Assembly: GCF_000970025.1 (NCBI RefSeq)
Contig: NZ_CP009528.1
Location: forward strand, 3,893,168 to 3,957,167
Reading direction: 5' to 3'
Length of the DNA stretch: 64,000 nucleotides
DNA from: Methanosarcina barkeri MS
Lineage (GTDB): Archaea > Halobacteriota > Methanosarcinia > Methanosarcinales > Methanosarcinaceae
Positions 1-64,000 of this stretch are shown piece after piece. Position 1 is the first letter of the stretch; each line of letters starts with the position of its first letter. Position numbers and translations under genes: made by a program. The notes beneath the pieces are model-generated. The model was not told where the DNA came from. It saw only the letters and a program-made list of their open reading frames with translations, and ran no database searches.

Positions 1-686
1 ACCGTAAAACCTGTAATCCAGTACATTGTCCCTTTTTCACCGTAGAGTACGGCTATTGACTTCATGCCTCTTGCGTGATCGTTTTTCAGGTCTATAAAGT
101 CATTCAATCCCAGATGAGCCATTGTCCAGGGATAGAAAAAAAACATGTAGAGCAACATGGTCATATCTGGATGCCCGTAGCAGAGATAGCCTGCCGCCGG
201 AAAAAGCGTAAAATCCGTCCTGCCCAAAAGCTGTGCAATTGGATAGTTCTGAGTTCTCTTTTTTACCTGGTAAAAAGCCTCAATGCTATAAGAGTACAGC
301 ATAACTGCAAACACGTATAAAGAGTTTGGATAAGGAAGTGTAAAAATCAAGGCTGAAATGACTACTACAAGCAGGATAAACAACGAGAAGGCACTTCTTG
401 AAGAAATTTTTCCTGATGGGATGGGTCTTTCTTTAAAAGGCCTCCAGTACCTTGTAAGCGTGTTCTCTACATCAAGTCTATCTCTGTTCCTGTCCACATA
501 ATCATTAAGTATAAAACCGGCTTCAAACCCGAGCAGGCCTATTAGAGCCACCTTAATAGTCAACGCCCAAGAAAAGCCACCATAATTTTCAAAAGCAAGC
601 ACAAGCCCAGAGCAGGAAACCAGAGGCCAGGCAGGAAGAAAATGAGCACGTATAAGATCAAGATAAGCTTTCAGGGTTTCTGTCAT
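1..686 (-). CDS. UbiA-family prenyltransferase (3' end outside window)
   Basis: This is an integral membrane prenyltransferase of the UbiA superfamily, which moves an isoprenoid chain onto an acceptor. The frame opens at ATG 684-686 and runs off the window edge, so about 228 residues are visible and the C-terminus is missing. The first Asp-rich motif, NDYVDRNRD, is at residues 61-69. A second Asp motif (DFIDLKNDHARG) lies near residue 210. Hydrophobic segments surround both, as expected for Mg-pyrophosphate binding at the membrane face. The acceptor cannot be told from sequence: menaquinone, methanophenazine and archaeol lipid enzymes all share this fold. Methanophenazine synthesis would suit Methanosarcina, but that is inference. 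No operon partner is visible upstream. Confidence 0.85.
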   Translation of the reverse strand, partial: MTETLKAYLDLIRAHFLPAWPLVSCSGLVLAFENYGGFSWALTIKVALIGLLGFEAGFILNDYVDRNRDRLDVENTLTRYWRPFKERPIPSGKISSRSAFSLFILLVVVISALIFTLPYPNSLYVFAVMLYSYSIEAFYQVKKRTQNYPIAQLLGRTDFTLFPAAGYLCYGHPDMTMLLYMFFFYPWTMAHLGLNDFIDLKNDHARGMKSIAVLYGEKGTMYWITGFT

Positions 687-1290
687 TTTTTAGCCTCAAT
701 AAAGATAGAGGTAATTAAGAGAACTATTACATAAAAACTATGAAAATAGGGTAATGCTGCTGTTAAGAAACTGCTGTTAAGAAGTTATTATTTTTGAAAA
801 TGCTTTATTTACGAATATCGTTACTTTTTTTTTTCAGACTGAAGCTTTTTAGAGTTTTACGTGTTCGATCCAAGAAAAGATATAGCATATTAGAGTATCA
901 ATCAGTTAAAAGTGTTTCTAGAGACTTCCCCGATGTTACAGGTTTCGAGGACTTACTGTGAATCTCCCATAATCAGGATAAAACAAGAAACGAAAGAATC
1001 TTCAGATTAACTTCAGTGAACTTGAAGCTATATTTATAAGATAAGATTGTTAAATATATGTTAATGTAGTCTCTGATAGCAGCAGTAAAAAAATTGCAGA
1101 TTACGGTATTATTGAAGATTACGGTATTATTGAAGATTACGGTATTGAGAAAAATTTCTGGGAAATTTTCGATGTGAAGAGATATAAAATCACAGTCGAT
1201 TTATATCAAACCGTTTTTAAAAAACTAAAATTGTAGCCTATTAGAAAGGCTACTTGGATAATTCCTTTTTACACTACTAAATTAGACGAT
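687..1290. other. Intergenic DNA with a short tandem repeat
   Basis: No gene is supported in this 600-base AT-rich stretch. It would hold the promoter of the UbiA gene at its left end. A frame across 1053-1236 reads through the tandem repeat for about 60 codons (ending KRYKITVDLYQTVFKKLKL), but it has no ATG, GTG or TTG start. It may be a gene relic. Confidence 0.5.
1099..1146. repeat. 18-bp tandem repeat, 2.7 copies
   Basis: The unit gattacggtattattgaa occurs at 1099-1116 and 1117-1134, with a partial third copy to 1146. It keeps one reading frame open (repeat DYGIIE). Confidence 0.9.
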
Positions 1291-1674
1291 TTATGTATTG
1301 TTTTCATCCGCAGAGTCGTTGTCTTCAACTGTAACATTGTCAACTGCAGAGTCATTGTCTTCAACTGTCATATTGTCAGCTGCAGAGTCATTGTCTTCAA
1401 CTGTCATATTGTCAGCTGCAGAGTCGTTGTCTTCAACTGTCATATTGTCAGCTGCAGAGTCGTTGTCTTCAACTGTCATATTGTCAGCTGGAATGTCTGC
1501 AGCTACATCTTCGGTTTGAGTTCCATTTTCGTCTGCTACTGGAGCCTGGTCAGTCACTTCTTCTTGAGATCCATTTTCTGCTGTTGTGTCAGCATTCTTG
1601 TCAGAACAGCCGGCTGCAAAGACAACAGCACTAATGACAAGGAGCATTGCCATAATCTTTAACATTTTTTTCAT
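1291..1674 (-). CDS. Small acidic lipoprotein with 12-residue repeats
   Basis: A 127-residue protein, probably exported and lipid-anchored. It has a basic, hydrophobic signal peptide ending in the lipobox FAAGC (Cys near residue 23). The mature part is almost free of hydrophobic residues and very acidic. The C-terminal half is five tandem copies of a 12-residue unit, ADNMTVEDNDSA, encoded by near-identical 36-bp DNA repeats at about 1303-1485; only the last copy shows substitutions (VDNVTV). Near-identity at DNA level suggests recent expansion or homogenisation, so copy number probably varies between strains. Function is unknown; a low-complexity spacer or divalent-cation binding at the surface is possible. 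The antisense frame is open only because of the repeats. Confidence 0.75.
   Translation of the reverse strand: MKKMLKIMAMLLVISAVVFAAGCSDKNADTTAENGSQEEVTDQAPVADENGTQTEDVAADIPADNMTVEDNDSAADNMTVEDNDSAADNMTVEDNDSAADNMTVEDNDSAVDNVTVEDNDSADENNT
1303..1485. repeat. 36-bp coding tandem repeat, 5 copies
   Basis: Five head-to-tail copies inside the lipoprotein gene, each coding for 12 residues on the minus strand. The three central copies are almost identical. Confidence 0.9.
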
Positions 1675-2071
1675 TAATAATACCTCTAAAGTTCTCTTCC
1701 TTTTTTACACCCAGCTCATATAAAATTATGAGATTTTCATATGAGATATTTATGCATGACCAGTCAATAACATTAAAACTTTTCGATTTGATAAAAGAAT
1801 AATGCCGCAAAATGGTTTATTTGGTTAGAATATATACACCATCTTGAATATTCTTAGTACTATTTAAATTATAAAACTCCTGAAAACATATTAATTTTCA
1901 AACTATATTAAATAAATTTAATAAGGAGAATAAATGTATAAACTGTTAGAAAAAAATAACCATTCAGCGGGAAAAAAGTATTTAAATTGGATGTAGTATT
2001 CCTCTGAAAGGAAGCGCAAACCTGTTAACAACAGGTTTGGACAAGATCTGAAAGCAGTCTGAGGATAAAAT
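1675..2071. promoter_or_regulatory. Divergent intergenic region
   Basis: AT-rich, about 400 bases between two divergently transcribed genes, so promoters for both are expected here. No stable RNA or ORF is seen. Confidence 0.4.
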
Positions 2072-2674
2072 CTGAAAAATTACAAAACTCTTAAACGTTG
2101 CGGTACGGCTCAAAAAGAATTCAAAAATTCCCTGTTCATAGGTTATGCCAGCCCTGTGAAAAGTGAAGCTGAGGCAAAAACCTTCATAAAAGGTATAAAG
2201 GAATTGCACCGCGATGCAAACCATAATGTTTCGGCTTATTTTATAAAAGAAAAAAACTCTTTTGCTATTAAATATGATGACGACGGAGAGCCTGCGGGCA
2301 GCTCAGGAAAGCCTGTTTTTAAAATACTCGAATCAAAAGAAATTATGAACGCGACTGTGGTCGTGACCCGGTATTTTGGAGGAATAAAACTGGGTTTTGG
2401 AGGACTCTCAAGAGCATACCGGGATACGGCACTCTCTGCTATTGAAGAAGCAGAAATTATTGAAGTTTTCGAGCAGGTCAGATTAGGAATACGTCTGGGA
2501 TATGCAGAAAGTCAGAAAGTAAGAAACCTGATAGAGAAATATGCAGTAATCCAAGAAGAAACGTATTCGGATACAGTGGAATTCATCATCCTTGTAAGAA
2601 AGGATCTTGAAGATGAATTTATTAGAAAAATAATAGATCAGACAAAAAATAAGTTAATGTTTGAAAGGTTTTAA
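2072..2674 (+). CDS. IMPACT/YigZ family protein (UPF0029), apparent CTG start
   Basis: A soluble protein of the YigZ/IMPACT family, about 200 residues, linked in eukaryotes to translation control; its archaeal role is unsettled. The family hallmark DDDGEPAGSSGKP is clear, followed by VVVTRYFGGIKLGFGGLSRAY, then a C-terminal ferredoxin-like domain. The first ordinary start codon in frame is GTG 2156, but homology clearly begins earlier: the 28 upstream codons read NYKTLKRCG...FKNSLFIGYASP, a normal family N-terminus. The frame opens after TAA at 2066-2068. The only start-like codon there is CTG 2072, preceded by gagga at 2061-2065 with 6-base spacing. I therefore place the start at CTG 2072. 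A mutated ATG is the alternative, which would leave a shortened product from GTG 2156. Confidence 0.8.
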   Translation: MKNYKTLKRCGTAQKEFKNSLFIGYASPVKSEAEAKTFIKGIKELHRDANHNVSAYFIKEKNSFAIKYDDDGEPAGSSGKPVFKILESKEIMNATVVVTRYFGGIKLGFGGLSRAYRDTALSAIEEAEIIEVFEQVRLGIRLGYAESQKVRNLIEKYAVIQEETYSDTVEFIILVRKDLEDEFIRKIIDQTKNKLMFERF

Positions 2675-2876
2675 CTTCATCAATCAAGTTTGCACTCAAA
2701 CCAGATACTGAAGAAATAAAAGAAACTAAGATAAAAAAGGAAAAAGTTGAAACCACAGAGAAGTCAGCCCTTAATATAAAACCACAGAGAATTAAGCTTT
2801 TAATATTTTTCTGCGACTCGACCCTTCTTGCGGCATTATCTTGGTGTAACTATAACGCTGAGAATAATTTACACCT

Positions 2877-3587
2877 TCACAATTCAAGATCTCTTATGTG
2901 GCGCTCGTACTGTTCTTCCCAGGCCGGAGCAGTTATGCAGACCTGCTTGAGATTTCCACGGAACCAGAACCTTTTTCCCGCAGGCACGACAACTACATCT
3001 CCGGCTTGGGCCTCAAATTCTCTGTCCTCAACGATCCAGACCCCGCTGCCTTCAAGGATATAATATATAAAATCGCTTTTTTCATGCAGGAACTCTTCTG
3101 TGTGCCCTTTTTGCGTTTCCTGATAGAGTACACCGGCATTTTCGGATTCGGCTTTAGTGGTGTAGATTCTCATTTTCACTCCTTTTTTCTCAATTACTGC
3201 CGCATCCTCAGGCTTGAAAACCACATGCTTGGATTCAGTAGAGCCAGCAGAGCATAACTCTGGATGAGAGCTTTCTTTAAGAGAACTAACAAGGAGAAGA
3301 TTTTTCTCAAATCCGCCCTTTTCGTGTTTTTTTCGCTGCCTTATTGTTTCAAGTTCTGCTTTTGAAGACCCTCTCAGTTCTGCTATTCTATAAATTACCT
3401 CAAGCAGGTCTGCAAGCTCTTCAAGCTCTTTGCTTTCGAGATACTCCTGTAGTTCCTCCTCGAGCTTATTTTCAAGCTCAGGAAGAAAACTGGAGTCTGA
3501 AAGCTCACGGATCATACATTCCCTGCCTGAAAGTTTGAGAATTTCAGGTATAAGATCCCGAACTGCTTTTGAATTATTTTTTGTCAT
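2877..3587 (-). CDS. MazG-like pyrophosphohydrolase fused to a cupin domain
   Basis: A 236-residue two-domain protein. Residues 1-90 resemble the MazG/phosphoribosyl-ATP pyrophosphatase-like house-cleaning family: the N-terminal VRDLIPEILKLSG matches the family's VRDKIPEII motif, and the acidic helix LEEELQEYLESKELEELADLLEV supplies the usual Glu/Asp Mg ligands. Residues 135-236 form a single cupin beta-barrel (LEGSGVWIVEDREFEAQAGDVVVVPAGKRFWFRG). A linker joins them. The first domain probably hydrolyses a nucleoside triphosphate; the cupin could bind a small ligand or metal. The fusion is the unusual feature. The gene is followed after about 80 bases by the methyltransferase on the same strand. 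Substrate unknown. Confidence 0.75.
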   Translation of the reverse strand: MTKNNSKAVRDLIPEILKLSGRECMIRELSDSSFLPELENKLEEELQEYLESKELEELADLLEVIYRIAELRGSSKAELETIRQRKKHEKGGFEKNLLLVSSLKESSHPELCSAGSTESKHVVFKPEDAAVIEKKGVKMRIYTTKAESENAGVLYQETQKGHTEEFLHEKSDFIYYILEGSGVWIVEDREFEAQAGDVVVVPAGKRFWFRGNLKQVCITAPAWEEQYERHIRDLEL

Positions 3588-3664
3588 AATTTTGCCCGGT
3601 CACAGGAATTTGTGTTTAAGTTTAGCCGATTAGTGATTAAGCTCTAAAATAAAACAAAGAAGGT

Positions 3665-4690
3665 TTACTGTAAGAAGTAATCATCTCTTGCTCTGACAAG
3701 TGCCTTTATATTCTCAAGTGGAGTATGTGGAGCAAGTCCACAACCTGGAGCAAGGATATCAATTCCATCTTCAAGGCAGGCAGTAGCTTCAATGAGAACT
3801 GCTTCAGGCCCTTTTGCGAGCAGAGTATCGGATGGAGAAATATTTCCTATAAGCCGTACCCGATCGCCTATAGCCGCTTTTGCAGAACTTACATTTACTT
3901 TTTCTTCAACGCTTACCCCGTCAAAACCTGTATCTCCGAGAGAATTAAGAACGGCTGTGGCGTCGCCACACATGTGAAGGACTTTCAAGCCTTTTACTTT
4001 CCTGCAAAATTTCCTGTAAAGGGGAAAGACCGATTCTTCGAACATCTGAGGGGAAATAATATCAGGCCCGGCTTCGGAATCTATAAGGGTTATGGCATTT
4101 GCGCCTCTTTCAAGCAGGCCATTGGCATATTCTATGCAGGCATCGTTAAGAACTCCCATTAGTTCCTCAACAACTTCAGTATCCTTCACAAACCATGTAA
4201 TATAATTTTTTATTCCGGCAAGCATGAAGGCAAGTCCAGCAGGGCCAACAACCCCTGCAACAACAGGCACCGTCTCTCCTACTTTTTCATTCAGAATTTC
4301 AACTGCTTCCAGGACTACTGAGGTCCGCCTGCTCTCAAGAAGAGAATCCGGAACCATTATATTCTTCACATCTTTCTTGTTTTTGCAGGGGAAATCCGTT
4401 ATATAAGGCTGCATATCTATACTTCCTTCGTCTACTGCGCAGCCAAGGGTCTCTGCAAGTACGGTAATGTCGAAAGGACAGCGTACATTCTCAAATCCTG
4501 CAATCTCATACCCGGCAAGTGCAAGTGCAGCCATCTTATCGGCATTGAAATTTGCCTGGGGCCAGTATGCTCCAGTCGTTTCCATTAGTTCTACAGTGCC
4601 TGTCTGAGTTACGGAACAGACAGGGATAATGTCTACAGCCTCTCCTTTGAGTGCCTTTTCAAATCTATCTCTCAGGGTAAATTGACTCAT
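3665..4690 (-). CDS. MtaA/MtbA-type methylcobamide:coenzyme M methyltransferase
   Basis: A cytosolic zinc enzyme of the uroporphyrinogen-decarboxylase-like superfamily. In Methanosarcina such enzymes (MtaA, MtbA) move a methyl group from a methylated corrinoid protein to coenzyme M. The zinc ligands are visible: His239 and Cys241 in LHMCGD, and Cys317 in LAPGCGLAPHTP. The start MSQFTLRDRFEKALKGE (ATG 4688-4690) is preceded by ggtgat and matches the usual MtaA start; a GTG nine bases further upstream is possible. Length (341) is normal. It is not beside a corrinoid protein or a substrate-specific methyltransferase gene, so methanol (MtaA) versus methylamine (MtbA) use is unclear, and it may be a paralogue with its own partner. 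Confidence 0.85.
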   Translation of the reverse strand: MSQFTLRDRFEKALKGEAVDIIPVCSVTQTGTVELMETTGAYWPQANFNADKMAALALAGYEIAGFENVRCPFDITVLAETLGCAVDEGSIDMQPYITDFPCKNKKDVKNIMVPDSLLESRRTSVVLEAVEILNEKVGETVPVVAGVVGPAGLAFMLAGIKNYITWFVKDTEVVEELMGVLNDACIEYANGLLERGANAITLIDSEAGPDIISPQMFEESVFPLYRKFCRKVKGLKVLHMCGDATAVLNSLGDTGFDGVSVEEKVNVSSAKAAIGDRVRLIGNISPSDTLLAKGPEAVLIEATACLEDGIDILAPGCGLAPHTPLENIKALVRARDDYFLQ

Positions 4691-4796
4691 TTTTATCACC
4701 AGAATGTAATTATCGGCTAAAGAATATGCTTTTGAGAGAATATATTCAGAGAAACAATGTATTGAAACAAAGATATAAAAATATATGAATGAAAAA

Positions 4797-4864
4797 ACTC
4801 ACAGAGATTAAATACTCACAGAAATTAAATACTCACAGAGATTAAATACTCACAGAGATTAAAT
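4797..4864. repeat. 17-bp tandem repeat, 4 copies
   Basis: Four head-to-tail copies of actcacagagattaaat (4797, 4814, 4831, 4848); copy 2 has one substitution. It lies in the upstream region of the methyltransferase gene. Confidence 0.95.
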
Positions 4865-5123
4865 AAAATAAGTTAGTAAGCTAAAAATATATATGGAGTA
4901 ATAATCGGTTCCAGTGAAAAAAACAGAAGAAATAATGGGCATAATGGTGAGAACAGTATTAGAAATATATTGATGTTAAATATGATGTAAAAAGTTAGGA
5001 TGATATACAAAATAATGGGAAAATTTGAGTGATGTACAAGATAATGGGAAAATTTGGATGATGTTGAGATGATGCAAAAAATATGGGTTTCAGCTGAATT
5101 GAGATACTTAAAAATCCCGCATT
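4865..5123. other. Intergenic DNA with a 29-bp direct repeat
   Basis: No gene is seen. Two adjacent 29-bp copies at 5001-5029 and 5030-5058 share the core ataatgggaaaatttg. With the 17-bp array they form a repeat-rich stretch between the two flanking genes. Confidence 0.6.
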
Positions 5124-6857
5124 TTATTGATAAGTTTTTACTCTCCAGTTACTAGAGGGCACTATAATTTCAAATCTTGCACCTGTTCCTTCAGTTCCGG
5201 TTTCTTTAATCTCCATGCCTGTAATGGATAGAATACCTTTAACAAGGAAAAGCCCAAGTCCTGTATTTTTCCCTATGGATTTTTGAAAAATCAGCTCTTT
5301 CATTTCAGAAGAAACTCCTATACCATCATCTTTTACCTCAATTACAAGATTGTCATCAACCCTGCGTGAACTAACACTAATTTCAGTTACGTGCTCTCCA
5401 TGTGACCCTGCGTTGTCAAAGAGATTGTAAAAAGCTTTTTTCAGCAGTGGATCAGCATAGATTTCCACTCTGCTTTCCTCAATAGAAAACTTCAAGCTCT
5501 GACCAGAGAAGGGAAAAGCTGCTTCTCTTGCTGTATTACTTACGGATTGCCAGATCGGAGAAACTACTCCGAGTTCCTGGTAGTCTTTGGTGAAAACAAT
5601 CTGGCTGTGGATTGTTTCAATACCTTTATTGAGATTTTTCAGATACTTCACTATTCGGGGATCATTCTTGACATTTTCAGGAAGAGTTTCAGAAATTAGT
5701 TCGGTGTACCCGGAAAGTACATTCACCTGGTTAAGAATATCATGTCTGGTAATGTTGCTCATGAGGTTTATCTTCTTATTAGCCTGTTTCAGATCCTCTT
5801 GATACCTATATGTTTCAGTAGTGTCATGCATCATTAGTAGCCTGCCTTCTTCATCATCTTTTGTTAGAAGGGTGCTGACACTAAGAGTAAAAAGTTTTGT
5901 TTCAAGCCCGTTCTTCAAGAAAATTTCTTTGTTGAAATTGCCCTCATGAGCTTCACTCTGAAGCATTTGTACTTCATTCCCAAAAAGCTCATTTAATTTT
6001 CTCCCGAGAACCTCCTTTTTTGTTTTTTCTGCCAGTTCAAGAGCAGCCTTATTGATATCTACTATGGTATCTGAAAGGTCTACTACGATATATCCATCAT
6101 TCATGGATTCGATTACGTTTTCTCTAGCAATCGGAATAATGTTAAGGAACTCATGCTGCATGATACCCCAGAAGAGAATCAAACCTGTAATTGTAAATGC
6201 AAAAGGAGTCGGGTCAAGGAATGCAAAAGGACCTACATCCGCTATATGAAGAATATTCCCCAGAACTGGAATACAGGCTGCCGTTAGAGCAATTGCTGCC
6301 TGAGCCCTGTAGGGTGCAGTTAGATGGACAAACTGATTGAAGAAGAAGAAAATTCCAAGAAAAATTAGAATAAAAGAATAGATATAAAATATCCAGAAAA
6401 AAGGCCCGTGTATGAGCACAAGAAGAGGAAATCCCCTTGAGACGTCCAGGTAATAACCTGAAAAATACATTCCGTGAGAGCTATTTGTAAGCATCAGAAG
6501 GATTATGAGAAAAGGCATTATGAAAAATTCTTTCTGATATTTCCTTATGAATTCCTTACGTACCCCTGAGTATTCCGATGCAAATAAAAACCATGCTACT
6601 GGAGCAAATGCCATCCCAATATACTCGAGACGGGCAAAGAGATATTTGAGCTTGATATCCATGAATCCGACCTCAAAGGCATAATTAACGGACCATAGAG
6701 ACATGCTTAGCATAATAAGTATGAAATATTTTGAGAAATCCATCCTGCGGTACTTGAAGGCTTTGTTAGCTTTGATCGCAAGCAAAGTCGACATAACTCC
6801 TGAAAAAATGAATGCTCCCATGTAGGGGAACGCAGCGGCGGGAATTAGCAGGCTGAT
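5124..6857 (-). CDS. Membrane sensor histidine kinase: 7TM, PAS, HATPase
   Basis: A signal-sensing kinase. From the first ATG (6819-6821) it is 565 residues: residues 1-225 contain about seven membrane helices of the 7TM histidine-kinase sensor type, 230-335 is a PAS domain (ENVIESMNDGYIVVD), a short coiled coil follows, and the H-box SNITRHDILNQ has the phospho-acceptor His360. The ATPase domain has an N-box (YNLFDNAGSHG), DDGIGV and NTGLGLFLVKGIL. This H-box type is common in Methanosarcina. Twelve in-frame codons upstream of the ATG (SLLIPAAAFPY before it) extend the first membrane helix as in relatives. They start near ATC 6855-6857 after gaaggt, with no ATG, GTG or TTG, so the start is uncertain. 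No adjacent response regulator is present. Ligand unknown. Confidence 0.85.
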   Translation of the reverse strand: MSLLIPAAAFPYMGAFIFSGVMSTLLAIKANKAFKYRRMDFSKYFILIMLSMSLWSVNYAFEVGFMDIKLKYLFARLEYIGMAFAPVAWFLFASEYSGVRKEFIRKYQKEFFIMPFLIILLMLTNSSHGMYFSGYYLDVSRGFPLLVLIHGPFFWIFYIYSFILIFLGIFFFFNQFVHLTAPYRAQAAIALTAACIPVLGNILHIADVGPFAFLDPTPFAFTITGLILFWGIMQHEFLNIIPIARENVIESMNDGYIVVDLSDTIVDINKAALELAEKTKKEVLGRKLNELFGNEVQMLQSEAHEGNFNKEIFLKNGLETKLFTLSVSTLLTKDDEEGRLLMMHDTTETYRYQEDLKQANKKINLMSNITRHDILNQVNVLSGYTELISETLPENVKNDPRIVKYLKNLNKGIETIHSQIVFTKDYQELGVVSPIWQSVSNTAREAAFPFSGQSLKFSIEESRVEIYADPLLKKAFYNLFDNAGSHGEHVTEISVSSRRVDDNLVIEVKDDGIGVSSEMKELIFQKSIGKNTGLGLFLVKGILSITGMEIKETGTEGTGARFEIIVPSSNWRVKTYQ

Positions 6858-7597
6858 AGGCTTACCTTCTTATGAATTACTGTCAGGCAGATAGGGATAG
6901 TTAAGCGAAAGAAGTTAAAAAACATAAAATGTTCTAATAATTACACAAGGCCCAAATATATAAATTTATGTATTAAGTGAGGAAGCCCACAAACTGTTAT
7001 TACTAGAACATTACTTTTGAAAGCAGATGGGAAAGATTGAGTCAGAAAAATGAGAAAGAATTACAAAAATGAGAAAGAATTACAAAAATGAGAAAGAATT
7101 ACAAAAATGAGAAAGAATTACAAAAATGAGAAAGAATTACAAAAATGAGAAAGAATTACAAAAATGAGAAAGAATTACAAAAATGAGAAAGAAAACTGTT
7201 TTCTGAAAAGAAAAATCCTGGAAAAATTCGGAATTATAAGAATAGAGCACCTTAATTTTGCTCAATCAAAGTCAAAATCTCTCAGGGCGAATCATTTCAA
7301 GAATATTTGAGAATTAAGGAGGGAGTAACTTGCTTGATTCGCTTCCAGGACTCTGCAGCATGGAACCTGGAATTCACCCATTAAAGCAGCAAAGGTGTCT
7401 TTCACGGTCTCAACCATTTTACTGGAAAACTAACTTTTTTGCCCTGAGAGCACTTTTACTCCCTGAGTTAGGGGGAGTCAAAATATATAAATTTATTGAT
7501 AAAAATCTAAATGTAAAATAATGAAAAATAAAAACGTTTGAGAGTTTGGAGAAAGATATATCCTTCATTATCGAAGATAAAAATTAAAAAGGGATTT
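6858..7597. other. Long intergenic region with a 19-bp repeat array
   Basis: About 740 bases without a supported gene. A 63-codon frame at 7330-7521 has no recognisable family, no ribosome site and poor composition, so I do not call it. The 19-bp array at 7051-7193 is the main feature. Confidence 0.5.
7051..7193. repeat. 19-bp tandem repeat, 7 copies plus a partial
   Basis: The unit tgagaaagaattacaaaaa repeats perfectly at 7051, 7070, 7089, 7108, 7127, 7146 and 7165, then partially at 7184. There are no spacers, so it is not CRISPR. Each unit carries a stop in one frame, so it does not encode a long repeat protein. Perfect identity suggests a young or actively changing minisatellite. Confidence 0.97.
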
Positions 7598-8674
7598 TCA
7601 GAATTCCCCACTGTTTTGAGAGAAATTGAGAATTTCAGGAAGTCCCAGATTAAATTTGCATTTTTCAGAACTTGAAGCTTCAAGAATCTGATGCTTTATA
7701 TAGTACAGTGCGTTCAGAATATTATCACTGTCTTCAGAATTCATATCTCCGGCATAGGGATGGATATTTTCTTCAAGGGCATCCAGAAGCCCTGGATCAA
7801 TGTCGTTTATGAAGTAAGTATCCAGAACCAGAAGGTTTGAAATCTGCTCGTAGAATGATGTAAGTTCCCGAAGCCAGTCTGGCGCTCCGTAATCCTTTGC
7901 ATACTTTTCCCTGTTCAGGAACGCAAGGTAACTGGATATAGTATCTATGAGATCTTCAGTTAGCCTGTTATCCGGAAACACGATTGGGAAACGTTTTATC
8001 ACTGAGGGGGCTGTGTAGCTCGAGTATGCCATTTTAGACTTACAGACTGAAGGAAAGAGCCTGGCAATCGAACTGTTAAGCACTGCCGTAATATAGGCAT
8101 ACCTTTCTGGATCCTTGAGAACAATGCCACATCCGTTCTCAAATACATGGTTTCCTTCAGCATCATATGCAGCCTGCAGATGATAGCCTTCGGTAGCAAT
8201 AATCTTAGGAGTATTAAAGTACTCCAGAAATCTTCTGCCTTTTATACTGTAGTCTGAAGATTTAAGGGGAGAGGTATCGTGGAGGAACTTTCTTTTGAAT
8301 TCCAGAATTCTCCCGTAAGCCATAGGGAATCTTGTCTTGAGTTCTTCTGGGGGAATTACGTTGTATTCGTTCTTTTTTCCCACTGTGGACAATTCATAAG
8401 GCAGCATGAAACGATAAGATGAAGGGCGAAATGCAAATTTTTCGGAAAAGGCTCCTGATACATACGGATAAACAATTTCAGGTTCTATAAATACAGGCCT
8501 GCAGAGGCCTTCGCAAAGGTAATATGAGTCGGAACCGCCCTCTTCAGGAAGGGCAAGCCTGTGAAGTAGACCGTTTTGTGTGTTTATACCCCCAAAGATG
8601 CTCTCGGAGATATCTCCAAGTGTAACCGGTATTTCACAGATCTGTTCTACAATATTGTTTTGTTTAACAAACAT
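7598..8674 (-). CDS. Orphan TaqI-like target-recognition domain protein
   Basis: A 358-residue protein resembling the C-terminal specificity half of type II/IIG (Eco57I/TaqI-like) methyltransferase-nucleases. The order of features fits: an N-terminal SESIFGGINTQNG segment, a P-V-F-I-E-P-E segment, a YRFMLPYEL strand, NTPKIIATEG, then GNHVFENGCGIVLKDPERYAYITAVLNSSIARLF, which corresponds to the usual 'lallNSkl' helix. The methyltransferase half (motifs I and NPPY) is absent from this protein and from the flanking DNA. It is therefore either the surviving part of a broken restriction-modification gene or a free-standing specificity protein. The ATG start at 8672-8674 gives a compact, complete domain, which suggests that it is expressed. 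Confidence 0.6.
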   Translation of the reverse strand: MFVKQNNIVEQICEIPVTLGDISESIFGGINTQNGLLHRLALPEEGGSDSYYLCEGLCRPVFIEPEIVYPYVSGAFSEKFAFRPSSYRFMLPYELSTVGKKNEYNVIPPEELKTRFPMAYGRILEFKRKFLHDTSPLKSSDYSIKGRRFLEYFNTPKIIATEGYHLQAAYDAEGNHVFENGCGIVLKDPERYAYITAVLNSSIARLFPSVCKSKMAYSSYTAPSVIKRFPIVFPDNRLTEDLIDTISSYLAFLNREKYAKDYGAPDWLRELTSFYEQISNLLVLDTYFINDIDPGLLDALEENIHPYAGDMNSEDSDNILNALYYIKHQILEASSSEKCKFNLGLPEILNFSQNSGEF

Positions 8675-9016
8675 CTATTTTTCACTTCTGTAAAAGTACA
8701 TTGAGAAATATATTCTCTTGTGCTTTTTATTTTCAGGACGAAATTCCAGAGGTATCATTCCAATTATATGGTGCCTCAAGAATTTTGGACTTCTAGACCC
8801 CTATTTAAACATCAAAGTCCACCTGAAATATAGGGTAGATTTGAGTACTAATACATGGGATTATACAATAGCATGAGTATATAAATATAATCGTACTGAT
8901 AATAAATTATAAATATAAATCATGACAAATAAGAAGCCCAGATAGAAGAGGATTTGATAGGATTTGTACTGCAACTGACTAAAAGAGCTTAAATATTTAC
9001 ATTCCGATTATAGCAT
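8675..9016. promoter_or_regulatory. Divergent promoter region
   Basis: AT-rich DNA (about 340 bases) between the divergent orphan recognition-domain gene and the acetyltransferase gene. Nothing else is recognised. Confidence 0.35.
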
Positions 9017-9556
9017 ATGCAGGAAAGAGATAAGCCCAAATCCCCTGTGATAAGAGAGGCTACACCGCAAGATACTCAGGAAATACTTGAAATCTTTAAT
9101 TACTATATAGATAATAGTTTTGCAGCCTACCTCGAAATCCCTGTTGGCCCGGAATTTTTCAAAACCTCACACGATGAGAGTGAACCGAACAAAAGTGAGC
9201 CTTACCCTTTTTACGTAATGGAAGAAGATAACAGAGTGATCGGTCTCGGAGCCCTTAGGCCGTATTTACCCTTCCCTAATTTTCAGCACACCGGAGTACT
9301 CTCATATTTTATCCTGCCAGAATACACAAGAAAAGGCCAGGGAACAAAGCTGCTAAATTTCCTGTGTCAGGAAGCTAAAAAGAAGAATATGAAAAGCCTC
9401 CTTGCAAATGTCTCCTCGAAAAACCAGGCCAGCCTGAATTTTCACCTTAAACATGGATTTGTAGAATGCGGCAGGTTTAAAGATGCAGGAACGAAGTTCG
9501 GAAAGTACTTTGATATTGTGTGGTTTCAGAAGTTCCTGGAAGAAAGCATGGAATAG
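9017..9556 (+). CDS. GNAT-family N-acetyltransferase
   Basis: A cytosolic acetyl-CoA-dependent acetyltransferase of 179 residues, nearest in pattern to the phosphinothricin/RimI-like branch. It begins IREATPQDTQEILEIFNYYIDNSFAAYL, typical of that branch. The acetyl-CoA loop is in YTRKGQGTKLLNFLCQEAKK (R/Q-x-x-G-x-G/A type), followed by LLANVSSKNQASLNFHLKHGFVECGRF, the conserved motif B segment. Start ATG 9017 sits right after an AT-rich leader and gives the normal length. Substrate is not predictable. No operon partner is seen. Confidence 0.85.
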   Translation: MQERDKPKSPVIREATPQDTQEILEIFNYYIDNSFAAYLEIPVGPEFFKTSHDESEPNKSEPYPFYVMEEDNRVIGLGALRPYLPFPNFQHTGVLSYFILPEYTRKGQGTKLLNFLCQEAKKKNMKSLLANVSSKNQASLNFHLKHGFVECGRFKDAGTKFGKYFDIVWFQKFLEESME

Positions 9557-9823
9557 TCCTCCTGAAAAGCTGTATAGCTCCTTTTAGCATTTTTAAAACC
9601 ACTTCATCGAATATCCTTTAAAAATCTGAGAATCTGGAGGCTTTTTGTTAACTCACTGAAAAGCCGTACATCTCCTATTAATCCTCCTATGAAGCTGTAC
9701 AGCCTCCAATTTACTAAGAAACTGTACAGCCCTCGGTTTCCGGTCGTGCCAGAATCTCCTGCTGCCCATATGCCTAACAATCAAGACATTTTATCAGGAT
9801 ATTTTCTTTTTCAGCACTTAAAA

Positions 9824-12451
9824 TTAGATTGTGATACGAGAATCTGCAAGGGGCAGATAATCAATACCCTCTGTATTCACGGTATAAGCTGCATCACAGA
9901 TACCGTCTCCATTTTTATCTTCATGAGTCTGGCTGAAACCGTCTCCATTTGGAGTAGCCCAGAAATTTCCACCAAGGTAAGTTCCATCAACAATATTCTT
10001 TGCCGGTGTCAGGGTTGTATTCAAGCTCGTACCTGCGTTAGAACCTTGCAGATAAATATTGTTTACGTTGTTGAAATAGTTATTATAAATCGAGCTGTTT
10101 CCAGAATCAAGAAGGAAGAGCCCATATTCCGAGTTTGAAGTAACCCTGTTACTGTTCAGGATATTATTCATTGAAGAACCCAGATAGATTCCGTGCCTGG
10201 AATTTGAATTTGCCTGGTTACCTGACAGCCTGTTATCGCTGGAATTCTTCAAATAGAAACCAAATAAATTATTCGAGACGTTATTATCACTCAGGCTATT
10301 GTTACTGCAAAAGGCAATCCACATCCCGTAATTGCTGCCAAATGCCGCGTTGTTGGAAAATGCATTTTCGCTGGAATTCTGCAGATAAATAGAGACATAA
10401 TTATTCGAGGCTTCATTATTAATTAACGTGTTTTCAGCCGAATCCCAGACACTGATTCCGGAAACGGTGCTGTTTAATGCAGTATTGTCTGTAAGAACAT
10501 TTCCATTCGATTCCTTTAAGTAGACACCGATCTGGTTATCTAATGCCCTGTTGTCGTCCAGCTTATTATCATTGCTCGAAGAGTACAGCCATAGACCATA
10601 ATTGCTATCCAACACCGTGTTATTACTAAGCAGGTTTGTGCTGGAATTCCTCAAAACGATAGAAACACTGTTTTTTGAGGCTGTGGAATTGCTTAATGTA
10701 TTTCCTACAGAATCCCACAGATTGATACCAGAGTTTGTGCTACCTGACACCTTACTGTTGTTAAGTACATTTCCACTGGAAACTTTCAGATAAGCACCGA
10801 TTTTATTGTTTGACAGAATATTTCCTTCCAGCGTATTATTGCTAGAAGAATCCACCCAGATACCATAGTTACTACCGGACACCGAGTTATTGAGAAGTGT
10901 ATTTTCCGAGGAATTATGCAGGAAAATTGAAATTTCGTTCCCTGAGACTATATTATTGTCGAGGAGATTGTTGCTGGAAGAGTCAAGACGAATTCCAGAT
11001 CCTGTAGCCGCACCGGAGTTACTGAGAATCGAGGAACTGTTCCCACTGAAAATGTCTGAAGTAGGATCTATGTAATTGTTAGAAAGCTGGTTGCCTTCGA
11101 TATTGCAGTACTTAACTCCATTAAGGTGGATACCTGAACTGGGGTAGTCTACAGACCCGATTATATTCAGCCCGCGAATTGTCACTCCATCCGCAATAAC
11201 ATAGAAAACATCATTAAGACTGCTGGCTGACTTGATAATGGTGTCTTCACTGGTGTTCCCACTAGTGTCCCCATGAAGGGAAGATTGAGAGGTAAGGGTT
11301 AAATTCTTTACGTACACGTTGATGTTTTCTTCATAGATGCCCGGGAAAATAAGGATTGTGTCACCAGGAAGTGCATTGTCTATTGCCGCCTGGATCGAGG
11401 TAAAATCCGCAACAGGCCCTGTACTATTATTTACAGTAATCACTACCGGCTCAAATTCGTTAAGTGGAAGATAATCTATGAACTGGGTGTCTTCAATATT
11501 ATACTGGGAATCAAAAATTCCGTCAAGATCAATGTCCCTGGCTTTTTCAGGATATATAGTCCCATCAGGTATTTCCCAGAGATTGCCTCCGAGGTAAGGG
11601 CCGCCAGCTATGTTAGTACCCTCAGTTTTTGTAGTGTTCCAGATATTTGTGCCCGAAACCATTTCGGACTTCACGTTTACCGTATTATTGAAACAGTTAT
11701 TATAAATCAGATTGTTTGAAGTTTCGTAAATATGCAGTCCTGATTTTTCGTTGAGGATTACAGTGTTACCTCTCAAAGTATTGCTATTTGATTCGCCTGT
11801 AAGAAAAACACCTTCCGTATTTTGAGAAATGGTATTATCCTCAAGGAAATTATTTGGTGAGTCAAAAAATGAAATTCCTTTACTGCAATTTGAGATTAAA
11901 TTATTACTCAAATTATTGTACAGGCTGCCGCCAAGACTGATACCGGTAAGACAGTTTGAAATTTCATTATTATCAAGCTTGTTGCCTGAACTCATCATGT
12001 ATAGATCGATACCGCAGCTGTTATTGAACAGTTTATTGTTTTCAATGAGGCAATCAATAAATCCAAAAACATGAATTCCGGCGGAGTTAGATCCACTTAT
12101 GCTAAGACCTTTAATGCTTACGTCGTTTGCCCAGATACTAAAGATATCTTGAGAAACGTCGGCTGCTCGGACTATAGTATCAGAGAAATTTCCAGATTCG
12201 GAAACAATAGATATGTTCTTGTTGATTACAATATTCTCCTCATAAATACCGGGTTTGACAACTATTTTATCTCCTGGATTTGCAGCAGCCACAGCAGCCT
12301 GAATGTTAGTAAAATCTGCAGGCTGACCAGTGTCGTTACTTACAGAAAGCACATTAGCTGCTGCACTTCCTGCAGCCATAAGGTTAAGTGCGAAAATTAC
12401 TAAAAAAATAATTTTCAAGATTCCTTTTACACACATCATAATGCTCCCCAT
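9824..12451 (-). CDS. Secreted NosD-type parallel beta-helix surface protein
   Basis: An 875-residue exported protein. Residues 1-32 form a signal peptide (LKIIFLVIFALNLMAAGSAAA). The rest is built of many beta-helix turns (SSNNxLxxNxxSxN-like rungs, the PbH1/NosD pattern). It is internally duplicated: the segment DFTNIQAAVAAANPGDKIVV near residue 46 recurs as DFTSIQAAIDNALPGDTILI near residue 345, and each half ends with a YLGGNLW/YLGGNFW module followed by an acidic D-x-D-G-I-x-D stretch and IDYLPL. Such proteins are abundant on Methanosarcina cells; cell-wall, adhesion or polysaccharide roles are inferred, not known. No membrane anchor is visible at the C-terminus. It stands alone on the minus strand. 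Confidence 0.85.
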   Translation of the reverse strand: MGSIMMCVKGILKIIFLVIFALNLMAAGSAAANVLSVSNDTGQPADFTNIQAAVAAANPGDKIVVKPGIYEENIVINKNISIVSESGNFSDTIVRAADVSQDIFSIWANDVSIKGLSISGSNSAGIHVFGFIDCLIENNKLFNNSCGIDLYMMSSGNKLDNNEISNCLTGISLGGSLYNNLSNNLISNCSKGISFFDSPNNFLEDNTISQNTEGVFLTGESNSNTLRGNTVILNEKSGLHIYETSNNLIYNNCFNNTVNVKSEMVSGTNIWNTTKTEGTNIAGGPYLGGNLWEIPDGTIYPEKARDIDLDGIFDSQYNIEDTQFIDYLPLNEFEPVVITVNNSTGPVADFTSIQAAIDNALPGDTILIFPGIYEENINVYVKNLTLTSQSSLHGDTSGNTSEDTIIKSASSLNDVFYVIADGVTIRGLNIIGSVDYPSSGIHLNGVKYCNIEGNQLSNNYIDPTSDIFSGNSSSILSNSGAATGSGIRLDSSSNNLLDNNIVSGNEISIFLHNSSENTLLNNSVSGSNYGIWVDSSSNNTLEGNILSNNKIGAYLKVSSGNVLNNSKVSGSTNSGINLWDSVGNTLSNSTASKNSVSIVLRNSSTNLLSNNTVLDSNYGLWLYSSSNDNKLDDNRALDNQIGVYLKESNGNVLTDNTALNSTVSGISVWDSAENTLINNEASNNYVSIYLQNSSENAFSNNAAFGSNYGMWIAFCSNNSLSDNNVSNNLFGFYLKNSSDNRLSGNQANSNSRHGIYLGSSMNNILNSNRVTSNSEYGLFLLDSGNSSIYNNYFNNVNNIYLQGSNAGTSLNTTLTPAKNIVDGTYLGGNFWATPNGDGFSQTHEDKNGDGICDAAYTVNTEGIDYLPLADSRITI

Positions 12452-13340
12452 ATTAAAATTTTTTAAGTTGTGGTATTTCGCTTTTACAGCAATTATTGGA
12501 GTTAATAACCGGATATAGAGAATTTATTTGAGGTATTACAGGATTTTTTAGAACCGAGGAAATTGAAATTAAATCAATTAAATCGGTAAGATTGGTAAAT
12601 CAGTTTGAATGGTTAATCGGTTAATCAATTTGACTGGTTAATCGGTTGAACCAGTTTGACTGAGTAGTATGGAATTGCTCATAGTTTCCATAACTCCAGA
12701 CTTTGAGGTCAGTCGTAAAAAAGACGAAAGAAACAAAACACTCAAAATAATCTTTTTTACTTTGATTCTTATCCGGTTTATTTTCCTGACGAGCTTGCTG
12801 TAATTATAACGTAGAAGAACAGCGTTTTTCAGCAGGAACTGTACAAATTTTGGAAACTATCAACATATATAGAAAATTTGTACTGTTATAAAAAATTAAC
12901 CCAGGATTAAAAAGTGCACTCAAAAAATAGAGATTCTGGACAATAAAACGTCCAAATTTAGAATACATCATAGGTCAAAGTAGGAAACCAGCATCTCTAT
13001 AGGCTGTTCTCTGCAAATTTGAGGATTTTGGCTTGACTCGCAATTATTAAATCCTTAAATATAATCATGAAGCGTAATAATTACAAATTTATTTAATTTA
13101 TTGTATAATAACAAAAAAAATTAAAAATGCGAGTGAAACTATAATATAGTATTTAAGGGTAATTAATAAAAATTGATTTATAGATTTATTATTATATTAT
13201 ATTTGATTGTAATCAATGCAATGGCCCCATGACGCATTTTAACGGGCTTTTTGTAAGGAATATTCGAACAGTATGTACAAGCATCGACAGTATATTTAGG
13301 GAAAATAGGGGAGGAAAATAGGGAACATTGAAACAAAATT
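12452..13340. other. Long AT-rich intergenic region
   Basis: About 900 bases with no supported gene. It should hold the promoter of the beta-helix protein gene. A loose repeat (tttgaatggttaatcggtt and tttgactggttaatcggtt, 12602-12650) is present. The stretch 13070-13205 is extremely AT-rich. Confidence 0.45.
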
Positions 13341-13396
13341 CACTTAAAGAATACTCACTTAAAGAATACTCACTTAAAGAATACTCACTTAAAGAG
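13341..13396. repeat. 15-bp tandem repeat, 3.7 copies
   Basis: The unit cacttaaagaatact occurs at 13341, 13356 and 13371, with a partial copy at 13386. An antisense frame with SLSEY repeats is an artefact of this array. Confidence 0.95.
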
Positions 13397-13440
13397 ATAA
13401 AGTGATATAACTTGTTAAACAGGCTTTTTGAAGTGAAAGT

Positions 13441-13685
13441 TTGAAAGCAATAAGGATTCATGAGTTTGGGGGGCCCGACATTCGGAGGTGCGGGCAGAAA
13501 GGCTCATGACCCAGGCTGACGGAAAAGAACTCGCTCAAATAGCAAATATAATAGACGAAAAGAAAATTAAGCCTATTGTAACAACCGTGCTTCCTTTAGC
13601 AGATGCACAAAAAGCGCATGAGATGAGTAAAAGCGGCCATACTAGCGGGAAGATTGTACTGCGCATTGCAGAGGAACCTAAGTAA
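13441..13685 (+). pseudogene. Internally deleted quinone oxidoreductase / zinc-type alcohol dehydrogenase
   Basis: Only the two ends of the gene remain. From TTG 13441 the frame reads LKAIRIHEFGGPDI, the typical start of NADPH:quinone oxidoreductases, and stops at TGA 13507. In another frame, 13488-13685 encodes 65 residues (TQADGKELAQIANIIDEKKIKPIV...GKIVLRIAEEPK) that match the C-terminus of the same family. Some 230 central residues, including the nucleotide-binding fold, are missing, so this is a dead gene caused by an internal deletion. Confidence 0.75.
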
Positions 13686-13920
13686 AACCTGAATCTACAA
13701 TTATCCATAAGCATTGCTGGCAAGCATGGAAGTTTAAAGAATTTCTTCAATATTCTAATACTGGAGGTAGAGGTGGTATAGTCCTATAATCTCTACCGAC
13801 CTGCCTGAAAAATTATGATTTATTCCTCAGTAAGAGAAAAAATGCATTAAGAAGAAATCTCAGTGAAAGGAATTGATTCAAAAGATCTGAGCATCTGAAC
13901 TGCCGAGTGAGGGGAGATAA

Positions 13921-14310
13921 ATGCCAGAACAACCCAAAAAACCTAGGAGTCTTATACCGCTTTATATAATTATTACTTTATTTTATATAGCTACCGCCTT
14001 TCAGGAAGGTGGAAACCGTATCCTCTTAGAATCGGTATCTAAAGAATCTGATTTTCAAGTTAACCTCACTGAAGGTGTAACTTATAAATTCTGGATTGAT
14101 AACCCCAATGGTCCAGAGAAAGTAAATGTGACGATAAGCAAAGATTCGTATATTGCGCTCCAAAACACATTTGTATTGACCCAACCAAGAAAGAGCTACC
14201 TTCCTGAAAATCCCGAATTTAATGTGACAGAAAGCGGGATTTATCATGTTCACGCCAAACCACTTAACCCCGGGACGGTTTATATGGAAATTGAGAAACT
14301 TGATAGTTGA
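13921..14310 (+). CDS. Small membrane-anchored protein, unknown function
   Basis: A 129-residue protein with a basic N-terminus (PEQPKKPRSL) and one membrane helix at about residues 12-27 (IPLYIIITLFYIATAF). The remainder is a predicted beta-rich outer domain (VNLTEGVTYKFWIDNPNGPEKVNVTISK...GIYHVHAKPL). The N-in topology and beta-sandwich-like pattern suggest a pseudoperiplasmic domain. The ATG at 13921 is preceded by gggga. The next gene (DUF1232) follows 52 bases later on the same strand, so the two may be cotranscribed. I do not recognise a family. Confidence 0.65.
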   Translation: MPEQPKKPRSLIPLYIIITLFYIATAFQEGGNRILLESVSKESDFQVNLTEGVTYKFWIDNPNGPEKVNVTISKDSYIALQNTFVLTQPRKSYLPENPEFNVTESGIYHVHAKPLNPGTVYMEIEKLDS

Positions 14311-14362
14311 AAATTGCAATGACTAAAATAAAATCGAAGTAATATAAGACTGGGGGATTATT

Positions 14363-14758
14363 ATGGATAAAATCAACAATCTCAGAACGAAACCGGTTGA
14401 CGCAAATTTTGAACACTTTAACATTAACCCAGAAAAAACTTTTGACACTGACCTGGGTTTTCCTGAAGAAGTAAGAGACTATCATTATCGTTCAACAGAT
14501 TTCAGGAATATCTGGTATTATTTAGGACTATTGTTTTCTATGTTATTAGATTCTTTTAAAGGGAGATACCCGCTTCCAAAGAAAACCGCATTATTGCTAA
14601 TATTCGCTTTTCTGTACTTAATAAGTCCAGTTGACATCATTCCAGACGTTTTTCCTTTAATTGGACTTGTGGATGATGTCGCAGTACTTGTTTTTTCACT
14701 TAATTTTATTAGAAGCGACCTAGAAAATTATAGAGCCTGGAAAAATTATAGTAACTGA
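14363..14758 (+). CDS. DUF1232 (YkvA-like) membrane protein
   Basis: A 131-residue protein with the DUF1232 signature in its second half: LPKKTALLLIFAFLYLISPVDIIPDVFPLIGLVDDVAVL. The ISPVDIIPD-x(6)-G-x-x-DD pattern is diagnostic of the family, whose function is unknown and which is membrane-associated. The N-terminal 60 residues are polar and specific to this protein. Start ATG 14363 is preceded by gggggatt. It probably forms a two-gene unit with the upstream membrane protein. Confidence 0.8.
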   Translation: MDKINNLRTKPVDANFEHFNINPEKTFDTDLGFPEEVRDYHYRSTDFRNIWYYLGLLFSMLLDSFKGRYPLPKKTALLLIFAFLYLISPVDIIPDVFPLIGLVDDVAVLVFSLNFIRSDLENYRAWKNYSN

Positions 14759-14890
14759 AAAACCAATATTGAAGCTTAATTGCCTGGGATATAAGTCTAA
14801 GAAAAAAACGTCTACAATTTTTGATTTCATACATTGAGTGCATAAATCCGAGATGAAAAAATTTACCTATTTACTTTTTGTCAACCTTCA

Positions 14891-15000
14891 GTTTATCTTT
14901 TGTTTATCTTTTGTTTATCTTTTGTTTATCTTTTGTTTATCTTTTGTTTATCTTTTGTTTATCTTTTGTTTACCTTTTGTCTATTTTCTGTCTACCTTTT
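14891..15000. repeat. 11-bp tandem repeat, about 10 copies
   Basis: The unit gtttatctttt is perfect in seven copies from 14891 and degenerates over three more (gtttacctttt, gtctattttct, gtctacctttt). Frames through it (FIFCLSFVYL-type) look like hydrophobic proteins but are artefacts. Confidence 0.95.
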
Positions 15001-15031
15001 TATCTTCTGTCTACCTTAAGATTATACATCC

Positions 15032-15730
15032 TCAGTTACTTTCAGGAATGCTTGAATTTGTTATTTTCCAGTAAGTTCTCATTCCATTGCAAGTTAAATA
15101 CGCACCTGCAGACACCTGAATTAGTATCAAGACAAGGGACAGCATATCCACACCGGAACCCATTGCACTCACTAAAATTATAAATTTGATCAGAGAATTC
15201 AATAAATTCAGAACTCCTAGAATTCCAGGCAATATTATCGAAATTACAAAGAAAGGTGACAGTAAGATAAGAATAAATCTTGATTTTGACAGTACTTCTT
15301 ATGAATAAGCAAATCCACCAAAATAAGTAATTCCTAAAAACGCTTTGTCCGAAGTTAGAATATCTGGAACAAAGATAAGATGAAAAAGTTCATGAGTGAA
15401 AATAATAACTATACTCAACCCGATAAAGTATACAAAGTCTTGTAAGTCTATTGTTACTGAGATTTTCGAGGGACTGATACCAAAATATACAAAAGAGAAA
15501 GGCGAAAATATATCAAGGATTTTAAAAGAAAGCAGAGCACCAAGGATCATTAGTGGGATTGCTACGAACATAACAGGCACAATATTTGGAGGTTCACGCA
15601 GCTGTATCCAGTTATTTGCAATTAGTTCGGAATGCCTTTCAAGATTTGTTTTAGGTAACCTCTTTCTTAGCCGGATAATACCGCCTCTTCTTATATTAAT
15701 ATCAGTATACTGAAAACCTATTGTTTCACA
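15032..15730 (-). pseudogene. DUF3267-like membrane metalloprotease gene with a nonsense codon
   Basis: One open frame from about 15730 down to TAA 15032-15034 is cut by a single in-frame TAA at 15299-15301. Before it: NWIQLREPPNIVPVMFVAIPLMILG, then the zincin-like THELFHLIFVP and YFGGFAYS. After the stop, in the same frame: EVLSKSRFILILLSPFFVISIILPGILG and a final membrane helix. Together these give the usual DUF3267 layout of HExxH plus four membrane segments. No ATG is present near the N-terminus; the first start-like codon is GTG 15578-15580. The stop is ochre, not amber, so pyrrolysine readthrough does not apply. This is a recent pseudogene. Confidence 0.75.
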
Positions 15731-16052
15731 TTATAAAGAAATATATTTTATTATAATGTAGTAAATTATTGTCTATATATTCTATAATTATTTATCATAA
15801 GGAAAATTTATTCTATTTATTATATATATTCATCCGCAGTATCAGATTTTATCCATGTTTTTGATTGCAGTATAATATACCGGAATAAATGTATCCATGC
15901 TTTTGATTGATTACAATATAATATACCGGAATAAATCTAAGCTTTGAAAATCCGATTTTGAAAATCCGATTAAATGTTAGAGGGATGAAAAATAAAGATA
16001 TGTACCTGAAAATAGTTCAGTAAATATATTACTGTGAGTGGAGGGCAGTACA
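15731..16052. other. AT-rich intergenic region with a roughly 40-bp direct repeat
   Basis: No gene is seen. Two adjacent copies of a 40/44-bp unit (15851-15890 and 15893-15936) share tataatataccggaataaat, and ttgaaaatccgatt occurs twice near 15946-15973. They lie directly upstream of the chagasin-like gene and include TATA-like sequence, so they may affect its promoter. Confidence 0.5.
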
Positions 16053-16475
16053 GTGTCAAAATTTGGATATGGAATAACAGTTTTGATTGTATGCTTAGTT
16101 CTGGCGACGCTTCCAGCGGCTGTATGTGCTAAACCTGACATAGCAAGTCAAAATAAGATGATAACCGAAAATGACAACGGAAATACCATTTATATTAAAG
16201 AAGGACACTCTTTTTTCCTTAAGCTTAAAGAAAATCCGAGCACGGGCTATTCCTGGCAACTCAAGCTGAGTAATGGACTTAACCAGCTCTCAGACAAATA
16301 CCACCCCTTTGAATCTTTAGAAAATAATTTAGTTATTGGCACAGGTGGGTTTCGCTTATGGAGAATTGAAGGTATAGCTAAAGGAGATCAGCAGGTAAAC
16401 GCAATATACAAAAGATCTTGGGAGCCAAAAACAGGCCAGGAACAGACTTTCAAACTTAATATTGTAGTGGTCTGA
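16053..16475 (+). CDS. Secreted chagasin-like (I42) cysteine-peptidase inhibitor
   Basis: An exported small protein with all three loops of the I42/chagasin inhibitor family: NPSTGYSW (about residues 61-68), GTGGFRLW (96-103) and KRSWEP (near 120-125, the RPW-like loop). Family members block papain-like cysteine peptidases by wedging these loops into the active site. The N-terminus MSKFGYGITVLIVCLVLATLPAAVCA is a signal peptide. I choose GTG 16053 because ggagg at 16040-16044 lies 8 bases upstream; a GTG at 16038 would overlap that site. The target could be a surface peptidase of the cell or of a competitor; this is inference. Confidence 0.85.
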   Translation: MSKFGYGITVLIVCLVLATLPAAVCAKPDIASQNKMITENDNGNTIYIKEGHSFFLKLKENPSTGYSWQLKLSNGLNQLSDKYHPFESLENNLVIGTGGFRLWRIEGIAKGDQQVNAIYKRSWEPKTGQEQTFKLNIVVV

Positions 16476-16484
16476 GCCAAACTC

Positions 16485-16670
16485 TCAATCTAAAATCTTT
16501 TTTCTCTTTATGTTATGTAAAACTCGATTGAATGATATCTGTATCACTTTCCGGCTTTTTTCCCCCTTTGTATAAGAGCCAAAAACAGCTAATCTTCGTT
16601 GCTCCGCTGTTTTCAAGGAAAGAAGAAATTTTCGAACAAGTCTTTTTTCGGGGCAGTGTTTTCTATGCAA
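16485..16670 (-). pseudogene. Relic of an MNT-type nucleotidyltransferase antitoxin
   Basis: The fragment reads VRKFLLSLKTAEQRRLAVFGSYTKGEKSRKVIQIS. It aligns with the intact MNT protein at 31931-32227 ([34 protein letters not shown]), including at DNA level. The catalytic GSY-x-(K/R)-GE is recognisable, but the D-x-D pair is gone and the flanks do not continue the domain. It is a decayed copy. Confidence 0.6.
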
Positions 16671-16797
16671 ATATATTTCTTTGTGATCATTTAAAGTATG
16701 CTGAAGTTAAAAATGAAGACCATTGAAGGAGAAAACAGAGCCCTATGTAAAGACAGCAGTTTTTCTATACTTTCTCCCACCTCAAAAAAGAAATATG

Positions 16798-17310
16798 TTA
16801 TGTTATTCCTGCTAATTCAGACGCTTTCTGAAGGTGGCCTGTACCGGAACTGCGAAGTGTTCCGGCCTTTTGGAAATTTTCAGCTCCTACAGTGCCATTT
16901 TTCGCTTCATTTGCTCCCTGCAACAAAAACTGACCTGCAGAGTTATAGTCCTGAAGAGCCAACCTCCATTCTTTCTGCGCATCCTGGAGTTTGGGAGATA
17001 CGGTATATTGATCATTTTCCTGAATGGCGCTCTGAGTATCATTTACTATGTATTGTGCATACACTGCGAGCATGGTATAATTAGAATTGTTTGTCGCGTT
17101 AGATACACCGTCCAGATCTGTTTTAAGTATCTTCAAATGCTTCTGGACATTAGTTCCCCATGCAATATCCTGGTAGGCTGACTTGAGGGTGTTCAGCGGC
17201 GAATTTAGTTGAGCCTGAGAAACATTATCACCGTTTTGTGATCCGGCGAAGCCGATGATAATCAGTACAACTAGTAAAATAAATAATGTGAAGTAGATGT
17301 ATTTTTTCAT
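16798..17310 (-). CDS. Secreted helical protein, paralogue of the lipoprotein at 37.5 kb
   Basis: About 170 residues with an N-terminal membrane anchor or signal (KKYIYFTLFILLVVLIIIGFAGS) and a polar, helical outer part. I start it at ATG 17308-17310, preceded by aggggtg; a GTG six bases upstream is possible. The segment SPKLQDAQKEWRLALQDYNSAGQF matches SSKFQKAQNEWDIILNDYISAAEF in the 37516-37989 lipoprotein. The two define a small family: export signal, two or three helices, and a conserved Q-x-EW-x(4)-x-DY-x-SA core. Function unknown; extracytoplasmic location is well supported. Confidence 0.7.
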   Translation of the reverse strand: MKKYIYFTLFILLVVLIIIGFAGSQNGDNVSQAQLNSPLNTLKSAYQDIAWGTNVQKHLKILKTDLDGVSNATNNSNYTMLAVYAQYIVNDTQSAIQENDQYTVSPKLQDAQKEWRLALQDYNSAGQFLLQGANEAKNGTVGAENFQKAGTLRSSGTGHLQKASELAGIT

Positions 17311-17448
17311 ATACACACCCCTAAAAATTCAGTATATACTATATAAATTTAGAGAGGATGTATTATAAGATTTCCATTCACACATCGTTGGTTAAGCATA
17401 AAATCCCATCTTCTGTATACGTTTTTATAAGAATATAAGATAGACAGC
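17311..17448. other. Intergenic, promoter side of the secreted protein gene
   Basis: AT-rich and without a gene. An IS relic follows at 17449-17690, then about 240 bases of AT-rich DNA lead to the operon starting at 17929. Confidence 0.3.
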
Positions 17449-17690
17449 AATGCTGACATTGATCATTAGCAGAAGAATATATTCTCGTATATATTCTCGT
17501 GTAAGAAACTCAACTGCTAATCCTGAAAAAATGGCTAAATATACACAGTTGCGTTAGAGTACTGTATTTGCAAAGAATACATCAGATTTGTTGACAGTAA
17601 TTCTGCATAGATGTGAAATTAAGAGAACTTTTGAAACGATAACGAGCGTATATGAAAGTCAAGCATTAACGGAGCAAATGATGAGCTAAT
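17449..17690 (+). mobile_element. Relic of an IS4-family transposase C-terminus
   Basis: The plus strand encodes a decayed copy of the C-terminal part of the transposase at 35.4 kb: LTLIISRRIYS, then STANPEKMAKYTQLR, a TAG where the intact copy has Trp, then STVFAKNTSDLLTVILHRCEIKRTFETITSVYESQAL. The bases tatattctcg are duplicated near 17485. No catalytic part or inverted repeat remains, so it cannot move. Confidence 0.8.
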
Positions 17691-17928
17691 TTAGTGGTCA
17701 TATAGGAAGATCACTTCCTAGATGACAATATTTATATGTTTGTATCTTTATTGAAATAATTGATATTCCACTAAACAAGAACAAAAAACAAGGGCTGGTG
17801 CAAATGCGGAATTGGCAAGATTTAATAACATAAGTTTTTTCCTTAATGAAAGTCCCCTCTAAAAATTTTAATATGAATGCCATAAAAGGAGATAAGATAC
17901 TGTTCAAAAACATATCAGGTGGAATGAT

Positions 17929-19161
17929 ATGAAAGCAATTGATGAAACAATGAGTATATACCAGATCTTAAGTGACTATCCTTTTCTGTTAAAAATATTC
18001 AAACAGCATGGGATGGAGAAATTTGAAAATAAGGAAGTTCTTGAAAAGCTTGGTCCTTTACTAAAATTGAAAACAGCCCTCTCAATGGTATCGGTGAATA
18101 AAGACTCTTTTATTGAGCTCCTGAATCAGGCTGTTCTGAACAATGAAGCAAAAGGAGATTTTACCCTTGCAGACTCCCCGGAACGACAAAAAGAGCTGAC
18201 CCTTCTTGCCCTTTTACCCTGCGGCATGAAGATGCCTTTTAACCGTGCACTTGATGATTTTTCATCTGAATACAGCCGACAAATGAATAATGTACTCCAT
18301 TCTCTTGTCGAAGGTAATGTCAATCATGAGCTCTCTTATTATGCCTATATCGATTCGGTTACATCGATTGACGAACTTCCGGATATAATCATCAGCTCTG
18401 ATATCAACAGCTTCTACCACAAACCCTTCCAGGAGAATTTTCTCAATAAGGAATATTTTGTAAATCTTAATTCATCCCCAATGAACAGTGATTTTGAGTC
18501 TATCGGTTTTGCCGATCCTCGTGGACAGTTTACCATGATCTCTGCAAACCTTCTGGTTCTGGTTACAATAGATGAACTCATGAAGGATGATAGCAAACCG
18601 GAGTCCTGGGAAGACATCTTAAAAGAGGAGTACCGGAATAAGGTTGTTATGAGGGGGCAGGACGGCTTTTTCTGTAATGGGGTACTGCTTCCGTTCTACC
18701 GGCTGTACGGTATGGAGGGAATTAAAAAGCTTGCTTCTTCAGTATATACAGGAATCCATCCGTCCGAGATGGTTAAAATGATAGACAGCAAAAAGGATGA
18801 CGTACCACCTATGTATATCATGCCTTACTTCTTTGCTAAGAAAATTCAAGATAAATCCAGGATAACAATCAATATACCTTCGGAAGGTGCTATTGTAAGC
18901 CCTGTGCAGATGCTGGTTAAAAAAAGTGGTGCAGAGCGGGTTAAGGAGATCACGGATTTCTTCTGTGGGAAAGAATTTGCGAAAATTTCTGCCAGAGCTT
19001 TTTTCCCGACAACAAATCCTGAAGTTGAAAATAATCTTGAAGGAATCAAACTCTATTGGCTGGGCTGGGACTTCCTGATGAACAATGACATAGGAGCACT
19101 TAAAAAAGAGCTTGAAGGAGTTTTCAATAAACAGTTCTATGAAACTGGAGGTATTGTGTGA
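17929..19161 (+). CDS. Cytosolic DUF1858-like / substrate-binding-protein-like protein (trio gene 1)
   Basis: A 410-residue protein, first gene of a tight three-gene operon. Residues 1-60 (AIDETMSIYQILSDYPFLLKIFKQHGMEKF) resemble DUF1858/ScdA N-terminal domains. The rest looks like a type 2 periplasmic-binding-protein fold of the iron/spermidine group: PDIIISSDINSFYHKPF, GFADPRGQFTMIS, SWEDILKEEYRNKVVMRG, IPSEGAIVSPVQMLVKKSG and FFPTTNPEVENNLEG. There is no signal peptide or lipobox, so unlike true transporter binding proteins it should stay in the cytosol. The next gene overlaps it by 4 bases. With a GTPase and a soluble ABC ATPase alongside, a role in handling or inserting a metal or cofactor is a reasonable guess, but unproven. 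Confidence 0.65.
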   Translation: MKAIDETMSIYQILSDYPFLLKIFKQHGMEKFENKEVLEKLGPLLKLKTALSMVSVNKDSFIELLNQAVLNNEAKGDFTLADSPERQKELTLLALLPCGMKMPFNRALDDFSSEYSRQMNNVLHSLVEGNVNHELSYYAYIDSVTSIDELPDIIISSDINSFYHKPFQENFLNKEYFVNLNSSPMNSDFESIGFADPRGQFTMISANLLVLVTIDELMKDDSKPESWEDILKEEYRNKVVMRGQDGFFCNGVLLPFYRLYGMEGIKKLASSVYTGIHPSEMVKMIDSKKDDVPPMYIMPYFFAKKIQDKSRITINIPSEGAIVSPVQMLVKKSGAERVKEITDFFCGKEFAKISARAFFPTTNPEVENNLEGIKLYWLGWDFLMNNDIGALKKELEGVFNKQFYETGGIV

Positions 19162-19853
19162 GGCTTGTTACGGTAGCAGGTCCTCCATCCTCAGGAAAAA
19201 CCAGCATCATTATCAAGACCATTGAAGAGCTTGAACAGAAAGGTTTCACAATCGGTGTGGTAAAATTTGACTGTCTCTCGGCTCAGGATGAGGAACACTA
19301 TTCAGCTCACAATATTCCGGTCAAGACCGGTCTCTCCAGAGGACTCTGTCCTGACCACTTTTTTGTAAGCAATATTGAAGAAGCCCTCAGGTGGGCCAAA
19401 GAGAAGAAGTTTGATTTTCTGATTACCGAGAGTGCAGGTCTTTGCAACCGCTGTTCTCCACATATTAAAGATGTTCTGGCAATCTGTGTTATTGATAACT
19501 TGAGTGGTGTCAACACACCTAAAAAAATCGGCCCCATGTTAAAACTTGCAGACATTGTTGTTATTACTAAAGGGGATATTGTCTCCCAGGCAGAACGTGA
19601 GGTCTTTGCATACAGGGTCAGACAGGTTAACCCCAGAGGAATGATAGTTCAGATTAATGGTGTTACAGGACAGGGTAGTTTCTATCTTGCAAAACTTGTG
19701 GAAAAAGCCTCTACGTTGGAAACTCTTCAGGGAGCTACACTTCGATTTACCATGCCTGGAGCTCTATGTTCATACTGTCTTGGAGAGAGAAAAATCGGGG
19801 ATGACAAGCAGATTGGGGTTTCAAAGCTGGTAAATTTCAGAGGAGAAGAATAA
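19158..19853 (+). CDS. HypB/UreG/CobW-like GTPase (trio gene 2)
   Basis: A 231-residue SIMIBI-class GTPase. The P-loop GPPSSGKTS is at residues 8-16, a switch region contains DCLSAQDEEHYSAHNIPVKTG, ITESAGLCNRCSP parallels the 'ENVGNL'/'ESGG' Walker B segment of HypB and UreG, and VVITKGD is the base-recognition motif. It is rich in Cys: C-x2-C (CNRC, near residue 100) and CSYC near residue 205, plausible metal sites. HypB and UreG deliver nickel, CobW-type proteins cobalt or zinc. The GTG start at 19158 overlaps the previous stop (gtgtga), implying translational coupling. The metal or cofactor served is unknown. Confidence 0.75.
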   Translation: MRLVTVAGPPSSGKTSIIIKTIEELEQKGFTIGVVKFDCLSAQDEEHYSAHNIPVKTGLSRGLCPDHFFVSNIEEALRWAKEKKFDFLITESAGLCNRCSPHIKDVLAICVIDNLSGVNTPKKIGPMLKLADIVVITKGDIVSQAEREVFAYRVRQVNPRGMIVQINGVTGQGSFYLAKLVEKASTLETLQGATLRFTMPGALCSYCLGERKIGDDKQIGVSKLVNFRGEE

Positions 19854-19872
19854 ATTCAGGGAGAAGAATAGC

Positions 19873-20886
19873 TTGCGAACAGATTTACTTCATATGACGA
19901 TAAATGAACTCAGGGAGATGATGCCCTGGATAGAGGACTATTTCTCTGCATTTGCAATTGATCCTGTGCAGTTCGGGAACATAAAACTGGAAGAACTGGG
20001 TTCAACACCTGGTGAAGATTATTTTGTAGAGATGGGAAGCAGCTCTCTCGCCTTTATTGATGGTTTCTTTCTATTTATTGAGCAGGCAAAAGCTCTTCAA
20101 CAGGGCAGCGGATCCACAGTTGAATCCCTGACAGTGCTCCCTGGACGTAATAAGAATGGTGAAAAAGAAGCCTTTTCGGTAAATCTAAAAAAAGGTGAAG
20201 TGACTGCAATTGTCGGTCCTACAGGATCAGGCAAGTCCCGTCTTCTGGCTGATATTGAATCTCTGGCTCAGGAGGATACTCCTACAGGCCGAAAAATACT
20301 GGTTAATGGCCGGGCTCCAGGTGATGAGGAGCGTTTCTCGACTGAGGGGCGTTTTATCGCGCAGCTTTCACAGAACATGAATTTTGTTATGGACCTCAGT
20401 GTCGAGGAGTTTCTGACCATGCATGCCGAGAGCCGTATGGTTGACGAGGTATCTCGTATTGTTCAGAAAATATATGATACTGCAAACATCCTGGCAGGAG
20501 AGCCTTTCAGCAGGGAAACTCCTGTTACGGAGCTCTCAGGGGGACAATCCCGCGCTCTGATGATTGCAGATACTGCACTTCTCAGCCCGGCATCTGTTGT
20601 CCTTATCGATGAGATTGAGAATGCAGGCGTCGACAAGGTTAGGTCTCTGGAACTTCTGGTAAGTAATAACAAGATAGTTTTAATCAGTACTCATGACCCT
20701 CTTCTGGCTCTATCGGCAGACCAGCGACTGGTCATTCAAAATGGCGGGATTTCAAAACGTATAAAAACCACACCGGATGAGAAAAAATACCTGAAGAGCC
20801 TCGAAAAAATAGACAGCAAACTTACTCATCTCCGAAATCAGTTGAGAAGGGGGGAAGAAATTGACTTCAGCGATTTTCTGGTGTAG
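19873..20886 (+). CDS. Soluble ABC-type ATPase with N-terminal extra domain (trio gene 3)
   Basis: A 337-residue protein. Residues 1-90 form an extra helical domain (MTINELREMMPWIEDYFSAFAIDP), again reminiscent of DUF1858-like domains and of the N-terminus of trio gene 1. The ABC ATPase follows with Walker A GPTGSGKS, signature LSGGQSRALMIAD, Walker B VVLIDEIENAG and the switch STHD. No membrane segments exist here or in the operon, so this is not a normal transporter ATPase; it is closer in logic to soluble ABC proteins that remodel partners. The start is TTG 19873 after gggagaagaa; ATG 19894 is an alternative. It lies 19 bases after the GTPase gene. Confidence 0.7.
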   Translation: MRTDLLHMTINELREMMPWIEDYFSAFAIDPVQFGNIKLEELGSTPGEDYFVEMGSSSLAFIDGFFLFIEQAKALQQGSGSTVESLTVLPGRNKNGEKEAFSVNLKKGEVTAIVGPTGSGKSRLLADIESLAQEDTPTGRKILVNGRAPGDEERFSTEGRFIAQLSQNMNFVMDLSVEEFLTMHAESRMVDEVSRIVQKIYDTANILAGEPFSRETPVTELSGGQSRALMIADTALLSPASVVLIDEIENAGVDKVRSLELLVSNNKIVLISTHDPLLALSADQRLVIQNGGISKRIKTTPDEKKYLKSLEKIDSKLTHLRNQLRRGEEIDFSDFLV

Positions 20887-20979
20887 CTTAAGTATGCTGA
20901 ATTAAAATGCCGACCAAAGAAGAAGAAAGCAGATTTGACAAAGTCGAAGTTTGGAATGATATCACTTTTTATTATATTT

Positions 20980-21198
20980 TCACTTAACTCCATCAAATCT
21001 TCCCATTGTGCCGCCTGTAATATCTTCAAGTTCCTCAGCCTCAAGACAGACCTGTATTGCTTCTTTTATACGTTCCATAGCCTGCTCAACTGTTTTTCCT
21101 TGAGTATAACAACCCGGTATGTCAGGAACCCTTGCAATATACATCTCATCTTTGTCCTGTTCGATCAGAACCGTATAACTCAAGCTCTCGCCTTCCAT
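20980..21198 (-). CDS. HicB-like antitoxin-type protein
   Basis: A small protein with the HicB/UPF0150 partial RNase H-like fold: YTVLIEQDKDEMYIARVPDIPGCYTQGKTVEQAMERIKEAIQVCLE. HicB proteins usually neutralise the HicA mRNA interferase. No HicA gene is seen on either side, so this is a solitary member, as is common in methanogens. The frame opens earlier (to 21261), but the extra N-terminus is unlike the family; ATG 21196-21198 (MEGESLSYTVLI) fits. A second HicB copy at 31362-31550 is similar. Confidence 0.75.
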   Translation of the reverse strand: MEGESLSYTVLIEQDKDEMYIARVPDIPGCYTQGKTVEQAMERIKEAIQVCLEAEELEDITGGTMGRFDGVK

Positions 21199-21623
21199 CT
21201 TTACCAGAATAACATTTAATCTGTGAGTACTTAAAGCTGCTACCGGCAGAACTATTGACAAGAATTGGCTGAAAAAAAGCAGAAGCCGAAGTGATATAAC
21301 TTTTTTATTATATTTCCACCCCAGCCCTCCTAAAATTATTCGATTAGAGGTTCTTCGATTGCGCCGCTAACTTGGAATTTATCTATTCCCAAAGCATTAC
21401 AGCAGAAGATTGAAATTTGTCACAGAAACATTTAAAGCCTACTTGAGTTTTTCCAATAAGTAGAACTCAATAAATGTTTAATGTATTTGCTAGAGGAATA
21501 TCCAGAATAAACAGTCGAAAGCAAAACAGGAAAATATAATTAAAGGATATAGAAGCTTTATATTATCTAAATATTTTTGAGAAATTAATGAGTTCAGAGT
21601 CAAAAAGTTAACGGGAAGATCAA
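21199..21623. promoter_or_regulatory. Divergent intergenic region before the STAND gene
   Basis: AT-rich, with no gene seen. It separates the HicB gene from the 1295-residue NTPase gene and should carry promoters for both. A purine-rich site (acgggaagatca) lies just before ATG 21624. Confidence 0.35.
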
Positions 21624-24600
21624 ATGAGCTTTGGTGGAATTGCCGATGGACTTTTAGCCAATTCATTATATGATAGTGCCAAAAAAATAATTAAAAAATA
21701 CCATGATACTTACGCAGATGTCCTTGATGATTCAATTAATAAGGTGACACCAAAACACCCAAAGTTGACAAAGATTCATATTGATAGTTTTTTATATGAA
21801 TCTCCTGCAGAAAACTTAATGAAGAATTATATCGAACATCCAGAAAATTATATTAATTCTTCAGAAAAGAACTTATTTGGTGAAAAACTTATAGAAGAAT
21901 TTATTACTTATTTTGACGAAGGATATTTTTCGAGAGAAGAAGCTACAGAAATTATAACTAATTTTCTAAATATATTAGATTATAATGTTCAAAAAAATCC
22001 AGACTTAAGAGATAAATTATTATTAGACTATGAAAAAGATACAAACCAAGAGCTCAAAAAACATATAGAAGAATGCCAAATTCATTTAAAATCTTTTTTA
22101 ACTGCAGAGGAATTCTTCTCTCGTTCCCTCGAAAGTACAAACTTATTGAACCATAAATATCACTTTGTAGGTCGAAGTGATATCTTATCACAGTTAGATA
22201 GTTTCTTAGAATCTGACAAAAAGATAGCCCTTTTACCTGGAAGGGGAGGCATTGGAAAAAGCAGAATACTTTTTGAATTTGGGAAAAATTTTGAATTAAA
22301 ACACAATGAATGGGAACTAAGATACGTTAGTGAAAGTCCATTAACAAAAGAGTCAATTCGTGAATTGCCTAAAAGAAAATGTACTATAGTAGTAGACGAT
22401 GCCCATCGAAGAGAAGATATTATTACATTACTAGAAACAGCTCAACAAGCCGAAATTATAATAAAGTCCCCAATAAAAATGATTCTGGCTTTCAGACCTC
22501 ACGGACTAAATTATATTAAAAGCAGCTATAGTAAATGCGGATTTGATACTCGCAAGATTGAAGAGATTTCTGAAATTGGGGAGCTTAAAAGAAAAGAAAA
22601 AGAGGAACTTGGAAAAAGTATACTTGGATCAAAACATCACGAATATTTAGAACCGTTAATTAAAGTAGCCAAAGACTCCACTATAGTTTTAGTTATTGGA
22701 GCAAAACTTATTGCAGAAAATAAAGTACGGCCAGCTCTTTTAGAACAGGACGAAGAGTTTCAAAATGCTGTTTTTAGTAGATTTCAGGAAGACATATTAG
22801 CAGGAATTATTAGTGATGATCTTGACGCAACTTTTTGTAGAGACCTGCTTTCCATCATATCCATTCTATCTCCAATCCAAAAAGACAATGGATTCATTGA
22901 AAAGACGGCCAAATTCTTAGAGGTAAAAAAATCGAAGATTAATATATCAATTAATACTCTAGAAAGAGGCGGATTGCTCTATCGTGTGGGATCTAAACTC
23001 AGGATAACTCCCGATGTTTTGTCAGACTATATATTACACAATTCATGTATTACTTCAGATGGCTATTCAACTGGGTACTCTCAAGAAATATTCGAAGCTT
23101 TTGGAGATACATATCTCAAGAACATTTTAGAGAATTTGTCAGAACTAGACTGGCGAGTAAATAGACAAAATAGAGAAACTGATCTTTTAGTAGAAATATG
23201 GAATAATATAGAAGAAAAATTCAAAAATTCATCAAACTTAGAGAAAGTAGTCTTATTGAATAAATTTGAAAAAGTAGCTTATTTTCAACCCCAGAGGATA
23301 CTGCACTTAATTAGATATGCAATTAACAACCCAATAAACAACCCAATTAACAAATCCAAAAGTGATTATGCACCATTATATGAATTCACTCATAAAGATG
23401 TATTAAGGACAATTCCCCCATTATTAAAAAATGTTAGTTACAATTTTGACTACTTTCAACAGTCTTGCGGACTTCTTTGGAATTTAGCTAAAAAAGAAAT
23501 AGAGATAAAAAATGGAGGTACTGCTTCTAACCATGCATTGACAGTACTCATAAATTTGGCCGAATATCAAATGTACAAATCTTTTGAGTATAGTTCCCAG
23601 ATTATTACTTTTGTTGAAAAAGAGATAAATAATCATACAGATCCTAAATACACATGCTCACTCTTAGATATACTTGATCCAATACTAGAAAAAGAAATAA
23701 TATTTGATAAGCCTATAGGAGCCGAGATACAGTTTATACCTTACCCAATTCCTTATAAAAATACAAAAGAGATAAGAAGAAAAGCCATATTATTAATAGA
23801 AGCTCAGTTAAAATCTGAATCAACTAAATTAACACTAAGAGCATTGAAAAGTCTTTCACAGGCTTTAAGATCACCTACTGGTTTTTATGGAAGGAAAGTT
23901 TCTACTGATGAAATTGAATCATGGCTTCCAGAACAAAGGAAAATACTTAATATTATAGAGGATATTTCCAAAATTACTACAGATCCTATTATAAAGATCC
24001 AGATAAAGTCTTCACTTGCATGGCATGCTAGACAAACTATCCAACCAGAAGTTAAAGATAAAGCCAGCTCAATCATAAAATTTCTGCCCGAAGATTTTGA
24101 GATCAGACTTGTGAGAGCTATCTGGTATCATTATGACAAAGATTATGAGAACTTTAAGGAGCATCAAGAGGAAGTAATCCAAGAAATAAAAGAGGTATCT
24201 AAAGGATTTTTGGAGAAATGTGATAATGAAGGGGGAAAAGTATTCAATGCTCTTAATAAGATAATTACCAATTTTAAAATTAATGAGATTTTAATTTATC
24301 CATCAAACTTCTTGAGAGTCCTTTGCGCTACAGATAAAGAAGTTGCTTCTGAAGTCTGTAATCACATTATGTCTGATACATCAAAGCCTTTAGCTAATTA
24401 TTTAGAGTTCTTATTATCAGGAATTAGAGAAAAAGACGAGGCTATGGCTATAAAGTTAACAGAAATTGCTGTTGATGGCAGTGATCCTATTTTATGTCAT
24501 TCCATAGCAGAAGGCTATGCACACACAGGATGGGCGTTTAAAATAAAAAATGAAGAAATCAAAATAATTACACAACTACTAAGTTCTGTAGATGCAGACA

Positions 24601-25511
24601 TAAGAAACCTAGCTATTGAATCGCTTGGACACTTCCCCAATACCTTGAGGGATGAAGCTATTGAGCTTGCTTTAGGTGTTGAAATTGGGGAGGACGAAGA
24701 AATAGCTGATACTTATTGTGGTATATTTAATCCAGAGTATGGCATTCCACCTGAGAGTTTAGATGAAGCACAACTAGGGTTCATTCTTAAAAAAGTATGT
24801 CAAGTCCACGTACTTGAAAAGAATTTATATGACTTAAACATTTTTCTAACATATTGCAGTACCAAAATACCTGAGGAATTGGTTGATGTCCTTTTGGAAA
24901 GAGTAGATTTGTCCAAGAAAATAGAGCATGGTACAAGTAACCGATTTCAGCCTTTACCTTATAACGGTTTTTACGACAAAGGATTAAATGGGATATCCCT
25001 TAGTTCACATTATAAAAATATTCTTCGAAAAGTTAGAGATAGATCGTTAAATCCAGATTTGAAAGACTCTTTTTGGCTCCCAAAGCTATATTCGTATATT
25101 TCAGAAAATATTTCATTGACTAGTCTTGAAGTTCTCAATGAATGGGTAGATACTGGAGATGAAGAAAAAATAAAAACAGTTGGACTTTTAGTCAAAGAAG
25201 CACCTTCAACCTTCGTGTTTTCACATTCTGGTTTTGTTTCAAACGTACTTGTGAGTGCGCAAGCGATTAGTGACGACTGCTACGAAGAAGTAAGATCTGA
25301 TCTATCAAACTCAACTCTTTATGGAGGAAGGACAGGACTCGTTGGTGAACCAAGTTATGAAGATCAGAATGTTCGTGATAGAGCTCAAGAATTTATGGAA
25401 AAGTATCCAGTTGGATCACCTACATGGAACTTTTACAAATGGCTCTCTGAAGAAGCAAAAAAATCAATAAAAAGTTGGCTAGAAAGCGATGAAGAAATGT
25501 TAGAAGACTAA
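21624..25511 (+). CDS. STAND-type NTPase with helical-repeat C-terminus (candidate defence protein)
   Basis: A 1295-residue single-gene protein. Residues 1-175 form an unrecognised, mostly helical N-terminal domain (GGIADGLLANSLYDSAKKII). The NTPase begins with FVGR at 181-184, a hallmark of STAND/AAA-like ATPases; Walker A GRGGIGKS is at 206-213, Walker B TIVVDDAH at 254-261, and MILAFRP near 280 is a sensor-like Arg. A winged-helix-like region follows (ISINTLERGGLLYRVGSKLRITPDVLSDYI, about 440-475). The remaining 800 residues look like HEAT/ARM-type helical repeats. This effector-NTPase-sensor layout is that of antiviral STAND proteins and of NLR-like receptors. Codon use is strongly AT-biased against the neighbouring lhr gene, suggesting transfer. 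No partner gene lies downstream. Defence is inference. Confidence 0.7.
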   Translation: MSFGGIADGLLANSLYDSAKKIIKKYHDTYADVLDDSINKVTPKHPKLTKIHIDSFLYESPAENLMKNYIEHPENYINSSEKNLFGEKLIEEFITYFDEGYFSREEATEIITNFLNILDYNVQKNPDLRDKLLLDYEKDTNQELKKHIEECQIHLKSFLTAEEFFSRSLESTNLLNHKYHFVGRSDILSQLDSFLESDKKIALLPGRGGIGKSRILFEFGKNFELKHNEWELRYVSESPLTKESIRELPKRKCTIVVDDAHRREDIITLLETAQQAEIIIKSPIKMILAFRPHGLNYIKSSYSKCGFDTRKIEEISEIGELKRKEKEELGKSILGSKHHEYLEPLIKVAKDSTIVLVIGAKLIAENKVRPALLEQDEEFQNAVFSRFQEDILAGIISDDLDATFCRDLLSIISILSPIQKDNGFIEKTAKFLEVKKSKINISINTLERGGLLYRVGSKLRITPDVLSDYILHNSCITSDGYSTGYSQEIFEAFGDTYLKNILENLSELDWRVNRQNRETDLLVEIWNNIEEKFKNSSNLEKVVLLNKFEKVAYFQPQRILHLIRYAINNPINNPINKSKSDYAPLYEFTHKDVLRTIPPLLKNVSYNFDYFQQSCGLLWNLAKKEIEIKNGGTASNHALTVLINLAEYQMYKSFEYSSQIITFVEKEINNHTDPKYTCSLLDILDPILEKEIIFDKPIGAEIQFIPYPIPYKNTKEIRRKAILLIEAQLKSESTKLTLRALKSLSQALRSPTGFYGRKVSTDEIESWLPEQRKILNIIEDISKITTDPIIKIQIKSSLAWHARQTIQPEVKDKASSIIKFLPEDFEIRLVRAIWYHYDKDYENFKEHQEEVIQEIKEVSKGFLEKCDNEGGKVFNALNKIITNFKINEILIYPSNFLRVLCATDKEVASEVCNHIMSDTSKPLANYLEFLLSGIREKDEAMAIKLTEIAVDGSDPILCHSIAEGYAHTGWAFKIKNEEIKIITQLLSSVDADIRNLAIESLGHFPNTLRDEAIELALGVEIGEDEEIADTYCGIFNPEYGIPPESLDEAQLGFILKKVCQVHVLEKNLYDLNIFLTYCSTKIPEELVDVLLERVDLSKKIEHGTSNRFQPLPYNGFYDKGLNGISLSSHYKNILRKVRDRSLNPDLKDSFWLPKLYSYISENISLTSLEVLNEWVDTGDEEKIKTVGLLVKEAPSTFVFSHSGFVSNVLVSAQAISDDCYEEVRSDLSNSTLYGGRTGLVGEPSYEDQNVRDRAQEFMEKYPVGSPTWNFYKWLSEEAKKSIKSWLESDEEMLED

Positions 25512-25548
25512 TTAGCGAGTTTTAAGATGCTTATCTATATCTTTCTCT

Positions 25549-25842
25549 TATTCCCAAAACTTCTTCGTCTTCACATAATCCCTCTCCGCAACAAGAATAT
25601 CCCTATAAAACTCCTCTTCACCCACCCTCATTTTTTCAATAACCTTTGACGCCGCCTCAAGTCCAATCCCCCGGCTGGCAAGCATAATAACCATCTTCAT
25701 TCCCCTGCGAGCGTACTACGCTTGCGTCTCTATAAACTCTCTGTATCCGTTTCTTTTCTTCAGGGACAACTTTAACCTGTTTTGCCTGTTTTTTGACAAG
25801 CTTGATTTCCTCTCCTTCCCAGGGTTTGAAGGCTACAATTAT
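25549..25842 (-). pseudogene. Decayed duplicate of the lhr 3' end
   Basis: This stretch repeats, with scattered substitutions, the last 290 or so bases of the Lhr helicase gene starting at 26106. It encodes [44 protein letters not shown], then changes frame, and ends at the same FWE-stop. The STAND gene lies on its other side, so the duplication marks the boundary between the STAND gene and the lhr locus. Confidence 0.85.
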
Positions 25843-26105
25843 TTGGAGTTTTAGAGTAGCAAACTGATTCAAATCATAAATAAACAAAAAAGAAAATTGA
25901 ATTGGGGAATAAAGACATCTGATTATTGTAGACGGAGGGCGAAAAATGGTATACATTATAAAGTGATTGTGTCAGATGTCTTTGCTACATAATATTAAGG
26001 AGTGATTATATAAGTGCTATTATCTACTGCTATTTAACATGCATTTATTTCAGTACTCATATTCTTACTTTCAATAGTGCACCAGTATACATTATATCCT
26101 GGATC
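25843..26105. other. AT-rich spacer between the lhr duplicate and lhr
   Basis: No gene is seen. The sequence is not homologous to lhr, so the duplicate is limited to the 3' end. Confidence 0.4.
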
Positions 26106-29006
26106 TCATTCCCAGAACTTCTTCGTCTTCACATAATTCCTTTCCGCAACCAGAATATCCCTGTAAAATGCCTCTTCGTCCACCCTCATTTTTTCAATAA
26201 CCCTTGACGCCGTTTCAGGCCCAACCCCTCTGCTCGCAAGCGCAATAACCGCCTTTTTTCCCTGCGAATGCACTATACTCGCGTTTCTATAAACTCTCTG
26301 TATCCGTTTCTTTTCTTCAGGGGTAACCTTAACCTTTTTTGCCTGTTTTTTGACAAGGTTGATTTCCTCTTCTTCCCAGGGTTTGAGGGCTGCAATCATC
26401 CTGGACTCGCAGACCGGGCAGACGATTTCTTCAGGGACGTTCTTTACCTGCCGGCGGGAAGTCCATTTCTTGCAGTTCGTACAGAATAGAACGATTCTGT
26501 CGTTCATAATGCGTTCCTTAAGTGCAAGCACGATTGATCGGTCGGCTTTCTCCGGTGCGACCAGGTCTTTTTTCATGGCAAAACCGGCTGAACCGATTGG
26601 GGTTGGAAGGGAAACTTCAACTGAAATCTCGCCGGCTGCAAGTTTTGTAAGGACTTCTTTTGTCCTCGGGACGTCAAGCAGGTCGTGAAAGATTTCCCGA
26701 ATAACCTCGTCGTACATTGAAGATCCCTGGTAGATTTCCAGCAGCTTTTTCATGCTGATCCGGTCGTAGTCAATGTCCCGGGAAAGGGCTCCGAATTTTC
26801 GGGCAACGTGAACCATTTTCCATTTCATCAGAGTTGTGTTTTTCAGGGTCATTTCTATGATCGGCTCAACGTGTTCGGGACGGAGGGAGAGAAGCATATC
26901 CCGAATCTGGAAAGAGCCTACCCGGCGCGGAAGGGTCAACCGAATCCTGTAGGGGTCGACTTCCTGGGCGACACTGCTCCCGAAGCGGGCTGAAAGAAGT
27001 GAGGTCAGGACTCTCGCAAGAGTGCCGTTTGTGTTATGGCCAAAACAGGCGTTCAGAGTCACAGAATCTCCTTCGTCTTCGATCACAATCGTGCTCGCAT
27101 CAGGCAGGGGGAAGTCTCCTTCTACGTGTTCACGTACCAGGCGGATTAATTCGAGCACTGCATTTCTTGTTACCGGATATTTCGCCTGAAGCTGTTCGGC
27201 AATAGCTTCATCGTCAAGTTCTGCGCGGATAAAAGCTGCAATTTCCGCCCTTAGCTTTCCTACATCCTGAGCGACCTCAAAAGGCACAGGGATTTCTTCA
27301 CCGGTCCAGCTTGGAACCTCACCCTTACCTTCCACGGGCTCGACTTTGATTCTGTCCTTTCCCTGCTCGCGGTCAGGCATCTCAACGACCCGCCACATGT
27401 AGCCTTTCGTTATGAAAACGGCGCCCTGTTCCGCAAAGTTTACGACAAAGGCTTCATCCAGCACGCCGACTGATTTTCCACTTACAATATCATAGATCTC
27501 GTACTTCTTTTCGTCCGGGATCATGGAAAGGTTCTCGTAATAGTATTCCCGGCTTTTCCTGCGCCTCTTGACGATATTTGAACCTTTTTCATGCCAGACA
27601 AGTCTGTAATCCCCTATCTGGTCCACAACCCTTTGCAGTTCTTCAAGCTGCAGATCCCGGAATGGGTACGTCCGTTGAAGAATCCTGAGAATTTTATCAA
27701 TTTCAATCTCCCCGAAATCCATAACCATGCCTGCAATCTGATTTGCCACGACATCCAGGGATTTTATATGCGGAGAAACCTCTTCCACCCTGCCTTCCAG
27801 TGCAGCTTTCGTAATTGCCATACTTTCTGCAGTATCGTCGACTTCCATAGAAACGATAGTGCCTCGGGAAACAGAATGCAGCTTATGCCCGGCTCTTCCG
27901 ACTCTCTGGAGCAGCCGTGAAACCTGGCGTGGAGACCCGTACTGGACCACCTGGTCGACGTTTCCGATATCGATTCCAAGCTCCATTGACGAGGTGCAGA
28001 TAAGGCCTTTCAGGGCTCCGGATTTGAAAGCTTCCTCAGCTTCCACACGGGCTTCAAAAGAAAGCGAGCCATGGTGTACCCCTATGGATGTCCCGAGTTT
28101 CCGAAAACCGGTAGCTAGAGCTTCGGCACTCTGCCGCGTATTTACAAAAATAAGAGTGGACTGACTATCTTCGACAATTTTCCGGATGCAGAGCAGGTGA
28201 GAGGCAAATTCAGGCTCGCAGCCAACTGTTTTTGCAATTTTCAAGACTTCTTTTTCCTGTATTTTTCCTTTTTCTGAAACCTGAGGGTTGACAACATCGA
28301 ACTCAAGCAGTTTCAACAGGGCTACCTCAATTACAGTGAAATCCCTTCCATTGCCTGCCAGGAACTTTGCAATTTCCCAGGGGTTCCCGACTGTTGCAGA
28401 AAGCCCGATTCTCTGGAACTCGCCTGAAATTTCCACAAGCCTCTCAAGCCCAACAGCCAGCTGAGTTCCACGTTTTGAACCTGCAAGCTCATGGATTTCG
28501 TCTATCACGACATGAGTCACGGTTTCAAGGTTCTGGCGCAGGCGGGAGCCGGTAAACATTGCCTGCAAGGTCTCAGGAGTAGTGATCAGTACATCAGGGG
28601 GATTTTTCGACTGGCGCTGTCTTTCACTTTGCGGAGTATCCCCATGCCGAACCTGGACTTTGATGTCGAGCAACTGCCCGAGGATTTCAATACGAGAAAG
28701 CATATCCCTGTTAAGTGCCCTCAATGGAGTTATATAAAGGGCTGAGATTCCCTTTCTGGCTTCAGGTTTCTTTTTCAGGATACTATCAAAAACAGGCAGC
28801 ACGGCTGATTCGGTCTTGCCTGAACCCGTAGGAGCTATCAAAAGAGTATGCTTTCCATCCATTATGTGAGGAAATGACCTTTCCTGAGGTTCTGTGGGTT
28901 TTGTAAAGCCAAGAGTTTTGATGGCTTCCTGAATCTTTGGGTGAAAAGTATTAAAGATGTTATGAAACGTCATGTTTTTGTAATCAGTTTTGGTTAAATT
29001 GTTCAA
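26106..29006 (-). CDS. lhr: Lhr-type superfamily 2 helicase
   Basis: A 966-residue ATP-dependent nucleic-acid helicase of the archaeal Lhr-core type. RecA domain 1 has [17 protein letters not shown] (motif I), TPLRALNRD (Ia), [16 protein letters not shown] (DEIH, motif II) and GLSATVG (motif III). RecA domain 2 has [29 protein letters not shown]-like motif V and [11 protein letters not shown] (motif VI). The winged-helix and Lhr core domain follow, and a zinc-binding Cys set (CTNC-x(14)-CPVC) sits near the C-terminus. Archaeal Lhr enzymes act in DNA repair and recombination. The start ATG gives a normal length. The last 98 codons also occur as a broken copy at 25549-25842. Confidence 0.9.
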
Positions 29007-29179
29007 TTGTTGTGTTAGCTGGCATCAGTATAAATGTTTCTATGCAAGTAGTTTCTATTCAAGCGTGGAAATAAAGTGAGTTAGACAAATAGAAAAGCAA
29101 GAAGAAAAGTGTCAGAAAACGCTTAATTTATTTCTTTTATTTTAATATATTTATTTTATATTTTAGAGTTTATCGTAGT

Positions 29180-29233
29180 CGATCTTTTTCCACAGTTCGA
29201 TCTTTTTCCACAGTTCGATCTTTTTCCACAGTT
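29180..29233. repeat. 18-bp tandem repeat, 3 copies
   Basis: Three perfect copies of cgatctttttccacagtt at 29180, 29198 and 29216, upstream of lhr. Confidence 0.97.
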
Positions 29234-29266
29234 ATTCGATTTTAACATCCGATATCCTTTACACAT

Positions 29267-29524
29267 TCAATGTTCTTCAGTTTCTTCGAGGCACGCAGTG
29301 AAAGGGAACGCTTCAGCCCATCCAAACCCGCCAGGAATAAGGACATGGAACGTTTCCCTTCTTTCTCCTTTCTCTACTTCCAGCTTCTCAATATGGCTCA
29401 GATTTGTTTCAAAACCCTCTTCAGGTTCCTTGAAATCCCTGATATCGTCAAGGTCAAGTACTCCACTGGAGCAGTACAACATTTGAACATTATCTAAAAT
29501 CCATCTCTTACTAACTAATACCAT
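29267..29524 (-). CDS. Small hypothetical protein
   Basis: An 85-residue acidic cytosolic protein (SKRWILDNVQMLYCSSGVLDLDDIRDFKEPEEG...FHVLIPGGFGWAEAFPF) of no family I recognise. The start codon (29522-29524) is preceded on its strand by ggtggtgggatt, a good ribosome site, and the composition looks coding. A zinc-free mixed alpha/beta fold is possible. The overlapping plus-strand frames are less protein-like. Confidence 0.55.
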   Translation of the reverse strand: MVLVSKRWILDNVQMLYCSSGVLDLDDIRDFKEPEEGFETNLSHIEKLEVEKGERRETFHVLIPGGFGWAEAFPFTACLEETEEH

Positions 29525-29807
29525 AATCCCACCACCCTATTATTTAACTTTTGAACCGTTAAAACACCCCCTGGTTTTTTCTCAACTACCGAGCATGGTT
29601 CACTTCGGTAATGATAAATTGTTTATCTGGAGCTCTATTTAACGTTTAAGGATCTAAAAATATAATGGAATTCAACTCTTGTACATACACATAGTTACCA
29701 GACTCTTCAATAAAACTCAGGCATTTAATCTGGTTTTGTTGCAGAAATTTCAGAAAGTACAACGGATACAAAAATTGTTACATTTATCGTAATAAATGCC
29801 CGAATGA

Positions 29808-30204
29808 ATGTTAGAGAAGTACTTTAGGGATAAACTCGAATTAATAAAACCGACTACAGAGCTTGAAGAGACTGCTTTAGAATATAAAAAAGAACACTTT
29901 GATATCGGAGAATACGAATTACATGGCAACGCTCTGCTTGACAAAACAGAGCTTTATTTTACGTAATTACGGACACAGTGGTTACGGTGTACATCCCTCC
30001 GAACGCAAAAAAGGTTATGCCACACAAATGCTGAAAATGACACTCGAATATGCGAGAAAAATTAGATTATCAAAAGTGATGCTTGCATGTTATAAAGATA
30101 ATGAAGCTTCAAGTAAAATAATTCAGAAGTACAATGGTATCTTTGAAAAAGAGATTTTACATTCCAATAGAAAAATTGTACAGGTATACTGGATAACCTT
30201 ATGA
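29808..30204 (+). pseudogene. GNAT acetyltransferase with internal deletion and frameshift
   Basis: From ATG 29808 the frame encodes a typical N-terminus (DKLELIKPTTELEETALEYKKEHFD...LLDKTELYF) and stops at TAA near 29965. A second frame then continues with LRNYGHSGYGVHPSERKKGYATQMLKM, the acetyl-CoA-binding motif, and ends VQVYWITL. Compared with family members, roughly 45 residues between the two parts are missing and the frame shifts. The acetyl-CoA half alone is open from TTG 29899 but lacks the rest of the fold. Confidence 0.75.
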
Positions 30205-30208
30205 GTTT

Positions 30209-30287
30209 TGTGTAGTTGATGGGAACTAATATAAATTTTAAGTATGTGTCGAATCCAATCTAAAGGGCAGCCCCAGTCAACTACACA
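30209..30287. repeat. Small inverted-repeat element (about 79 bp)
   Basis: Perfect 11-bp termini TGTGTAGTTGA (30209-30219) and TCAACTACACA (30277-30287) bound a short AT-rich interior with ggcagcccc near the right end. It may be a MITE or the fused ends of a deleted insertion sequence. No target duplication is evident. Confidence 0.55.
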
Positions 30288-30365
30288 GTACCGTTTTTAT
30301 TTAACGAGCTATTATGAAAGTCATTTGTTAAAAATGTAGTCATTTTGGGAGAAAATTACTGTATT

Positions 30366-30596
30366 ATGGAGAAGAATTCTTTCTCCTTGATTATAGAGCT
30401 GAAAACTCAGATCAGGGCCATTTACGAACAGATTTGTGCAAAGAACAGCTAACTCAAAGACCAAAACGAGAATACGCACAAGCAGGCGGCCCACATTCAA
30501 CCGCTGATTCTGAACAACAACCGGCTAAATCTCAAGCTACTTCCGGAAATTACGGAAAACAAAAAGCTATGGTGGAAATTTTGGAATATTTTTTAA
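30366..30596 (+). pseudogene. Relic of a transposase N-terminal coiled coil (IS66-like)
   Basis: From ATG 30366 the frame reads NSFSLIIELKTQIRAIYEQICAKNS, a TAA, then LKDQNENTHKQAAHIQPLILNNNRLN. The pattern resembles the coiled-coil N-terminus of IS66-type transposases. The in-frame stop and absence of any catalytic part make it a relic. The family assignment is tentative. Confidence 0.45.
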
Positions 30597-30657
30597 GCAA
30601 TGCTGATATTATTTCAAATAGAACAGTTATAAAAATAGATATTTCTGAGTGATATTG

Positions 30658-31053
30658 ATGAAAATACGCAAAAAAAGGCCAGAAGAAAATTCAGGAATTA
30701 TATTTGGAGGCGTACTTTTTTTTATTGTAATGGCTTTAATTCTTAAGACGAGTACTTTGTTAAATATTTCTAATCAAATAATTGTTTGGGTTACTGTTGG
30801 TCTTGCCGCTCTAATGGTAACCACAGGACATTATATAGTCTCAAGAAAAGTAATTGACGAAAAAACGAGAAATGAAGACATAATAGCTATAAAAGGAAAT
30901 CTGATAGGTTATTTTTTATGGATCATTGTATTAATAATTGCGGACTTATTAAAAATTGGAATTAGTACATTTGTAATGTTAGTAGGAGGTTACGCTACAA
31001 TACTTTTGGTTTTAGTATATATGGATAAGAGAGTCATTAAGGAGCAAAAATAG
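30658..31053 (+). CDS. Small four-helix membrane protein, unknown
   Basis: About 131 residues with four hydrophobic helices: IIFGGVLFFIVMALIL, IIVWVTVGLAALMVTTGHYIV, LIGYFLWIIVLIIADLL and TFVMLVGGYATILLVLVYM. The basic N-terminus (MKIRKKRPEEN) from ATG 30658 is more natural than the ATG nine bases upstream. Gly-rich helices and short loops suggest a small integral membrane protein. I recognise no family, and neighbours give no clue. Confidence 0.6.
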   Translation: MKIRKKRPEENSGIIFGGVLFFIVMALILKTSTLLNISNQIIVWVTVGLAALMVTTGHYIVSRKVIDEKTRNEDIIAIKGNLIGYFLWIIVLIIADLLKIGISTFVMLVGGYATILLVLVYMDKRVIKEQK

Positions 31054-31112
31054 TTTCACAGTGGATATTTTTGCCCAATCCCTCCAAAAGTTGAATTAAG
31101 AGTATTCCACTC

Positions 31113-31170
31113 ATTCAAAGAAGAGTTTTAAGCGTAGGGGTCCCATAACGCCTTGTTGACTCTAAAAGAG
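31113..31170 (-). pseudogene. Short relic of an frhB 3' end
   Basis: The minus strand of 31128-31166 encodes FRVNKALWDPYA-stop, matching the FrhB C-terminus FGINKGLRNPYA-stop at 39497. Similarity continues past the stop codon (agaagagtttta against agaggagtttta). Only about 55 bases remain. Confidence 0.5.
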
Positions 31171-31361
31171 TTGCCAAATTCCTTTTTAGAATTTATCTGA
31201 AAACTTCCCTCCACGCCCGCATGCTCACAAAGTGAGCAGATATCGGGCGGCCACTGGCAGAAAAAGAAGAAAAAGGATATAGTCATGCATAGAGTATTTT
31301 TCTACAGCGATATATAAGATCATACGGATATGTTGTATTATAAAAAGGAGAACACTACAGA

Positions 31362-31550
31362 ACAAAAAAGTTTACTGTTGTCATCGAAAAGGATAAGGAT
31401 GGAATTTACATAGCTTCTGTTCCGGAACTCCCTGGATGCCATACTCAGGCTGAAACGCTTGACGAGTTAAGCAGAAGGATAAAAGAGGCGATTGAACTCT
31501 ACATTGAAGTTGAAGCCGAGAAAGGACAAGAAAAGCATCTTGATTTTTAA
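31362..31550 (+). pseudogene. HicB-like gene without a usable start codon
   Basis: The plus strand encodes a complete HicB core: KKFTVVIEKDKDGIYIASVPELPGCHTQAETLDELSRRIKEAIELYIEVEAEKGQEKHLDF-stop. A strong ribosome site, aaggag (31345-31350), lies upstream, but the codon where the family starts (before KKFTVV) is ACA at 31362-31364, and no ATG, GTG or TTG precedes it in frame after the TAA at 31341. It is probably a start-codon loss. HicA is not seen. It is similar to the HicB-like gene at 21 kb. Confidence 0.65.
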
Positions 31551-31568
31551 TTTTTGCAGTGAAACTAT

Positions 31569-31934
31569 TCAATTAGAGCCATCATTATTTTTAGTCTTCA
31601 GAATATCGAGTATCACAAGAATCTCATCTTTTAAAGCAGGAATATCGACTTTAACAGTATGCCAAACATCTTCCAAATTAATTCCAAAATAATGATGAAT
31701 CAATCGATCTCTCATTCCAGCAATGTCCCTCCAGGGAACTTGAGGATACTTTTCGCGGAGATCTTTGGATAAGTTTTTAGTGGCTTCACCTATAATCTCA
31801 ATTTGCCTGATAGTCCCATCTTGAACTAGATTGCTAGACGAAAAATCTTTTTTTTCCATACCTCTAGTATATTCTTCAATACGTTCAATTGAATCGAGGA
31901 TGTGGCGAAGATAAATCGAGTCATTTTTTCTCAT
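31569..31934 (-). CDS. hepT: HEPN-domain toxin (DUF86 / HepT-like)
   Basis: A 121-residue all-helical HEPN protein, the ribonuclease-type toxin of HEPN/MNT toxin-antitoxin modules. The catalytic R-x4-H motif is visible as RDRLIH at residues 75-80, in the classic context [19 protein letters not shown]. The N-terminus [16 protein letters not shown] is typical. It overlaps the upstream MNT gene by 4 bases, so the pair is cotranscribed, with the antitoxin translated first. In characterised pairs MNT silences HEPN by AMPylation of a Tyr near the active site; Tyr82 here (HHYFG) is the likely target. Confidence 0.88.
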
Positions 31935-32227
31935 GCAGAGATCACTTTTGCTTCTTTTTTAATTTCTTCAATAAGGTATGGGCTTATCGACCCTTCGGTT
32001 AGTAAATCGACTTTTACTCCAAGAAACTCTGATAGCTCTCTCTCAATTCTAACCATAGTGAGCAGACCTTTCGTTTCAGAAAACTCTACAAGAACGTCGA
32101 TATCACTTTCTGGTCTTTCTTCTCCTCTTGCATAAGACCCAAAAATAGCTACCTTTGTTGCTCCTTCTTTCTTGAGGAATGAAGATATTTTTTCGAATAA
32201 CTCTTTATTTTGGGAAGCACTCTCCAT
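31931..32227 (-). CDS. mntA: MNT-type nucleotidyltransferase antitoxin
   Basis: A 98-residue minimal nucleotidyltransferase, partner of the downstream HEPN toxin. The catalytic pattern is complete: [20 protein letters not shown], with Gly30-Ser31 and the metal-binding Asp42 and Asp44. The short length is normal. The ATG start at 32225-32227 gives the usual N-terminal helix [14 protein letters not shown] decayed homologue is at 16485-16670. Confidence 0.88.
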
Positions 32228-33103
32228 ATCAGCATAATTTCGTTTGTTACAATTTAAACATATCCTGATGAAAGAGAGCCACTTGTTTTGTCTTAGAATA
32301 ATTTTGTTTTGTCAATTATAATCTCTATTCGGCAGGTCGACATAAGATATTTTAATATTTTTCTTGATATCGTTTTTGAATATTTGATAAATATACATTA
32401 GATTTAAAGCTGGTTAACGTGTGGCTCAACTCCCACGACACATATAAACACTAAATCATTTTTCCATTAAAGTTTAGTATGAGATTTTATGTTTGGATCA
32501 GATGTAAACCTCACAATTGCATATAGTAAAGGATCATCATATCAAAATCACCATCATTAAAAATCATCGAAAATGAAATGTCGACCTGCCGAATATAGGG
32601 TAATCCTTTCGTTTTATTCAATCACAAAAGAAGGCAGGCGAGCATCTGGTCTGTGTGGCAAACGCCCTAGTAAAGGAAAATCTACTAGAGATAGGCCAGA
32701 TCCGCCTGATAAGCTATTACCTTTGACGCAGAATAATCCTGTAGAAAATCAGATAATGAGCTACCAGAGAGCAGGCAAGAAAATGCAGCAAGTTTCCTAA
32801 ACTACTGTGTTCTTTCTCTTATCTTGATAAATAGTTCTTAAAAAATACTTTATTTGAATATCAATAAAGTATTTTTAGGAAAACAACTGCATAATAAGAT
32901 AATAGCAACATAATCTCAAAAGGTGGCTGTTTTTAGCTCTTAAATTAGTTATTTGCCTGAAAAACTATCTATAAATCAAAGAATCAAAGGAATAGCAACG
33001 TTATATGTTAAAAAGTCGCTGTACTTTCCATCCAGAGATTTCCAGCCCATAATACACTTTTTTTCATAAAGTACTTTGTTTTTATTATAATATGGCTAGA
33101 ATT
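32228..33103. other. Long intergenic region, no supported gene
   Basis: A 75-codon frame at 32573-32800 is basic, Pro/Arg-rich, unlike any family I know and lacks a ribosome site. The stretch 32590-32800 is less AT-rich than its surroundings and could be a gene relic. Nothing else is recognised. Confidence 0.4.
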
Positions 33104-33300
33104 GACTCTGTTCCAAAATCTAGTGATTTTCGCTTTTTTGATTGAAAATATGAATTAGCAAGAAGAATCCGATTATCATCAAAATCAATATTCGACGTCT
33201 AAAGACTTCAATTTTTAAGTTGTATCACAAGGATTGTGACTAATTACAAAATCTAGTGATTTTGAACTTTACATTCATCACTAGATTTTGGTACTGAGTC
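33104..33300. mobile_element. 197-bp MITE with terminal inverted repeats and 8-bp target duplication
   Basis: The termini 33104-33127 and 33277-33300 are 24-bp inverted repeats differing at two positions (left end GACTCTGTTCCAAAATC). They are flanked directly by the 8-bp duplication ctagaatt at 33096-33103 and 33301-33308. The interior has no coding capacity and holds a further internal copy of aaaatctagtgat at 33248-33260, which can pair with the right terminus. A transposase of the matching type is not present in the window. Confidence 0.9.
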
Positions 33301-33444
33301 CTAGAATTGTAAAACAAAAGTTAAGATTCACTACAAAATGCAGTTGTTTTGGTGAAAACTATTGTATTCTTGAAGCCTAATATCTCAATCCTGTATGCCT
33401 TTAGAATGAACGCCGAGCCAGAGCTGTTATAAAACTATGTGCTT

Positions 33445-33726
33445 TCACTCTAGTGTTTCATCTTCATCTCTGTAACGGCGCGTTTTTAGTATTATTTTTC
33501 CGTCATCATCTCTCTCATAATAGAATTCTTGTATTTCTCCGTTTTTGTCCCATATTCTGAATCGCATATTGCTTTTGTCGCAATTGATCATTTCTCCACC
33601 AAATGGACATTCTACTCTGTTTCCTTGTGTAACAACCATTTCGAAAAGCTGCTGTGTGCCAAAAAATATGGGTGAATTGAACCATCCTATGTGCTTGTTA
33701 CATCTGACTTCGCAAGTGACTTTCAT
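33445..33726 (-). CDS. Small hypothetical protein with Cys residues
   Basis: A 93-residue protein (VTCEVRCNKHIGWFNSPIFFGTQQLFEMVVTQGNRVECPFGGEMINCDKSNMRF) with four Cys spaced as two pairs, possibly a zinc or disulfide site, then a charged C-terminus. The composition looks coding, and the ATG at 33724-33726 opens the frame. I do not recognise a family. Confidence 0.5.
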   Translation of the reverse strand: MKVTCEVRCNKHIGWFNSPIFFGTQQLFEMVVTQGNRVECPFGGEMINCDKSNMRFRIWDKNGEIQEFYYERDDDGKIILKTRRYRDEDETLE

Positions 33727-34111
33727 ATTATTACTTTCACAGCTAATGTTAACGTCTCCTTTTGGTTTTTATCGTAATTGTTCGGCTTTTATTATATCTT
33801 TTAGTCTTTTTGTTCTCATATTTGTTTTTCGCTCCGTAACTTCGACTTTCAACTTGTCGATTTTTATAAAAGATATGTATTTTAGCCAGTTTTGTGCTAA
33901 TTTTAATTACAAATTTCTTTACGATTTATAAAAGACTCATTTCATGAGCTAAAAAACTGTGGAGTGTAAAGAACTCTAAACCTTACAAAATTCACTTGAG
34001 TCGTATCATTTTCATAAAAATGTGGTTCAAAACCGAATATTTTATAAATGTATACCAGTAAATTACTAGCACTTTTGAATAAAAACAAAAAAAGACAAAG
34101 GAGAAAAAACC
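33727..34111. other. Intergenic, AT-rich
   Basis: Nothing is supported apart from the strong ribosome site aaggag at 34098-34103 belonging to the hydrolase gene that follows. Confidence 0.4.
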
Positions 34112-34837
34112 ATTTCTTTTATTATTGCTGTTTATGTTGGAGAAGGTATTGTATTAGCAAGTGATAGCCGGACAACCTATTCATATACGGAAACTTTGCC
34201 AAATAAGAAAGTCATTGAACATATTGGAATACATTCTACAAATACTACGGACAAGACCTTTATCTGTCCAAACAGATGTGGTATTTCGGTTTGTGGTGAT
34301 GCTTCAATTTTTGGTATGCCAATAACAAGTTATATACAATCATTTATTAGAGAAAAAATAAATACTAAAAAGAAAGTTGATGAAATACCAGACATGCTGA
34401 TAAAATATTTCAGAAGTTTTGATCCCATACCTGATGCAACTTTTTTAGTAGCTGGTTATAACAAAATAGAAGGTACTTTTAAACAATCCTTATATAATGT
34501 AAGAATTATTGATAGCATTAAAGAAAAAATAGATACTAATACTCAAGGCGCGAGTTGGGCTGGAGAAGCTCTGGTTCTATCAAGACTTTTGCAACCTGTG
34601 AGCCTAAAGAATAACGATGGTTCTTATACAGATTTGCCAGCTCAAACAATATTATGGAATTTTTTCACATTGCAAGACGCAATTGATTTTGCTAAATACG
34701 CGGTTGAAACTACAATCAATACGATGCGTTTTCAAAATGTAGTTGAAACCGTTGGAAACCCAATTGATATTTTAGTCATCCAACCTGAAAAAGATCCATT
34801 TTGGATAAGTAAAAAAGGATTAGGCATTGGCGTTTGA
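34112..34837 (+). CDS. Proteasome-fold (Ntn) hydrolase with apparent ATT start and Ser1
   Basis: A 241-residue protein of the proteasome/HslV-like Ntn-hydrolase superfamily. The signature V-x-E-G-IVLASDSRTT is clear. The first ordinary start in frame is TTG 34196, which would remove this signature. Upstream, aaggag (34098-34103) lies 8 bases before ATT 34112. Starting there gives Met-Ser-Phe-Ile-Ile-Ala; counting Ser as residue 1 puts Asp at position 17 and Lys at 31/32, matching the family's T1-D17-K33 arrangement. So the nucleophile may be Ser rather than Thr. An alternative is loss of an ATG before the preceding ACC (Thr) codon. Later segments (ICPNRCGISVCGDASIFG, GASWAGEALVLSRLLQP) fit the fold. 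It is a single gene; the substrate is unknown. Confidence 0.65.
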   Translation: MSFIIAVYVGEGIVLASDSRTTYSYTETLPNKKVIEHIGIHSTNTTDKTFICPNRCGISVCGDASIFGMPITSYIQSFIREKINTKKKVDEIPDMLIKYFRSFDPIPDATFLVAGYNKIEGTFKQSLYNVRIIDSIKEKIDTNTQGASWAGEALVLSRLLQPVSLKNNDGSYTDLPAQTILWNFFTLQDAIDFAKYAVETTINTMRFQNVVETVGNPIDILVIQPEKDPFWISKKGLGIGV

Positions 34838-34892
34838 TTAAAGGAGATAGAGAATATAAACAAAGTATGGAGTTGAATTTAAGAAATAAGTC

Positions 34893-34981
34893 ACTAGTGT
34901 CGCGTCAATTCTCAAGGATTCAATAATTACGAATAATTTCAATCGATTTTATACGACATTTTGCTTTGACTCGACACTAGT
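34893..34981. mobile_element. 89-bp MITE-like inverted-repeat element
   Basis: Sixteen-bp termini, actagtgtcgcgtcaa at 34893-34908 and its inverse (one mismatch) at 34966-34981, bound an AT-rich interior. No target duplication is clear. It is too short to encode anything. Confidence 0.7.
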
Positions 34982-35299
34982 CTGAAAAGGTAACCAATTG
35001 TAACTTGGCTACATACAATTAACAAAAATCTCAGCTTAATCTTTTTTTAATTGACTTATTACTAATTTCTTTTATATAGTTAAGTAGTGTGTCGACAGTT
35101 TTGTAAATTCTAAATATCAGTACCTAAATACAACCCACATTCCGCAGTATTTTTTCGAAAATCAATATTTTTCCTGATAGTGTTTTTGGGACAGGTACAA
35201 ATAATTTGGATTTTTAGTGGCATTTGGTGAAAATTGAATGATATCGTTTTTTGCCTTTAAATACACCACATAGTTGCTTTTACCTACTACATAAAAATC

Positions 35300-36750
35300 C
35301 ATTGGTCATCGGTTAAGGATTTATTTCCTTCTTCTGTTACTCTTTTTGAATCCAATTTTTCATTTATTACTCAAACCATTCATCTCTAAACCTTTCTCTG
35401 TTTACATGAGGATCTAATGCTTGACTTTCATATACACTCATTATCGTTTCAAAAGTTCTTTGAATTCCACATCTATGCAGAATTACTGTCAATAAATCTG
35501 ATGCATTCTCTGCAAATATTGTACTCCAACGTAACTGCGTATATCTAGCCATTTTTTCAGGATGAGTTGTTGATTTTCTTACAAGAGAATATATTCTTCT
35601 GCTAACGATTAGTGTCAATATTGCTGTCCAGATTAGAGCTTCAATTACCTGCACATTCTTTGTTTCAAGAACGTCCAGCGAGTATTTGCTTTTCAATTCC
35701 TTAAACAACAGTTCTATGTCCCATCTTGCCTCATATAAGTTTGCAATGTCTTTTGCATTCAAAATATCTTTCTGAATATTTGTGATGTAAATGTGGTATT
35801 TTTCATCCTCATCGTTATATACGGCAACAAGACGTACATTTATCTCGTCCTGTTTTTGCTTGCCTTTATACTCTCTTCTTTTGAATTCTATTTTTACAAC
35901 TGCATCAATATCTTTTCCAGAAAGTTGCTTAATACATTCACTAACAGGTTTTCCAGCGAACTCTTTGCTTTTTGTCTTAGAAAGTCCCTCTTCAATAGAA
36001 ACAAGAATAGGGTCTATATTCTTCCTAATCCTTGAGACAAAATATCCCCCATTTTCTTCAACTCTTGCAACATTTGAGTTTTGTAGAACCAAGATCAACA
36101 AGGAGAATACGGTCTTTGATCCAGGGACCTATTTTTAATGTCTTTATTTCAGCTGTTTTTTCAGAGTACAGAGCAACGGTTCTAGGTCCGTTAGCAACTG
36201 CACTTACCATAACTCCAACTTTTACTCCTGCAGCTACTGTTCTTGATCTTGCTGCAGGAAACTTGTCTGCTAACGAGGAATGGAGACGAACAATTGTGCT
36301 GTCCTGAATGACAACATCTTGGAAGGTTTCGAGTTTCTTGCTAAGTTTCCTACCAGGTTCTTTTGCAAGCTCTCCCATGCCATGAATTACACACTGGTGA
36401 AGAAACTCAACAAGTTCTGGAGTGAAACGATAGTACCAGCTGCTATCGCTTATGGTTTTTTGTGACTCAGTTTCATATTCGCGTTTCAAACTGGCAAGTG
36501 TACGCTGTAAGCGTACACCAAAACTGAGAGTTAAAACCCAAAAGATAATGACAGGGTCAATTTTACGTTCACGTACTATAAGACCAGTTTCTTTGGCAGT
36601 TTGCCTTAACCACTCTTCGGGAAACATTTCCCGAAGAGAGTCTTCAAGAGTAAGTGGGGGACAAGGAGACATAGATACAGAGATATTTATATTACTAATA
36701 TAAAAAACACATACAAGAGAGGGAATTTAATGCTTAACCGATGACGCATG
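35300..36750 (-). mobile_element. IS4-family insertion sequence, 1451 bp, 10-bp target duplication
   Basis: The ends are imperfect 29-bp inverted repeats sharing GTCATCGGTTAAG (35305-35317; inverse at 36733-36745). They are flanked exactly by the direct repeat cataaaaatc at 35290-35299 and 36751-36760, a duplication length normal for IS4. The transposase gene inside is frameshifted, so the copy is probably immobile unless helped in trans. A C-terminal relic of the same transposase type is at 17449-17690. Confidence 0.9.
35367..36672 (-). pseudogene. IS4-family DDE transposase, frameshifted
   Basis: The product is split over two frames. The first part (from ATG 36670-36672) starts SPCPPLTLEDSLREMFPEEWL and contains the first catalytic Asp in VVIQDSTIVRLHSSL and the second in RILLVDLG. 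It then goes out of frame at about 36090-36100. The second part, to TGA-side stop 35367, carries the Y-R-E-K signature YEARWDIELLFKELK and the C-terminus RFRDEWFE. Together they make a normal length of about 430 residues. The junction (ggttctacaaaactc) has no clear slippery heptamer, so mutation is likelier than programmed frameshifting. Confidence 0.88.
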
Positions 36751-36840
36751 CATAAAAATCTAATAAATCCACGTTTGATTGAAAATCGATAGCAGTAAAA
36801 ATATGAATCTACGAAAATTTACTGCGGAAAGTGGGTACAA

Positions 36841-37515
36841 CCTAATACTTTAAACAAAGTGTTAGATTTTTAAGGCACCGTCGCGAATTTGCTGTAAATT
36901 CAAAGCTAAGTTTTCGTATACTGTGTGGATTTTTATTTTCCTGATATGGAATTTTTTACTCAATAACCTATTGAAATTTTTGATTTTACAGAAATATCGG
37001 CACACTGCCTGCTCTATAATGGCTTAAAACGGCTTAGAATCAAAGGTATTGCAACTACACAAAGAGTGAAGATTGAAGTGTATCAACGGAACCTGCTAGA
37101 TCATAATTTTTAGTGTAGCAGTTGATATGCTCTCGTGTATCTGCATTTCGTGCATAATTTTTTATATAATTTGTGATATATTTTTTGATGTAACTTCATC
37201 TCGTCTATAGTTGGTTTAATTGTCGTTCGTATCTGTTGTGCATGAGATATCGCATTACGATATTCCTGGAGCATGCATCTGGTTTAGCTATCTGATAGCT
37301 GAACATAGAGCTGAGCACAAAGGAGGTTGATACGCATTGACTACAGTAATTAGTCCTGTGGATCTCTGGTTTATCCTGAGTTTCATTGTCGCTTTCACCA
37401 GGAAGTGATAAGCTATGAGATTAGATTAGAAGAAGTTACATCACCTAGTCTAAGTATAATAATAAAGAAATAGATAAAGGAAATTATCTGTAATATAAAA
37501 TCAGGAGTGCAAATA
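36841..37515. other. Long intergenic region with a possible gene relic
   Basis: No full gene. A plus-strand frame at about 36968-37113 ends EISAHCLLYNGLKRLRIKGIATTQRVKIEVYQRNLLDHNF-stop without a start codon and may be the tail of a lost gene. The remainder is AT-rich. A ribosome site aggag (37503-37507) belongs to the lipoprotein gene. Confidence 0.4.
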
Positions 37516-37989
37516 GTGAATAGAAAAGTTACATTACTTCTGATTATAGCGGCAGTAATATTTGTTTCTGGTTGCGGAAGCACAAAAAATGATGAAGACC
37601 AAGCATGGTTGCGTTCTACTAAATTAGATATGGAGATGATGAGGCTAGACAAGCTTGATATGTTAAATGATCAAGAAATGCATTTAGATAATTTAAATGC
37701 TTGCGATAAAGTCGTAAAAGACGCACAGACTGCGTTACGAAATAATCATATGTATGATCCTACGTCTTCGAAATTTCAAAAGGCGCAAAATGAATGGGAT
37801 ATAATTTTAAATGATTATATCAGTGCAGCAGAATTTAGATATGTAGCAGTACAGAAATGGAATTTAGATATGTCACAAGATTCCTCTGTGTATGACGCTA
37901 TGTATGAAGCTAAAAATAATTCAAATAACAAACTGTTAGATGCACAAGATCATTATTATAGATTAGACAATTACATACGTGGTGAGTAA
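37516..37989 (+). CDS. Lipoprotein, paralogue of the 16.8-kb secreted protein
   Basis: A 157-residue exported lipoprotein. GTG 37516 is 8 bases after aggag and gives MNRKVTLLLIIAAVIFVSGCGS, a textbook lipobox with Cys at about residue 20. The mature part is helical and highly charged, with SSKFQKAQNEWDIILNDYISAAEF matching the secreted protein at 16798-17310. An earlier GTG at 37507 overlaps the ribosome site and is unlikely. Function unknown; the family is probably confined to Methanosarcina or close relatives. Confidence 0.75.
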   Translation: MNRKVTLLLIIAAVIFVSGCGSTKNDEDQAWLRSTKLDMEMMRLDKLDMLNDQEMHLDNLNACDKVVKDAQTALRNNHMYDPTSSKFQKAQNEWDIILNDYISAAEFRYVAVQKWNLDMSQDSSVYDAMYEAKNNSNNKLLDAQDHYYRLDNYIRGE

Positions 37990-38212
37990 ATAAGGAGTAA
38001 CAGTAATGCGTAAAGCAAAAGTATTTTCAATGGTAGTGTGTTGATTTTCTGTGAAATCACAATTCCCAAGAAGTTAGTAGTTTGAATATTCAATGTTGAA
38101 AGATGGAATTATACTCAGTACACAAAAAATTAACTTTGGATTCACAGGAATTCTCGACACCCTCGTAGATATTAGATACGTAGATTATGTTCCCTCACCT
38201 AAAAATTACAAA

Positions 38213-39052
38213 TTATGTTAAGCTCTGAATATATTCGCCAAAATCAGGTATTTTTTCAATTTTAACTGTATCTCTGTCTGAAGTTTCTATCGATTTATAT
38301 AATTCTATAGTAGTCTCATAATTTTTTTGTATAGTTTTGTAGACTAATTCCGCATTTTTACGGGTTATCCTCGAACCAAAAATGATTCCTTTTAGATCAC
38401 TTTCAAAATAATTAAGTATATCATTTTCAAGTACGTCCCTGCTATAGATTATTCTGCATTCCTCTTCGAATATATAATCGATTTTTTTTGTACGTCCACG
38501 CTCAGATGCTTGGGTGTGTCTATAACTATTTGACATATCTATTGCATCTGGATCATTAAATGAAGGCACGTATATTACTTCATAAAGTGGACATATTACT
38601 CCCTGCTGCGTAAATATATGCTTATTGTAGTCTCTTGCATTCGTTTCCTCAGTATACTGAAAACAAAGGCAAATACCTTGGTGATTATCAGCATGTTTCT
38701 CCCACATTTTACGACTATTACATGTTTTACTAAAACAGCAAACTCTAGGCAATTTTTTTACTTTTTGATAGTAGGTATACATATTCCCTTCTTTTTTAAC
38801 AGTACCATTGTTTACATAATCGTTTAGTATCTCATTTGCTTTAGAAGGATCACACTTCCTCCTCAAAGCAATCAAATCTATAATTTTTTCTTCCGTCATA
38901 GTCTCATATATCATGATATTGAAATCAGCACTATCTTCAAATGCAGCTGGATCACTAAAATATAATTGTTTACGAGACAAGTTATCTATGGTGTGATTAT
39001 CATCGTGTTTCAAAATATGCTTGTACTGAAAAACTAAATTTTTATTTGTCAT
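38213..39052 (-). CDS. DUF2971-domain protein
   Basis: A cytosolic protein of about 279 residues with the DUF2971 pattern: an N-terminal FQYKHI...LSRKQLYFSDPAAFEDSADFN, then VCCFSKTCNSRKMWEKHADNHQGICLCFQY (the conserved 'cFS...mW.hYa..h.GiclgF' core), and EEECRIIYS...LKGIIFGSRIT at the end. DUF2971 proteins are common in defence islands and beside mobile DNA, but no activity is established. It lies next to an IS and toxin-antitoxin genes, consistent with accessory DNA. The start at ATG 39050-39052 is chosen; a GTG nine bases earlier is possible. Confidence 0.8.
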   Translation of the reverse strand: MTNKNLVFQYKHILKHDDNHTIDNLSRKQLYFSDPAAFEDSADFNIMIYETMTEEKIIDLIALRRKCDPSKANEILNDYVNNGTVKKEGNMYTYYQKVKKLPRVCCFSKTCNSRKMWEKHADNHQGICLCFQYTEETNARDYNKHIFTQQGVICPLYEVIYVPSFNDPDAIDMSNSYRHTQASERGRTKKIDYIFEEECRIIYSRDVLENDILNYFESDLKGIIFGSRITRKNAELVYKTIQKNYETTIELYKSIETSDRDTVKIEKIPDFGEYIQSLT

Positions 39053-39061
39053 ATAAACCAC

Positions 39062-39412
39062 TGAGTAAATACTGTATTTCTAACACAAATACTTTTTAAA
39101 TAAAACAACATTGATTTACTGGAAATACTTAAATGTTTTACTTTGTCTGTTTTACCTATGCTTTTCTGAACTCAGTAATTCTATGGGCTATAGGAATATG
39201 CGAATTTCTGCCGATCAACCTATCAAATGCAAAAATAATGCAAGAAACATATAGGTACTTTTTTCAGCGTCTATTGAAGTTAGTTTTAGTTTAAAATAAA
39301 GATACATAAATTAAAAAACAGTTTCTTAAAAAGATACTATATTTTGATAGTAAAAAGGACTACAAAATCAATTAAAATTCAACAGAAATTTCAATACACT
39401 TTCATTGAAATC
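39062..39412. other. Intergenic, AT-rich
   Basis: No gene is recognised between the DUF2971 gene and the frh terminator. Confidence 0.35.
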
Positions 39413-39480
39413 AAAAACAGGGATGAGAACCAATCATCCCATCCCCGTATTCAGCGTAGCTAACACAATAGCTTCGCTGA
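39413..39480 (-). terminator. frh operon 3' hairpins
   Basis: Just downstream of frhB on its strand lie two hairpins. The first is tcagcgaagct paired with agctacgctga (39451-39480). The second is gggatga/tcatccc (39420-39440), followed by a run of T (tgttttt) in the transcript sense. This is a plausible terminator. Confidence 0.5.
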
Positions 39481-39496
39481 CAAAAAAAGAGGAGTT

Positions 39497-40372
39497 TTAG
39501 GCGTAAGGGTTCCGTAGCCCCTTGTTGATGCCGAAAGTCTTGCGCTCCTCAACTGTTTTCTGGTTCTTGTCGATCTTTTCTTTCGCGAGTTTCCTGAGGA
39601 GATCGAGACCGGGTTTGACTTCCTCAATTGGTTTTGTCTCGAACATGCCGTCTGCAACAGCCTTTGACCAGATCTCGTTTCCGACTTTGGTGCGGATGAA
39701 AACCGTAGACCAGCCGTCTGGGCTTCCGACCGAGCCGGTTGAAATGTCGGCAAGGTTAGAAACATAGTCAAGACAAACATGGCAGCCTGGCTGCTCGTAC
39801 TTGTGGGTTGCCTTGAGTGGAACAGTAGCGACGTTTCCGCGTTCGGTATAGACCCAGAACTTGCCCTTCGTGATCTCCATCTTCTTCACGGAGCCAAGGC
39901 TCTGGTTTGCGTGGTCCTCGACAATGCTCTGCAAGGACTTGTACGAGAAGTTCTCCATGCAGAAAAGCCCCACTGTAAAAGCAACCTTGCCCGGGACATC
40001 TCGCATATTGATAGGATAAAGTTGAGCCTTCCTCACTGCCTGCATCTGGCAGCAAACGCCGGTGACCCCTACCTTATCAAGGCCAAAGGACCGTGTAGCC
40101 TCCTTGAGCCAGGAAATCTGGGGGCTGATGTTGTATCTTGTTCCTCGTGCCTTAAGGATGTCCTCGCGGGTCATCGCGACTACCGGTTTTGGCTGCCAGG
40201 GTTTGTCGCCCTCGCCTGCCACAATAGTTCCGTCGATGAACCCTTCTTCAAGGGCATAGACCATGAGAGCGGTGGCGATTCCGCCGTCCTGAGCTTTCTT
40301 GAGGATCTCCTTGTCCGTGCTCCGCGCCGAAACGCATGTCACGTATTTGCCGAGATACGGATCTTCAATCAT
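39497..40372 (-). CDS. frhB: Coenzyme F420-reducing hydrogenase, beta subunit
   Basis: FrhB carries FAD and a [4Fe-4S] cluster and is the site where coenzyme F420 is reduced. The start MIEDPYLGKYVTCVSARS (ATG 40370-40372) overlaps the frhG stop by 8 bases (ATGATTGA), implying coupling; longer upstream starts are inside frhG. Visible features are AQDGGIATALMVYALEEG, KARGTRYNISP, GVTGVCCQMQAVRKAQLYP (Cys pair), GLFCMENFSY, and CHVCLDYVSNLADISTGSVGS. At 291 residues the length is right. It is the last gene of frhADGB, followed by hairpins. A short relic of an frhB tail lies at 31.1 kb. Confidence 0.96.
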   Translation of the reverse strand: MIEDPYLGKYVTCVSARSTDKEILKKAQDGGIATALMVYALEEGFIDGTIVAGEGDKPWQPKPVVAMTREDILKARGTRYNISPQISWLKEATRSFGLDKVGVTGVCCQMQAVRKAQLYPINMRDVPGKVAFTVGLFCMENFSYKSLQSIVEDHANQSLGSVKKMEITKGKFWVYTERGNVATVPLKATHKYEQPGCHVCLDYVSNLADISTGSVGSPDGWSTVFIRTKVGNEIWSKAVADGMFETKPIEEVKPGLDLLRKLAKEKIDKNQKTVEERKTFGINKGLRNPYA

Positions 40373-41192
40373 CACTCTCACCATCCTTAAGCGCTTTAGC
40401 AATTATCTCGCTGATGTTCTCAAATTCAGAAATCACGTCTAAATTGAAGAAAGACCTCGGGCAGGCGCCGTAGCAGGAGCCGCACTTAATGCATAGGTCA
40501 CGTTCACCCTGTGGTTTCCCGAACTCAAGAGTAATCGCATGCACTGGACAGGATGCAGCGCAAGTGCCACAGCCCATGCAGAGGCCCTGGTTGATCACAT
40601 CGTACATAAGGTCGCAGAAACATCCGGAAGTGCCGCGCTTCGCAAGGTCCATGAGGGGCTTTAAGTACTTGCCTGCAAGCTCCTTCTGTTCCTCGTTCCC
40701 TTCAAGGAGCAGGTACGCCATGACAGCGACGTTCCTTATAAGCTCCGGGCTCGGGGGGCATCCTGGGATGTAAACATCCACGTCGATGAGATCTCCTATT
40801 GGGAGATAAGACTCGTGCTGTGGCTGGTTGTGCTGCCCGCCGCGGCTGAACCTGGTGATATTCCCGTAGCATGCGCAGGAACCGAGAGCCACCACGATCT
40901 TGGACTTCTTCCGCGTCTCTTTTATGTCCTCTACTGATTCATGGTCCTGGAGGCAGACCGATCCCTCAACGAGCGCCACGTCCATCTCCGGGATATGCCG
41001 GACGTCAGCAAGAGTGAGACAGTATACGAGGTCGGCATAGTCGTCCAGGATCTTGATGAGTCCTAAGTTGTTGTCGGCCAGAGACACAAGGCAGCCGGTA
41101 CAGCCGCTCATGTGTACATGACCGATCTTAATCTTATTTGTCACTGGTTTTTTCTCCTTTGTAGCTTCCGCCTTGTTCTCCATCACAACCAT
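40365..41192 (-). CDS. frhG: Coenzyme F420-reducing hydrogenase, gamma (small) subunit
   Basis: FrhG is the iron-sulfur electron-transfer subunit. Proximal-cluster ligands are in GHVHMSGCTGCLVSLAD, GSCACYGN and VDVYIPGCPPSPE. The C-terminal part holds two ferredoxin [4Fe-4S] motifs, CMGCGTCAASCP and CIKCGSCYGACP. The frame is open much further upstream (to 41414), but that would lie within frhD. ATG 41190-41192 (MVVMENKAEATKEKK) follows gggag by 6 bases and gives 275 residues, a normal size. Electrons pass from the NiFe site in FrhA through FrhG to FrhB. Confidence 0.95.
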   Translation of the reverse strand: MVVMENKAEATKEKKPVTNKIKIGHVHMSGCTGCLVSLADNNLGLIKILDDYADLVYCLTLADVRHIPEMDVALVEGSVCLQDHESVEDIKETRKKSKIVVALGSCACYGNITRFSRGGQHNQPQHESYLPIGDLIDVDVYIPGCPPSPELIRNVAVMAYLLLEGNEEQKELAGKYLKPLMDLAKRGTSGCFCDLMYDVINQGLCMGCGTCAASCPVHAITLEFGKPQGERDLCIKCGSCYGACPRSFFNLDVISEFENISEIIAKALKDGESDD

Positions 41193-41227
41193 AAAGGGCT
41201 CCCTTGCCCATGGTTTTCTCGATGAAG

Positions 41228-41707
41228 TTAAGCAGTCCCATAGTTCACTCCGATTTCCTTTAGTATCTCGGATACAGCGTCTGGAATGGCTCTCTGTACC
41301 TCGTCTGTAATCCCGATGACCATCTCGGGAGAAGAAACGTATTTCTTCTGGCATGCAAGGACACGGACCCGGATATCGTCCTTGATGTACTGGAGCGGCT
41401 CGGTCAGGTCCCATGAGTGGGCGTCCCGGTAACTCCCCACAGGAAGCTCGTCAACAGAGAGCCACCTGAGCTCGCCGGGTTCCCCACCAAAGTCCGCAAT
41501 GTCCACAATGATAAGAGTCTTTGTGGACTCAGGGTTGAGAAGAGTAAAAACAAAATGTGGACCTCCAAGCCCTGCGTCAACAACCGTGACGTTCTCTGGA
41601 AGTTCGAGATCCTTGAGTTTTTCCACAACTGCAGGTCCGAACCCATCATCCGCAAAGAGCGGGTTGCCGCAGCCTGCCACCACGATCTCGGAGTACAGCG
41701 ATTCCAT
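41228..41707 (-). CDS. frhD: F420-hydrogenase maturation endopeptidase
   Basis: FrhD is the HycI/HyaD-type protease that trims the C-terminal tail of FrhA after nickel insertion. The family motif GCGNPLFADDGFGPAVVEKL is near the N-terminus, with the metal-binding acidic residue in it, followed by VTVVDAGLGGPHFVF. The start ATG 41705-41707 (MESLYSEIVVAGCGNP) lies 5 bases after the frhA stop with aaggt ahead; an upstream ATG would extend into frhA. The 159-residue length is normal. Its substrate FrhA, encoded just upstream, ends with a cleavable tail. Confidence 0.94.
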   Translation of the reverse strand: MESLYSEIVVAGCGNPLFADDGFGPAVVEKLKDLELPENVTVVDAGLGGPHFVFTLLNPESTKTLIIVDIADFGGEPGELRWLSVDELPVGSYRDAHSWDLTEPLQYIKDDIRVRVLACQKKYVSSPEMVIGITDEVQRAIPDAVSEILKEIGVNYGTA

Positions 41708-41712
41708 TACCT

Positions 41713-43083
41713 TCACCACTGCATGAGCTTCTGGGCGACTATTTTTTCCTTCTCGTTCACCACGATCATGTGGGTTGCACACGAAACGCACGGGTCATAA
41801 GCCCGAACGACCATTTCGGCAATCTGCCAGGGCGCTCCAGTCAGAGCACGGCTACAGGTAGGGAAGTTCCAGGTAGTGGGCACAAGCATGTCATACCACC
41901 GCACCTTTCCGTCCTTCACCCGTGCAAGATGGATATTGCTCCCACGCGGAGCCTCGTTCGCAGCCCAGCCCATGGACCCATCTCCCTGAGGGATATGATC
42001 GGCAAGGACCTTACCCGAGGTATTCAGGTTGTCAAGGCAGTTGAGGATGGTGTAGCAGCAGTCTGGGTATTCCATCTGCCTGGCGATGTGCTGGGCAAAA
42101 GTGCCCTTCTCATCGAAGTTCTTGAATGTAGCAAGCCTTGCCCTCGGACCAACCTCAACAGGCTGTCCGTCGTAGGTCGGGACACCTGTGCAAGACTCCA
42201 TCTGGGGGTTGGCTTTGGTGCCGACCTTCGTGGTGCCTCCGATCGGATAGCTTGGATCCTCAAGATCAATTGTTACCTCACCCATATACCAGTCCCATGG
42301 ACGGGTTTCTTTCCAACGAGTGAAATCCCATGTGGGATTATCATCCAGACTGGATGACCCGTACATCGGGGCTGTGGCCATAACTCCCTGGTTATGGTAC
42401 CCGAGTTTCTTAGGCAGTGGGATCTGCTTGCCTCCAACTTCGACAAACTCCCGGTTCTGCATGTTCCTGATAACATCAAGCATGAATTCCATCTGCTCGT
42501 GAACAAGGACAAGACATTCTTTCGCCAAATCGGCCATTTTCTGCTTTGCCCTGGGACTCACATTGTGGTACATTCCGCCGATCCTCGGATTGGATGGATG
42601 GATCGCCTCGCCACCTGCGATGGCTGCAATTGTCTGTGCAATCTCGCGGATGCGGACAATTCTTGCCATAACGCTCCTGGCAGGCTGCTCGTTGGCGAAC
42701 AGGTTAAACTTCTTTTCCGTCCCAGGAATATAAAAGTCCGGGAGGATCAGGATGTTGTGCAGAGCATGGCTGTGGATACGGTTCGCGGCATGGAGAATGA
42801 TCCGCAGGAGCTTTGCGTCCGTGGGGATCTCGCAGCCAATCGAAGCCTCCATAGCCTCGGTGCTTGCCAGTGTGTGGGCAATAGGACAGATACCGCAAAC
42901 CCTAGAAGCAATCTTCGGGACCTGTTCCATTGTCTTACCTATAGCGAGCTTTTCAATACCCCTTACAGGGGTGATAGAAAGCCAGTCTCCTCGCTCAACA
43001 ATACCCTGGTCATCTACCTTCAGGGTGAGCTTGGAGTGGCCTTCAAGTCTTGTGGTTGGAGAGATTTCTACAACTTTCGTCAA
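41713..43083 (-). CDS. frhA: Coenzyme F420-reducing hydrogenase, alpha (NiFe large) subunit
   Basis: FrhA binds the NiFe active site that oxidises H2 to reduce F420. Both Cys pairs are present: RVCGICPIAHT (about residues 62-72) and DPCVSCATHM near the C-terminus. Both C-terminal metal ligands are Cys, so this is the standard non-selenocysteine form. The tail after the final His (MIVVNEKEKIVAQKLMQW) is the piece FrhD would remove. At 456 residues it is full length. It is first in the frhADGB operon, with a leader of over 100 bases. Reduced F420 feeds CO2 reduction and F420H2-dependent steps. Confidence 0.96.
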   Translation of the reverse strand: MTKVVEISPTTRLEGHSKLTLKVDDQGIVERGDWLSITPVRGIEKLAIGKTMEQVPKIASRVCGICPIAHTLASTEAMEASIGCEIPTDAKLLRIILHAANRIHSHALHNILILPDFYIPGTEKKFNLFANEQPARSVMARIVRIREIAQTIAAIAGGEAIHPSNPRIGGMYHNVSPRAKQKMADLAKECLVLVHEQMEFMLDVIRNMQNREFVEVGGKQIPLPKKLGYHNQGVMATAPMYGSSSLDDNPTWDFTRWKETRPWDWYMGEVTIDLEDPSYPIGGTTKVGTKANPQMESCTGVPTYDGQPVEVGPRARLATFKNFDEKGTFAQHIARQMEYPDCCYTILNCLDNLNTSGKVLADHIPQGDGSMGWAANEAPRGSNIHLARVKDGKVRWYDMLVPTTWNFPTCSRALTGAPWQIAEMVVRAYDPCVSCATHMIVVNEKEKIVAQKLMQW

Positions 43084-44434
43084 TGGTATGCCTCGTTTTA
43101 GATTCGTTGTTATTTAGGCTGTACCGTGGTTAAGGCACTCTCTGTGCGATAATTCTAAGAAAGTTACTCGTACATGAAGTACGTTAACATCTTGATTTCT
43201 CCAGCGCGTAGTACCTCAGTATATTAAATATTTAATTTATAACGATAAATGGTTGAAAACGCGATATTACATAAATCCTTCTATCAATATAAAGAAGGTT
43301 AATAAAATAATAAGCATATTTATTCCAATCTATAAATCGAGTTTTATATTAAGTCAATTCTTTTCTATGACAAAGAAAACATTGAAATTAAAAGAATATT
43401 AGACACATAAATATGTGCAAAGATCACTTATTGCAGTTTATACTTTGCCCAATCATAAGGTCATTGAAGAACTAGAAACAAAAAGTGGCATATATTTTGG
43501 GAGCTGCGTCTTTATAGATTTGAAAAATTCACCACTACTTTTTAGCCCTGATCTTCGTATCATTTTATCAATTTGAAAGGTTTTTTTGTTTTCAGAGTAT
43601 AAATGGTCTTGTACCGATCGTTAGTTTTATGTAGTTTGTTTTAGTTGCAGCAATACTATTTGTATTATGTGATATAGTGAATTGGCAGCAAACTCCCTTT
43701 TGAAAATGGAAGTTTTTTGATTCAAGAACCTTTAATGTAGTTATTTTCGGAGTACTCTCTAGATCAAGCCAGATACGATATAGCTAAATTTAAAATTTTG
43801 AAGACATTCATGGAAAAAGCTCCAAAAATACTTTTGAGATATCTGAGGAAACAGATACAAAGCAATATAATACTGTAAGGTGTTTGTTCTGGTATCAGAG
43901 GACAGTCTTACCTAAGCAGAGATTTCTTTAAACTAGTGAGACGTATTTTAATTCCTCTATGTCCCATCAACAGACCAGGTTTGGCTCCCTGTTTAGCTTC
44001 CAGAATAAGTTCATCAGGCGCTTATCCATGAATTCGCAAAATGCTTTTATAGCTTGAAAGTAATTACGCTGAATGTTCGCACTTGCGTCAATTGACAAAA
44101 GTTAACTCAATACAATTAGATCGTTTTTCAGTTTGAAATTTTTCATACTATATTTCACCTGATCGATTGTATATGAATGCCTGAACACAGTAATTGATAA
44201 ATATATCAACCTCCTTCCAGTTAAAACTAAAAATCACATTTACCGGCTTATCGGGCCTGAAAGCCCAAACCACAAGAGTCCATAAATCCAGCTACAAGGA
44301 TAAGAAAGGACCTCTCGAAAGAGAATGAGTTACCTCGTTTCGGGAAAAAGTAGATTTCTGGCAGCCAGGGGAGTAGAATCGGCACTATCTCTCAGGACCT
44401 GCAAAGACAACCTAATTTAGAAAAGGTGGCATGC
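43084..44434. other. 1.35-kb divergent intergenic region between frhA and the eS19 operon
   Basis: No intact gene in this long stretch. The left part carries the frh promoter and leader. On the minus strand of about 43912-44035 a frame without a start reads PDELILEAKQGAKPGLLMG then HRGIKIRLTSLKKSLLR-stop, perhaps a gene relic. The right end carries the eS19 promoter and the ribosome site aaaggtgg. Confidence 0.45.
43154..43245 (-). promoter_or_regulatory. frh promoter (TATA-like) and leader hairpin
   Basis: Reading on the frh strand, ttataaattaaatatttaat (43225-43244) is a strong archaeal TATA-box candidate, placing the start of transcription roughly 110-120 bases before frhA. In the leader, cgtacttcatgtacg (43160-43174) is a short perfect hairpin flanked by further pairing bases (gttaa/gagtaac). 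It could be a regulator site or a structured 5' leader. Confidence 0.4.
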
Positions 44435-44884
44435 ATGACAACAGTGTTTGATGTCCCTGCAATGGAACTCATCGAGAAGGTTGCAGGCATACTTAAAGAA
44501 AATGAAAATGTCGTTCCCCCTGAGTGGGCAAAGAACGTAAAGACCGGAGTTCACAAAGAACTCCCTCCAAACAACGATGACTGGTGGTATATCAGAACCG
44601 CAGCGATCCTGAGGAAAATCTATACTGACGGGCCTGTAGGAATTGAAAGGCTCAGATCAATATACGGTGGAAGGAAAGACAACGGATCACAGCCATACCA
44701 CAAAGCAAAAGGCAGCGGTTCGATTGCCAGAAAGGCAGTACAGCAGCTTGAAGCTGCAGGTTACCTGCAAAAAGTAAAGGATGGAAGAACAGTATCTGCA
44801 AAGGGACGCTCTATGCTTGATAATGCAGCCAATGAGCTCAAGCAGGAACTTCTTGAGAAGATCCCTGAACTTGCAAAATACTGA
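44435..44884 (+). CDS. rps19e: Ribosomal protein eS19
   Basis: A 30S subunit protein shared by archaea and eukaryotes, required for small-subunit maturation. Recognisable segments are [37 protein letters not shown] (the conserved core) and [48 protein letters not shown] 44435 follows aaaggtgg and gives 149 residues, the usual size; a GTG nine bases earlier overlaps the ribosome site. It is the first gene of a conserved archaeal translation cluster that continues to ftsY. Confidence 0.96.
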
Positions 44885-45003
44885 GAAAAATTCCATCCGA
44901 AGGGGACCTGACAAATCCATAGGATTCCCTTTCAAATATTATTAATCTTAACCCAGATATTATTAATCTTAATCTAGATTGCTCCGGAAAACCGGTTTTT
45001 TAG

Positions 45004-45372
45004 ATGATTGCCATGTCTACAATGGATGACGAACTCAACGAAATCCGAAAGAGACGGCTTGCAGAAATTCAGAGGCAGCAGGCACAGAACCAACAGTCTG
45101 ACGTTCAGGCAGCTTATCAGCAGGAACAGGCAAAAGCTGAGATGGAAGCTCAGAAGCAGGCCATCATGAGGCAGATCCTGACTCCTGAAGCCAGAGAGCG
45201 CCTTACAACCTTAAAGATGTCAAGACCTGCTCTTGTGGAACAGCTCGAAATGCAGCTGATCTCGCTTGCTCAGAGTGGAAGGCTCCCGTCTCAAATCAGT
45301 GATGAACAGCTTAAAACACTTCTCATGAAGATGCAGCCAAAAAAGCGTAAGACATCTATAACCAGAGTTTAA
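45004..45372 (+). CDS. PDCD5-family DNA-binding protein
   Basis: A small basic helical protein of the PDCD5/MTH1615 family, almost always beside eS19 in archaea. Characteristic features are [19 protein letters not shown] at the start, then [62 protein letters not shown]. It binds DNA in vitro in relatives; its cell role in archaea is unclear. Three in-frame ATGs (45004, 45013, 45022) all fit; no ribosome site decides between them, though a small ccggaaaaccgg hairpin lies just upstream. Confidence 0.92.
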
Positions 45373-45377
45373 AAACA

Positions 45378-45995
45378 ATGAGAATTTCGGTCCTGTTTAG
45401 CGGAGGCAAGGACAGTTCGCTCTCTGCCCTTTTGATGGAACCGTTTTTTGAAATAGAACTCGTAACCTGCAGCTTCGGCCTGCTTCCCAATGGTGAGCTG
45501 GCAGCAAAAACTGCAAAAAAGTTAGGGTTTCCTCACAGGGTTCTTTTTCTGGAAAGAGAAATCCTTGAAAAGGCTTACGAAGAAATAATGAAGAACGGTT
45601 TCCCGAAAAGTGCTATAAATTATATCCACGAAAAAGCCGTAGAGACTCTTGCTTCAGATCCGGAAGTTGAACTCATTGCTGATGGAACCAGAAGGGATGA
45701 CAGAGTTCCTGTACTCTCAATCTCACAGATACGAAGTATCGAAGATCGATTGGGAGTTCAGTATATTTGCCCTTTGAAGGGGTATGGCAAAAAAACCGTG
45801 AGTATTCTTGTAGAGCGTTACCTTAGAATTGAAGAAGGGCCGAGTGAGAGTACTCAGAAAGCTGATTACGAAGCCGAGCTCAGGGAGTTAATCAGGCAAA
45901 GAGACGGTGAGGAGAAAATAAAGGAACTATTTCCTTCCCATATTCAGTCCCATGTGCTTTCAAGAAAAAACTACCCTGAAGAAAGCATGCCTTAA
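45378..45995 (+). CDS. PP-loop ATPase (adenine-nucleotide alpha-hydrolase family)
   Basis: A 205-residue ATP pyrophosphatase-fold protein. The PP-loop SGGKDSS is at residues 8-14 (RISVLFSGGKDSSLSALL), followed by an archaeal pattern ADGTRRDDRVPVLSISQIRSIEDRLGVQYICPLKGYGKKT. Such proteins adenylate a carbonyl or carboxyl group, often in tRNA modification. This group is conserved beside eS19 and eL39 in archaea, which supports a tRNA or ribosome-related job, but the substrate is not known. It begins 5 bases after the PDCD5-like gene. Confidence 0.85.
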   Translation: MRISVLFSGGKDSSLSALLMEPFFEIELVTCSFGLLPNGELAAKTAKKLGFPHRVLFLEREILEKAYEEIMKNGFPKSAINYIHEKAVETLASDPEVELIADGTRRDDRVPVLSISQIRSIEDRLGVQYICPLKGYGKKTVSILVERYLRIEEGPSESTQKADYEAELRELIRQRDGEEKIKELFPSHIQSHVLSRKNYPEESMP

Positions 45996-46432
<437 letters not shown>

Positions 46433-46450
46433 GCGAGGAAGGTGGAAAAA

Positions 46451-46720
46451 ATGGCTGACGACATGGTAAAAGAACAGGTATATACTATCCCTCTCAGAAA
46501 GGTAAAGAACGTACCTTCATGGAAAAGAGCAAACAGAGCAGTTACTGAAGTAAGAGGTTTTCTTGTAAGGCACATGAAGGTTGATTCTGTGCAGGTCAAA
46601 ATGGACAAATCAATTAATGAGCGCCTCTGGGAAAAAGGCTGTGAAAAGCCTCCTCTTTCCATCCGGGTCAGAGCTGTAAAATTCGCAGATGGCGAGGTAC
46701 AGGCAGAACTCGCCCAGTAA
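46451..46720 (+). CDS. rpl31e: Ribosomal protein eL31
   Basis: An 89-residue protein at the peptide exit site: [54 protein letters not shown], then [21 protein letters not shown], matching the whole family. ATG 46451 is preceded by aaggtgg; a GTG nine bases earlier is inside that site. It lies between eL39 and aIF6, the usual archaeal order. Confidence 0.95.
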
Positions 46721-46752
46721 AATATACCAGAAGACTCGAAGCTTCAAAGAAT

Positions 46753-47412
46753 ATGATTAGAACAGTGGATATATACGACACCTCAATGATTGGTGTCTTT
46801 GCAACCTGCACAGAAGATGTCGTTCTTGTTCCTACCGGAACAAAGCCCGAAACCTGTGCTATACTTGAGGATTCCCTGGATGCAAGGGTCGTTGAGACTC
46901 TTGTAAACGGAAGTGTTGTTATCGGAGCCCTTTCCAGAGGAAACTCAAACGGTTTCCTTTTTTCATATGGGACCGATGCCAGGGAGATGAAAGAACTGAC
47001 CGGAGTTGAAGCTGAGATCCTCCCGGGCAAGCTGAATGCAGTAGGAAACATCGTGCTTGCAAACGATTCCGCAGCCCTTGTCCATCCAGAACTGTCAGAC
47101 AGAGCTATTGAAACAATTGCCAATACCCTCAAAGTAGAAGTTTACAGGGGAACTATTGCCGGAATAAAGAATGTAGGAATGGCTGGAGTTGTCACCAACA
47201 AAGGACTTTTAGTGCACCCGAAAGTGACAGCTTCGGAAATAGAAACTCTGGAAAAGATCTTCGAGCTTCCGGTAAATATAGGGACTACGAACTTTGGGAC
47301 TCAGATGCTCGGCTCAGGCCTGCTTGCGAACTCAAAGAACTATCTGGCAGGTTCAGACACTACAGGCCCCGAACTTGGAAGAATCGAGGAAGCCCTCGGG
47401 TTCTTAGAGTAA
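46753..47412 (+). CDS. eif6: Translation initiation factor aIF6
   Basis: A 219-residue pentein-fold factor that binds the 50S subunit and prevents subunit joining. The five-fold internal repeat is visible in segments such as [80 protein letters not shown] and [37 protein letters not shown]. Length and ends are normal. It sits between eL31 and LX, as in most archaea. Confidence 0.96.
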
Positions 47413-47463
47413 TATTATAATCCACCTGTTTCGTAAAAAGTTGCAGCAAGAGTGGTGACCAAG

Positions 47464-47640
47464 ATGAAGAGTTTTATTGTTAAAGGCAAATTTAAAGCAG
47501 GAAATTCCTGGGAAAAATTCACAAAGCAAGTCGAAAGTCAGAATGAAAAGAACGCAACTGATAAGGTCTATTCTGTCTTCGGAAGCAAACATGGGATTAA
47601 AAGAAGCCAGATCCAGATCGAAAGCATTGCTGAGGAGTGA
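47464..47640 (+). CDS. rplX: Ribosomal protein LX (eL20/eL18a family)
   Basis: A 58-residue archaeal large-subunit protein: [53 protein letters not shown]. The K-G-x-F...W-x-x-F-x-K and V-x-S-x-FGSKH-x-I-KR-x-x-I patterns identify it. ATG 47464 is favoured over GTG 47452. The stop is separated from the prefoldin start by only a few bases. Confidence 0.93.
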
Positions 47641-47645
47641 AGGAT

Positions 47646-48080
47646 ATGGTAGAAGTCAGTGAAGAAGATATCAGAAATCTGGCAGCCAGGCATCAGGAGT
47701 TCCAGCGACAGGCAGAAAGCTTAAGGCAGCAGATGAATATGGTCCAGGCTTCTATTACAAGCTGCGACCAGGCAACTGTAACCATCAACGAGCTTAAAAC
47801 CGTTTCAGCGGAAGGTAAGACTGCCGAAACGATGGTACCGATTGGATTTGGCTCATTCGTTTACGCCGAAATAAAAAATGCAGAGAAGGTTATTGTGGAC
47901 CTTGGAGCAGGCTTTAGTGCGGAAAAGAACGCTGATGAAGCTATTGAAACCCTGAAACGCCGCAAAGAGCAGCTTACGAAAATTCTTGAACAAATGAGTG
48001 CTTCACTGACTAAATATATACAGGGTATGCAGGCCCTGGAAGCTGAAGCTGCAAAGCTTCAACAACCCAGCCAGGCCTAA
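47646..48080 (+). CDS. pfdA: Prefoldin alpha subunit
   Basis: A 144-residue subunit of the hexameric chaperone prefoldin (GimC), which hands unfolded proteins to the thermosome. The two coiled-coil arms are clear at each end (RHQEFQRQAESLRQQMNMVQASI and AIETLKRRKEQLTKILEQMSASLTKYIQGMQALEAEA) around a central beta-hairpin region with ETMVPIGFGSFVYAEI. ATG 47646 follows gaaggat. Confidence 0.94.
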   Translation: MVEVSEEDIRNLAARHQEFQRQAESLRQQMNMVQASITSCDQATVTINELKTVSAEGKTAETMVPIGFGSFVYAEIKNAEKVIVDLGAGFSAEKNADEAIETLKRRKEQLTKILEQMSASLTKYIQGMQALEAEAAKLQQPSQA

Positions 48081-48190
48081 AAAACCTGGCTTAGAAACAA
48101 AAGGATTGAACTCAAAGCCCGCATTTGAGAAAGAACTTTTTATTTTGACTTAACTACTATTTTTTATTGGCTTTTTTGGGATGGGATCCT

Positions 48191-49444
48191 GTGTTCAACA
48201 AATTCAAAGAAAAACTAGGGAATTTTAAAAAGGCGCTCAGCAGAACTATTGACGATAAAGCAGTAGATATTGAACCTGTGGTTGAGTCTGTGCCTGAGGC
48301 CGAAGAAGGTTTTGAAGAGGACATTGAGCCCATTCCTGAGGAAGAAGCTCTTGAAACGCTGACAGAAGAGGAAAGTTATGAAGCCGAACCTGTAACGGCT
48401 GCTCCTGCAACTGCCGGGATAGAAGACAGAAAAAAGGCTGAGTACAGGAAAAAACTGGAAAACAGAAAAAAGGCGATCGAGAGCAAAACTGAAGAAGAAA
48501 ACGTACCTGAAAACATAACTGAAGAAAAAAAGTCATTTTTCAAAAAATTCTCGAAAATAGGATTTACAAAGAAAGCAAAAGCTCTGGTCCTTAATAGGGA
48601 AGTCTATCTGGATAGTAATGACCTCGAAGAGCCTCTCTGGGAACTTGAAATGGGGCTTCTTGAAAGTGACCTCGCCCTCTCGGTTTCCGAGGCAATTGTG
48701 GAATCAGTGAAAAAACAACTCACGGGCACAACAAAACGCATTGGCAGCAATACCGGAGAAATTGTAGAGGAAGCCCTGAAAAAAGCCATCCTTGAGGTAG
48801 TATCTGCGAATACTTTTGATTTTGATAAGTACGTAAGAGACAAGGAAAAGCCTGTTCACATTGTCTTTGTAGGAATTAACGGGACAGGAAAAACGACATC
48901 CATTGCAAAGATAACGCACAGACTGCTCAAATCGGATTATTCGGTAGTCCTTGCTGCAGGAGATACTTTCAGGGCAGGTGCCATCGACCAGCTTGGAATC
49001 CACGCCGACAGGCTTGGAGTAAAGATGATAAAACATCAACCTGGTGCCGATCCTGCTGCAGTTATTTACGATGCCGTGCAGTACGCAAAAGGCCATAAAA
49101 TCGATATTGTGCTTTCCGACACCGCAGGCCGAATGCATACCAACCTTAATCTGATGTCACAGATGGAAAAGATCTGCAGGGTAAGCACTCCGGACCTTAT
49201 AATTTTTGTAGATGAAGCCGTCGCAGGAAACGATGCCGTTGAAAGGGCTGCACAGTTTAATGAAGCTGTACCAATCGATGGGTCCATTCTGACAAAAATC
49301 GATGCGGATTCCAAAGGAGGAGCTGCAATATCCATTGCCTATATCACAGGCAAACCCATTCTCTTTTTCGGGATAGGGCAGGGCTATGAAGATTTAAAAA
49401 AGTTCGACCCAGAATGGTTTATAGACCAGCTTTTTAACCAGTAA
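48191..49444 (+). CDS. ftsY: Signal recognition particle receptor FtsY
   Basis: The membrane-associated SRP receptor GTPase. An acidic N-terminal A domain (about residues 20-110, rich in Glu) precedes the NG domain: G1 GINGTGKTT, then GDTFRAGAIDQL, DTAGRMHTNLNLMSQM (G3) and TKIDADSKGGAAISI (G4/G5). I place the start at GTG 48191 (MFNKFKEKLGNFKKAL), which follows gggatgggat; TTG 48167 would add eight residues without a ribosome site. It ends the translation operon, as is common in archaea. Confidence 0.94.
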   Translation: MFNKFKEKLGNFKKALSRTIDDKAVDIEPVVESVPEAEEGFEEDIEPIPEEEALETLTEEESYEAEPVTAAPATAGIEDRKKAEYRKKLENRKKAIESKTEEENVPENITEEKKSFFKKFSKIGFTKKAKALVLNREVYLDSNDLEEPLWELEMGLLESDLALSVSEAIVESVKKQLTGTTKRIGSNTGEIVEEALKKAILEVVSANTFDFDKYVRDKEKPVHIVFVGINGTGKTTSIAKITHRLLKSDYSVVLAAGDTFRAGAIDQLGIHADRLGVKMIKHQPGADPAAVIYDAVQYAKGHKIDIVLSDTAGRMHTNLNLMSQMEKICRVSTPDLIIFVDEAVAGNDAVERAAQFNEAVPIDGSILTKIDADSKGGAAISIAYITGKPILFFGIGQGYEDLKKFDPEWFIDQLFNQ

Positions 49445-49516
49445 ATTACTTCAACGTTGAGCTATTGACTAATAACAAATTTCCGAGATCAAAGTTGTTT
49501 TCAAAATCAAAGTTGT

Positions 49517-49558
49517 GCTGACGCATATCGCTGTAAGCAACGGGATATTCGCGTCAGC
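49517..49558. terminator. Hairpin between convergent ftsY and methyltransferase pseudogene
   Basis: The perfect 8-bp stem gctgacgc/gcgtcagc, extended by atatc/gatat with a small bulge, lies between two convergent genes and could act on both strands. Confidence 0.45.
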
Positions 49559-49564
49559 GAAACT

Positions 49565-50333
49565 TTATTGTCCTGAAATATCTTTCAGACCATAGATCAT
49601 ATAATATTCATATTCGTAGGCAATTTTATATCTGGGCGGCATGTGTTTTTTCTGGATTCGCATAAGATCGTCCAGTCCTATTGATCGCACGTCTTTAAAC
49701 CTGGCTTTTTCCATATATTCTCGAGCCTTACCCAGGGGCACACCTTTCGCGTTGGGCAGTATAGCATTCACTTCCGCAGTATAACTGTCTTTGGATATAT
49801 CGTTCCTTTCGACTATATGTATCATAGTCTCACCTATATTTCTTTTCAGGTGTGTTTCTAGACGGCTGTCATCCCATACGCCGTCTATTATGACTACTTT
49901 TCCCCCTGGCTTCAGTACATTTCGCCAGTCATTAAGGGCTTTTTCAGGATTCGGTAGCGTCCAGAGCACATGGCGGAGTCAAGACGGCATCAAACTTTCC
50001 TTAATCAAAAGGGGGATTCTCTGCGTCGCCGATCCTGAATTTAATACTGCTAGGAGACTTAGACTTCGCCACCGAAAGCATTTTTTCGGACAGGTCGATA
50101 CCTGTCACCTTATACCCCATATCCGCCAGCATCTTGCTCATTTCGCCCGTACCGCAGCCGACATCAAGAACGCTTAGCCTTTCCCCAGGGATTACCTGCC
50201 TGAAAAGAGCCTTCCAGGCTGCTTCTTCTTCCTCACTCTTTACCCCATGGCCGTGATATGCATCATAGCGCTGCGATGAATAGTCCCATCGTTTCGTGAT
50301 CTCTTCCTTGATCTTGTTTTCATTAATTGACAT
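49565..50333 (-). pseudogene. Class I SAM methyltransferase, inactivated
   Basis: A broken paralogue of the neighbouring methyltransferase. The first part (ATG 50331-50333) includes KRWDYSSQRYDAYHGHG and motif I VLDVGCGTGEMSKMLADMGYKVTGIDLSEKML, then stops at an in-frame TAA after NPPFD (50001-50003). About 30 bases on, one extra C (actccgcc for actcgcc) shifts the frame. After this, RHVLWTLPNPEKALNDWRNVLKPGG and the C-terminus continue to 49565. Two separate lesions show that it is dead, though decay is recent. It is the last gene of the minus-strand ABC operon, 16 bases after its intact sister. Confidence 0.88.
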
Positions 50334-50348
50334 ACAATACCTCGAAGC

Positions 50349-51128
50349 TTACCTATTTTTAACCGCGATACCATGAACCATAAAAATAGGGTGATCATTG
50401 GCATATTTTAAATACCAGGGTAATTGCTTTCGCTGTATATCTCGAATTCTTTTCAAGTCAGTAACAGCGATATCTGCTAAGCCAGCCTTAGAAACATATT
50501 CCACGACCTGTTCTTTATCGACCCCATGAGGGTTGGGAAGGCTAACATTGATGTCCTTCTTATAATCGTAAGTAAAGGGGTTTTTTCCATACTTTATAAA
50601 TCGGTAAATGTGGAAATTCACCGAGGATATAAGAGGAAGTAGGCCTTTTGTAATCCACTTGCCGTCAATAATGACGACACTGCCGCCTGGCTTCACAACT
50701 CTGATCCATTCTTTTACCGCCTTTTCCGGGTGAGACATAGTCCAGAGTACATACCGAGCAGTAACGCAATCAAAAGTTTCGTCCTCGAAGTTAAGGTTCT
50801 CAACGTTCATTTCCATGAACCGAATATTCGCTCCCTTTTCCCGGGCTTTCTTTCGGGCTACATCCATCATTCCTTCACTAAAGTCTACTGCAGTCACGCT
50901 ATGGCCCAGCTCTGTCAGATACATAGCAATTATTCCGGTACCACTGCCAACGTCCAGGATATTTTTAGGGCTCGAACCGATCGTTTTTGATAATAGCTCT
51001 TTCCAAATCTGACTTTCCTCGATCCCTCCGTTCCCCGGCGCCGTATCGTAGAACTTGCTCCCATAATCCCAGTATTTCTTTACTCCTTCCTTAGTCCTGT
51101 CGAGTTCCAGCTTTCCAGATTCCGTCAT
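50349..51128 (-). CDS. Class I SAM-dependent methyltransferase linked to an iron/cobalamin-type ABC transporter
   Basis: A 259-residue cytosolic methyltransferase. SAM-binding motif I is ILDVGSGTGIIAMYLTELGHSVTAVDFSEGMM, then FMEMNVENLNFEDETFDCVTARYVLWTMSHPEKA and VVKPGGSVVIIDGKW. The R-x3-WT-x3-PEKA segment is shared with the other three methyltransferases of this island and defines their subfamily. ATG 51126-51128 lies two bases after the ABC ATPase stop (tgaacATG), so it is clearly part of that operon. The acceptor is unknown; methylation of an imported or exported metal ligand is a guess from context. Confidence 0.85.
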   Translation of the reverse strand: MTESGKLELDRTKEGVKKYWDYGSKFYDTAPGNGGIEESQIWKELLSKTIGSSPKNILDVGSGTGIIAMYLTELGHSVTAVDFSEGMMDVARKKAREKGANIRFMEMNVENLNFEDETFDCVTARYVLWTMSHPEKAVKEWIRVVKPGGSVVIIDGKWITKGLLPLISSVNFHIYRFIKYGKNPFTYDYKKDINVSLPNPHGVDKEQVVEYVSKAGLADIAVTDLKRIRDIQRKQLPWYLKYANDHPIFMVHGIAVKNR

Positions 51129-51130
51129 GT

Positions 51131-51931
51131 TCACCCCATTATGACCTTTTTGATCCCACATTTTCGCATCGAATTAACTGGTATGATTTGTGGTATACCT
51201 TCACCGTCAAGTGTTACCCTTGCGTTGACCCCATAGACTTTTCGAATCATCGCTTCGGTTATCACGGAAGCCGGACTTCCAGCAGCCACGATTTTACCGC
51301 CATTCATCAATACGACATTGCCCGCATACCGAGACGCCAGGTTGAGGTCGTGTAATGCCACTATCGTCGTCATTCCGTTCTCTTCCGTGATGTTCTGGAT
51401 CACGTCAAAAAGCTCAAGCTGCTTCTGAAGGTCCAGCGAGTTCGTAGGCTCGTCCATGAGAAGCACTTTGGGTTTTCGGATGATCGATTGGGCGATAGAC
51501 ACCATTTGCTTCTGCCCACCGCTGAGCTCGTTCATTGGCCGCATCGCCAGGTCTCCAATCCCGAGCTTTTCAAGCGTATCCATCGATGCAGACAGATCCT
51601 CATCCTTGATCCTCCAGCCAAGCGAATTTATCTTTCCCAACAATGTTGCCTCTAGCACCGTCATAACCGTACTTGTAGAGGATTCCTGAGGAAGGTAGCT
51701 AATAGCTTTTATGACCTCGTCTTTTCGATATGCCTTCAGGTCTTTTCCATTGAAGATTATTGACCCTTCGGCCTTGAGTATCCCGCATATGCATTTTAGC
51801 AAGGTGGATTTTCCGACCGCATTCGGGCCTATGATCGCAGTGACCATCGGCTCAGCAACCATATTTACGCTTTTTAACACCGGATTGGAATTATATCCGA
51901 ACCTGAGATTTTGGATTTCCAGCTTCACCAA
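51131..51931 (-). CDS. FecE/BtuD-type ABC transporter ATPase
   Basis: The energy-coupling subunit of an iron-chelate or cobalamin importer, 266 residues. Walker A is GPNAVGKST (the usual GPNGSGKST has Gly-Ser where this has Ala-Val), Q-loop YLPQESST, signature LSGGQKQMVSIAQ, Walker B VLLMDEPTN and switch ALHDLN. The C-terminus VYGVNARVTLDGEGIPQIIP is typical of the FecE family. It overlaps the permease gene by 7 bases and is followed after two bases by a methyltransferase. Whether it transports iron, cobalamin or another chelate is not decidable. Confidence 0.9.
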   Translation of the reverse strand: MVKLEIQNLRFGYNSNPVLKSVNMVAEPMVTAIIGPNAVGKSTLLKCICGILKAEGSIIFNGKDLKAYRKDEVIKAISYLPQESSTSTVMTVLEATLLGKINSLGWRIKDEDLSASMDTLEKLGIGDLAMRPMNELSGGQKQMVSIAQSIIRKPKVLLMDEPTNSLDLQKQLELFDVIQNITEENGMTTIVALHDLNLASRYAGNVVLMNGGKIVAAGSPASVITEAMIRKVYGVNARVTLDGEGIPQIIPVNSMRKCGIKKVIMG

Positions 51932-52968
51932 TATCCCCTCTTTTTAGATAGAAGGAGCCAGACAAAAAACGGTATGCCAATCAGTGACGTGAGTATCCCT
52001 ATTGGAAATACGATTCCCGGAACAACGGCCTTGCTGAGAACCGAAGCGGTGGAGAGTATAAACGCCCCGGACAACGCTGAAAAAGGTAAAAAGTATCGAT
52101 GGTCCTCCCCCACGAGCATCCGTGCTATATGCGGTGCCACGAGGCCAATGAACCCTATGGTGCCTACGAATGCAACTGCCGTGGACGTAAGAATCGAAAC
52201 CAGGATCAATCCCTTTAGTCTCATCTTTTCAACGTTCACTCCAAGACTTTTTGCCTTATCATCACCCAGCCTGAGAGCGGTGAGTTTCCAGACGTCCATG
52301 GCTAGCAGTGGTATGACCATCAAAACAATTCCCACCGTGATACCCAGAGTGGTCCAGGTTGTCTTGGTCAGGCTGCCGAAAAGCCAGAAAACTATGGCCT
52401 GGACCTGCTCCGGGTTTGCTGTATATTCAAGGAGCGCCAGCAAAGAGTTAAACAAGAACAGAACGGCAATGCCGGTAAGCACGATGGTTTCGGAGGTGGC
52501 TCGCTTGAAACTGGCAATGCCATATATTGCCATGCAGCTGATTAACGAGAACACGAATGCATTAACCGGCACGAATAAAGTATCAGTGAACGGCAGCACT
52601 CTAACGCCAAACACGATAGCCAGCGCGGCGCCGAAACCGGCGGCTGCGGATATTCCAAGTGTATAAGGGCTAGCCAGGGGGTTATCGAGGATAGTTTGCA
52701 TGTTCGCGCCGGCGAGACCCAAAGTTATTCCGGTCACGATTGCCATGAGGGCGACTGGCAGGCGGAAGGTCCAAACAATTACCTGGACAGATCGCTCGCT
52801 AGATGCAGGAAAGAATATCGTTGAAATGACCTCGCTCGCCGATAAAGACGCCGGTCCTGTCATAATGTCAAGGATAAAAGTGAGGAAGATTACTACAGAA
52901 ATAGAGAGGAGATAAAGATATTTCCTCCCTGTCATTTTCTTGTATGCTTCTTTTGCTTTAACGTTCAT
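51925..52968 (-). CDS. FecCD/BtuC-type ABC transporter permease
   Basis: A 347-residue membrane protein of the FecCD family with about nine to ten helices. Family landmarks are WTFRLPVALMAIVTGITLGLAGANMQTILDNPLASPYTLGISAAAGFGAAL, SLGVNVEKMRLKGL (coupling-helix area), and FIGLVAPHIARMLVGEDHRYFLPFSALSGA. Being single, it would act as a homodimer. It follows the binding-protein gene by 30 bases and overlaps the ATPase gene, so all three are one transcript. Confidence 0.92.
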   Translation of the reverse strand: MNVKAKEAYKKMTGRKYLYLLSISVVIFLTFILDIMTGPASLSASEVISTIFFPASSERSVQVIVWTFRLPVALMAIVTGITLGLAGANMQTILDNPLASPYTLGISAAAGFGAALAIVFGVRVLPFTDTLFVPVNAFVFSLISCMAIYGIASFKRATSETIVLTGIAVLFLFNSLLALLEYTANPEQVQAIVFWLFGSLTKTTWTTLGITVGIVLMVIPLLAMDVWKLTALRLGDDKAKSLGVNVEKMRLKGLILVSILTSTAVAFVGTIGFIGLVAPHIARMLVGEDHRYFLPFSALSGAFILSTASVLSKAVVPGIVFPIGILTSLIGIPFFVWLLLSKKRGYW

Positions 52969-52998
52969 CCCAAGTGCTACTCCTCAAGTCTGCATTTG

Positions 52999-54153
52999 TT
53001 AATAATATCTGTACACCAGCGTACCGCTATAATCTATGGGCATGAACTTTCTGTGATATTCCTTGAGCGTATCAACAGGATCCACGTCCTTGAACTCTTC
53101 TGGATAGAACCATTTCGCGAATGTTTCCAGTGCAACGAAGTTAAATACGTCCGAGCAATAGCCGTGATATATGCCATAGACCTTCCGATTCTCTACTGCA
53201 TTGATCGTATCCCACCCTGGACGGTTGACGAATGGCGTCATCGTGCTCTTCGTTACGTTCGATGTAAAAGTATAGCCCATCTTGAGCGATCCGGGAGTAG
53301 ACCAGTTCCTTCCAGTTAATATGATGATGTCCGGACTCTGATTGACCAGATATTCGGCACTGAGAGCCTTACTTTTGTTGAGTAAAACCGGTTCTGCAAT
53401 GTTGTCTCCACCCGCTTTCTTAACGATATCTCCCCATGCTACGTCCCCATAAGATATGCCGTAAGTATCCGGGCCGTTATATGCACATTCGACGTAAACG
53501 GTGGGTTTCTTTCCCTGTATTTTCTCCAGGCGGGAATATACGCTGTTGACCTTTTCCTCATAATAATCAACTATATCCTGAGCCCTCTGTTCCTTACCCG
53601 TGATCTTCCCAAGTAACTGAATACTCTTCGTTGAATTTTCCAAGGGTTCCATGTAGAAGTCTAAAAATACTACTGGAATACCGGCCTGATCCATCCTGGC
53701 CAGCGCCTCTTTTGTTGCTTCTCCGTTCCACATGAATTCCCAGTTGGGCATGATGACGACGTCAGGATTCAATGCTATCACTTTTTCAGCATTAAAAGTA
53801 TTATCGTCCAGGGAGCCTACATCTGGTATTTCGGCCATTGTCGGGAATTTTTCCACGTATTTCTCATACATATCGCCGGAATTCTCTCTGAGATAGTTAT
53901 CCCAACCAACGATTTTGCTATCAAACCCCTCTCCATAGACCGATGAAAATTCGGCCGTGCACGTCGAGTCCATCAGTACAAAGCGCTCCACCGGATATTT
54001 TAATGTCACTGATCGTCCCTCCATATCGGTTACAGTAATCGTCTTCACTTGGTCATCTGTGCTGCCGTTCGTGATACAGCCCGAAACTAAAAAAGTCAAA
54101 AAAACGATCAATATAATCGCAAGGATAGGGGGTGTTGTTAATTTATTGCGCAT
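52999..54153 (-). CDS. Lipoprotein substrate-binding protein (iron/cobalamin type)
   Basis: A 384-residue lipoprotein of the type 3 (helical backbone) binding-protein family, which serves iron chelates, haem or cobalamin. The signal and lipobox are LAIILIVFLTFLVSGC (Cys at about residue 26). The mature part has ITVTDMEGRSVTLKYPVERFVLMDS, VIALNPDVVIMPN, GITGKEQRAQDIVDYYEEKV-like linker helix, and YLVNQSPDIIILTGRNWS. It is first in the operon; divergent promoters should lie at 54154-55571. The ligand is not predictable from sequence. Confidence 0.9.
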   Translation of the reverse strand: MRNKLTTPPILAIILIVFLTFLVSGCITNGSTDDQVKTITVTDMEGRSVTLKYPVERFVLMDSTCTAEFSSVYGEGFDSKIVGWDNYLRENSGDMYEKYVEKFPTMAEIPDVGSLDDNTFNAEKVIALNPDVVIMPNWEFMWNGEATKEALARMDQAGIPVVFLDFYMEPLENSTKSIQLLGKITGKEQRAQDIVDYYEEKVNSVYSRLEKIQGKKPTVYVECAYNGPDTYGISYGDVAWGDIVKKAGGDNIAEPVLLNKSKALSAEYLVNQSPDIIILTGRNWSTPGSLKMGYTFTSNVTKSTMTPFVNRPGWDTINAVENRKVYGIYHGYCSDVFNFVALETFAKWFYPEEFKDVDPVDTLKEYHRKFMPIDYSGTLVYRYY

Positions 54154-54556
54154 GTTGACCTCTAACTACTCAAATTATACCGGAACTGGACCACTTTTAT
54201 ATCATCCAAAAACGAGGCTCTGCCATCAGGATCCATCATCCAGTTTCATAGTCATCGATAATTTAGTAATGATATTATTCAACAGGTTTTTAATGTATTA
54301 ATAATTTATTAAATAGTATTATTTTATACACTGTGATAAATATTTTGTAACAATGTGTATTGAAATTTTTAAGCTTCACATTTTTCTATAATTTTAAGAA
54401 TACAGCAGGTATGAAATGCCAGATGATCAGATGCTAATTATTAACCTTAAAAAATCAAATCGCAACATAGGCATCATGTACTTGGGCAAGATTTTGTAAG
54501 TGGAGATGTGAAAGAAGTCCCACTGCAGTCCAGAGAAATCCATGTTTATCTTAAAG

Positions 54557-54830
54557 TCAGGTTACCTGTGCAGCCATTAACTGGCCGAAAGAGCCTTTAG
54601 CAGTGACAAGTTTGTCGAATGTGCCACTCTTCTCAACTTTCCCATTTGCTAGCATTATCACCCGGTCTGCCGACCGGATCGTCGAAAACCTATGTGCTAC
54701 GATCAGAGTTGTGCGTCCTGTCGATATCTCCTTGACCGCTCTCACAATATATGCGCCACCGTAGAGACATGAAGATGCTGCTAGCAGTTTTGGCTGCGAT
54801 ACGATCTTTTTCTCGTCTCATAGCCCATTG
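54557..54830 (-). pseudogene. C-terminal fragment of an ABC exporter ATPase
   Basis: The minus strand encodes VKEISTGRTTLIVAHRFSTIRSADRVIMLANGKVEKSGTFDKLVT, the H-loop and C-terminus of a multidrug/lipid-type exporter, ending at 54557. Upstream the frame breaks: KDRIAAKTASSIFMS, a degraded remnant of the signature/Walker B area, is in another frame. No membrane domain is left. Confidence 0.75.
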
Positions 54831-54900
54831 CAGGACGAGGAGAAGCGCCACCGTGACAAAGTACAATTCGGACTTACGACGTGGGGACCCAGCGAACACT

Positions 54901-55571
54901 CTAGTGAGTATGATCAATGAGCAGTCCCTGGACTATATAAATTAGGACTTACGAACTGAGGAACAGAATCAATCACTTCAGAGACTGTGGATTAAAGTTG
55001 TGTTTTAGACAATTTTGAGAGCCCACTCTTTGACTCAATCCGGGTATATTCTTTAACGATATCGTTTTTTTGATATATGATCTCTCTGTTAACAACTGCA
55101 ATTTGTTATCAGTTGAGAGGGTTTTAGCTGGTTCCTGGGTTATTGCTTACTTGAGAGAAATCAATTTCAACTAATTTTTTAATATATTCGTTATAAAAAA
55201 TACATAAATAACTTATTAATTAACATTAAGAACAATATTTATAACATATTAATTTCCATTAAATGGAAATAGTAATTAAAAGTAATAATAAAAACATAAT
55301 TTTTAAGAAAGGTAACATTTGTTAGCCAAATCCTAAGATATATATCATGTTGAATTATATTAAAGAGAATTAATAATAAAAATTAATAAAAGTGTGATAT
55401 TTTTAATAAATGTGCCAGTCAAGTGGTTAAAACACTAGTAATTGGTTGAAAAATTGTAATAGGTTATGTGAAAAAATACAGAATTTTCTAAGACATTGTC
55501 TGAAAATAGCAATTATATTAAGATTATCATGAATTTAGCCAAAAAATATTGTACATTAGAGGAACAGAAAA
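54901..55571. promoter_or_regulatory. Intergenic region before the plus-strand ABC operon
   Basis: It contains the left copy (54943-55015) of a direct repeat also found at 62753-62826. The stretch 55170-55540 is extremely AT-rich and probably holds the operon promoter. The site gagg (55559-55562) precedes ATG 55572. No gene is seen. Confidence 0.45.
54943..55015 (+). repeat. Left copy of a roughly 73-bp direct repeat
   Basis: It starts taggactta, shares ggattaaagt and gtgtttta with 62753-62826, and is similar along its whole length. The two copies lie on either side of the plus-strand ABC/methyltransferase operon. Confidence 0.75.
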
Positions 55572-56321
55572 ATGAATTTAAACACCCGCATTAAAAATTA
55601 TTGGGAAGGCGAGGCGCAGGGTTACAGTGAAGCAATTGAGGATGAACTAAACGGCTTTGAGAGAAAAGCATGGTCTGATTTGATACTGGAATATGCACCC
55701 TCCAAAGATTGTCTTGATATACTGGATATTGGCACTGGACCGGGATTCTTTCCAATCGTATTATCACAGGGCGGACATAATGTTACTGGTATAGACTTAA
55801 CCGAAAACATGATCGAATTTGCACGTTTTAACCTTGGACGTGAAGGTGCTAGTGCAAAGCTGATGACTATGGATTGTCAGAGTTTGAAATTCCCAGATAA
55901 TAGTTTTGATCTGTTAATTTGCCGTAATCTCACATGGACACTTGATGACCCTGCCAAAGCATATAAAGAATGGCATCGCGTCCTGAGATCAGGCGGAAGG
56001 ATTCTTGTTTTTGATGCTTGCTGGTATCTGCACCTGTTTGATGAGAATATGAAAATAGTCTATGAAAAAAAGGAGAAAGAGATCCTTATGAAATACGGGC
56101 ACCCAATGCACCAGCACAAAGATCAAGCTGAGGGTGATGCACTCAGCCGGAAGCTGTTTATGAGTGACAAAGTCAGACCGCAGTGGGATTTGGATATGAT
56201 GCTTAAACTCGGATTTTCAAAGGTATTTGCAGATACTTCAGTGGGTGAACGGATACTCAATGAACAGCAGCAGGATAGAAACAGTATGCATCCTCCGTTT
56301 TTGGTAGGAGGAGAAAAATAA
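55572..56321 (+). CDS. Class I SAM-dependent methyltransferase (first gene of plus-strand ABC operon)
   Basis: A 249-residue soluble methyltransferase. It begins NTRIKNYWEGEAQGYSEAIEDELNGFERKAW; motif I is ILDIGTGPGFFPIVLSQGGHNVTGIDLTENMI, then FPDNSFDLLICRNLTWTLDDPAKAYKEWHRVLRSGGRILVFDACW. The R-x3-WTLDDPAKA segment matches the other methyltransferases of the island. The C-terminus contains clustered His residues (KYGHPMHQHKD), which could bind metal. ATG 55572 is preceded by gagg. The NikB-like permease follows after about 280 bases. Acceptor unknown. Confidence 0.85.
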   Translation: MNLNTRIKNYWEGEAQGYSEAIEDELNGFERKAWSDLILEYAPSKDCLDILDIGTGPGFFPIVLSQGGHNVTGIDLTENMIEFARFNLGREGASAKLMTMDCQSLKFPDNSFDLLICRNLTWTLDDPAKAYKEWHRVLRSGGRILVFDACWYLHLFDENMKIVYEKKEKEILMKYGHPMHQHKDQAEGDALSRKLFMSDKVRPQWDLDMMLKLGFSKVFADTSVGERILNEQQQDRNSMHPPFLVGGEK

Positions 56322-56602
56322 AAGGGACACACTATTTTGCGTCTTATGGCAAAATATTTCATTATACAGTTTCTGCGTGGATTCAAAAAAGATGAAGCAG
56401 GTAAATAACAATTGGTCTCTTATATACATCGTGCGATTTTTAAAAATGTCGGCTTTGTATTAGTCGGTACCGTGACTAATTAATAAAACAGCCCGGCTTT
56501 TACAGAGCTCTTATTGGGAAACAGTTCTTGTGGGAAAACAGTTATGGAAATTATATACGGTTGATGCGGCGAGTAACATCACAGGTCACGGGAGGTGAAA
56601 TA

Positions 56603-57532
56603 GTGCTTAAAAGCATAGGAGAACGGTTATTCACACTGATTCCTGTACTGCTAGCCATTTCATTAATAACCTTCATCCTTGGCAGCATGTCTTCCGGTGA
56701 CACTGCACGTACGCTAGCTGAAAAACAATATGACAGACCAACATATGAGCAGATTGAGAAAATAAGAACCGAGATGGGATTTGACAGACCGGTGCTGGTC
56801 CAGTACGTCAGTTGGCTTAAAAATGCGGTGAGAGGTGATTTGGGCTATTCTTATTCAAATGACAAGCCGGTGGTTGACGAGATTGTTCAATATTTTCCAA
56901 AAACATTACAGTTGGCACTTCTCGCACTATTGTTTTTAATTATAATTTCATTTACTCTTGGAATTTTATCGGCGGTGTTTTCCGACTCGTGGATCGACAA
57001 GATTTCCAGAATATACTGTTTCTGGAGTGTATCAATGCCCGAATTCTGGTTTGGACTCATTCTGCTGTATATTTTCGGCGCTCGTCTTGGACTAATATCA
57101 GTGCTTGGTGGAAGTTCAACGAAATTTCCAATAATACCTGCTCTTACAATGTCTATATGCAGTGGAGGGATTTATGTCCGACTAATTCGTACAAATATGG
57201 AGGAAGTACTGAACAAGGGATATATCCGTGCAGCCAGAGCAAAAGGAGTGAGTGAATATAAAATAATAACAAAACATGCTCTAAAAAACGCAACGCTTCC
57301 TGTACTCAACAAGCTTGGGATCGGATTCGGCTCTTTGTTAGCTGGATCTGCCATTATTGAATCAATATTTTCATGGAACGGGCTTGGAAATCTGGCACTC
57401 GAATCAGTTAAGCTGAAAGACTACCCAGTAGTCCAGGGATATGTGCTGTTTATGGCTTTTTTGATGGTGTTAATTAACCTGACTGTAGATATTATATGTG
57501 GCATCATTGATCCGCGCCTTAAAAATGAATGA
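56603..57532 (+). CDS. Nickel/peptide-type ABC permease 1 (NikB/DppB family)
   Basis: A 309-residue membrane permease of the oligopeptide/nickel importer family. The N-terminal helix LFTLIPVLLAISLITFILG and the family motif PTYEQIEKIRTEMGFDRPVLVQYVSWLKNAVRGDLGYSY are typical. The EAA-like coupling segment is YIRAARAKGVSEYKIITKHALKNATLPVL. I use GTG 56603 because ggaggtga is at 56591-56598; a longer frame from 56528 lacks a ribosome site. It pairs with the next permease to form the channel. Confidence 0.9.
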   Translation: MLKSIGERLFTLIPVLLAISLITFILGSMSSGDTARTLAEKQYDRPTYEQIEKIRTEMGFDRPVLVQYVSWLKNAVRGDLGYSYSNDKPVVDEIVQYFPKTLQLALLALLFLIIISFTLGILSAVFSDSWIDKISRIYCFWSVSMPEFWFGLILLYIFGARLGLISVLGGSSTKFPIIPALTMSICSGGIYVRLIRTNMEEVLNKGYIRAARAKGVSEYKIITKHALKNATLPVLNKLGIGFGSLLAGSAIIESIFSWNGLGNLALESVKLKDYPVVQGYVLFMAFLMVLINLTVDIICGIIDPRLKNE

Positions 57533-57541
57533 GAGGGACAT

Positions 57542-58414
57542 ATGATGCAGGTCAAAACTCAAGCAATAAAGAGATCGAGCTCATGGTTTAGTTCATACGA
57601 TGGCATTATAAATCGTATACTTACACAAAAAGCAGCAGTCTTCGGTTTTGTAATAGTAGCCTTGATTATCTTCATTGCCATAGCTGCATCTGTAATAGCG
57701 CCAAATGACCCACTTAAGGTAAATATGTCAATGCGTTTAAAAGGCCCAAGCTCGTTATATTGGCTTGGCACCGATAATCTGGGGCGATGCATTGCATCCC
57801 GTCTGATTTGGGGAGCACGGATGTCACTAATATACAGCATGTGCGTGCTGGGCCTTATGATGGTAATTAGTATTCCGATAGGGCTCCTGTCCGGATATGC
57901 AGGCGGTCGCATAGACACATTTATTATGCGGATTATTGACATATTTTTATCACTCCCGACTTTTCTGATGGCATTAGCCATCGCCGGTATGTTAGAACCC
58001 AGTGCGAGAAATATGATTATTGCCATCGCCAGCGTGTGGTGGGCACCTTATGCAAGAATAATACGTGGTATGGCAATGCAGATAAAGCAACAGGACTTTA
58101 TTCTTGCAGCAAAAGCAGCCGCCTGTACTCATAGTCAGATTATTTTTCGGCATATACTTCGAAATATTGCTCCAACAATTATTGTAATGGCCACACTTGA
58201 AATTGGTTCTATTATACTGGCCATCGCATCATTTTCTTTTATCGGGTTGGGTGCGCAGCCGCCTACGCCCGAGTGGGGCATTATGCTCAGCGACAGCAAA
58301 GAATTTATGCAGACACAGCCGCAGCTGATGATTTATCCGGGAATTGCAATTATGATTACAGTCATGGCGTTTAATCTTCTGGGGGAAGGACTGAAAAATG
58401 CAATACAAAACTGA
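57542..58414 (+). CDS. Nickel/peptide-type ABC permease 2 (NikC/DppC family)
   Basis: A 290-residue membrane permease. A leading helix FGFVIVALIIFIAIAASVIAPNDP is followed by the family hallmark LYWLGTDNLGRCIASRLIWGARMSL and GLLSGYAGGRIDTFIMRIIDIFLSLPTFLMALAIAG. The coupling segment is DFILAAKAAACTHSQIIFRHILRNIAPTIIV, and FSFIGLGAQPPTPEWGIML lies near the end. It begins 9 bases after the first permease and overlaps the next gene by 17 bases. Confidence 0.92.
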   Translation: MMQVKTQAIKRSSSWFSSYDGIINRILTQKAAVFGFVIVALIIFIAIAASVIAPNDPLKVNMSMRLKGPSSLYWLGTDNLGRCIASRLIWGARMSLIYSMCVLGLMMVISIPIGLLSGYAGGRIDTFIMRIIDIFLSLPTFLMALAIAGMLEPSARNMIIAIASVWWAPYARIIRGMAMQIKQQDFILAAKAAACTHSQIIFRHILRNIAPTIIVMATLEIGSIILAIASFSFIGLGAQPPTPEWGIMLSDSKEFMQTQPQLMIYPGIAIMITVMAFNLLGEGLKNAIQN

Positions 58415-59210
58415 CCAGGAAATTCAGAGTGAAAACGCTACATTAGATATCCGGGGCCTTTCTCTGGACTACATTATGCAGGATCAAAACATCCACGCCG
58501 TGGTAGACTTGAACCTTGTTGCAAGAATGGGAAAAATCACCGCACTTGTTGGAGAAAGCGGCAGTGGAAAATCTACTGTCGCACTTGCAGTAATGGGTAT
58601 TCAGGGTAAAAATGCTGTAGTCTCAAGTGGTGAGATTTACCTGGGAGGGACAGATATACTCTCTATGCCTAAAAAAGATATGCGGTCTTACATATCGAAC
58701 CATGCCAGCATTATCTTCCAGGATCCAATTGATTCTCTGAATCCGTTATTAACTGTTGGAGAGCAGTTGGTAGAGGCAATCCTGATACATGAAAAAATAA
58801 CAAAAAATCAAGCTCGTACCATTGCGCTCAATCAACTTCTGGCGGTCAGCCTGCCACAGCCAGAGAAATTGATGAAAAAGTACCCGTTTATGTTGAGCGG
58901 AGGAATGTGTCAGCGTGTAATGATTGCCATCGCCAGCGTTTTCCACCCACCGCTTCTCATTGCAGATGAGCCAACAACAGCTCTTGATGTAACGATTCAG
59001 GCTCAAATCCTGCATCAATTGGATTCGATGAGGAAAAGAGACGGAACTGCAATTCTGCTTATTACACACGATTTGGGAGTCGTCGCAGAAATAGCAGACG
59101 ACGTGTGTATCATGAAGGACGGACATATTGTGGAAAGCGGCACGGTAGACGACATATTCTGTAATCCTCAACATACGTATACACGCCAATTACTAGCAGC
59201 GGCGCTCTAA
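58398..59210 (+). CDS. Nickel/peptide-type ABC ATPase 1 (NikD/DppD family)
   Basis: A 270-residue ATPase: Walker [11 protein letters not shown]-loop [23 protein letters not shown], signature [12 protein letters not shown], Walker [15 protein letters not shown] and switch [15 protein letters not shown]. It ends soon after the ATPase core ([16 protein letters not shown]) and lacks the Cys-rich extension found in many DppD proteins and in its partner. It overlaps the preceding permease by 17 bases. Confidence 0.92.
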
Positions 59211-59221
59211 GAGGTTTGGCC

Positions 59222-60190
59222 ATGGAAGTGTTGGCGGAAACCCAAAACATACGAAAATCCTACGAAAAACAAAATTTGTTTACAAAAAAGAGAGAGCAGG
59301 TATCTGCCGTAAACGGCGTGTCTCTCAGAATTCGGAAGGGATGTTCAGTAGGACTTATTGGAGAGAGCGGAAGCGGAAAAAGCACGCTTGGCAGAATGAT
59401 GGCCGGACTGGAAACGCCGACCGAAGGACAGGCACTGTTCCGAGGGCGATCAATATCGAATATTTCCCTTCGAAAAATGCGCCCGTTACGACGTAATATC
59501 CAGATGATCTTTCAAAATAGCAGCAGCATTTTTGATACGTCCTATACTATAGGAGAAAGTATTGCTGAGGTTATTGAAAACAGCGAGAAAGTATCAAAAA
59601 AAGAATGCTCAGAAAAAATAGAGACAATATTGGAACAAGTGGAGCTAGATGCTTTATACGCTCAGCGGTATCCAAAAGAATTGAGCGGAGGGCAACGCCA
59701 GCGAGCCAATATTGCACGTGCGCTTGTTCTTCACCCGGAGTTTGTTGTTTGCGACGAGCCTGTTTCCAGCCTTGATTATTCATTGCGCAAACAAATTCTG
59801 ACTTTGCTTAATGACTTACGAAATAAATTTGGTTTAACTTATTTATTTATCACCCACGACCTCAACTGCGTGCCTTATGTCTGCGATATGATGGCCATTA
59901 TGTATGCTGGTAAGATAGTGGAGCAAATCGATTTAAAGAAAAACACGATGCAGAACGCGCTCCATCCGTACACCAACTTACTTCTTTCGTGTATACCAGC
60001 AAAGATGCCTGCAGAACGAAAAAAACGAATGATGGAGAGTATAATTGATACAACAGTTATACCTGATTCAAAACACTGTTGTCGGTTTTTTCCACGCTGT
60101 CCTTTCTGTACGGAACGTTGCATAAATGAAGAGCCATTGCTAAAGGAGGTCACAAGCGGTCATTTGATAGCATGTCACATTATACCATGA
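59222..60190 (+). CDS. Nickel/peptide-type ABC ATPase 2 (NikE/DppF family)
   Basis: A 322-residue ATPase: Walker [11 protein letters not shown]-loop MIFQNSSSIFDTSYTIGESIAEV, signature LSGGQRQRANIARALV, Walker B VVCDEPVSSLDYS and switch FITHDLNCVPYVCDMMAIMYAGKIVEQ. The C-terminal oligopeptide extension has a Cys cluster, CCRFFPRCPFCTERC, possibly a metal or Fe-S site as in related transporters. ATG 59222 (after gagg) is preferred to TTG 59216. Confidence 0.92.
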   Translation: MEVLAETQNIRKSYEKQNLFTKKREQVSAVNGVSLRIRKGCSVGLIGESGSGKSTLGRMMAGLETPTEGQALFRGRSISNISLRKMRPLRRNIQMIFQNSSSIFDTSYTIGESIAEVIENSEKVSKKECSEKIETILEQVELDALYAQRYPKELSGGQRQRANIARALVLHPEFVVCDEPVSSLDYSLRKQILTLLNDLRNKFGLTYLFITHDLNCVPYVCDMMAIMYAGKIVEQIDLKKNTMQNALHPYTNLLLSCIPAKMPAERKKRMMESIIDTTVIPDSKHCCRFFPRCPFCTERCINEEPLLKEVTSGHLIACHIIP

Positions 60191-60243
60191 CACATTGTAG
60201 CATGCTACATTATATGAGCCATTAAAGAAAGGGAGAATGAAAA

Positions 60244-61860
60244 ATGAAGAAAAAATATATCTGGGTAATTATCGCGTCGGTACTATCATTGGTGCTGTTG
60301 CTGAGTGGATGCATCTCGAATCAAGCGTCAAACAATACGCAAAACGGAATTGCTGGTTCTTCAGATGCCAACACCACAGCCGTTAGTAATCAGGCAGATT
60401 CCATTACAATTATGGTATCCGATGAGCTGAATCCAGAAGATGCAAGCCCAATAAACTCCAGCACGGAAATGTGCCTTTATGAAATGGTGTACGAACCGCT
60501 GGTTAAATACGGAATAGACGGCGTGATTGAGCCGGCACTTGCTAAAAGCTGGGAAATCAGCGATGATGGAACACAGTATACTTTTTACTTGCGTAAAGAT
60601 GTCAAATTTTCAGATGGTACTAGCTTTAACGCAGACAGCGTGGTAAGCAGTGCGAAGCACTGGGACCCAACGAGTTTTACCACACCGCTTACAAATGTGG
60701 AGAAATTAGACGACTACACAGTCAGGCTGACATTTAAGGAAAAATGCTACCCAGTATTAATCGAACTAACCTATCCCCGACCTTTCCGCATCGCATCTGA
60801 AAATTCATTTGATGCAAACGGCAACTTTGTAAAAATGATCGGCACAGGTGAGTGGATGGTGGAGAGTTATGTTCCCGAGAAAGAGGTGGTTATGGTACCC
60901 AACCCGTATTATTACGGAACAAAACCGAATATTAAAAAGATAACCATCAGAAAAGTTACTGATGGCGAATCAAGAATTATGGCGCTTCAGAGTGGAGAAG
61001 CTGATCTTTCTCTGGCCGATCTGCCTTCCGAAAGCAAATCGATCATTGAGTCATCAAAAAATCTTGCTGTTAAAAACACTGAAGGCACATTGGGATTTTT
61101 CCTCATGCTAAATCAAGAAAATACCGCACTGCAGGATGAAAATGTCCGTCTTGCGTTAAATTACGTAATAGACAAAGACAGCATCGTGGAAAATATATTT
61201 GGAGGCGACGCTATTGCCGCAAAGGGCATTTTACCTGATACGGTACCATACGTCACTGATGAAAACAGCAAGGGATACTCATATAACCCCGAAAAAGCAA
61301 AAGAACTGCTGGCCAAATCGGGATATACGGACAGTGATGGGGATGGAATCGTTGACAAGAACGGTGTGCCGCTGTCCCTTAAGCTTGTATTTCAGTCTGA
61401 GGAATATTCAAGCTGGAAATCTATGTGTGAATATCTCCAGGCGGCAGCCAAAGAGGTCGGAATTGACGTTCAGCTTAAGCAACTGGACACTTCGGCATAC
61501 TATGATGCAATCTGGAAAAACCGTGATTTTGACATGATTATTTACCGCACATATGAGGATTCGTGGAATCCACACGGATTTTTGCGCTCCATGTTTTATC
61601 AGCCCGAGGGCAGCAAGTCCGTGTGCTGGTATGACCCACAGTTAAATACGTATCTTGACGAGGTCATTAAAACACAGGACGAGGCAACGCGTCAGGCAAA
61701 GTATGACCAGATATTTAAGCTGATCAATGACAAGGCCCTTGTTGTTCCTCTGTGCTATCCCAATAAACAATATGTATATAATACCCACCTGCAAAACGTG
61801 ACAGTTGCACCGACGAGCTATGAAGGCATAGAGTGGCAGTTGATCACTATAGCAAAGTAA
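60244..61860 (+). CDS. Family 5 substrate-binding lipoprotein (nickel/peptide type)
   Basis: A 538-residue lipoprotein with signal WVIIASVLSLVLLLSGC (Cys near residue 22) and a Ser/Asn-rich linker. The family 5 fold is clear: MCLYEMVYEPLVKYGIDGVIEPALAKSWEISDDGTQYTFYLRKDVKFSDGTSFNADSV, LRLTFKEKCYPVLIELTYPRPFRI-like core, MALQSGEADLSLADLPS, and the long second lobe with VRLALNYVIDKDSIVENIFGG. NikA-like proteins bind nickel with a chelator, others bind peptides. The partner methyltransferases argue for a modified chelate, but only by inference. ATG 60244 is preceded by gggagaatgaaaa. Confidence 0.92.
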   Translation: MKKKYIWVIIASVLSLVLLLSGCISNQASNNTQNGIAGSSDANTTAVSNQADSITIMVSDELNPEDASPINSSTEMCLYEMVYEPLVKYGIDGVIEPALAKSWEISDDGTQYTFYLRKDVKFSDGTSFNADSVVSSAKHWDPTSFTTPLTNVEKLDDYTVRLTFKEKCYPVLIELTYPRPFRIASENSFDANGNFVKMIGTGEWMVESYVPEKEVVMVPNPYYYGTKPNIKKITIRKVTDGESRIMALQSGEADLSLADLPSESKSIIESSKNLAVKNTEGTLGFFLMLNQENTALQDENVRLALNYVIDKDSIVENIFGGDAIAAKGILPDTVPYVTDENSKGYSYNPEKAKELLAKSGYTDSDGDGIVDKNGVPLSLKLVFQSEEYSSWKSMCEYLQAAAKEVGIDVQLKQLDTSAYYDAIWKNRDFDMIIYRTYEDSWNPHGFLRSMFYQPEGSKSVCWYDPQLNTYLDEVIKTQDEATRQAKYDQIFKLINDKALVVPLCYPNKQYVYNTHLQNVTVAPTSYEGIEWQLITIAK

Positions 61861-61871
61861 GAGGTCAAAGC

Positions 61872-62630
61872 ATGTTGGGAACTGTATTTGAACAGATTGA
61901 AAAAGCCTGGTCTGCCGATTCCGGAGGCTATGACCAGGTGATTCAAAAACAGCTAAGTAATGAAGAAGACGTAAAACATTGGCAGGATGAACTTCGACTG
62001 GTACTTGGTGAGAAACCATTGCATGTACTTGATGTTGGGTGCGGGCCTGGATTTTTTACAATTATGCTTGCCAGGCTAAAACATAATGTGACATCTGTTG
62101 ATGGTGCTGAGGGAATGGTAGAGCATGCAAGAATCAATATCAAAAAGGAGGCGTTAAATGCAAAAATATATAAAAGCGACGCCGTGCTTTTGGATAACGA
62201 GAAGGAAGGAAGCCTTGATGCCATAGTATCACGTGATGTTGTTTGGACTCTCTATGACCCGGAGAAAGCTTTCATTAGATGGAAATATCTGCTGAAAGCG
62301 GATGGTAAAATCGTTATCTATGATGGTGATTACAGGCGAGATCAGTCTTCTTTGCGTTACCATGTATTGAAATTGACCTCAGACCTGATTAATCTCTTCA
62401 TGGAGGGAAAACATAGGAAAAAGAAACAGCACAATTCCCCAGGCAATGGATTTGAGCAACTGCCAATGATTCGGCATAAGCGACCGCAATATGATCGAGA
62501 ATTGTTGCTGAAGGCAGGTTTTTCAAAAGTTGAGGTAACAAAGGATTGTTTCCGCAACAGTCCATTACATCTTGAATTCTGGAGATATGGGTATCAGGGG
62601 AAAAAGTTCCGTATAATTGCTTACAAGTAA
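61872..62630 (+). CDS. Class I SAM-dependent methyltransferase (last gene of plus-strand ABC operon)
   Basis: A 252-residue soluble methyltransferase. It begins LGTVFEQIEKAWSADSGGYDQVIQKQL; motif I is VLDVGCGPGFFTIMLARLKHNVTSVDGAEGMV, then SLDAIVSRDVVWTLYDPEKAFIRWKYLLKADGKIVIYDGDYRRDQ. The subfamily segment R-x3-WTLYDPEKA is intact. ATG 61872 follows gaggt and lies just after the binding-protein stop; an upstream frame would overlap that gene by 28 bases. It has the same domain as gene 1 of the operon, so the transporter is bracketed by two related methyltransferases. Confidence 0.87.
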   Translation: MLGTVFEQIEKAWSADSGGYDQVIQKQLSNEEDVKHWQDELRLVLGEKPLHVLDVGCGPGFFTIMLARLKHNVTSVDGAEGMVEHARINIKKEALNAKIYKSDAVLLDNEKEGSLDAIVSRDVVWTLYDPEKAFIRWKYLLKADGKIVIYDGDYRRDQSSLRYHVLKLTSDLINLFMEGKHRKKKQHNSPGNGFEQLPMIRHKRPQYDRELLLKAGFSKVEVTKDCFRNSPLHLEFWRYGYQGKKFRIIAYK

Positions 62631-63095
62631 GTGAGATAATAACTGCGAGAGTACAGGCTCTAATTATGAGAATAAAGAAATAATTGTGAGAATACAGGCT
62701 CAAATCACATAACTTTAGATAAAACACTAAGTGAGATAAGCTTCATAATCCATAGGACTTATGCACTTGAGAAACAAAATCAAGTGCAGCAAAGATTATG
62801 GATTAAAGTCGTGTTTTATACAGTTAATGATCTGATGCTGTTGATTTTTCAGTTCGACTGCGTTAATCCGGTGATTTCACTATTTTTCTTTTCACCGGAT
62901 TTTACATTTAGATCTCCATCTTTAGTTTTTTTCATTAAATTTCGTTGACTCAGGAATTATTGCCCTTTGAGTGACCATTCTTTTTACAAATATCTAAAAA
63001 ACTCTCGTTTTTTATTATTATTTCAATCACAACAAAATGTGTTCTGAAGCAGATTCTAATTAAAGCAAAATTCGGACTGGAATGAAGACGATTTC
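62631..63095. other. Intergenic region with the right copy of the direct repeat
   Basis: No gene. Short repeated words (gtgagaatacaggctc-like, 62644-62703) and the direct repeat at 62753-62826 are present. Confidence 0.45.
62753..62826 (+). repeat. Right copy of a roughly 73-bp direct repeat
   Basis: It starts taggactta and contains tatggattaaag and gtgtttta. It matches 54943-55015 with scattered substitutions, in the same orientation. Confidence 0.75.
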
Positions 63096-63704
63096 TTAGG
63101 TTGTGTTGTCATCTGGAGGAAAAAGGTAATCAAACTGCACAGTATATATATTTTCGTTTTGTTCAAGCTCATTTTTTATCCTTATTGCATCTTCTCTCGG
63201 AATCCAATACGTTAGGGGACCATCACTATAAAGAAAACGAATATTACACCAAACAAACCTTTTTACTTCGGCATTATATTTAGTGAGTATTGCAAGAAAT
63301 TTTCTGTTCCGAGTTGCTTGTTCAGAGACCGAAAGAACGTAATAATCTCCTTTTCTGATAACATGAGGAGAAGATATAGTCCAATCTTTTTTCTCTTCCT
63401 TCATCTCAACAAGTTCATCTCTGATGTCACTCCAATTATCTTTATCCACCATTATGTAATATCTTTCATCCGTATGATTAGTATTATATTCCATTCTATA
63501 GTTCCGAGTCATGTTATAGTTTTGAAGAATGGATTTTACTTCTGACTCAGAAACTCCATCTTTAAATTGAATAAACAGACCACCTACTTGCGATTCAGAA
63601 TCCGGCGTTTCTTTATCAACTGGAGGTTCTATAAATAACCCAGCTATCATTATTAGAATAAAAAAAAATAATAAAAAAATTATTTCCTTATTAATTTTGC
63701 TCAT
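63096..63704 (-). CDS. UPF0228 family protein
   Basis: A 202-residue protein of UPF0228, a family known from Methanosarcina. It has one N-terminal membrane helix ([20 protein letters not shown]) and an outer domain with the family segments [78 protein letters not shown] and [27 protein letters not shown] start it at ATG 63702-63704 (MSKINKEII), preceded by a cleaner context than the upstream start at 63776. A second copy begins downstream in coordinate order at 63892. Function unknown. Confidence 0.9.
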
Positions 63705-63739
63705 AATAACACCTAAAAATGAAGAAGGTACGATAAAAC

Positions 63740-63865
63740 TTATAGATTGACTGTTTGTATGGAGAATAATGAGCAACCTTCGTTGGCATCAATCCCTTTG
63801 GGAACATCGAATATAGTTTTACCATTTACTTGAAGACCAGGCTGGATCTGCTTCAACCATGGGTA
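63740..63865 (-). pseudogene. Fragment of a DUF4352 lipoprotein domain
   Basis: The minus strand reads [31 protein letters not shown], then runs to a stop at 63740. This matches the end of the DUF4352 immunoglobulin-like domain ('l.pG....g.i.FdVPkg'). An in-frame TAA at about 63876 precedes it, so it is only a fragment, lying between two UPF0228 genes. Confidence 0.5.
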
Positions 63866-63891
63866 ATTAACTTCCTCCTTTTAATCTGAAA

Positions 63892-64000
63892 TTATAAGAC
63901 AGTCTCTTTGGTTGTAGGGTCATATGGAGGATAAATGTAACTAAAATCTACAGTAAAGATATTTTCGTTTTGTTCAAGCTCATTTTTTATCCTTTTTGCA
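63892..64000 (-). CDS. UPF0228 family protein, C-terminal end only (runs off window)
   Basis: The last 35 codons of a second UPF0228 gene: [30 protein letters not shown], then ETVL-stop (TAA complement at 63892-63894). It is nearly identical to its neighbour over [12 protein letters not shown], including at DNA level, so this is a recent tandem duplication. The rest lies beyond position 64000. Confidence 0.85.
   Translation of the reverse strand, partial: AKRIKNELEQNENIFTVDFSYIYPPYDPTTKETVL

Follow-up and report, generated by a model that had tools for sequence, protein, structure and literature searches.

Results

Gene organization and upstream region

Positions 17929-20886 of the window, the whole 64,000-nucleotide stretch of the Methanosarcina barkeri MS genome analyzed here, contain three genes on the + strand, which encode, in this order, a cytosolic binding-protein-like protein (SBP; 410 aa, 17929..19161), a HypB/UreG-like SIMIBI GTPase (231 aa, 19158..19853), and a soluble ABC ATPase with a DUF1858-like N-terminal domain (337 aa, 19873..20886); all further features given below are on the same strand. 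The SBP and GTPase genes overlap by 4 bases (GTGA), and the GTPase and ABC genes are separated by 19 bases, in agreement with the operon structure that a first-pass annotation of this DNA had proposed. The same annotation had noted the lack of a membrane protein, and inspection of the three open reading frames indeed revealed no membrane gene in the operon, and no membrane or signal segment in any of the three encoded proteins. The SBP gene is present as a single copy in the genome, and among named relatives the closest is Methanosarcina spelaei, whose GTPase is 93% identical.

The operon is preceded by an operator-like palindrome, GGAAGATCACTTCC (GGAA-N6-TTCY; 17705..17718), and, downstream of this palindrome and at equal spacing in the orthologues, by a TATA-box-like element, TTTATATG (17731..17738). 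The arms of the palindrome are kept in 12 out of 12 orthologous archaeal trios, while the middle six bases vary. The strict palindrome element occurs once in the genome, and the chance expectation for the extended motif GGAAN6TTCYTANAT is 0.08 occurrences per window. GGAA-N6-TTCY was not found in the nifH promoters of the same genomes, and co-regulation with nif is therefore unsupported. The palindrome also differs from the operator reported for NrpRI of M. mazei (GGTA-N6-TACC; PMC3177094), and regulation of the trio by NrpR together with nif was rejected.

The SBP-like protein

The window SBP consists of a DUF1858 domain (residues 4-62, 17938..18114; Pfam, 44.5 bits; solved homologue 2fi0) and an SBP_bac_6 domain (Pfam, 221 bits), and in its predicted model (pLDDT 90) a type II binding-protein fold comes after the DUF1858 domain. 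The closest folds are those of PhnS, FutA/FbpA, P5PA, and AfuA (Foldseek E 1e-14 to 1e-11); these nearest folds bind ferric iron, aminoethylphosphonate, and PLP, and the identity of the ligand is not deducible from the fold. The type II fold is shared with these periplasmic SBP_bac_6 proteins, but the window SBP is cytosolic, with the DUF1858 domain replacing the signal peptide. The absence of a signal peptide, noted earlier for the window protein, extends to its relatives: in 78 of these the maximal 19-residue Kyte-Doolittle mean within the first 60 residues was 1.55, versus 1.4-2.9 in neighbouring ModA and FecB proteins, the exported controls, most of which contain a hydrophobic segment. The window SBP and its relatives are thus not the exported or lipid-anchored binding proteins of an ABC importer.

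Candidate ligand residues are Cys98 (codon at 18220..18222), which is present in 77 of 79 alignment rows and lies, by predicted structure, in the loop that directly follows strand 1 of the SBP domain; His277 (18757..18759), which is invariant in the SBP alignment; and Cys249 (18673..18675), a second cysteine that is limited to the branch of the window, being present in 29 of 29 sequences on the nif side and replaced by Phe in 40 of 40 on the Hcp side (see below). Each of these three residues is located at a helix start after a strand in the predicted secondary structure, which in SBPs is the usual cleft position for ligand contact. Further branch-specific residues are Arg242, Asn130, Asn132, Asn160, and Tyr137. 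Ferric-binding proteins use tyrosines, and a ferric-binding site of the FbpA type was ruled out because the SBP alignment lacks an invariant Tyr.

The GTPase

The GTPase is recognized by Pfam as cobW (49.6 bits), and its scores against the NCBIfam models of HypB (53.5 bits, curated cut-off 121.2) and UreG (34.8 bits, cut-off 204.2) are well under both cut-offs, so that it is a distant relative of these proteins rather than a HypB or UreG itself. Nevertheless, the six best structural matches of its predicted model (pLDDT 86) in the PDB, as determined by Foldseek, are all UreG or HypB, and the protein contains a P-loop SIMIBI G domain with HypB/UreG topology. The cysteine pairs that had been pointed out in the window sequence belong to a set of six Cys/His residues in three motifs that are invariant across subfamilies in a 40-row family alignment, i.e., a CPDH motif (C64-P-D-H67; 19347..19358), a C96-x-R-C99 motif (19443..19454), and a C-terminal C204-x2-C207 motif (19767..19778). 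The first of these aligns with the metal site of UreG (CPH) and HypB (CH): profile alignment to 2hf8 and 4hi0 matches C64 with the metal-site Cys in UreG as well as in HypB, and H67, with a two-residue gap, with the His of HypB, and the Cys/His site is located after switch I.

With HypB and UreG, which are GTPases of nickel delivery, the protein shares the G-domain fold, Walker A, and, ahead of helix 3, the metal-site Cys(-Pro)-(x)-His. It differs from them in its low identity of 20-23%, in the additional C96xRC99 and C204xxC207 motifs, and in its operon, where its gene is accompanied by those of an SBP and of an ABC ATPase and not by hydrogenase or urease genes. Based on the UreG/HypB-like predicted fold and the position of C64 and H67 on metal-site residues, its likeliest role would be that of a metal-binding, GTP-driven switch.

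The ABC ATPase

The third protein (Pfam ABC_tran, 62 bits) contains the complete set of catalytic motifs, with Walker A, signature, Walker B Glu, and H-loop being invariant in the ABC alignment. These include Walker A GPTGSGKS (20215..20238), the LSGGQ signature at conserved positions (20533..20547), and Walker B VVLIDE (20596..20613), of which D246 and the catalytic E247 are invariant. In a profile-profile comparison with hhalign, its N-terminal 75 residues (19873..20097) matched the DUF1858 domain of the SBP (probability of 96%, E 3.7e-9, a single comparison), although Pfam gave no DUF1858 call for this region. The suggestion that genes 1 and 3 carry DUF1858-like helical N-termini is thus corroborated by Pfam for the SBP and by hhalign for the ABC protein, and on basis of this resemblance both appear to possess a common docking-like domain. 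Like SufC and other soluble ABC ATPases, the protein has no membrane partner and its gene is found adjacent to metallocluster genes, but it differs from SufC in sequence family, in its DUF1858-like N-domain, and in the absence of SufB and SufD.

Distribution and genomic company of the trio

A set of 81 complete or partial loci was collected from anaerobic phyla via the GTPase, of which 77 contain the ABC gene and 69 the SBP gene. The trio recurs across anaerobic phyla more than would be expected by chance, including Methanosarcina, Methanolobus, Clostridia, Desulfuromonadales, Halanaerobiales, Fusobacteria, Deferribacteres, and Planctomycetota; it is not peculiar to the window genome but widespread in anaerobes. 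The co-occurrence search proposed in the first-pass annotation found the three families together across phyla, and in their genomic company the genes nif, mod, hcp, hgcAB, and those of coenzyme M synthase. Matches to phage or defence annotations were confined to general, unspecific ATPase hits.

In a tree of 79 SBPs, the lineages linked to nif and mod stand apart from a large branch adjacent to Hcp and CRP/FNR genes. The SBP of the window was placed with the former, as sister to proteins from NifB, NifE/N, NifX, NifD, and NifH loci (SH-aLRT 97, quick tree), and the Hcp-linked branch is separate from that of the window (100 support). ModA, ModB, and ModE genes occur on the wider nif side, and mod genes adjoin the trio in several loci. 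The genomic context follows the tree, with 4 changes for the HCP label versus a shuffled mean of 11.3, and 3 changes for the NIF label versus a shuffled mean of 8.2, values to which near-copies contribute. A sigma-54 promoter was found upstream of none of 23 bacterial nif-side SBPs.

The nif-type trio is accompanied by nifD in partially sampled taxa and in counts that are not phylogenetically independent: nifD is present in 18 of 19 nif-side genomes, the 19th having a weak nifD-family match that was scored as absent, versus 11 of 31 Hcp-side genomes; in 16 of 18 genomes with a nif-type SBP versus 60 of 118 others among 136 genomes of one order (Fisher p 0.002, ignoring relatedness); and in 10 of 10 sampled Methanosarcinaceae with a window-type trio versus 6 of 32 without it (the Fisher test again ignoring relatedness). 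Within the order mentioned, SBP and nifD lie within about 12 kb of each other in 9 of the genomes with a nif-type SBP. Nif-side genomes without nifD may be incomplete, and the GTPase/ABC pair is found without nifD in three genomes of another archaeal family. The trio is located inside nif clusters in the sister bacterial loci; in the window genome it lies outside the nif cluster, with nifD at a distance of about 250 kb. Moreover, most Methanosarcina diazotrophs lack the trio, which is therefore not essential for nif.

Other company includes hgcAB (HgcA motif NVWCAAGK) or, once, Hcp in Methanolobus, where the trio is not near nif, and in some archaea the GTPase and ABC genes occur with DUF364/DUF4213 and without the SBP. 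In methanogens, a paralogous ABC and GTPase pair (37-50% identity) is found in coenzyme M clusters, and differs from the trio by the lack of the SBP and the DUF1858-like domain, and by its other gene company. The ATPase, 'Ni2+ binding GTPase', and COG2000 Fe-S genes that adjoin those for coenzyme M biosynthesis have been described by Chadwick et al. 2025 as having an unknown role (PMC12068725, Fig 2B legend). The literature search found no description of the trio, which agrees, for the three genes together, with the initial remark that no described system with this trio was known; the ATPase and GTPase pair had already been noted beside the coenzyme M genes.

Discussion

Since the trio recurs in many anaerobes next to genes for nitrogenase, hybrid cluster protein, and metal uptake, it probably helps to load metal cofactors into enzymes, by a route that appears to be undescribed; we infer that the common thread of its neighbours is enzymes with demanding metal centres. 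Metal delivery had been put forward as theme from the window sequence, and it has gained weight by the UreG/HypB-like GTPase, the alignment of CPDH with the metal site, and the metallocofactor-gene company. In general terms, it is probable that the trio is a soluble module of three parts, conserved among anaerobes, for metallocofactor delivery. The best explanation of the data, to which we assign a rough probability of 0.45, is a metallocofactor-trafficking module of which the version in the window most likely serves nitrogenase or molybdenum metabolism. Gene order, protein families, conserved motifs, the branch-specific Cys, and the genomic company are observed, while the metal, the client, and the direction and sequence of the steps are inferred.

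In such a module, the cleft of the cytosolic SBP-fold protein would hold a metal, a metal oxyanion, or a ligand that carries a metal, with contacts provided by Cys98 and His277 and, in the branch of the window, also by Cys249. The GTPase would receive the metal or hand it on, with GTP hydrolysis gating the transfer, and the ABC ATPase, a soluble motor with a role comparable to that of SufC, may use ATP to open either the SBP or a client protein. The DUF1858-like domain on both the ABC ATPase and the SBP could serve docking. The version of the trio in the window would serve nitrogenase and molybdenum metabolism, the sister branch would serve hybrid-cluster-protein and nitrosative functions, and the two-gene version is located with coenzyme M synthesis genes. 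A more far-reaching and rather doubtful proposal is that the trio represents an undescribed class of cytosolic machine, in which a binding-protein fold of the periplasmic type has been redeployed inside the cell to carry metal or metal cofactor and is operated jointly by the GTPase and the soluble ABC ATPase, and that the branch of the window delivers molybdenum or a FeMo-cofactor intermediate to nitrogenase in anaerobic archaea and bacteria.

Alternatively, the trio could be a module for repair of Fe-S centres or for nitrosative stress, restoring damaged Fe-S or hybrid clusters, in which the DUF1858 domain would be a relative of the ScdA/RIC repair domain. Of the 81 loci, 14 have an Hcp gene next to the trio, in various orientations, and 7 have CRP/FNR regulators; Hcp is encoded in 46 of 49 trio genomes (trio genomes alone being counted); and a gene of the RIC type (ScdA_N plus hemerythrin) lies near one trio. 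However, the similarity between DUF1858 and ScdA_N is weak (E 3.6e-5 in one comparison; E 0.3 to ScdA), the ScdA_N plus hemerythrin architecture of RIC/ScdA is not found in the trio, the branch linked to Hcp is distinct from that of the window and lacks Cys249, and the window genome has no Hcp gene in the vicinity of its trio. A repair or nitrosative-stress function is considered unlikely.

A role at the cytosolic end of metal-chelate uptake, in which the trio strips or sorts the metal (molybdate, tungstate, or iron chelate) that FecBCD or ModABC bring in, would fit the FecB, FecCD, or TonB-type and ModA, ModB, or ModE genes that adjoin the trio in roughly a dozen loci, as well as the DUF364/DUF4213 partner, annotated as 'putative heavy-metal chelation'. 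Most loci lack a nearby transporter, none is located near the window trio, and cobalamin, molybdenum-cofactor, and NiCo riboswitches, which could have named the ligand, are absent from eight Fec-type loci; this role is considered quite unlikely.

Delivery of sulfur or a cofactor to thiol-forming enzymes of the coenzyme M or homocysteine synthase type, with a purely structural metal site, is suggested by the occurrence of the paralogous pairs with cysteate synthase, ComDE, HcyBio/MMP16-type, and FeS proteins in methanogens (PMC12068725). It is very unlikely for the trio, as those pairs are devoid of both the SBP and the DUF1858-like domain, and the window-type trio has no adjacent sulfur-pathway genes.

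Finally, a degraded or re-used ABC transporter operon without coherent function, as might be supposed from the derivation of the SBP and ABC parts from transporter families, is rejected as highly improbable, since gene order and the catalytic and Cys/His motifs are conserved across phyla, a signal peptide occurs nowhere in the SBP set, and the homologues are not normally accompanied by a permease and an exported binding protein: a dedicated permease is absent from the window operon and found in a small minority of relatives, and the FecCD (8), FecB (11), and ModB (6) genes among the 81 loci are additional to the cytosolic trio and do not replace it.

Returning to metallocofactor trafficking as the preferred explanation, its significance lies in the supply of molybdenum to nitrogenase. 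NifQ, the molybdenum donor, is missing from diazotrophs among Clostridium, Paenibacillus, cyanobacteria, and Frankia (PMC4761190), and the route of molybdenum to FeMo-cofactor in NifQ-less diazotrophs is an open question. The trio has no homology to NifQ and is a candidate molybdenum supplier for nitrogenase in nifQ-less anaerobes, but a strict substitution of NifQ is not supported, since both are present in 5 of 29 nif genomes. Moreover, the loading of complex Fe-S enzymes in anaerobes, such as Hcp and coenzyme M synthase, is poorly known. With its branch-specific cysteine and its ties to nif and mod versus hcp, the trio provides concrete, testable genes and residues for these questions.

Promoter elements

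The region 5' of the operon encoding the SBP, the GTPase and the ABC ATPase (window positions 17705-17738) contains a GGAA-N6-TTCY palindrome and a TATA box, which were kept in 12 of the 12 archaeal orthologues; the nifH promoters do not share this palindrome. Just past their TATA box, the Methanolobus nifH promoters (L158-L164, loci from other genomes) share the conserved element AGTACATAGGATTCCGTTGTAC; at the equivalent site, those of Methanosarcina carry a different one, AGTACAA-GGTTACCGG.

Related gene sets and genomic context

Paralogous ABC and GTPase pairs are encountered in coenzyme M clusters (L051-L060 and L062-L072), where their neighbours encode cysteate synthase, ComDE, HcyBio/MMP16-type and FeS (PF04060) proteins. 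Another version lacking the SBP (L042-L048, L136) consists of the GTPase, the ABC protein and DUF364/DUF4213, a putative heavy-metal chelation function. Methanospirillum stamsii contains a second, divergent set in the order SBP22-ABC-GTPase (L103, 14316-18600), which is joined to an apparently complete exported-SBP/permease/ATPase transporter.

In the window, the trio is adjoined by a HicB-like antitoxin gene (20980-21261, minus strand). Further downstream, genes for a large STAND-like NTPase protein of 1295 aa (21624-25511, plus strand) and an Lhr/BrxHI-like helicase (26106-29006, minus strand) possibly constitute a defence-type neighbourhood 3' of the trio. Elsewhere, an exported chagasin-family (I42) cysteine protease inhibitor is encoded at 16038-16475 (plus strand), and a short tandem repeat (14878-15000) gives a repetitive ORF (FSLSFVYLLFIFCL...).

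Most Methanolobus genomes have an hgcA/hgcB-like pair adjoining the trio, located downstream in L034, L036-L040, L075 and L076; hgcA/hgcB is the mercury-methylation pair. The hgcA-like product is a CdhD-domain protein with an NVWCAAGK motif (verified in L034, L075 and L076), and its gene is followed by the hgcB-like dicluster ferredoxin gene.

Follow-up and report, generated by a model that had tools for sequence, protein, structure and literature searches.

In the cnt systems (staphylopine, pseudopaline, yersinopine), a SAM-dependent enzyme, a Nik-type importer and an MFS exporter occur together. A similar layout is found in Methanosarcina barkeri MS, where a SAM-dependent Rossmann-fold enzyme shares one operon with a Nik-type importer; some relatives add an MFS gene, and nicotianamine synthase (NAS) relatives adjoin some methyltransferases (MTs) of the same subfamily. 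The operons described here differ from cnt in that their enzymes are Methyltransf_11 proteins rather than the NAS-family CntL, NAS being encoded elsewhere in the genome, and in that the MT subfamily also comes in a FecBCD-type version. No counterpart of the opine dehydrogenase CntM or of the racemase CntK was recognised in the ORFs of the operons. Archaeal MtNAS is alike in representing SAM-based chelator chemistry in a methanogen, and the NAS family adjoins some of the MTs and a Cbi transporter. However, it belongs to another protein family and NAS transfers aminobutyrate, whereas the MTs are expected to transfer a methyl group.

A likeness to the Fec-type version is offered by NiuBDE of H. 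pylori, a non-Nik ABC importer carrying nickel and cobalt, which we take to be related to the FecBCD type. It is described as a nickel/cobalt/bismuth importer for which nickel and cobalt transport have been shown; it differs in that the accessible part of that description mentions no methyltransferase (PMC5140060). Enterobacterial NikABCDE uses exogenous L-histidine and has no known dedicated nickelophore, according to the accessible part of PMC11091072, and a review, in the portion available, credits the Nik system of P. mirabilis with nickel import. Methanogens need much nickel and often inhabit settings in which it is bound up in sulfide minerals, as stated in the accessible text of PMC10617489. 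The MT subfamily described here is a concrete candidate for an enzyme that makes or modifies the ligand of Nik- and Fec-type importers, and if that ligand is secreted or recycled, models of methanogen metal supply would change. A literature search, with subscription papers largely outside its reach, found no paper treating the MT-importer linkage.

Two importer operons in Methanosarcina barkeri MS

The DNA studied, called the window, is a stretch of 64,000 nt from M. barkeri MS (NZ_CP009528.1, 3,893,168-3,957,167). The initial annotation had placed four MTs of one subfamily, one of them dead, in a Fec-type and a Nik-type importer operon, and the ORFs and domain matches recover all of these parts. 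The minus-strand operon and its decayed parts comprise:

49565-50333, minus: MT_B, degenerate class I methyltransferase belonging to the MT_A subfamily (ORF reading, BLAST)
50349-51161, minus: MT_A, intact class I SAM methyltransferase (Methyltransf_11, 4e-28)
51131-51931, minus: ABC ATPase, FecBCD/BtuCDF type (domain and family matches; 71% identity to L098)
51925-52968, minus: FecCD-type permease (PF01032, 1e-88; 69% identity to L098)
52999-54153, minus: substrate-binding lipoprotein (SBP), Peripla_BP_2 (57-61% identity to two tandem L098 copies)
54563-54914, minus: remnants of two ABC exporter-fold halves (tblastn, 59% over 64 aa and 45% over 56 aa)

The gaps from MT_B through MT_A, the ATPase and FecCD to the SBP are 15, -31, -7 and 30 bp. 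Both the FecCD permease and the Peripla_BP_2 domain were found in this set, and no substrate-specific NCBIfam equivalog reached its cut-off among the families listed, which for the ATPase were the best 25 of 190. MT_B is broken into two ORFs by an in-frame TAA and a frameshift. At the related locus L098, an intact relative, 63% and 56% identical to the two pieces of MT_B, occupies the equivalent operon slot, one MT is 67% identical to MT_A, and a complete ABC exporter-fold pair adjoins the MTs, so that the operon reads Fec-MT-MT-exporter. With a dead MT_B and remnants of an exporter, the making side of the window module seems to have decayed, and its uptake side is intact. Exporter-fold ABC pairs can import siderophores too, as YbtPQ and IrtAB do.

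The plus-strand operon comprises:

55572-56321, plus: MT_C, intact class I SAM methyltransferase (domain match, tree)
56528-57532, plus: NikB-type permease (NF045470 Opp2B, 359 bits, cut-off 350)
57542-58414, plus: NikC-type permease (TIGR02790, 393 bits, cut-off 358)
58398-59210, plus: NikD-type ATPase (ORF and domain matches)
59216-60190, plus: NikE-type ATPase (TIGR02769, 262 bits, under the cut-off of 333)
60244-61860, plus: NikA-like substrate-binding lipoprotein, SBP_bac_5 (TIGR02294, 348 bits, under the cut-off of 393)
61833-62630, plus: MT_D, intact divergent class I SAM methyltransferase (28-bp overlap with NikA)

From MT_C through NikB, NikC, NikD, NikE and NikA to MT_D the gaps are 206, 9, -17, 5, 53 and -28 bp. 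Spacing in the two operons is mostly by overlaps and short gaps, as the initial annotation had read it, but the 206 bp between MT_C and NikB are looser than the "few bases" it had claimed. The operon resembles NikABCDE in its subunit set and in the scores of two permeases: NikC passes the nickel equivalog, and NikB passes the nickel permease cut-off of Opp2B and fails TIGR02789 (303 bits against 447). It differs in its NikA, which stays below the family cut-off, as does NikE; a comparison of nickel-site and pocket residues finds R137, M27 and Y382 kept and H416, R97 and W100 missing.

The methyltransferase subfamily

The four window MTs are 31-41% identical to one another (local BLAST segments of 32-220 residues). 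The segment R-x3-WT-x3-P-x-KA, at first attributed to all four, can be read directly in MT_A, MT_C and MT_D, but the broken MT_B has lost the in-frame R, and the strict form occurs in only 29 of 132 subfamily members, the window included. A looser form, W[TN][LM]..P, is present in 119 of the 132 as against none of 19 low-scoring MTs. Assignment of MT_A to UbiE/MenG (TIGR01934, 99 bits against a cut-off of 158), to the corrinoid protein-associated methyltransferase CpaM (NF043040, 79 bits against 180) and to the DVU_1556 family was rejected, none of the three cut-offs being reached. A structure search with a predicted model (mean pLDDT 79.8, poor in region 153-185) returned as closest solved structures a mixture of small-molecule N-, S-, O- and C-MTs. 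Among these neighbours are the S-methyltransferases TmtA and GtmA (ranks 12 and 27), which are alike at the level of the fold (16-17% identity) and differ in having no known importer link.

Linkage to importers in archaea and bacteria

Of the 9 intact subfamily members encoded in the M. barkeri MS genome, 8 have an SBP5 or FecCD gene no more than 5 kb away; the stretches within that distance of such a gene add up to 3.7% of the chromosome (binomial P about 3e-11). Among other MT matches, used as a control, the figure is 1 of 13. The one member of this genome that stands alone (L023) is what is left of an MT-Nik-MFS locus. Other Halobacteriota were represented by 92 loci (94 minus L174 and L175, which held no ORF above threshold), drawn from the high scorers among the matches listed and so leaning to high-scoring MTs; in these, Nik- or Fec-type genes are found no farther than 5 kb from 104 of 117 members, six others stand beside NAS genes, and near the remaining seven there is neither a Nik- or Fec-type gene nor NAS. 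Of 123 members, 90 have a same-strand importer or MT gene at a distance of at most 250 bp. The same-strand adjacent neighbours (126, MT-MT pairs being counted from both sides) have a median gap of 5 bp, and 44 of them overlap.

Importer linkage is not unique to the subfamily, since 9 of 18 low-scoring MTs within the sampled loci, which are not a clean control, are importer-linked and three Nik operons of M. barkeri MS bear MTs from other subfamilies. Among the neighbours drawn for six separate control loci, genes for Nik permeases, FecCD and binding proteins are all absent; two of these loci (L176, L181) have ABC ATPase matches nearby. Riboswitch control was rejected for the window and eight other loci of the genome, L023 included, where no Rfam riboswitch reached its gathering score.

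The linkage extends to bacteria. Thirteen records of a plasmid collection could be judged (G+C-rich loci being annotated by stop-to-stop ORFs), ten of them Alphaproteobacteria with Fec-type genes and one a Proteus with a canonical nikABCDE beside the MT. In the latter (L184) the MT lies 21 bp upstream of nikA, whose product scores 626 bits against the cut-off of 393 and keeps R97, W100, R137 and H416. MT_C groups with this Proteus MT in the MT tree, and across the rows that carry a Nik, Fec or NAS label 14 importer-type changes are counted; the tree is a fast LG+G4 reconstruction that drew long-branch warnings, for MT_D among others, and the placement of MT_D is unsure. Importer types have thus been swapped repeatedly and the MT link retained, in keeping with the initial annotation, which had drawn on the pairing of two importer types with one enzyme subfamily. 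The genome-neighbourhood test that it had proposed is strongly positive, both for the sampled high-scoring loci and for the bacterial records (11 of 13), which confirms that the MT-importer linkage is real and broader than had been stated. Its recurrence suggests that the subfamily makes or modifies some metal-carrying molecule.

Chelator synthase, cobalt and exporter genes

That no chelator synthase is visible, as first reported, is true within the interval, but elsewhere in the genome, outside the window operons, two NAS genes lie in tandem in a CbiMQO cluster; tblastn found no decayed MT in that cluster. NAS lies beside an MT in six loci that fall into two or more MT clades, the two genes being 21-685 bp apart, with CbiQ found in five, and such neighbours are also seen in the named records L048 (Methanococcoides sp.) and L049 (Methanosarcina sp.). 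NAS was found in 24 of 295 genomes, far more rarely than MT profile matches (at least 194 of 295 at 1e-20, generic MTs included); a binomial value of 3e-5 to 8e-5 for NAS neighbours rests on assumed rates and n and is not counted as evidence. A CbiP-like gene adjoins the NAS-linked MTs. CbiMQO importers, the type present in the NAS loci, are regarded as carriers of free ions. One haloarchaeal MT without importer linkage (L172) is embedded in a gene cluster for corrin-ring biosynthesis, next to CbiC, CobN, a CbiA-like gene and two genes for tetrapyrrole methylases, which is one more cobalt context. An MFS gene is found immediately 3′ of NikC in eight loci, weak matches in L120 (26 bits) and L148 (54 bits) being left out of this count. 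The majority of loci have neither NAS nor an exporter recognised nearby. With the statement on the synthase corrected, the metal-ligand role put forward in the initial annotation is well supported by the positive neighbourhood test, the importer exchange, and the NAS and cobalt/nickel ECF genes of some genomes.

Proposed role of the methyltransferases

The reading we prefer, with a probability of roughly one half, is that both operons are metal-chelate uptake modules whose MTs act on the imported ligand, in the best-supported variant by making or tailoring a metallophore that the cell secretes. It builds on the observed anatomy, the recurrent linkage in archaea and some bacteria, the exchange of importers, and the NAS/Cbi and exporter-like links of some relatives. 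FecBCD- and NikABCDE-type importers would bring in a metal, most likely nickel or cobalt, on a small ligand, and this ligand would be what the MTs work on. Starting from a precursor that resembles an amino acid or nicotianamine, the MT would carry out a SAM-dependent alkylation, presumably a methyl transfer; the resulting chelator may be exported where an MFS or ABC transporter is present; and the importer would recover it loaded with metal, in a layout like that of cnt (staphylopine). A tentative and more doubtful extension is that the subfamily could be the missing maker of a dedicated nickel/cobalt metallophore, one-enzyme SAM alkylation of an amino-acid-like precursor yielding a secreted methylated chelator in methanogenic archaea, Alphaproteobacteria and Proteus, where it would also serve a canonical nikABCDE operon.

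It is unlikely that the MT instead acts after import, methylating a thiol, imidazole, amine or hydroxyl donor of a foreign chelator and so weakening its affinity until the metal is released, or else trapping or inactivating the chelator. Such a role would suit the majority of loci, which show importer and MT only and have neither a synthase nor an exporter recognised in their surroundings, and also the structural neighbours TmtA and GtmA, whose substrates are metal-binding dithiols. Taken alone, it leaves the NAS neighbours and the MFS gene after NikC unexplained, although the MFS protein could export spent ligand.

Chances are slimmer for ordinary oligopeptide or nutrient importers, in line with the OppA/DppA annotation, accompanied by an unrelated methyltransferase. 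The MT-linked SBP5 proteins of L021, L022 and L024 are without the NikA ligand residues R137 and H416, and a proteome paper (PMC10846266), in its accessible part, takes such SBPs as oligopeptide binders and ties them to peptides, cell-cell recognition and biofilm. However, the window NikB and NikC score above nickel-family cut-offs, the same MT subfamily also occurs with FecCD and NAS/Cbi genes, and the Proteus NikA is canonical. Pocket residues of the binding proteins differ among MT-linked operons, and the ligands may therefore differ between operons.

Slightly less probable again is tetrapyrrole or corrinoid salvage or synthesis, in which corrinoids or different metal-bearing tetrapyrroles would enter through the importers and be altered by the MT. 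The BtuCDF-like components, the CbiP-like gene, the corrin cluster of L172 and a weak similarity to CpaM point in this direction, but the CpaM cut-off is far off and no cobalamin riboswitch reached the gathering score in the window or the eight other loci of the genome. To our knowledge, Nik-type importers do not import corrinoids. Direct methylation of a metal or metalloid, as by the arsenite methyltransferase ArsM with its conserved cysteines, is highly improbable, for in spite of a distant similarity to ArsM models and the adjoining metal importers the MTs have no conserved Cys, the single column above 30% reaching 35% of 136 sequences.

The orthologous Nik operon of L102 is without a close copy of MT_D. 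A 58-nt repeat occurs at 54957 and 62768 in the window; it was rejected as a specific flank of a cassette, the 91-base stretch that contains it matching 24 times genome-wide.

Operons of the window

The window contains, as the initial annotation had proposed, two divergent importer operons and four methyltransferases (MTs) of one subfamily, one of them dead. The minus-strand operon runs Peripla_BP_2 lipoprotein, FecCD permease, ATPase, MT_A and decayed MT_B, the last split into two ORFs by an in-frame TAA and a frameshift. On the plus strand the order is MT_C, NikB, NikC, NikD, NikE, NikA-like lipoprotein and MT_D. Operon-like spacing was confirmed with intervals of -31 to 53 bp, except between MT_C and NikB, which lie 206 bp apart. 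The window MTs share 31-41% identity over local segments. NikB (as Opp2B) and NikC score above nickel-family cut-offs, NikA and NikE below theirs. A 58-nt repeat flanks the Nik operon (54957-55014 and 62768-62825); the 91-base stretch containing it has 24 matches in the genome, which makes it a dispersed intergenic repeat. Rfam gave no match in the window or in eight other loci of this genome.

Family members in the same genome

M. barkeri MS encodes nine intact members, three in the window and six elsewhere, in addition to broken MT_B. The six are distributed as follows (SBP, substrate-binding protein):

L021: one MT; gene order MT-SBP-NikBCDE
L022: two MTs; gene order MT-SBP-NikBCDE-MT
L023: one MT
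L024: two MTs; divergent MT, then SBP, SBP, MT, NikBCDE

Eight of the nine lie within 5 kb of an SBP_bac_5 or FecCD gene, a zone covering 3.7% of the chromosome (P ~3e-11), against 1 of 13 other MT matches of the same search. The sole unlinked member, L023, is a relic: L088, from another genome, has a NikDE-A-BC set between the same MT and the same MFS gene, L023 is missing this set, and the outer flanks of the two loci are 94% identical. An MT adjoins seven of the nine Nik-type loci, which together carry 11 SBP_bac_5 genes: this subfamily in four (the window, L021, L022, L024) and other subfamilies (44-65 bits) in three (L030, L031, L032), with no adjacent MT at L033 and L034. The locus L032:8537-16541 (chromosome ~1.44 Mb) encodes one MT, another protein that has a Methyltransf_2 domain, and a 575-aa protein that is probably two fused ATPases.

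Linkage in other archaea and in bacteria

A profile built from the nine MTs was searched against 295 Halobacteriota genomes; 194 had matches at E 1e-20, a count that includes generic MTs. From high scorers among the matches listed 94 loci were taken, of which two had no ORF over threshold. In the remaining 92, six control loci included, scores are bimodal: 117 ORFs reach at least 180 bits, 18 stay below 115 and one falls at 115-140. The neighbourhood linkage expected at the outset is borne out, 104 of the 117 high-scoring members lying within 5 kb of Nik/SBP_bac_5 or FecCD/Peripla_BP_2 genes (79 Nik only, 16 Fec only, nine both, 13 none). Same-strand adjacent neighbours (n=126, MT-MT pairs counted from both sides) have a median gap of 5 bp, and 44 overlap. 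Half of the low scorers (9/18) are also linked to importers, several of them as the second MT at an importer locus, which argues against a clean contrast with high scorers. Six separate control loci had no Nik permease, FecCD or binding-protein gene among the drawn neighbours.

By tblastn, relatives occur in 156 plasmid-collection records, mostly rhizobial. Fourteen were chosen for spread, one (L195, Shinella) being cut by the record start. Ten, from Alphaproteobacteria, have Fec-type genes beside the MT (nine FecCD; L191 a detected Peripla_BP_2), Proteus has MT-NikABCDE, and the Halobaculum and Embleya records have neither Fec nor Nik genes beside the MT. An annotated pseudoazurin (copper protein) gene lies between ATPase and MT in the Fec-MT operons of Paracoccus (L186:6560-6988) and Shinella (L187:6534-6983). 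The Proteus MT lies 21 bp upstream of NikA, which scores 626 bits against a cut-off of 393; by this match, the operon would be the P. mirabilis Nik system that was tested. P. mirabilis Nik and Ynt supply nickel to urease, according to a review (PMC11026637).

A quick tree of 136 MTs, in which the program flags long branches (MT_D among them), requires 14 label changes over the 116 rows labelled Nik, Fec or NAS (nicotianamine synthase), with 11 'Nik+Fec' and nine 'none' rows left out. Fec versus all others takes 11 changes, at least eight by well-supported branches, and the NAS link must have been gained or lost at least twice. MT_C falls in a group with the Proteus MT (98). Labels are still clustered (28 changes with all five labels versus 48.8 when shuffled). 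These repeated changes argue that the link to metal import outlasts exchange of importer type.

Ligands, possible exporters and proposed function

Escherichia coli NikA is closest to the window SBP among solved structures (5e-69). Of the NikA residues R137 and H416, whose roles are described in PMC11091072, both are present in Proteus NikA, only R137 in the window SBP, and neither in the SBPs of L021, L022 and L024. This varying pattern suggests ligands that are probably unlike Ni(His)2 and differ among operons. Phosphoethanolamine N-MTs and the S-MTs TmtA and GtmA are among the structures that the predicted MT model resembles; residues W31, G74, D93, M98, D131 and W140 do not vary across 136 sequences.

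At eight loci (L088, L089, L090, L100, L104, L105, L113, L155), three of them truncated where the contig or locus ends, the next gene after NikC, in the same orientation, is an MFS gene. MFS genes of a second type are found close to the MT in L108, L166 and L169. No family cut-off was reached in an NCBIfam scan of four MFS proteins. The window Fec operon has an orthologous counterpart at the archaeal locus L098 (FecCD 69%, ATPase 71%, MT_A 67% identity), where two SBPs, FecCD, ATPase, MT_A and an intact MT_B relative are followed by two ABC exporter-fold proteins (626 and 598 aa). Fragments of both halves, matching this intact pair, lie between the window operons (~54563-54914, minus strand); among fetched archaeal loci the pair beside an MT was recognised only in L098. 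Such pairs may also import (YbtPQ, IrtAB).

Gene context gives good support to MTs acting on the ligand of metal-chelate importers. As the leading mechanism, at a probability of about 0.5, the MTs would make or tailor a secreted metallophore, each chemical step of which is our proposal. That the MT instead serves release or detoxification following import is the main rival, and an unlikely one.

Among the 13 unlinked members, six have NAS genes at a distance of 21-685 bp (PF03059; L109, L119, L121, L124, L128, L139), with CbiQ in five of the six loci. MTs also adjoin NAS in L048 (Methanococcoides sp.) and L049 (Methanosarcina sp. 2.H.T.1A.6), which may duplicate genomes of the searched set. 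NAS is rare (24/295 genomes). M. barkeri MS has a tandem pair between a CbiO-like ATPase and CbiQ on one side and CbiM on the other, collinear with L128; unlike in L128, no MT was found in this cluster. A third NAS gene, broken, lies at L202:9343-10162 (chromosome 2525342-2526161). The other seven unlinked members (L094, L110, L126, L130, L135, L148, L172) have no Nik, Fec or NAS nearby. A Pfam scan covering L172 among these placed the haloarchaeal MT within a corrin-ring cluster (L172:4245-14080; CbiC, CobN, CbiA-like protein, two tetrapyrrole methylases), a neighbourhood that slightly raises the corrinoid alternative, which stays improbable.

Expression and further loci

A study of M. barkeri MS (PMC10846266) reports SBPs termed oligopeptide binders, including adjacent MSBRM_0900/0901, among the ABC transporters whose levels on Fe(II)/cysteine are below those on FeS2 or sulfide, fold changes exceeding 130 within the group. 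By chromosome order MSBRM_0900/0901 are probably the L024 SBPs. Biofilm or signalling was suggested by those authors; our alternative is that the cells respond to a scarcity of trace metals in sulfide. Three Peripla_BP_2 genes stand in tandem in a Fec-type operon (L038:3169-9551, ~1.09 Mb), which may encode the adjacent iron(III)-dicitrate binders described as regulated in PMC10846266. Another Fec-type operon (L036:6967-12242, ~4.00 Mb) has its binding protein and permease separated by a radical SAM protein and an MT from a different subfamily. At chromosome 1958893-1959672 a FecCD gene is split into three pieces, has an internal stop and is probably decayed.
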